Source: an uncultured Peptococcaceae bacterium (GTDB lineage: Bacteria; Bacillota; Peptococcia; Peptococcales; Peptococcaceae). Taken from it: DNA of 15,696 nucleotides. A program made the translations under genes and the position numbers. Every line of letters begins with the position of its first letter. Within the stretch, counting starts at the first letter, position 1. Under the pieces are notes generated by a model. The model saw nothing but the letters and a program-made list of their open reading frames with translations, ran no database searches and had not been told where the DNA came from. Of this stretch, positions 1 through 15,696 are shown one piece after another. The stretch covers positions 1 to 15,696 of the forward strand of contig CAMFFG010000006.1 of assembly GCA_945949655.1 (NCBI GenBank), written 5' to 3'.

Positions 1-646
1 CCACAAATTTTTCTTTTGTGCCCACCTGGTTTGGCGCAATGATGTAGCAGCCGTGTTCGATGGCTCTTGCGCGCAGAATGGGTTCCCAGTGGTCCTTGCC
101 GGTAGGCATGGTGAAATTGGCCGGCAGAAAAATGATCTGTGCGCCCTGCAGTGTCATCAGCCGGAACAGCTCCGGAAAGCGCATGTCATAGCAGATGGCA
201 AAGCCCAGATGGCCCAGCTCTGTTTCTACTGTCACGATGTTATGCCCCGGCTCTTTGCGGTCCGATTCCCGCACACAGCTGCCGTCTGGCAATGTCATAT
301 CAAAATTGTGCAGCTTGCTGTAACGGGCCACGATGTGTCCCTGCGGATCAATGAGCACGGTCGTGTTGTAGGTGCGGGCACCTTTCGGGTTGACCTCGCT
401 GATGCTGCCGCCATGGATCCAGATGTGATGCTCCCGCGCCTTCTGCATCAGCAATTCCGTAGTCGGGCCAGGAATGGGCTCTGCACAGGCAGGGTCCTCA
501 CTCAGTATATTTACGACTTCCGGAAAAGCCACCAGCTTTGCGCCTTTCACCACTGCTTCGTCGATAAAAGCGCACATCTGCTGCCAGTTGGCCTGTTTGT
601 CATTCTGGGTATCCATCTGCACCGCTGCCACCATAAATTTTCTCAT
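1..646 (-). CDS. Carbon-nitrogen hydrolase (nitrilase superfamily), C-terminus beyond the left edge
   Basis: This gene encodes a nitrilase-superfamily amidase, partial at its C-terminus; 215 codons are visible. Reading from the ATG at 646, the three catalytic residues of the family are all present: Glu43 in FPEVV, Lys111 in SKLHNFD, and Cys152 in AICYDMRFPE. After the Cys comes the family-typical HWEPILRARAIE stretch. The ICYDMRFPEL motif and the following segment look most like the Nit1/deaminated-glutathione-amidase and omega-amidase branch, but the exact substrate (an amide or nitrile of a small carboxylate) cannot be set from this. The start is supported by GGAGG eight bases upstream. It lies 28 bp behind glpK on the same strand with no terminator between, so the two are probably co-transcribed. 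Family members are cytoplasmic and usually 260-290 residues, so roughly 50-70 residues are missing. Confidence 0.9.
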   Translation of the reverse strand, partial: MRKFMVAAVQMDTQNDKQANWQQMCAFIDEAVVKGAKLVAFPEVVNILSEDPACAEPIPGPTTELLMQKAREHHIWIHGGSISEVNPKGARTYNTTVLIDPQGHIVARYSKLHNFDMTLPDGSCVRESDRKEPGHNIVTVETELGHLGFAICYDMRFPELFRLMTLQGAQIIFLPANFTMPTGKDHWEPILRARAIEHGCYIIAPNQVGTKEKFV

Positions 647-674
647 GTTGCGTTCCTCCATTCTATCTATTATG

Positions 675-2156
675 CTATTCCATCCAATGCATTGCTTTGC
701 TGACTGCTTTTTTCCAGCCACTGCAGTTTTCTGCCCGAACATCGGGCGCCATCTGCGGTGTAAACTGCTGTTCCAGCTGCCAGCGTCTTGCAATCTCTTC
801 CTTGCTGTTCCAGTAGCCTACGGCCAGACCGGCCAGATAGGCCACACCCAGTGCAGTTGTTTCCGTTACGGCAGGCCGTTTAACTGCACACTGGATCAGA
901 TCCGACTGAAACTGCATCAGGAAATTGTTGCGGCATGCACCGCCGTCCACCTTCAGCTCCGTCAGAGTCTGTCCCGAATCTTCCACCATAGCCTGCAGTA
1001 CATCGTTGGTCTGATAGGCAATGGCCTCCAGCGCTGCCCGGATAATATGGCTGCGCCCTGTGCCGCGGGTCAGACCGAAAATGCTGCCGCGGGCATACAT
1101 ATCCCAGTAAGGCGCACCCAGCCCCACAAAGGCCGGCACCAGATATACGCCGCCGTTATCCGGCAGTTCTGCCGCATAGGCCTCGCTCTCGGCAGCGGTT
1201 TCAATAAGACGCATTTCATCCCGCAGCCACTGGATCACAGCACCTCCGACAAAAATAGAGCCCTCCAGCGCATATTCCACCTCACCGTTTATGGTGGCGG
1301 CAATGGTGGTCACCAGTCCATTGCGGCTGGCAATATACTGCCGCCCAATATTCATCAGCAGAAAACATCCGGTGCCATAGGTGTTTTTGGCCGAACCTTT
1401 CTCAAAGCAGGCCTGCCCGAACAGGGCCGCCTGCTGGTCACCGGCAATGCCGGCAATGGGCACCTGAACCCCTTCGCTCTGCACATAGCCGTAAATTTCA
1501 GAAGAGTTGTGCACTTCCGGCAGCATGCAGGCAGGGATCCGGAACCGTTCCAGCAGTCTGTCATCCCATTTCAGCTCCCGAATGTTGTACAGCATGGTGC
1601 GGGAGGCATTGGTGTAGTCTGTAACATGTACAGCTCCGCCGGTCAGTTTCCATACCAGCCAGCTGTCCACCGTGCCAAACAGCAGTTCACCTTTCTCGGC
1701 CCGTTCTCTGGCACCGGGTACATGGTCTAAGATCCAGCTGATCTTGGTTGCCGAAAAATAGGCATCGATCACCAGCCCTGTTGTGTCGCGGATATAATCG
1801 GTCCATCCTTCTTCTTTTAACTGGTCACACAGATCTACGGTGCGGCGGCACTGCCACACAATGGCATTATAGATTGGCTTGCCGGTGGCCTTTTCCCACA
1901 CGATGGTGGTCTCCCGCTGGTTGGTAATGCCAATACCGGCCACATCGGCCATGGTGATACCTGCCTTGATCAGAGCCTCCTGCAATACACCGTACTGCGT
2001 TGCCCAGATCTCCATGGGGTCATGCTCCACCCAGCCCGGCTGCGGATAGATCTGTTTAAATTCCTTCTGTCCAACCGCCACAATATTCTGCTCATGGTCA
2101 AATACAATGGCGCGGGAGCTGGTAGTCCCCTGGTCCAGTGCAACAATATATTTCAT
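675..2156 (-). CDS. glpK: Glycerol kinase
   Basis: Phosphorylates glycerol to sn-glycerol 3-phosphate with ATP in the cytoplasm; FGGY carbohydrate kinase family. At 493 residues it is full length (usual about 495-505). Hallmarks seen are the N-terminal phosphate-binding [11 protein letters not shown] (residues 6-16), the glycerol-contacting NQRET (79-83), Tyr133 in DAYFSATK, the catalytic Asp240 in [11 protein letters not shown], and GTYGTGCF shortly after. In Enterococcus and Bacillus GlpK, a loop just before this Asp carries a histidine phosphorylated by HPr. Here the loop reads [15 protein letters not shown] and has no histidine. The start is the ATG after a GAGG box. No glpF, glpD or glpO is visible; the next gene downstream is a carbon-nitrogen hydrolase. 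Identification is very secure. Confidence 0.97.
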
Positions 2157-2283
2157 AATGAACGACCTCGCTTTTTGCTTTTGTCTTTCTTATACGGGAA
2201 ACATGCCATTCTGCACAACTACTATTTCATTTATAGTGCCTCCGCTGCATTTCCAGACTGCCAGACATAACCTATCTGAAACA
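2157..2283 (-). promoter_or_regulatory. glpK upstream region
   Basis: The 127 bp between the preceding terminator and glpK must hold the glpK promoter. The best -10 candidate is TATAAA on the minus strand at about 2230-2235, but the -35 region in front of it is weak. I see no convincing catabolite-responsive element or other operator. Confidence 0.3.
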
Positions 2284-2319
2284 CAAAAAGGATGACCCAG
2301 GCCGCAGCCCAGATCATCC
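2284..2319 (-). terminator. Rho-independent terminator of the Mrp operon
   Basis: On the minus strand a 13-bp stem (GGATGA...TCATCC at its base, with G-U pairs inside) closes on a TGCG tetraloop at 2290-2319. It is followed directly by TTTTT. It lies about 30 bp beyond the stop of the last antiporter gene and insulates glpK from the Mrp operon. Confidence 0.9.
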
Positions 2320-2349
2320 CTGAGGAATCTGTAAATTACAGATATTTAA

Positions 2350-4095
2350 TTACACAAAAGCGATAAATACGACCGCCAGCAGGAATACCGTCATGATCAC
2401 GATCATTGGCTCACCGATCACAGCACGATAACTGTCGGCATCATATTTGTCCGGAATTTCCTCGGTATCCTCCATAGCCCGTGGGGCCAGACACAAAAAC
2501 CGCAGCGGGTTCGCCATCAGATAGTTGAAGGTATCATAGATGGAACGGCAGAATTCGCCCAGTGCTGCACGCACAGCGCAAACCAGCGAGGAAATGCTGA
2601 CTACCAGCCCAACAAACGGCTTGCGGTAGAACCAGTCCAGATCCAGCGTCAGCTGTTCGTGCGGTTCCATGTGGGACAGATACATCATAAACGGCACCAT
2701 GGCTACGCCCAGCAACTGAATGTACTGTACGATATGGTCCACGGTAAACGGATGATATTCCATTTCAAATGGCAGGTACTGATACAGCAGATTGGGGAAG
2801 ATCCCGTAAATGGTACACAGTGCTGCACCGATCCCCATAGCCACATACATATTTTTTGGAACTTCCCGCTTGATTTCCACATCCTTGCCTTCCCGCAGGA
2901 AAATGAAGTAGATCATTTTCATTGTGATAGACAGGAAGGTACCGACACTAGCCAGCTGCAGCAACAGCTCGATGGCTGGCTGCCCTGCTTCCATGGCAGC
3001 TGTGATGGTGATGGATTTGCTGATAAAGCCGTTGAACAGCGGGATCCCGGAAATGGAGAAGGCTGCAATGACAAAGCACACAAACACAAACGGCATCTTC
3101 CTGGCCAGACCGCCCAGATGATTGATCTTGCGAATACCGGTTGCATAGATCACAGCGCCAGCACACATAAACAGCAGCGATTTGTACAGAATATGGCTGA
3201 ACGCATGGGCTGTGGCCCCGTTCAGAGCCAGATCGGTGCCAATACCGACACCGGCCACCATGAACCCTACCTGGCTGACAATATGGTAAGCCAGCAGACG
3301 GCGCATGTCGTTTTCAATAATGGCGAAGCAGGCGCCATACAGAGCCATGATAACGCCCATCCACATCAGGAAATCTGTTCCCGCAAAAATACGGATCAGA
3401 CAGTAAACTGCAACCTTTGTGGTGAAGGAACTCAGGAACACACTGCCGGTGATGGTACCTTCCGGATACGCATCTACCAGCCAGCCATGAATTGGCGGAA
3501 TGGCCGCATTTACGGCAACACCGATCAGGATCAGCCAGAAGGCTGCGTCATGAACTGCAGTGATATTGCTTACCAGCATATCCCCGGCGGATACTTTCAG
3601 AAAAATACCGGCTAACAGCATGTTACCGCCAAACATATGAACCAGCAGATAGCGGAAACCGGCTTTTCTGGATTTGGCAGTGTTGTTGCACCAGATCAGG
3701 AACAGGGAAGATGCTGCCATCAGTTCCCAGAAAAAGATCAGGGTCATCCAGTCGCCGCACAGGGTAACGCCCAGCGCGCCACCGGCATAGCACATGCTGG
3801 CCAGCGCTTCCATCCAGCTTTTGTTGTGCATGGAATAGATGCCGCCAATGGTGGCCATCATGCTGAAGATCAGACCAAATACCCAGTTGAGCCGGTCTAC
3901 TTCGATCACATGCAGTTCAATGCCATTGATGAAAGGCACAATCCATTCTGCACCGTAAGATAAAGAGAACATTGCAGCCAGCGCCAGTAATGGACCACCT
4001 GCTAAAATATATTTTCGTACACTTTTGGGAACGATTGCGGCGATGAACCCGGTCGCAATCAGAATCAAACCAGGATGGAACACCATATTATTCAT
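2350..4095 (-). CDS. Third MrpD/NuoL-like proton-conducting antiporter subunit, with C-terminal extension
   Basis: Polytopic membrane protein of the proton-conducting NuoL/M/N-MrpA/D family, probably an ion-translocating subunit of the antiporter complex encoded here. It is 581 residues from the chosen start. The TM5 glutamate (Glu124 in FFWELMA), Lys227 in FTTKVAVY, Lys305 in HILYKSLLF and the TM12 lysine (Lys360 in FNGFISKS) are present. The TM7 lysine found in the two sister subunits is Asn196 here, in AVNAAIPPIHGW. Past residue 460 it has about 120 extra residues with a DLDWFYRKP motif, an acidic loop and one final hydrophobic segment. A longer frame opens at 4161, but GGAGG sits eight bases before the ATG at 4095, which overlaps the upstream stop by 8 bp, so I take 4095. 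Last gene of the operon. Confidence 0.92.
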   Translation of the reverse strand: MNNMVFHPGLILIATGFIAAIVPKSVRKYILAGGPLLALAAMFSLSYGAEWIVPFINGIELHVIEVDRLNWVFGLIFSMMATIGGIYSMHNKSWMEALASMCYAGGALGVTLCGDWMTLIFFWELMAASSLFLIWCNNTAKSRKAGFRYLLVHMFGGNMLLAGIFLKVSAGDMLVSNITAVHDAAFWLILIGVAVNAAIPPIHGWLVDAYPEGTITGSVFLSSFTTKVAVYCLIRIFAGTDFLMWMGVIMALYGACFAIIENDMRRLLAYHIVSQVGFMVAGVGIGTDLALNGATAHAFSHILYKSLLFMCAGAVIYATGIRKINHLGGLARKMPFVFVCFVIAAFSISGIPLFNGFISKSITITAAMEAGQPAIELLLQLASVGTFLSITMKMIYFIFLREGKDVEIKREVPKNMYVAMGIGAALCTIYGIFPNLLYQYLPFEMEYHPFTVDHIVQYIQLLGVAMVPFMMYLSHMEPHEQLTLDLDWFYRKPFVGLVVSISSLVCAVRAALGEFCRSIYDTFNYLMANPLRFLCLAPRAMEDTEEIPDKYDADSYRAVIGEPMIVIMTVFLLAVVFIAFV

Positions 4096-4330
4096 CACCG
4101 TCACCTCCGTCGTAGTAATCTTCGTTCCGCTGCAGCAGCGGTGCCAGAATCTGTTTTGCAAACAGAATCAGAATCCAGCCGCCAACAAAACCCATTATAA
4201 TATCAAAGCCTGGCATCGTGTGCCACAGGTTATGACCATGGGGATGTGCAAACAGAATTTCTGCCACTACAGAAACTGCTACTACAATGGCAATGATGAT
4301 ATAGATTTTCTTTTTATTCAAAGACCGCAT
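4088..4330 (-). CDS. Small His-rich two-helix membrane protein of the antiporter operon
   Basis: 80-residue protein of unknown function. The order is a basic N-terminus (MRSLNKKK), a transmembrane helix (about residues 9-27), a loop with four histidines (AHPHGHNLWH, His29, 31, 33 and 37), a second helix (about 43-62), and a polar tail ending in EDYYDGGDGDE. The basic N-terminus suggests both ends are cytoplasmic with the His loop outside. I do not know a named family for it, though I recall similar small proteins (HPH loop, EDYYD tail) next to MrpD-like genes in other anaerobes. The ATG at 4330 shares one base with the stop of the upstream gene and has GGAGG nine bases before it; an upstream ATG at 4351 lies within that gene and has no such site. 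It is embedded between two antiporter subunits, so it is most likely an accessory subunit. Confidence 0.8.
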   Translation of the reverse strand: MRSLNKKKIYIIIAIVVAVSVVAEILFAHPHGHNLWHTMPGFDIIMGFVGGWILILFAKQILAPLLQRNEDYYDGGDGDE

Positions 4331-5835
4331 CACCAGCCACCTCCAATCCAACCCTGGGTAATGCTCTGCGCAGCCATGGAAGCCAGATCATACAGATGTG
4401 GACCAAAGTTCGGCATGATACCCAGAATTACCGATAACGCTGCTGTCACGCAGATCGGGATCAGCATAAATTTATTGGCTTCACCATAGGTCTGGAATTC
4501 GCCTTTGGTATTTGGCTTAAAGAAGGCCAGATAAGCTACCGGCATCAAGTAGGACAAGCTCAGCAGCGCACTGCAGATCAGAATGGCAATGTAGAACGGC
4601 TGACTTACCTGCAACGCACCCAGCGCCAGGTTCCATTTGCTGATAAAGCCGATGATGAACGGCATCCCTGCAATCCCCAGAGAAGCAATGGTGAAGCAGG
4701 CCATGGTAATCGGCATTTTTCTTCCGATTCCATGCATATCACTGATGTTATCTTTATGCGCCGTTACAATGATCGCCGCGGCACACATAAAGAGGGTGAT
4801 CTTCATTAATGCGTGGGCCACGATATGATAATATGCGCCCAGAATACTCAGTGGAGCCAGTAATGCAGCACCCAGCACCACATAAGACAGCTGACCGACG
4901 GTGGAGAATGCCAGCCGGCGTTTCAGGTTGTCCTGTTTCATCGCAATCAGGGAGGATGCGATGATGGTGAAAGCTGCAAACCAGGCCAGTACTGTTGCAG
5001 CGCCGATCTGACTCAACAGCTGCGGACCGAACACAAAACCGATCAGCCGCAGTACGCAGAAGGCACCGGCTTTTACGACTGCTACTGCGTGCAGCAGCGC
5101 GCTGACAGGTGTCGGCGCAACCATGGCCGATGGCAGCCAGCCATGCAGCGGCATTACACCGGCTTTTACAGCACCGCCCAGCACCATCAGGAAGAACAGC
5201 ATCTGCAGCACCCATTTTGGAGCCATATCGATGGTGAGGAAGCCGCCAGCCTGGAATTCCAGTGTGCCAGCCATCACATATACGGCCACGATACCAGCCA
5301 GCATCAGCTGACCGCTGACTAACGTGTAAATTAAATACTTACGGCCGGAGAACCGCGCTTCTTCGTTTCTTTCGTGGAAAACCAGAGGCCAGGTAGCGAT
5401 GGTCAGCAGCTCATAGAAAATGAAGAAGGTCAGCAGGTTTGCCGATAAAGCGATCCCGATGGCAGCAGACAGACAAACTGCAAATGCTGCATAGAAACCA
5501 GTCTGTTCTTTTTCATGATGACCGCGCATATAGCCAATGGCATAGAAGGAAACCGGAATATACAGGAACGATGATACGCAGGCAAATACCATACCTGCTG
5601 CATCTGTCCGCAGGGTAAAACCAAGAGTGTCTGTTACCTGGAACAAGGTATATTCATATACATTGCCAGCCAGCACAGCCGGTACCATGGAGAAGATCAG
5701 GCCCGCTTTGATGAAAGCGGCTGCCACGCTCCAGAATTCACGCACATTTGGTTTTTTCCCGCTGAACATAATCAGGAAAGCCGCCAGCAGGGATACCCCT
5801 ACCGCCAGAAATGGTCTGATATCAGTAATTGTCAT
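4330..5835 (-). CDS. Second MrpD-like proton-conducting antiporter subunit
   Basis: 501-residue polytopic membrane protein of the NuoL/M/N-MrpA/D family, about 14 predicted helices. All the ionisable residues typical of a working proton channel are in place: Glu142 (FIFYELLTIA), Lys224 before MPLHGWLP, Lys255 (AVVKAGAFCVLR), Lys345 (HALMKITLFM) and Lys400 (GFISKWNLA). It is paralogous to the next gene upstream, with its key residues at almost the same positions, so it may have arisen by duplication, or the two may be the MrpA-N and MrpD equivalents. The ATG overlaps the upstream stop as ATGA, with GGAGG ten bases upstream, which suggests translational coupling. I give no gene symbol because assignment to the mrpA, mrpD or mbhH type needs a tree. 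Confidence 0.93.
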   Translation of the reverse strand: MTITDIRPFLAVGVSLLAAFLIMFSGKKPNVREFWSVAAAFIKAGLIFSMVPAVLAGNVYEYTLFQVTDTLGFTLRTDAAGMVFACVSSFLYIPVSFYAIGYMRGHHEKEQTGFYAAFAVCLSAAIGIALSANLLTFFIFYELLTIATWPLVFHERNEEARFSGRKYLIYTLVSGQLMLAGIVAVYVMAGTLEFQAGGFLTIDMAPKWVLQMLFFLMVLGGAVKAGVMPLHGWLPSAMVAPTPVSALLHAVAVVKAGAFCVLRLIGFVFGPQLLSQIGAATVLAWFAAFTIIASSLIAMKQDNLKRRLAFSTVGQLSYVVLGAALLAPLSILGAYYHIVAHALMKITLFMCAAAIIVTAHKDNISDMHGIGRKMPITMACFTIASLGIAGMPFIIGFISKWNLALGALQVSQPFYIAILICSALLSLSYLMPVAYLAFFKPNTKGEFQTYGEANKFMLIPICVTAALSVILGIMPNFGPHLYDLASMAAQSITQGWIGGGW

Positions 5836-7325
5836 CTTAAGAACACCTCCGGCAATCCTAATTTAATAATTCCATCTACAATCGCTTCGTTGCAGAAGCC
5901 CAGAGCCAGAATGCCAATGCCAAACACGATGATCGGGATCAGCATCTGCAGAGGCAGTTCCAGTTTTCCTGCAGGAGGATTGATTTCTTTCAGACCTGGA
6001 TCTGGATTGATGAATACATTTTCCAGCACCCGGAAGAAATAAACTGCGTTCAGCAAGCTACTGAGTACCAGCACTGCTACATAAATATACTGCTGTGTCT
6101 GCATGGCGCCCAGCATGATATACCATTTGCTGAAGAAACCACCGGTCGGCGGGATCCCGATCATACCAAGTGCAGCCACACACAGTGTGAATACGGTAAA
6201 CGGCATTTTTTTGCCGATCTGACCCAGCTTGCTGATGCGAACTTCGCCAAAACGGTACTGCACGCCGCCGATCACCATAAACAGAGAGCCTTTCATAAAG
6301 GCATGGTTTACAATATGCAGGATGGCACCGATCAGACCATACAGACTGCCGATGGCCAGACCAACTGCAATGTAGCCGATCTGCGCCACACTGGAGTAAG
6401 CCAGCATACGGCGGAAATCGTCCTGTGCAATAGCCATTACCGAACCAAGGATAATGCCAATTGCACCCAAAATACCAATTACGGTCAACCCGTGCTGTAC
6501 AAACAGATGCTGTGCCCCAAACAGATAGAAGAAGAACCGCAGCATTGCATAAGCGGGAACTTTACTCATAGCCCCGGAGATCAGCGGTGCAGCACCAGGA
6601 TGGGAGTAGGTGTAGGAATCCGGCTGCCAGCCATGGAACGGGAACAGAGCCATTTTGATGCCGAATGCGGCGATCAGCAGAGCCAGTGCCATGATGATCA
6701 GCGGAGAATCCATTTTATCCTGCAGCAGAACAGACAGATCCGCCATGTTCAGAGAACCGGTCATGGAATACATAAAACCAATGGCCAGCAGGTATAAGGA
6801 AGCGCCAATGGTACCGATCAGCAGGTAGCGAAACGCTGCCAGAGTACCTTTGTTGCCGCCCAGCGCGATCAGACCATAGCCGGACAGAGAGGCAATTTCC
6901 AGATATACATACAGGTTGAATACGTCGCCTGTCAGGGTCATCCCACTCAAGCCTACGCACAGAAGGGCCATCAGGGTGTAATAACCGCCCATGTACAGCC
7001 AGTTGGATTTTTTCAGAAAAGGTGTGCTGTAGATCGCCGTGCACAGTGCCACAAAGGTGATCATGGTCACGATCACTGCATTGATCGGATCTACAACAAA
7101 TTCAATCCCCAGCGGTGGCATCCAGTTGCCCATCCAGTAATGGATGGTCTGGCCTCCATCGGCTGTTACCTGCAGCAGCAGACCTGCAGAACAGAGGAAT
7201 GCACCAAACAGTGCAGCAATTGCAATCCATTTTCCGGCCTGTTTGTGCATAAGGCTGAAAAACGGACTCAGCAAAGCAGCGGTCAAGGGCAGTAATACAA
7301 TTAAAACAGGAAAATGTTGACTCAT
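5832..7325 (-). CDS. mrpD: MrpD-like Na+(cation)/H+ antiporter subunit
   Basis: 497-residue membrane protein, the subunit directly behind mrpC, as in mrp operons and at the MbhH position of archaeal hydrogenase clusters. Conserved charges of the proton path are Glu143 (YVYLEIASLS), Lys224 (FGIKMALFPFHGW), Lys255 (AMSKVPAYAMLRF), Lys345 (HAFMKGSLFM) and Lys400 (GGFFSKWYIM). The usual MrpD length is about 490-500 residues, which matches. In the family this subunit transports protons and probably the counter-cation across the cytoplasmic membrane. The ATG overlaps the mrpC stop as ATGA, with GAGGAGG eight bases upstream. Confidence 0.95.
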   Translation of the reverse strand: MSQHFPVLIVLLPLTAALLSPFFSLMHKQAGKWIAIAALFGAFLCSAGLLLQVTADGGQTIHYWMGNWMPPLGIEFVVDPINAVIVTMITFVALCTAIYSTPFLKKSNWLYMGGYYTLMALLCVGLSGMTLTGDVFNLYVYLEIASLSGYGLIALGGNKGTLAAFRYLLIGTIGASLYLLAIGFMYSMTGSLNMADLSVLLQDKMDSPLIIMALALLIAAFGIKMALFPFHGWQPDSYTYSHPGAAPLISGAMSKVPAYAMLRFFFYLFGAQHLFVQHGLTVIGILGAIGIILGSVMAIAQDDFRRMLAYSSVAQIGYIAVGLAIGSLYGLIGAILHIVNHAFMKGSLFMVIGGVQYRFGEVRISKLGQIGKKMPFTVFTLCVAALGMIGIPPTGGFFSKWYIMLGAMQTQQYIYVAVLVLSSLLNAVYFFRVLENVFINPDPGLKEINPPAGKLELPLQMLIPIIVFGIGILALGFCNEAIVDGIIKLGLPEVFLR

Positions 7326-7714
7326 TTATCTGCCCTCCTCAATACATCGTCTTCTTCTACTGAGCCGTAGGTTTCTTTAATGCGCATCAGAAGCGCGATG
7401 GCAACCCCAGTAGTACCAAGACTTACTACGATAGCCGTCAGCATCAGGGCATGCGGCAGTGGGTTGATATACAGGTTCGGGTCGGTCGTGATTCCATTCA
7501 GGATCGGAATCATGCCGCCTTCTTTCTGGGCAAAGCACAGATAGAAGAAGATAACCGCAACCTGCATAACGTTCATTGCCATCATTTTTTTCATATAGTT
7601 GTTGCTGACGATCATCCCGTACAGCCCTAAGAACAGTAAAATCAGGACCAGAGAATAGATCCCTTTTGTGGCCAGAAATTGATTGATGACATCCAGTGTA
7701 CTAGCATCACTCAT
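7322..7714 (-). CDS. mrpC: Mrp antiporter subunit C (NuoK-like)
   Basis: 130-residue protein with three hydrophobic helices, homologous to NuoK of complex I. It carries the family signature PLPHALMLTAIVV (about residues 84-96), where most MrpC proteins have Gln instead of His, and an acidic C-terminal tail. The start ATG lies nine bases behind GGAGG and overlaps the end of mrpB by 8 bp. It is a membrane-embedded structural and proton-path subunit next to MrpD. Confidence 0.95.
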   Translation of the reverse strand: MSDASTLDVINQFLATKGIYSLVLILLFLGLYGMIVSNNYMKKMMAMNVMQVAVIFFYLCFAQKEGGMIPILNGITTDPNLYINPLPHALMLTAIVVSLGTTGVAIALLMRIKETYGSVEEDDVLRRADK

Positions 7715-8186
7715 GGTAATCTACCTCCTTATCGTCATCGTCTAAACGTTCAATAATTGCATCCATAATATCGATGATTGTCATCATAACGCATACGGTT
7801 ACGCCGATTTCAATCATCAGAATCCCCAGTGCATGCAGCTCTGCCAGATGCTCCATCGGCACCGGCAGATAGGAATAATCCAGAAACTGTCCGCCGCCAA
7901 ACAGGGTCAGCCAGCCGGTAGCTGCATAGATAAAGGTACCTACGCCAGCACATACAATGGCGATAGGGCCAGGCACATTAAAGCTTTCTTTATCCGCGCC
8001 CTGAATCAGACGCACCAGCACGATCCCCACTGCCAGCAGTGCACCAGCCTGGAAGCCGCCGCCGGGGCTGAATTCCCCATGGGTCAGGATATAGATTCCG
8101 TATACCAGTGTAAAAGGAATGATAATGCGGAAAGAAGAATCCAGAACAATACCACCAAATGGTTTTTTCAATCTGTTATTGCCCAC
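7707..8186 (-). CDS. mrpB: Mrp antiporter subunit B (MnhB family)
   Basis: 159-residue membrane protein with the MnhB-family motif HGEFSPGGGFQAG (residues 36-48). Four hydrophobic segments are visible, followed by an acidic C-terminus (LDDDDKEVDYHE). Translation starts at GTG (8186), eight bases after GGGAGG, and overlaps the end of the upstream gene by 11 bp. It corresponds to MbhF in archaeal hydrogenase clusters. The stand-alone B subunit sits directly behind the two small genes that equal the C-terminal part of MrpA. Confidence 0.95.
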   Translation of the reverse strand: MGNNRLKKPFGGIVLDSSFRIIIPFTLVYGIYILTHGEFSPGGGFQAGALLAVGIVLVRLIQGADKESFNVPGPIAIVCAGVGTFIYAATGWLTLFGGGQFLDYSYLPVPMEHLAELHALGILMIEIGVTVCVMMTIIDIMDAIIERLDDDDKEVDYHE

Positions 8187-8511
8187 GGTTTTCTCCTCCC
8201 TTCTTATTTTTCCGGCCTTTCAGCACCGATTTTCCTTCTTCGGTATTTGCCATCAGGATCAGGCAGGCTGTCAGACCGGACACAAACATTACGGAAGTTT
8301 CCCACAATGTATCAAAGCCTCTGTAGTCGGCCAGAGTCCCGGTAACAATGTTGGGAGACCCGGTATCTTCTGCGCTGTTTTCAATGTAATACGGTGTGAC
8401 ATGCTGGTTCGGTGCCGAGTTGGGATCGCCAATAGGCGGTAAAAATACCGTGCACGCACAGAACAGAACGGTGATGACTGTCATAAGAATGGTTGTTAAT
8501 CCTCTTGCCAT
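8176..8511 (-). CDS. MbhE-like subunit (equivalent of the extreme C-terminus of MrpA)
   Basis: 111-residue protein: an N-terminal helix (about 5-25), an extracytoplasmic segment with YYIENSAEDTGSPNIVTG, YRGFDTLWE, a second helix, and a very basic tail (KGRKNKKGGENRGQ). The IENSAEDTGSPNIVT and RGFDTLWE motifs are those of the MbhE-like domain that forms the C-terminal end of MrpA in Bacillus and exists as a separate subunit in archaeal Mbh complexes. It starts two bases after the upstream stop; its ribosome binding site is weak, so it probably depends on coupling. Confidence 0.88.
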   Translation of the reverse strand: MARGLTTILMTVITVLFCACTVFLPPIGDPNSAPNQHVTPYYIENSAEDTGSPNIVTGTLADYRGFDTLWETSVMFVSGLTACLILMANTEEGKSVLKGRKNKKGGENRGQ

Positions 8512-8513
8512 TG

Positions 8514-8756
8514 TTATTTACACCACCGATCCACTTTTTTCAGCGCTGCAACGAAGAAGATGGTCGACATGGTCCCGATTACCGCTTCTGTAAAAGCAAC
8601 GTCGGGAGAGCCAAACATAAAATAGGTCAGCACAGCGCAAAAACTGAATGCACTGTAAATGATCGTGCAGGCTAAAATATCTTTTGAAATTAAAATGCAG
8701 ACTGTTATGAAAATCAGAAACAGCAGCAGCAACGCTTCAATAATCAATACTTGCAT
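8514..8756 (-). CDS. MbhD-like subunit (DUF4040; part of the MrpA C-terminus)
   Basis: 80-residue protein with three hydrophobic helices and the motif GSPDVAFTEAVIG (about residues 49-61), matching the GxPDxAxTE signature of the MbhD/DUF4040 domain. In Bacillus-type Mrp this domain is fused to the large MrpA subunit; here it is a separate gene, as in archaeal and deltaproteobacterial clusters. The start ATG is two bases behind the mrpG stop, with GGAGG ending inside mrpG. Confidence 0.9.
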   Translation of the reverse strand: MQVLIIEALLLLFLIFITVCILISKDILACTIIYSAFSFCAVLTYFMFGSPDVAFTEAVIGTMSTIFFVAALKKVDRWCK

Positions 8757-8758
8757 GC

Positions 8759-9079
8759 TTATTCCTCCTTATCCTTGTTAGTCCAAACAGGATGACCGGA
8801 TTTCAGAGCAGCTTTCCCCAGGATGTGTGTCCCGATGGGGTTAGCCAGAAATACCAGCAAAAATACAATTACGATCTTTACAGACAGCAGTGTCGGGCCT
8901 TCATAGATCACCAGTCCCAGGCAGGACAGCATCAGCCCTAAGGTTTCACTGTTCCCGGAAGCGTGCAGCCGACTGTAGAAGTCTGGCAGACGGATCATAC
9001 CGATGGCAGAAGCCAGGAAGAAAAATAAACTGCAAACCAGCAGAATAACAGCAATGATCTCATTGATTGCTAAATTCAT
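8759..9079 (-). CDS. mrpG: Mrp antiporter subunit G
   Basis: 106-residue protein of the PhaG/MnhG/YufB family, three helices. The diagnostic motif GMIRLPDFYSRLHASGNSET is at about residues 27-46, followed by a hydrophobic stretch with LVFLANPIGTHILGKAAL. The start overlaps the mrpF stop as ATGA, with GGGAGG nine bases upstream. It is a small structural subunit of the antiporter. Confidence 0.96.
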   Translation of the reverse strand: MNLAINEIIAVILLVCSLFFFLASAIGMIRLPDFYSRLHASGNSETLGLMLSCLGLVIYEGPTLLSVKIVIVFLLVFLANPIGTHILGKAALKSGHPVWTNKDKEE

Positions 9080-9339
9080 ACGTCTTTCCCTCCCATGTAT
9101 TTTGCCACGATTACAGAACAGATAAAGCCTAAAATCGCATACGAAATTGCAATATCCACATACATATCCGGACGTCCGTCAATGTAGCCAAACAACACCA
9201 GAAGCAGGATTGTATCGGCACCGATCACGCCCAGACCATTCATGCGGTCATAAATAGTTGGTCCCTGGAAAACACGTTGGAGCATAAGTCCAATAATAAT
9301 TACTACAGCGACCATCAGAATACCCCAAATAGCATTCAT
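9076..9339 (-). CDS. mrpF: Mrp antiporter subunit F
   Basis: 87-residue protein of the MnhF/PhaF family with three helices. Motifs are FQGPTIYDRMNGLGVIGADT (about 24-43) and YVDIAISYAILGF (60-72), the latter being the conserved core of the family. The ATG shares one base with the mrpE stop. In Mrp complexes subunit F lies beside E and G. Confidence 0.96.
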   Translation of the reverse strand: MNAIWGILMVAVVIIIGLMLQRVFQGPTIYDRMNGLGVIGADTILLLVLFGYIDGRPDMYVDIAISYAILGFICSVIVAKYMGGKDV

Positions 9340-9920
9340 TATTGTTCTTCTCCTTCCTCTACGACTTCGTAGATAAACGGTTCACCAAATAAATCAGCCA
9401 CGCGTTTCTGCATGCCGCCTTCCAGCAAGCCTTCAGCTGCACCGTCAGTCAGCGCATGGATCTCATACAGACCATCCTCTGTTACATTTAAAGTAACTGT
9501 ACCAGGCGTTAATGTAATGGAGTTGGCCAGTGTCGTCAGTGCCATAGGATTGTCCATTTTAATTCTAAAACGGATGATCCGCGGATTGATCACCATTTCA
9601 GATTTTACAGTTGCCTTTACAACGTCGATATTGGCTTTTACCACTTCATTCAGCAGCCAGAGCCAGTACATCGCATATTTGCCCAGATTCACATCAAAAA
9701 TGAAATATTTCTTCGTGCCATCCACATTCGGTAAAAGCAGCAGTGGCACACAGATCCAGGCCGAAACGATGGCTGTCAGGACGCCATAAAACAGAAATTT
9801 GAATTCAAATCTTCCGGACAGTAACAGCCAGAATGCAAACAGCACGCAAGCCAGCACCACCAGATGTTTTACAGGAGAGCCAACAATCGTTTCGTCTTTC
9901 AGCATATCCTTTGTTTTCAA
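9339..9920 (-). CDS. mrpE: Mrp antiporter subunit E, TTG start
   Basis: 193-residue MnhE-family protein, first gene of the operon. The order is a polar N-terminus, two helices (about residues 16-50), a membrane-associated stretch with WLLNEVVKANIDVVKA, then a soluble domain with the family motif LANSITLTPGTVTLNV and an acidic C-terminus. The frame is open from an ATG at 9959. However, AAGGAGG lies eight bases before a TTG at 9920 and none precedes the ATG, so I take TTG as the start. The mrp promoter at 9981-10010 would produce a leader of about 55 nt before this TTG. Confidence 0.93.
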   Translation of the reverse strand: MKTKDMLKDETIVGSPVKHLVVLACVLFAFWLLLSGRFEFKFLFYGVLTAIVSAWICVPLLLLPNVDGTKKYFIFDVNLGKYAMYWLWLLNEVVKANIDVVKATVKSEMVINPRIIRFRIKMDNPMALTTLANSITLTPGTVTLNVTEDGLYEIHALTDGAAEGLLEGGMQKRVADLFGEPFIYEVVEEGEEQ

Positions 9921-9980
9921 CCAGAACACCTCCTTACATTCGAGTTTATTGAAAACCATAAAATCTTTTCTATCCTTTTA

Positions 9981-10010
9981 ATGATACCCGACCAACAGCG
10001 GTATCGTCAA
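9981..10010 (-). promoter_or_regulatory. Promoter of the Mrp operon, with inverted repeat in the spacer
   Basis: On the minus strand there is TTGACG (10005-10010), an 18-bp spacer, and TATCAT (9981-9986), about 60 bp before the mrpE start. The spacer is framed by GATACC and GGTATC (9983-10005), a 6-bp inverted repeat that overlaps both promoter boxes and could be an operator. The binding factor is unknown. Confidence 0.7.
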
Positions 10011-10038
10011 TGTTTTTTGCTACATTTCCGACAAAGAA

Positions 10039-10080
10039 CTATAAAATAAACAACATTTTAATTTCCCGTTTATTTTATAG
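10039..10080. repeat. Perfect 13-bp inverted repeat upstream of the Mrp promoter
   Basis: CTATAAAATAAAC at 10039-10051 is repeated exactly inverted at 10068-10080, with a 16-bp AT-rich spacer. It lies about 30 bp upstream of the mrp -35 box, where an activator or other regulator could bind. Each arm also holds TATAAAAT, which resembles a -10 box. It is not followed by a T run, so it is not an ordinary terminator. Confidence 0.75.
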
Positions 10081-10340
10081 CAGCATCCTGTTTACACCGT
10101 GGTTTCTGGCATAATTTGCACCGATCCGGTTCATTAAAATTTACATCTATGATACCATTTTCTCCAGTTCTAACGTATCTGTCAGAACAATAAAAATTTA
10201 TTCTGGAAAACATAAATAAAACCGGTTATTTGTTTGCGGGATAAGTTTTTTTATCTTTTCAGCAGAACTGTGCGCAGCGTAGATAGAATCTGTCTCATTT
10301 CTGCGTGGCGCGTCTTTTGCAAACCTGCGGGAAAAAAATG
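10081..10340. other. Intergenic region without recognised genes
   Basis: Between the inverted repeat and the SCIFF promoter, about 260 bp of AT-rich DNA hold no open frame that I can support, no tRNA and no recognisable riboswitch. There are short imperfect palindromes around 10214-10231 (AAATAA/TTATTT) and 10244-10259 (GATAA/TTATC with a T-rich loop), neither convincing. Confidence 0.5.
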
Positions 10341-10369
10341 TTGCTGTTGCCAATGGCCCATGCTATAAT
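10341..10369 (+). promoter_or_regulatory. Promoter of the SCIFF peptide gene
   Basis: TTGCTG (10341-10346), a 17-bp spacer, then the consensus TATAAT (10364-10369) preceded by TGC, an extended -10. Transcription would start near 10376, giving a leader of about 36 nt before the start codon. Confidence 0.85.
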
Positions 10370-10411
10370 AAAAAGAGATTTTAGGCAACAAGATGAAGGA
10401 GGGAAATAGTC

Positions 10412-10552
10412 ATGACACATATTAAAACAATCAGCGCTCAGAATTTACAGGGTACTGTAAAAAAAGGTGGCTGCGGCGAATGCCAGACATCCTGCCAGTC
10501 CGCTTGCAAAACATCCTGCACAGTTGGTAACCAGGTTTGCAAAAATAACTAA
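10412..10552 (+). CDS. SCIFF precursor peptide (six cysteines in forty-five residues)
   Basis: 46-residue ribosomal peptide. The N-terminus MTHIKTISAQNLQ is the conserved leader, followed by a core with six cysteines at positions 21, 24, 28, 32, 36 and 43 (CGECQTSCQSACKTSC, then TVGNQVC). This matches the SCIFF family closely. In studied members a radical SAM maturase links a core cysteine to a threonine through a thioether; here Thr34 and Thr37 are candidates. The biological role of SCIFF is not known. The gene has GGAGGG eight bases upstream of the ATG, its own strong promoter and its own terminator, so it forms a single-gene unit. The maturase usually found next to it is absent from this window. 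Confidence 0.95.
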   Translation: MTHIKTISAQNLQGTVKKGGCGECQTSCQSACKTSCTVGNQVCKNN

Positions 10553-10560
10553 GTATCTGT

Positions 10561-10592
10561 GATAGCCACCGCTGCAGCGGTGGCTATTTTTC
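10561..10592 (+). terminator. Terminator of the SCIFF gene
   Basis: A perfect 12-bp palindromic arm pair, TAGCCACCGCTG / CAGCGGTGGCTA (10563-10586), is followed by a T run (TTTTTC). It lies 10 bp after the SCIFF stop codon. Confidence 0.95.
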
Positions 10593-10595
10593 TAT

Positions 10596-10619
10596 TGATA
10601 GCTGTATCATCTGCTATCA
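10596..10619. repeat. 7-bp inverted repeat before the nitroreductase operon
   Basis: TGATAGC and GCTATCA are separated by 10 bp, 35 bp upstream of the nitroreductase start. It is a possible operator or an mRNA leader hairpin. No good promoter pair could be aligned to it. Confidence 0.4.
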
Positions 10620-10653
10620 GAGCATACACGCAATGTCATAAGGAGTGATCGAT

Positions 10654-11199
10654 ATGAGTTTCATGGAACTGGCCAACAACCGACAGAGTGACCGGGCTTT
10701 TACCACGCAGGAGGTAAACCGCAAGGATCTGCTGAAATGCCTGCAGGCAGCCCAGCTGGCCCCTTCGGCCTGCAATTCACAACCCTGGAAATTTATCGTA
10801 CTGGATAACCCGCAGATTGTCAGACAAGCTGCGGCAGCTATTGCCAACAACCCTATGGGGATCAACAAATTTGCTGAAACGGCGCCAGTGCTGGTAGCCG
10901 TTGTGGAAGAACCTGCTACGCTGATGCCCAAGATCCAGGGAAAGATCGATTCCAATCACTGGGCGCAGTTTGACCTGGGCAGCGCCACTGCGCATTTCTG
11001 TCTGCAGGCTGCAGAGCTGGGCTTAAGTACCTGTATTATGGGGGCATTCAATGAAGCCGAGCTGAAAGCGCTACTGCAGGTTCCGCAGGATCGCCGTATT
11101 TTTGTCATGGTGGCAGTGGGCCATCCGTCTGGTGCCATTCGCACAAAAAACCGCAAAGAACTGAATGCCATTCACTGCTTTAACCAGTATGAAGTATGA
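10654..11199 (+). CDS. Nitroreductase family protein (FMN-dependent)
   Basis: 181-residue member of the nitroreductase superfamily, cytoplasmic enzymes that use FMN and NAD(P)H to reduce nitro compounds, quinones or related acceptors; the natural substrate is unknown. Family features are the N-terminal FMN-phosphate motif RQSDR (residues 10-14), LAPSACNSQPWKF (35-47), the DLGSATAHFCLQAAELGL helix region (107-124), and TCIMGAFNE (126-134), followed by the C-terminal VAVGHPSG. The start is the ATG at 10654, eight bases after AGGAG; a GTG at 10645 overlaps that box and is rejected. First gene of an apparent three-gene operon with the HAD phosphatase 7 bp downstream. Confidence 0.93.
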   Translation: MSFMELANNRQSDRAFTTQEVNRKDLLKCLQAAQLAPSACNSQPWKFIVLDNPQIVRQAAAAIANNPMGINKFAETAPVLVAVVEEPATLMPKIQGKIDSNHWAQFDLGSATAHFCLQAAELGLSTCIMGAFNEAELKALLQVPQDRRIFVMVAVGHPSGAIRTKNRKELNAIHCFNQYEV

Positions 11200-11206
11200 G
11201 GATACT

Positions 11207-11896
11207 ATGACACCAAAATACACAACCATTTTATTTGATGCCGATGGCACCTTGCTGGACTTTGACAAGGCAGAGGAAATGGCCCTGAAAAAAACTTTTT
11301 CGGACCATGGTTTTCCGCTGAACGCAGCCATTACCGCCCGCTATCAGCAGATTAACAACCAGCTCTGGTCCGATTTTGAACAGGGTCTGATCGAAAAACA
11401 GCAGATCCTAAAGCGCCGCTTTACCCAGTTATTTGCCGAGCTGAACATCCCTTACGACGGTTATGCTTTTAATAACGAATATCTGGTCAATGTAGGCAAT
11501 GGCTTTTACACCATTCCCGGCGCAGAAGAGATCTGCCAGGCACTGCAGCCCTACTGCCGGCTCTATTTTTCCACCAACGGCAATGTAGCAACACAGCTGA
11601 ACCGCATTGCCGGTTCCGGCCTGAAAAAATATTTTCTGGATACGTTTGTATCCGAAGCCGCTGGAGAGCCTAAGCCATCGTCTGTCTTTTTTGACTACTG
11701 TTTTGCCCATATCCCGGATCTGGACAAACATAAAACCCTGATTATCGGTGATTCCCTGTTTTCTGATATCAAAGGCGGTAAAGATGCAGGCATTGCCACC
11801 TGCTGGTTTAACCCCCATGGGAAATCAGCAGACCTGACTGTCGTTCCTGATTATGAGATCCGTACCCTTGCTGAAATTCAGCAGATCGTTTTCTGA
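11207..11896 (+). CDS. HAD-superfamily phosphatase, YjjG-like nucleotidase
   Basis: 229-residue haloacid-dehalogenase-type hydrolase. Motif I DADGTLLDF carries the nucleophile Asp11 and acid/base Asp13, motif II STNG is at 122-125, motif III Lys is 156 (GEPKPS), and motif IV GDSLFSDIKGG has Asp182 and Asp187. A helical cap domain occupies about residues 18-95. Length and motif spellings fit the YjjG family, which removes phosphate from pyrimidine nucleoside monophosphates including non-canonical ones. This is family knowledge, not proof for this protein. The ATG at 11207 is preceded by GAGG; earlier in-frame ATGs lie within the nitroreductase gene and lack a ribosome binding site. Probably co-transcribed with both neighbours. 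Confidence 0.9.
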   Translation: MTPKYTTILFDADGTLLDFDKAEEMALKKTFSDHGFPLNAAITARYQQINNQLWSDFEQGLIEKQQILKRRFTQLFAELNIPYDGYAFNNEYLVNVGNGFYTIPGAEEICQALQPYCRLYFSTNGNVATQLNRIAGSGLKKYFLDTFVSEAAGEPKPSSVFFDYCFAHIPDLDKHKTLIIGDSLFSDIKGGKDAGIATCWFNPHGKSADLTVVPDYEIRTLAEIQQIVF

Positions 11897-11916
11897 CACA
11901 TACAAAGGAGAAGCAC

Positions 11917-13644
11917 ATGATTACACATCTGCACATACAATTTATTTTACCGGATACAGAACCACCGGTACAGCGCGACCTGCTGATACCCGATTCTATG
12001 GTACTGGATGAGATCAATTCCGTTATCTCTATCTGTTTTGGCTGGCCGCAGACAGACCGTTGGGAAATTACCGCTCAGCAGCCGTCAGTTGCTTACACAG
12101 ATGGTTCTGCTACATATTCCGGTCTGCAAAAAATATTATCCCCTGCGGGCGTTCCAATCTCCAGACTGTTTCAGAAAAACAGTACGGCGTTTTATTATCG
12201 CGGGGCACAGCCAAATGATCGGGTCCTGATCACGCGGCAAAACACGCCTTCCGTATTGCCAAAATACACGCTGCAGCTGGAACGCTGGCAGGGAGAAAAT
12301 CAGCCCTGCTCCCGCGCCTGTGTCCCCTTCCGGGAAGACCAGGTGGAAGCCGCACTGCATGAGTTCTGTATGACCTCTTACCTGCTGACCAATGTACTGG
12401 ACCGGGAGGATCCGGCAGAGTGGAATCAGTCGCTCCGCAACTTTCTGGAACCGGAACATCTGATGCAGACCCTGACCAGCGAGGAACTCCCGGAAGAATT
12501 GCAGCAGCTTCTGGATTCTTCTGACCCGGAAGAGATGGACCTGCTTCGCCAGCTGCTTACCTCCGCCAGCGAAAGTTTTCTGAACAGCTGTACGCTGGAG
12601 GAATGTCTGAAACAGCAACGCAAACCGGAGCTGGCCGACCTGCTGCGGCGCTATCAGGTTTCCGGCGTCAGCAAACTGTGCAAGGATCAGATGGTCCAGA
12701 TGCTGGCAGATATGCTGTCTGATCCGGAGCTTATCACCCAGCAGCTTTTCACCATGACGATGCCCGAACTTGAACTGCTGGAGGTGCTGTGCCACACCAA
12801 TATGCCTCTTGAAGCCAGCGATGATCTGTTGCATGCCGCCTATCTGCTCTCCTGTGGTTTCTGCTATTTTGATCCCAGTGGGGATTATATCACACTACCA
12901 GAGGAATTGCGCTCTATCATCCCGCAGCTGCTGAGCCAGGAAAATCTGATACTGGAACTGCAATATACGGATATCCTGCATACATTCTGCATGACAGCAG
13001 CATATTTTTATGGCCTGTGGCCTGTGAAAAAACTGTTACAGAAAATCAGGAAAATAACCGGACTTACAGTGACCGAGGATGATCTGCAGCAGACAGTAGC
13101 TCCTTTTGTAGACCGGGAACTTTACTGTTTCCAGGACGGCTGGCTATTGTCATCAGAACTGATGATGGATAATCAGGAAAGCCGGAGGCATATACAATCC
13201 CTGCAGAAACTGCAGGCGACCAGCACTGACTTTTTCTGGCCGGAAGACGAACAGATGGCGACGCTTCTGTATCAATATAAGCTGATTGATGAGAATCTGT
13301 ATGCTGCTTTTGCCAATGAGTTTCGTCCTTATCTCCATCCAGAAGAAGACATGGGTTATATCCTGTTCACGATTGAACTCTGGATCCGCAGCGGCAACCC
13401 ACTGCCAGACCTGGTACACTACCTGAGCCAGTACATTTTTACACTGCCGGATGAGATGACACAGCAACGCTTTACGGCAACACTGCACAGCATCTGGGAA
13501 AAAACACCTGTGTGGTACAACTGTGGCTATACCCCGGAACAGATGGAAGCAAAAAGAAAACCCAAGTCCAATAAGCAGTCTAAGAAACAGAACCGCAATA
13601 AAGTAGTATCGCTGCAGGAACATCGCAAAAAAAAGAAATCATAA
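11917..13644 (+). CDS. Large protein with N-terminal pRiA4b ORF-3-like domain and basic tail
   Basis: 575-residue soluble protein of unknown function. Residues 1-110 resemble the plasmid pRiA4b ORF-3 domain (HIQFILPDTEPPVQRDL, then a helix and FGWPQTDRWEI). Residues about 237-268 look like a SAP or Rho-N type helix-turn-helix (ELADLLRRYQVSGVSKLCKD...). A long helical region with no family I recognise follows. Near the end, residues 527-543 (WEKTPVWYNCGYTPEQM) recall the segment that precedes SEC-C motifs in some proteins, but no metal-binding SEC-C follows. The last 30 residues are strongly basic (KRKPKSNKQSKKQNRNK...HRKKKKS), suggesting nucleic-acid or ribosome contact. Start: AAAGGAG six bases before the ATG; 20 bp behind the HAD gene. 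Confidence 0.85.
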   Translation: MITHLHIQFILPDTEPPVQRDLLIPDSMVLDEINSVISICFGWPQTDRWEITAQQPSVAYTDGSATYSGLQKILSPAGVPISRLFQKNSTAFYYRGAQPNDRVLITRQNTPSVLPKYTLQLERWQGENQPCSRACVPFREDQVEAALHEFCMTSYLLTNVLDREDPAEWNQSLRNFLEPEHLMQTLTSEELPEELQQLLDSSDPEEMDLLRQLLTSASESFLNSCTLEECLKQQRKPELADLLRRYQVSGVSKLCKDQMVQMLADMLSDPELITQQLFTMTMPELELLEVLCHTNMPLEASDDLLHAAYLLSCGFCYFDPSGDYITLPEELRSIIPQLLSQENLILELQYTDILHTFCMTAAYFYGLWPVKKLLQKIRKITGLTVTEDDLQQTVAPFVDRELYCFQDGWLLSSELMMDNQESRRHIQSLQKLQATSTDFFWPEDEQMATLLYQYKLIDENLYAAFANEFRPYLHPEEDMGYILFTIELWIRSGNPLPDLVHYLSQYIFTLPDEMTQQRFTATLHSIWEKTPVWYNCGYTPEQMEAKRKPKSNKQSKKQNRNKVVSLQEHRKKKKS

Positions 13645-13645
13645 C

Positions 13646-13706
13646 AAAAAGACTGTTGCAAAACCGTCGCCTGCTGTGGCGAAAGCGGTCAATGTAACAG
13701 TCTTTT
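13646..13706. terminator. Bidirectional terminator between the plus-strand operon and the SRP RNA
   Basis: A long hairpin has an outer stem AAAAGACTGTT / AACAGTCTTTT (13647-13657 and 13696-13706) and inner pairing CCG-CGCC with GGCG-CGG. It is followed by T-rich sequence on the plus strand, and by TCTTTTTG on the minus strand, so it can stop transcription from both sides. Confidence 0.85.
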
Positions 13707-13758
13707 CTGATTGCTTATGATAATCAATGATGGTCTCTGTTTTTCTTAAAATAAAAAA

Positions 13759-14025
13759 GTCATGCACTTGTCTCCGAATTGAACTTTCCGGACGTTACCC
13801 AGGCAGTTAGCTCGAACCAGGCGCTCCCACGGCACACGCAAGTGCTTACTTATTGCTGCTTCCTTCCGGACCTGACAAGGTTCATAAGTTCGCGTTGCGC
13901 AGGACCCAGCCGTCAACACCACTTACCTGGGGCAGACTCCACAAAGCCAACCCTCGGACAAGCATCAACCCTGCTATAGCGGATTGCAGGTTACAGGGCA
14001 CCGCTACCTCCCCGTCTAGCATGAC
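13759..14025 (-). ncRNA. ffs: Signal recognition particle RNA, large type with Alu domain
   Basis: RNA component of the SRP, about 267 nt, which with Ffh targets membrane proteins co-translationally. The conserved Ffh-binding hairpin, containing GTCAGGTCCGGAAGGAAGCA on the minus strand, is at 13850-13876. The 5' half carries the Alu-domain signature GGGGAGGTAGCGGTGCCCTG and the GTAAGTGGTGTTGACGGCTG segment of Bacillus-type scRNA. The two ends are complementary: GTCATGC at 14019-14025 pairs with GCATGAC at 13759-13765, which fixes the ends. The 3' end is followed by TTTTTT. This long form occurs in many Bacilli and Clostridia, unlike the short 4.5S RNA of Proteobacteria. Confidence 0.97.
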
Positions 14026-14033
14026 TATTGTTT

Positions 14034-14063
14034 ATTTTAGCATAACAGCGCTATTTTAGTCAA
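14034..14063 (-). promoter_or_regulatory. Promoter of the SRP RNA
   Basis: On the minus strand TTGACT (14058-14063), an 18-bp spacer and TAAAAT (14034-14039) preceded by TGC (extended -10). It lies just upstream of the predicted RNA 5' end at about 14025. Confidence 0.88.
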
Positions 14064-14105
14064 GAATTTTATCCCACCCGGACAAAACATCCCCCAAGCG
14101 ATCAC

Positions 14106-14139
14106 TTGACGAATAAATTGCACTGTGGTAGGATATAGA
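14106..14139 (+). promoter_or_regulatory. Promoter of the antisense antitoxin RNA
   Basis: TTGACG (14106-14111), a 17-bp spacer and TAGGAT (14129-14134) preceded by TGG, an extended -10; an overlapping TATAGA at 14134-14139 is an alternative. It points away from the SRP promoter and towards the toxin gene. Confidence 0.75.
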
Positions 14140-14140
14140 T

Positions 14141-14220
14141 AATAAAGGAGTTGCCGCTTTTAGCGAGGCGGTCAGTCCGAATATTTACGGTTTTGCCGTC
14201 CGGCTAAGGGCGGCATTTTT
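14141..14220 (+). ncRNA. Putative type I antitoxin RNA
   Basis: Inferred small RNA of roughly 75-80 nt, from just after the plus-strand promoter to the T run at 14216-14220. It contains no credible coding frame. It runs convergently to the 24-residue toxin gene and ends nine bases before that gene's stop codon, so it is antisense to the 3' untranslated part of the toxin mRNA. This arrangement is like txpA/RatA and bsrG/SR4 in Bacillus subtilis. No transcript has been observed; the call rests on promoter, terminator and layout. Confidence 0.7.
14194..14220 (+). terminator. Terminator of the antitoxin RNA
   Basis: TGCCGTCC and GGGCGGCA form an 8-bp stem (one G-U pair) around the loop GGCTAA, followed by TTTTT at 14216-14220. 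There is no T run on the minus strand, so it acts in the plus direction only. Confidence 0.88.
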
Positions 14221-14228
14221 ATTGCTCT

Positions 14229-14303
14229 CTACTTGTTACGAAACAAGGAAGCAAGGCCTATCAGTACCAGACAAAACGTAAACAATTCTGTCCATGTTAC
14301 CAT
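14229..14303 (-). CDS. Tiny hydrophobic peptide, putative type I toxin (holin-like)
   Basis: 24-residue peptide: polar N-terminus MVTWTE, one hydrophobic helix (LFTFCLVLIGLASLF), and a charged C-terminus RNK. This is the pattern of short membrane-active toxins annotated as holin-like in Bacillota, thought to insert into the cytoplasmic membrane. The ATG at 14303 lies nine bases after a strong AAAGGAGG. Another ATG at 14310, in a different frame, is only two bases from that box and encodes no hydrophobic helix. The ribosome binding site is inside a near-perfect hairpin (14311-14330), and the mRNA 5' end can pair with its 3' region. The gene is shorter than usual annotation cut-offs. Toxicity is inferred. 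Confidence 0.78.
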   Translation of the reverse strand: MVTWTELFTFCLVLIGLASLFRNK

Positions 14304-14310
14304 AAGGCAT

Positions 14311-14330
14311 CACCTCCTTTAAAGGAAGTG
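14311..14330 (-). promoter_or_regulatory. Hairpin sequestering the toxin ribosome binding site
   Basis: On the minus strand CACTTCCTTT is followed at once by AAAGGAGGTG. The two halves are fully complementary if one G-U pair is allowed, so the AGGAGG box can be paired in a short hairpin that would block ribosome entry. Confidence 0.75.
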
Positions 14331-14350
14331 ACCAACCGCCAAGCGACAAC
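14330..14350 (-). repeat. 5' arm of a long-range inverted repeat in the toxin mRNA
   Basis: The first part of the toxin mRNA leader (minus strand, 14350 to 14330) is complementary over all 21 nt, with three G-U pairs, to two blocks at 14150-14159 and 14167-14177 in the mRNA's 3' region, with a 7-nt bulge between them. Confidence 0.75.
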
Positions 14351-14360
14351 TCTATTTGGT

Positions 14361-14389
14361 ATTATAGCATACCATTACGTATTTTTCTA
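14361..14389 (-). promoter_or_regulatory. Promoter of the toxin mRNA
   Basis: On the minus strand TATAAT (14361-14366) with TGC before it (extended -10); the -35 match, TAGAAA at 14384-14389, is weak. Transcription would begin near 14354, so the 5' pairing arm lies at the very start of the mRNA. Confidence 0.7.
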
Positions 14390-14428
14390 TCCCAGAACGG
14401 CAGCGTCATAAAAATACTGACCCGTTCC

Positions 14429-14704
14429 TTACAGTTTTTCCCGTTCTGCTTCTTCTTTCAGGTCCTCGATCCGCTGCAGATGCTCTGTAATATGCAAGCA
14501 CTCTGCGACATAAATGCTTTCCGGATTGTCTTTTTCCAGATGGTACACAGATTTACCGATCTGAGCGTACAGATTCTGAATCTCTTTTTCTTCTGTTGCA
14601 ATGTCCAGTTTCAGTTTTCCTGTCTCCGCCAGATCTTTGGCTTTATCTACAGCCAGATCTGCAGCCGTAGTCAGTTTCTTGCTGAAATCATCTAAAAATG
14701 CCAT
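14429..14704 (-). CDS. Small coiled-coil-like protein related to clostridial zinc-ribbon proteins, ribbon absent
   Basis: 91-residue, highly charged, almost wholly helical protein. The N-terminus MAFLDDFSKKLTTAADLAVDKAKDLAETGKL and the segment EKEIQNLYAQIGKSVY resemble the N-terminal helical part of zinc-ribbon domain proteins common in Clostridia. Those proteins end in paired CxxC motifs, whereas this one stops after LKEEAEREKL with a single cysteine (in AECLHI). Function unknown; no membrane helix or signal peptide. AGGAGG is eight bases before the ATG and lies in the loop of a 5-bp inverted repeat, TGATC/GATCA (14707-14722). Confidence 0.8.
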   Translation of the reverse strand: MAFLDDFSKKLTTAADLAVDKAKDLAETGKLKLDIATEEKEIQNLYAQIGKSVYHLEKDNPESIYVAECLHITEHLQRIEDLKEEAEREKL

Positions 14705-14735
14705 AGTGATCCCTCCTGATCAATTTATTATCTTT

Positions 14736-14746
14736 ATCATATCATA
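14736..14746 (-). promoter_or_regulatory. Probable -10 region of the 91-residue protein gene
   Basis: Overlapping TATGAT boxes on the minus strand, one preceded by TGA (extended -10), about 20-25 bp before the ribosome binding site. The -35 match (TTTGTA) is poor. Confidence 0.45.
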
Positions 14747-14796
14747 AATATGCGACAAATACAAAGAAATACCTTTCATCTGCTCTGGATTCGTTT

Positions 14797-15696
14797 TCAG
14801 GAGCGACAGTAATGTTTGCGCCGTACCAGAAGATAACACAAAGGCACCAGATACAAAAATACACTATAAGGCAACGCTCCGACCCCTACATGCATCACCG
14901 AGAGAGGTACTGCACAGGCAATAGACCAGGGAACCAGAGCAGCAATGGTAACTACCGAATTATTTAAATCGGCAGCCAACTCTTCCTGAGGCAGATCATG
15001 CTGTCGATACAGATTGGAAGTCATCTGCGTGATCAATGTGATTCCTATGGTCTGATTGCAGAACACACAGCTCAAAAACAGGGACAACAGTATCTGCGAT
15101 GGAAAAATATGCAGTCGTTCAAACATGTGATCCAGATAACGCTGCAACGGCTGCAGCATATTGGTGCCCTGAAAAATTCCCGCACATCCATTGGCCAGTG
15201 CAATGATAAAAATCACATTCAGCATGGAGACCACGCCACCGCCGGAAAAAATATTTTTTAGCGCCGGCGCACTGGCCTGATAGCCAACAACACAGTCTGC
15301 CAGCGCCGTCAACAGGCTCTGTTGCTGCGCGCTCACCGTCAGCAGAAAAGCGGCTGCTCCACTTACCAGGATCACATGAACGATCCGTACCCGGCACAGC
15401 GGCAGTATCACCAGCAGAACGGCGGGAATCATCACCGGCCATCCCAGATAAAAGCTGTCCTGTAAAGCTGCCACCACATTGGCATCTATGTTCTGGATCG
15501 GATTCTGCCAGGACATAACTGCATAAATCAATGTTGTCAGGCCCAGTGGCAACAACCCTATCTTAAAAGAAGTTTTCAGAAACCGGTTATGCTCCACACC
15601 AGTGACGGCAGAAATCAGCAATGCTGCAGAGGATAAGGGAGAACACCGTTCACCGAAAAAGGCACCAGACATAACCGCTCCCGCTGTCATCAGCAC
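14797..15696 (-). CDS. NhaC-family Na+/H+ antiporter, N-terminus beyond the right edge
   Basis: The C-terminal 299 residues of a polytopic membrane protein; the frame is open to the right edge, so the real start lies outside. The motif GAFFGERCSPLSSAALL near the visible start matches the GxxFGDxxSPLSDT signature of NhaC-type antiporters, and about eight hydrophobic helices follow, with FCNQTIGITL and NNSVVTIAALVPWSIAC typical of the later part of the family. NhaC proteins are about 450-480 residues, so some 150-180 residues are missing. They exchange Na+ for H+ across the cytoplasmic membrane; some relatives exchange organic acids such as malate/lactate instead, and this cannot be ruled out. 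The stop lies 93 bp before the next gene start, with no clear terminator between. Confidence 0.88.
   Translation of the reverse strand: MLMTAGAVMSGAFFGERCSPLSSAALLISAVTGVEHNRFLKTSFKIGLLPLGLTTLIYAVMSWQNPIQNIDANVVAALQDSFYLGWPVMIPAVLLVILPLCRVRIVHVILVSGAAAFLLTVSAQQQSLLTALADCVVGYQASAPALKNIFSGGGVVSMLNVIFIIALANGCAGIFQGTNMLQPLQRYLDHMFERLHIFPSQILLSLFLSCVFCNQTIGITLITQMTSNLYRQHDLPQEELAADLNNSVVTIAALVPWSIACAVPLSVMHVGVGALPYSVFLYLVPLCYLLVRRKHYCRS

Follow-up and report, generated by a model that had tools for sequence, protein, structure and literature searches.

A probable stand-alone Mrp-type antiporter operon from an uncultured Peptococcaceae bacterium, with the parts of MrpA divided among separate genes

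The window analyzed here, a stretch of 15,696 nucleotides from an uncultured Peptococcaceae bacterium, carries eleven genes on the minus strand (9920 to 2350) in the order E-F-G-MbhD-MbhE-B-C-D1-D2-x-D3, with junctions of 1-11 overlapping bases or 2-base gaps. Ten of them scored above the curated Pfam cut-offs (MNHE, MrpF_PhaF, PhaG_MnhG_YufB, MbhD, MbhE, MnhB, Oxidored_q2, and Proton_antipo_M three times), bearing out the gene order of the original prediction, and the tiny protein x is the one gene that Pfam does not name. The operon opens with MrpE/MbhA (193 aa, TTG start, 9339..9920; PF01899, 101.7 bits), preceded by AAGGAGGTG upstream of its start, and continues with MrpF/MbhB (87 aa, 9076..9339; PF04066, 52.2 bits) and MrpG/MbhC (106 aa, 8759..9079; PF03334, 85.5 bits; TIGR01300, 86.8 bits against a cut-off of 63.1). 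MbhD (80 aa, 8514..8756; PF13244, 57.4 bits) and MbhE (111 aa, 8176..8511; PF20501, 33.3 bits) follow, and then MrpB/MbhF (159 aa, GTG start, 7707..8186; PF04039, 94 bits), which matches the PDB chains 6u8y_E, 6cfw_F, 6z16_B and 7qru_B, and MrpC/MbhG (130 aa, 7322..7714; PF00420, 64.1 bits). The large subunits are D1, which is MrpD/MbhH-like (497 aa, 5832..7325; PF00361, 197.1 bits), D2, which has an MrpA/NuoL-type histidine in TM8, His249 (501 aa, 4330..5835; PF00361, 198.4 bits), and D3 (581 aa, 2350..4095; NF009310, 656 bits against a cut-off of 564). Between D2 and D3 lies x, a two-helix membrane protein (80 aa, 4088..4330) that most likely starts at ATG 4330 as opposed to the longest-ORF start at 4351 (87 aa); for D3, ATG 4095 was preferred over TTG 4161. 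The likeness to the archaeal Mbh A-to-H order holds when compared with Table 2 of PMC8415708.

The next gene downstream of D3 is glpK. As predicted, a terminator-like hairpin with a 15-pair stem and a T-rich tail closes the operon (2321-2288, minus strand), and its stem is the longest among 27 terminator-like sites scanned, of which shuffled sequences lead one to expect 14.5. A weak promoter-like site lies upstream of E (9981..10010, minus strand, 10/12 consensus matches), such sites being no commoner in the window than chance (19 versus 21.7 in shuffles). Judged from their arrangement, the eleven genes form a putative single transcript. No gene for a hydrogenase, an Fe-S protein or an NADH-binding protein turned up in the window, so that the claimed lack of a redox module stands. 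Comparison with three relatives gave dN/dS values of 0.006-0.14 across the eleven genes, with dS of about 1 or higher in most comparisons. These low values, together with residue conservation, rule out the possibility raised earlier that the extra large subunits are degenerate copies under no selection; all three are intact.

Protein x has predicted helices at residues 6-27 and 42-66 and lies upstream of D3 in 78 of the 80 named loci, a set chosen by D3. While a profile search yielded 5109 relatives at E 0.001, Pfam gave no match to x at E 0.001 and none above a family cut-off, NCBIfam gave none above cut-off with the window's x as the only query, and PDB sequences gave no match. Several candidate identities were rejected: a piece of fused MrpA (a probability of 0.2% by profile comparison), TssN (8 of 43 members match, at E 4e-4 for the best) and MAG0110 (17 bits where the cut-off is 98; E 0.002), the last two being taken as hydrophobic noise. 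Because D2 of one haloarchaeal locus (L120) is ∼120 residues longer, a fusion of x into haloarchaeal D2 was also considered, and was dismissed after the x profile, run without filters on three haloarchaeal loci, returned a best E of 1.2.

A tree, the check proposed with the original prediction, placed D1, D2 and D3 in three separate clades. The D1 clade adjoins MrpD (support 82), D2 forms a single clade (support 100), and neither D2 nor D3 has a resolved relation to MrpA. The best PDB matches of D1 are MbsH, MbhH and MrpD, and its residues E143, K224, K255 and K400 are present in 57/57 loci. In D2, K224, H249, K255, H341, K345 and K400 are present in 74/74 loci and E142 in 72, with gaps in the other 2; in the alignment of large subunits, the TM8 histidine column is occupied in D2, MrpA and NuoL only. 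D3 has Asn196 in place of the TM7 Lys of the Lys/Glu pumping pair in all 83 loci, and the same Asn is found in 120/120 of its best homologues among the matches listed. Its E124 and K360 occur in 83/83 loci, and E124, K227, K305 and K360 each in 82-83 of the 83, while the TM11 His is absent in 20. A structure model of D3 predicts a lateral helix of 42 residues (487-528, at a pLDDT of 48-78 only) and an extra last TM helix (561-580), and its best Foldseek match is MrpA (7qru_A). D1 and D2 were taken to be without a lateral helix because of their length.

The claim that the operon has no fused MrpA is thus true of its genes, but recognizable parts of MrpA are present and divided among them: the TM8 histidine on D2, the predicted lateral helix on D3, and the separate MbhD and MbhE, counterparts of the first and last parts of the MrpA C-terminal domain. 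MbhD D52 and E57 are invariant (52/52 loci), and the MbhE residues D62 (45/46), D67 (46/46) and E71 (46/46) align by eye with MrpA D771, D776 and E780. The residues proposed to line the Na+ path include MrpA Glu687 and MrpF Asp38 (PMC9568556). By eye, the former corresponds to MbhD Gly61 (Gly in 50/52 loci), four residues after the invariant Glu57, and the latter, via the 6z16_F alignment, to Gly37 of MrpF (Gly in 32/52 loci), with Asp42 further along (Asp in 31/52, Lys in 14/52).

The survey of gene order suggested earlier found the eleven-gene block complete in 41 of the 80 named loci; another 10 have it in slightly altered form. Of 46 genomes from the class, 25 have D3 and 3 have fused MrpA; the fused type, in the order A-B-C-D-E-F-G, is seen in class genomes G019, G021 and G025. 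Fused MrpA (TIGR00940 at E 1e-150 or better) was found neither in the own genome nor in 7 of the same genus, several of which are incomplete. The arrangement is common, not rare, though little described; literature aimed at gut taxa gave only microbiome surveys among the matches listed. The D2-x-D3 cassette also takes the place of NuoL in the complex I operon of Rhizobium lentis; the tree nests this copy among those of Mrp type. In two loci (L066 and L067) a whole Mrp block sits between nuoM and nuoN. A 2018 study by Chadwick, cited in PMC7784846, reportedly deals with a complex I that has a fourth pump.

We consider it probable that the operon encodes a stand-alone Mrp-type (CPA3, group 3) cation/proton antiporter with a divided MrpA and D3 as its distal cap. 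We infer a membrane order of D3 - D2 - D1 - C - MbhD/MbhE - B/F/G/E, in which protons would enter via D2 and D1, where no pumping residue is missing, and would power Na+ (or K+) export at the MbhD/E-B-E/F/G end; ion, direction and stoichiometry belong to the same proposal. D2 would contribute the MrpA/NuoL-type histidine, while the C-terminal part of MrpA would come from MbhD and MbhE. The lateral helix of D3 may clamp the arm and, given the altered Lys/Glu pair, D3 itself probably pumps little or not at all. Gene order suggests that x sits where D2 and D3 meet. The literature consulted gives no report of antiport activity for this type.

Docking of the Mrp arm onto a redox module encoded elsewhere, the other option left by the original prediction, would have precedents in the Rhizobium lentis operon and in the two loci with a block between nuoM and nuoN, but is highly improbable here. 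The NuoH/MbhM anchor (PF00146) was found in 0/6 genomes of the genus (own 68% complete; others 93, 82, 96, 99 and 76%), which makes a partner elsewhere unlikely, and in 1/3 further members of the family; Rnf/Nqr (PF02508) was found in 0/8 genomes, a set that includes three from other genera in the family, and the three PF00361 proteins of the own genome all lie inside the operon. The search for primary Na+ pumps in the genus found neither Rnf/Nqr nor the oxaloacetate decarboxylase beta family (PF03977, 0/5 genomes). In two genomes, the c subunit of ATP synthase is without the Ser that belongs to the Na+ signature, and this fits a proton-driven antiporter.

The stand-alone antiporter, the first option of the original prediction, is favored, while its "up to three" ion channels are doubtful, since D3 is without the TM7 Lys. 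Three working proton channels, with Asn196 standing in for Lys, K227, K305 and K360 carrying the proton and a H+ per ion ratio above that of classical Mrp, would agree with the retention of E124 and these lysines, with the Leu at the TM7 Lys position in 4/6 NuoM rows of this class, and with the growth of a B. subtilis MrpA K196A mutant at high salt (PMC4938563). However, PMC4938563 terms the TM7 Lys universally conserved and PMC9568556 describes strict conservation of the Lys/Glu pair, yet D3 has Asn at every locus and in every listed homologue and has also lost the TM11 His in some, and we regard a pumping D3 as unlikely. The same antiporter could instead serve in the control of pH, K+ or Ca2+. 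Transport of either cation by Mrp complexes has been reported (PMC5703873); here, two of the residues proposed for the Na+ path are displaced or substituted, and the window also encodes an NhaC-like antiporter separately (15696-14797). The stand-alone Mrp of P. furiosus is reported to lie outside the Na+ homeostasis systems of that organism (PMC8415708), and pH or another ion may therefore be the business of this type. The acidic MbhE residues aligned by eye to the proposed Na+ exit are retained, however, and a role other than Na+ export seems rather doubtful.

More broadly, we tentatively suggest that D2-x-D3 may be an ancient, exchangeable distal module that divides the jobs of MrpA and NuoL, with D2 pumping by a histidine switch, D3 a non-pumping, helix-bearing cap in which Lys to Asn became fixed, and x an undescribed linker, obligatory outside haloarchaea; stand-alone Mrp operons that carry it could represent a fourth Mrp type and the source of the green complex I module. 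Pumping by antiporter-like subunits and coupling by the lateral helix are disputed for both complex I and Mrp. A naturally widespread arrangement that places the TM8 histidine on one protein and the lateral helix on another, which is itself without the TM7 Lys, would make these functions testable apart. To annotators, x offers a small membrane protein that has thousands of relatives and scores above no Pfam or NCBIfam cut-off.

Group 3 Mrp is defined by the absence of mrpA, one or several mrpD, E, F, G, B and C, irregular order and cation/proton antiport (PMC8415708, PMC5703873), and the window has no mrpA, several mrpD-like genes and E, F, G, B and C, in an irregular order. The original prediction was rightly cautious on novelty. 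The literature already describes a stand-alone group 3 Mrp that lacks MrpA, in P. furiosus (PF1147-53, mrpEFGBB'CD; PMC8415708). This Mrp shares E-F-G at the start, the Mbh order and the lack of redox genes; it has one large subunit where the window has three, and its gene list is without D2-x-D3, whereas MbhD and MbhE are separate in the window. Beyond the earlier reading are the division of MrpA, the Asn of D3 and the conserved x. In Ca. Nitrospira alkalitolerans, compared by description, two extra NuoM/L-like genes lie directly downstream of mrpD in a group 3 Mrp, and the available text of PMC7784846 mentions neither x, nor the Asn, nor a division of MrpA. The Bacillus pseudofirmus group 1 Mrp (7qru; PMC9568556) shares the subunit families and the recognizable MrpA parts but has a single fused MrpA and two large subunits; in the window, the MbhD/MbhE-like domains fused to MrpA in groups 1 and 2 are separate genes, and E comes first instead of A-B-C-D-E-F-G. 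The membrane-bound hydrogenase of P. furiosus (6cfw; PMC8415708, gene table) has the A-to-H membrane module in identical order; the window adds x and two more large subunits and is without the redox (hydrogenase) module with its MbhM/NuoH anchor. Green complex I of rhizobia and Complex_I_3 of Ca. Manganitrophaceae (PMC9040806), the latter likened by description and the sequence comparison covering Rhizobium lentis, have two MrpD-like subunits replacing NuoL; they combine these with the redox arm nuoA-G and NuoM/N, none of which is in the window, where the D2-x-D3 cassette is accompanied by E/F/G/B/C. Haloarchaeal plasmid Mrp loci (L120 and L141 annotated, L142 partly) share the order E-F-G-DUF4040-B-C-D1-D2-D3, with x found in 0/3; in L120, mbhD and mbhE are fused, unlike those of the window, but D3 has the same Asn.

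The Mrp operon occupies 9920 to 2350 on the minus strand of the window and encodes, in order, MrpE, F, G, MbhD, MbhE, MrpB, C, D1, D2, x and D3, where D1, D2 and D3 are large antiporter subunits and x is an 80-residue two-helix membrane protein (4330-4088, minus). Gene calls and family matches bore out the original prediction of an Mrp operon in Mbh order without fused MrpA, including its coordinates. The overlaps are 1 base between D2 and x and 8 bases between x and D3, GGAGG precedes the start of each of these three genes, and a hairpin lies 3' of the operon, followed by glpK. As contig C6, the window belongs to a 1.55 Mb MAG of 68% completeness, for which the nearest named relative among the matches listed, at 93% identity in D3, is Peptococcaceae bacterium UBA7185. 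The window also carries a six-cysteine ranthipeptide SCIFF gene (10412-10552, plus; TIGR03973, 81.7 bits against a cut-off of 50), a bacterial large SRP RNA (13760-14024, minus; RF01854, 215 bits) and an NhaC/ArcD-like antiporter gene interrupted by the contig end (14797-15696, minus; PF03553, under the NCBIfam cut-offs).

From 7998 scored candidates, a search with D3 returned 7309 proteins at E 0.001, which will include other antiporter-like subunits; the best 120 of these proteins are at least 59% identical to D3. A scan of GTDB contigs gave at least 554 confirmed loci, of which the best 80 were kept and typed using profiles made from the window genes and those 80 loci. Because the loci were selected through D3, the resulting counts describe D3 neighbourhoods, not Mrp generally: 41 of the 80 hold the complete E-F-G-mbhD-mbhE-B-C-D1-D2-x-D3 block (38 alone on their strand, 3 flanked by further large-subunit genes), 10 hold small variants (swapped order, fusion or mbhE undetected), 13 hold D2-x-D3 with other large subunits behind it, or truncated forms of this arrangement, and the remaining 16 are cut by a contig end or otherwise partial. 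Hosts of complete or slightly changed blocks include, within Bacillota, Peptococcaceae, Phascolarctobacterium and Selenomonadaceae, and further Balneolota, Ignavibacteriota, Nitrospirota, Nitrospinota, Acidobacteriota, Chloroflexi, Myxococcota and one Altiarchaeales archaeon. Among 46 genomes of the window's class, 25 encode D3 at E 1e-120 or better, the window's own included (24 over the curated cut-off), 3 encode fused MrpA at E 1e-150 or better, and none encodes both.

For protein x, a scan of 99 loci with the window sequence alone (E 1e-4) already gave 92 ORFs, and the final profile gave 98. It lies upstream of D3 in 78 of the 80 named loci, and in 75 of these its match ends at most 52 bases from where the D3 match begins, against 187-287 bases in L071, L075 and L079. 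In the two loci without x (L082 and L092), the D3 match begins close to the locus end, at distances of 9 and 47 bases. The x frame extends about 95 codons past the x match, before the D3 start, in L071 (9424-10008) and L075 (6929-7456), and by eye the L075 tail has the look of a lipoyl-type domain. An alignment of 43 copies gives W...PGFD..FGF.GC..LI...K..G...LQR.EDYYD as the majority pattern; W36, G47, K59, E70 and Y72 are conserved in at least 90% and Y73 in all. A structure model predicts helices at 6-27 and 42-66 (mean pLDDT 84.5). No Pfam family above cut-off and no match among PDB sequences was found. The profile matched 5109 proteins at E 0.001; few of the 120 matches listed are named, as hypothetical protein and, in one case, efflux protein. 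A profile search did not find x in three haloarchaeal D3 loci.

Functional residues were counted in the 80 named loci plus L104, L108 and L113, with one copy per locus, large subunits of at least 400 bits, and 16 other loci excluded as likely duplicates. D1 keeps Glu143, Lys224, Lys255 and Lys400 in 57/57 loci. D2 keeps Lys224, His249, Lys255, His341, Lys345 and Lys400 in 74/74 and Glu142 in 72 (2 gaps). By alignment, D2 His249 occupies the position of MrpA H248 and NuoL H254, a column filled in D2, MrpA and NuoL and gapped in D1, D3, MrpD, NuoM and NuoN among the tree rows; PMC4938563 deals with helix VIII residues whose conservation is restricted to MrpA and NuoL. D3 has Glu124 and Lys360 in 83/83 loci, Lys227 and Lys305 in 82, and the TM11 His in 63 (otherwise Asp in 11 and Asn in 9). 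Asn196 replaces the TM7 Lys of D3 in all 83, in the D3 copies of green complex I (complex I with two MrpD-like subunits in place of NuoL) and of the haloarchaeal operon, and in 120/120 of the best D3 homologues listed. The same position is Lys in the D1, D2, MrpA, MrpD, NuoL and NuoN tree rows; of the 6 NuoM rows, 2 have Lys and 4 have Leu, so the TM7 Lys has exceptions outside D3 as well. In B. pseudofirmus numbering (following PMC9568556), alignments read by eye indicate that the proposed Na+ path residues MrpA Glu687 and MrpF Asp38 are not conserved at their positions and that three acidic residues of MbhE are. Judged through the 6z16_F alignment, the Asp38 position appears as Gly37 in the window's MrpF (9339-9076); about one helical turn further lies Asp42, a position taken by Asp in 31 and by Lys in 14 of 52 loci.

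The large subunits were placed in a 104-row tree, built by a quick method and containing several long branches. Besides the window, it draws on 20 loci of Mrp type and 6 of complex I type from the 80, plus 29 reference rows that include a single rhizobial green complex I and a single haloarchaeal operon. D1, D2 and D3 each come out as a single clade (support 97, 100 and 100). D1 adjoins MrpD (82) and MrpA adjoins NuoL (98); the tree does not settle the placement of D2 and D3 relative to MrpD, MrpA and NuoL. Complex-I-type D2 sequences cluster in a single nested group (7 rows, support 91), which joins the Nitrospirae locus L078 at 98, and complex-I-type D3 sequences do likewise (7 rows, support 98). 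This nesting, in only 7 rows all found via D3, suggests a stand-alone Mrp as the source from which green complex I gained its D2-x-D3 cassette.

Could the window's complex dock onto a redox partner? Its own genome has three PF00361 matches, all within the operon. The anchor family PF00146 (NuoH/MbhM) was found in none of six genus genomes and in one of three further family genomes (G012), Rnf/Nqr in none of eight genomes, and OAD beta in none of five. The Mrp complex is therefore most likely stand-alone in this genus, an argument that, the window's own genome being incomplete, rests on relatives 93, 96 and 99% complete. Elsewhere, nuo genes adjoin 11 of the 13 loci in which other large subunits follow D2-x-D3, and none was detected beside the other two, L072 and L079. 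On single strands, L066 (3-13234) reads nuoJ-K-L-M-[E..D3]-nuoN, with the whole 11-gene block inside the nuo cluster, L067 (3-13312) reads nuoL-M, a 1.4 kb gap, the block and nuoN, and L069 (3-11746) reads nuoJ-K-L-M and then the block, with nuoN not found; such arrangements would fit with an Mrp arm joined to complex I. In the class of L066, D3 occurs in only 3 of 61 sampled genomes, those of L066, L067 and L056, and nuo genes were not seen near L056. Homologues of NuoE and NuoF follow the Mrp operon at a distance of 2-3 kb in L047 (13744-16118) and L055 (4775-7131), from Clostridia or Bacillota MAGs. The F-type ATP synthase c subunit of L136 (1486-1707) and L137 (1483-1707) reads MEALTIYG; since it lacks the Ser of the Na+ signature, it is probably proton-coupled.

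In the passages, titles and abstract openings covered, all from open-licence PMC, no description was found of x, of the fixed Asn of D3 or of a split of MrpA features across D2 and D3, so the evidence for their novelty is weak. The operon itself is ordinary and holds a specific mechanistic question. From the portions of the articles covered, group 3 Mrp without MrpA (PMC8415708), extra large subunits behind mrpD in a Nitrospira (PMC7784846) and the pair of MrpD-like subunits in green complex I (PMC9040806) are already published, and D3 falls within the existing NCBI family model NF009310.
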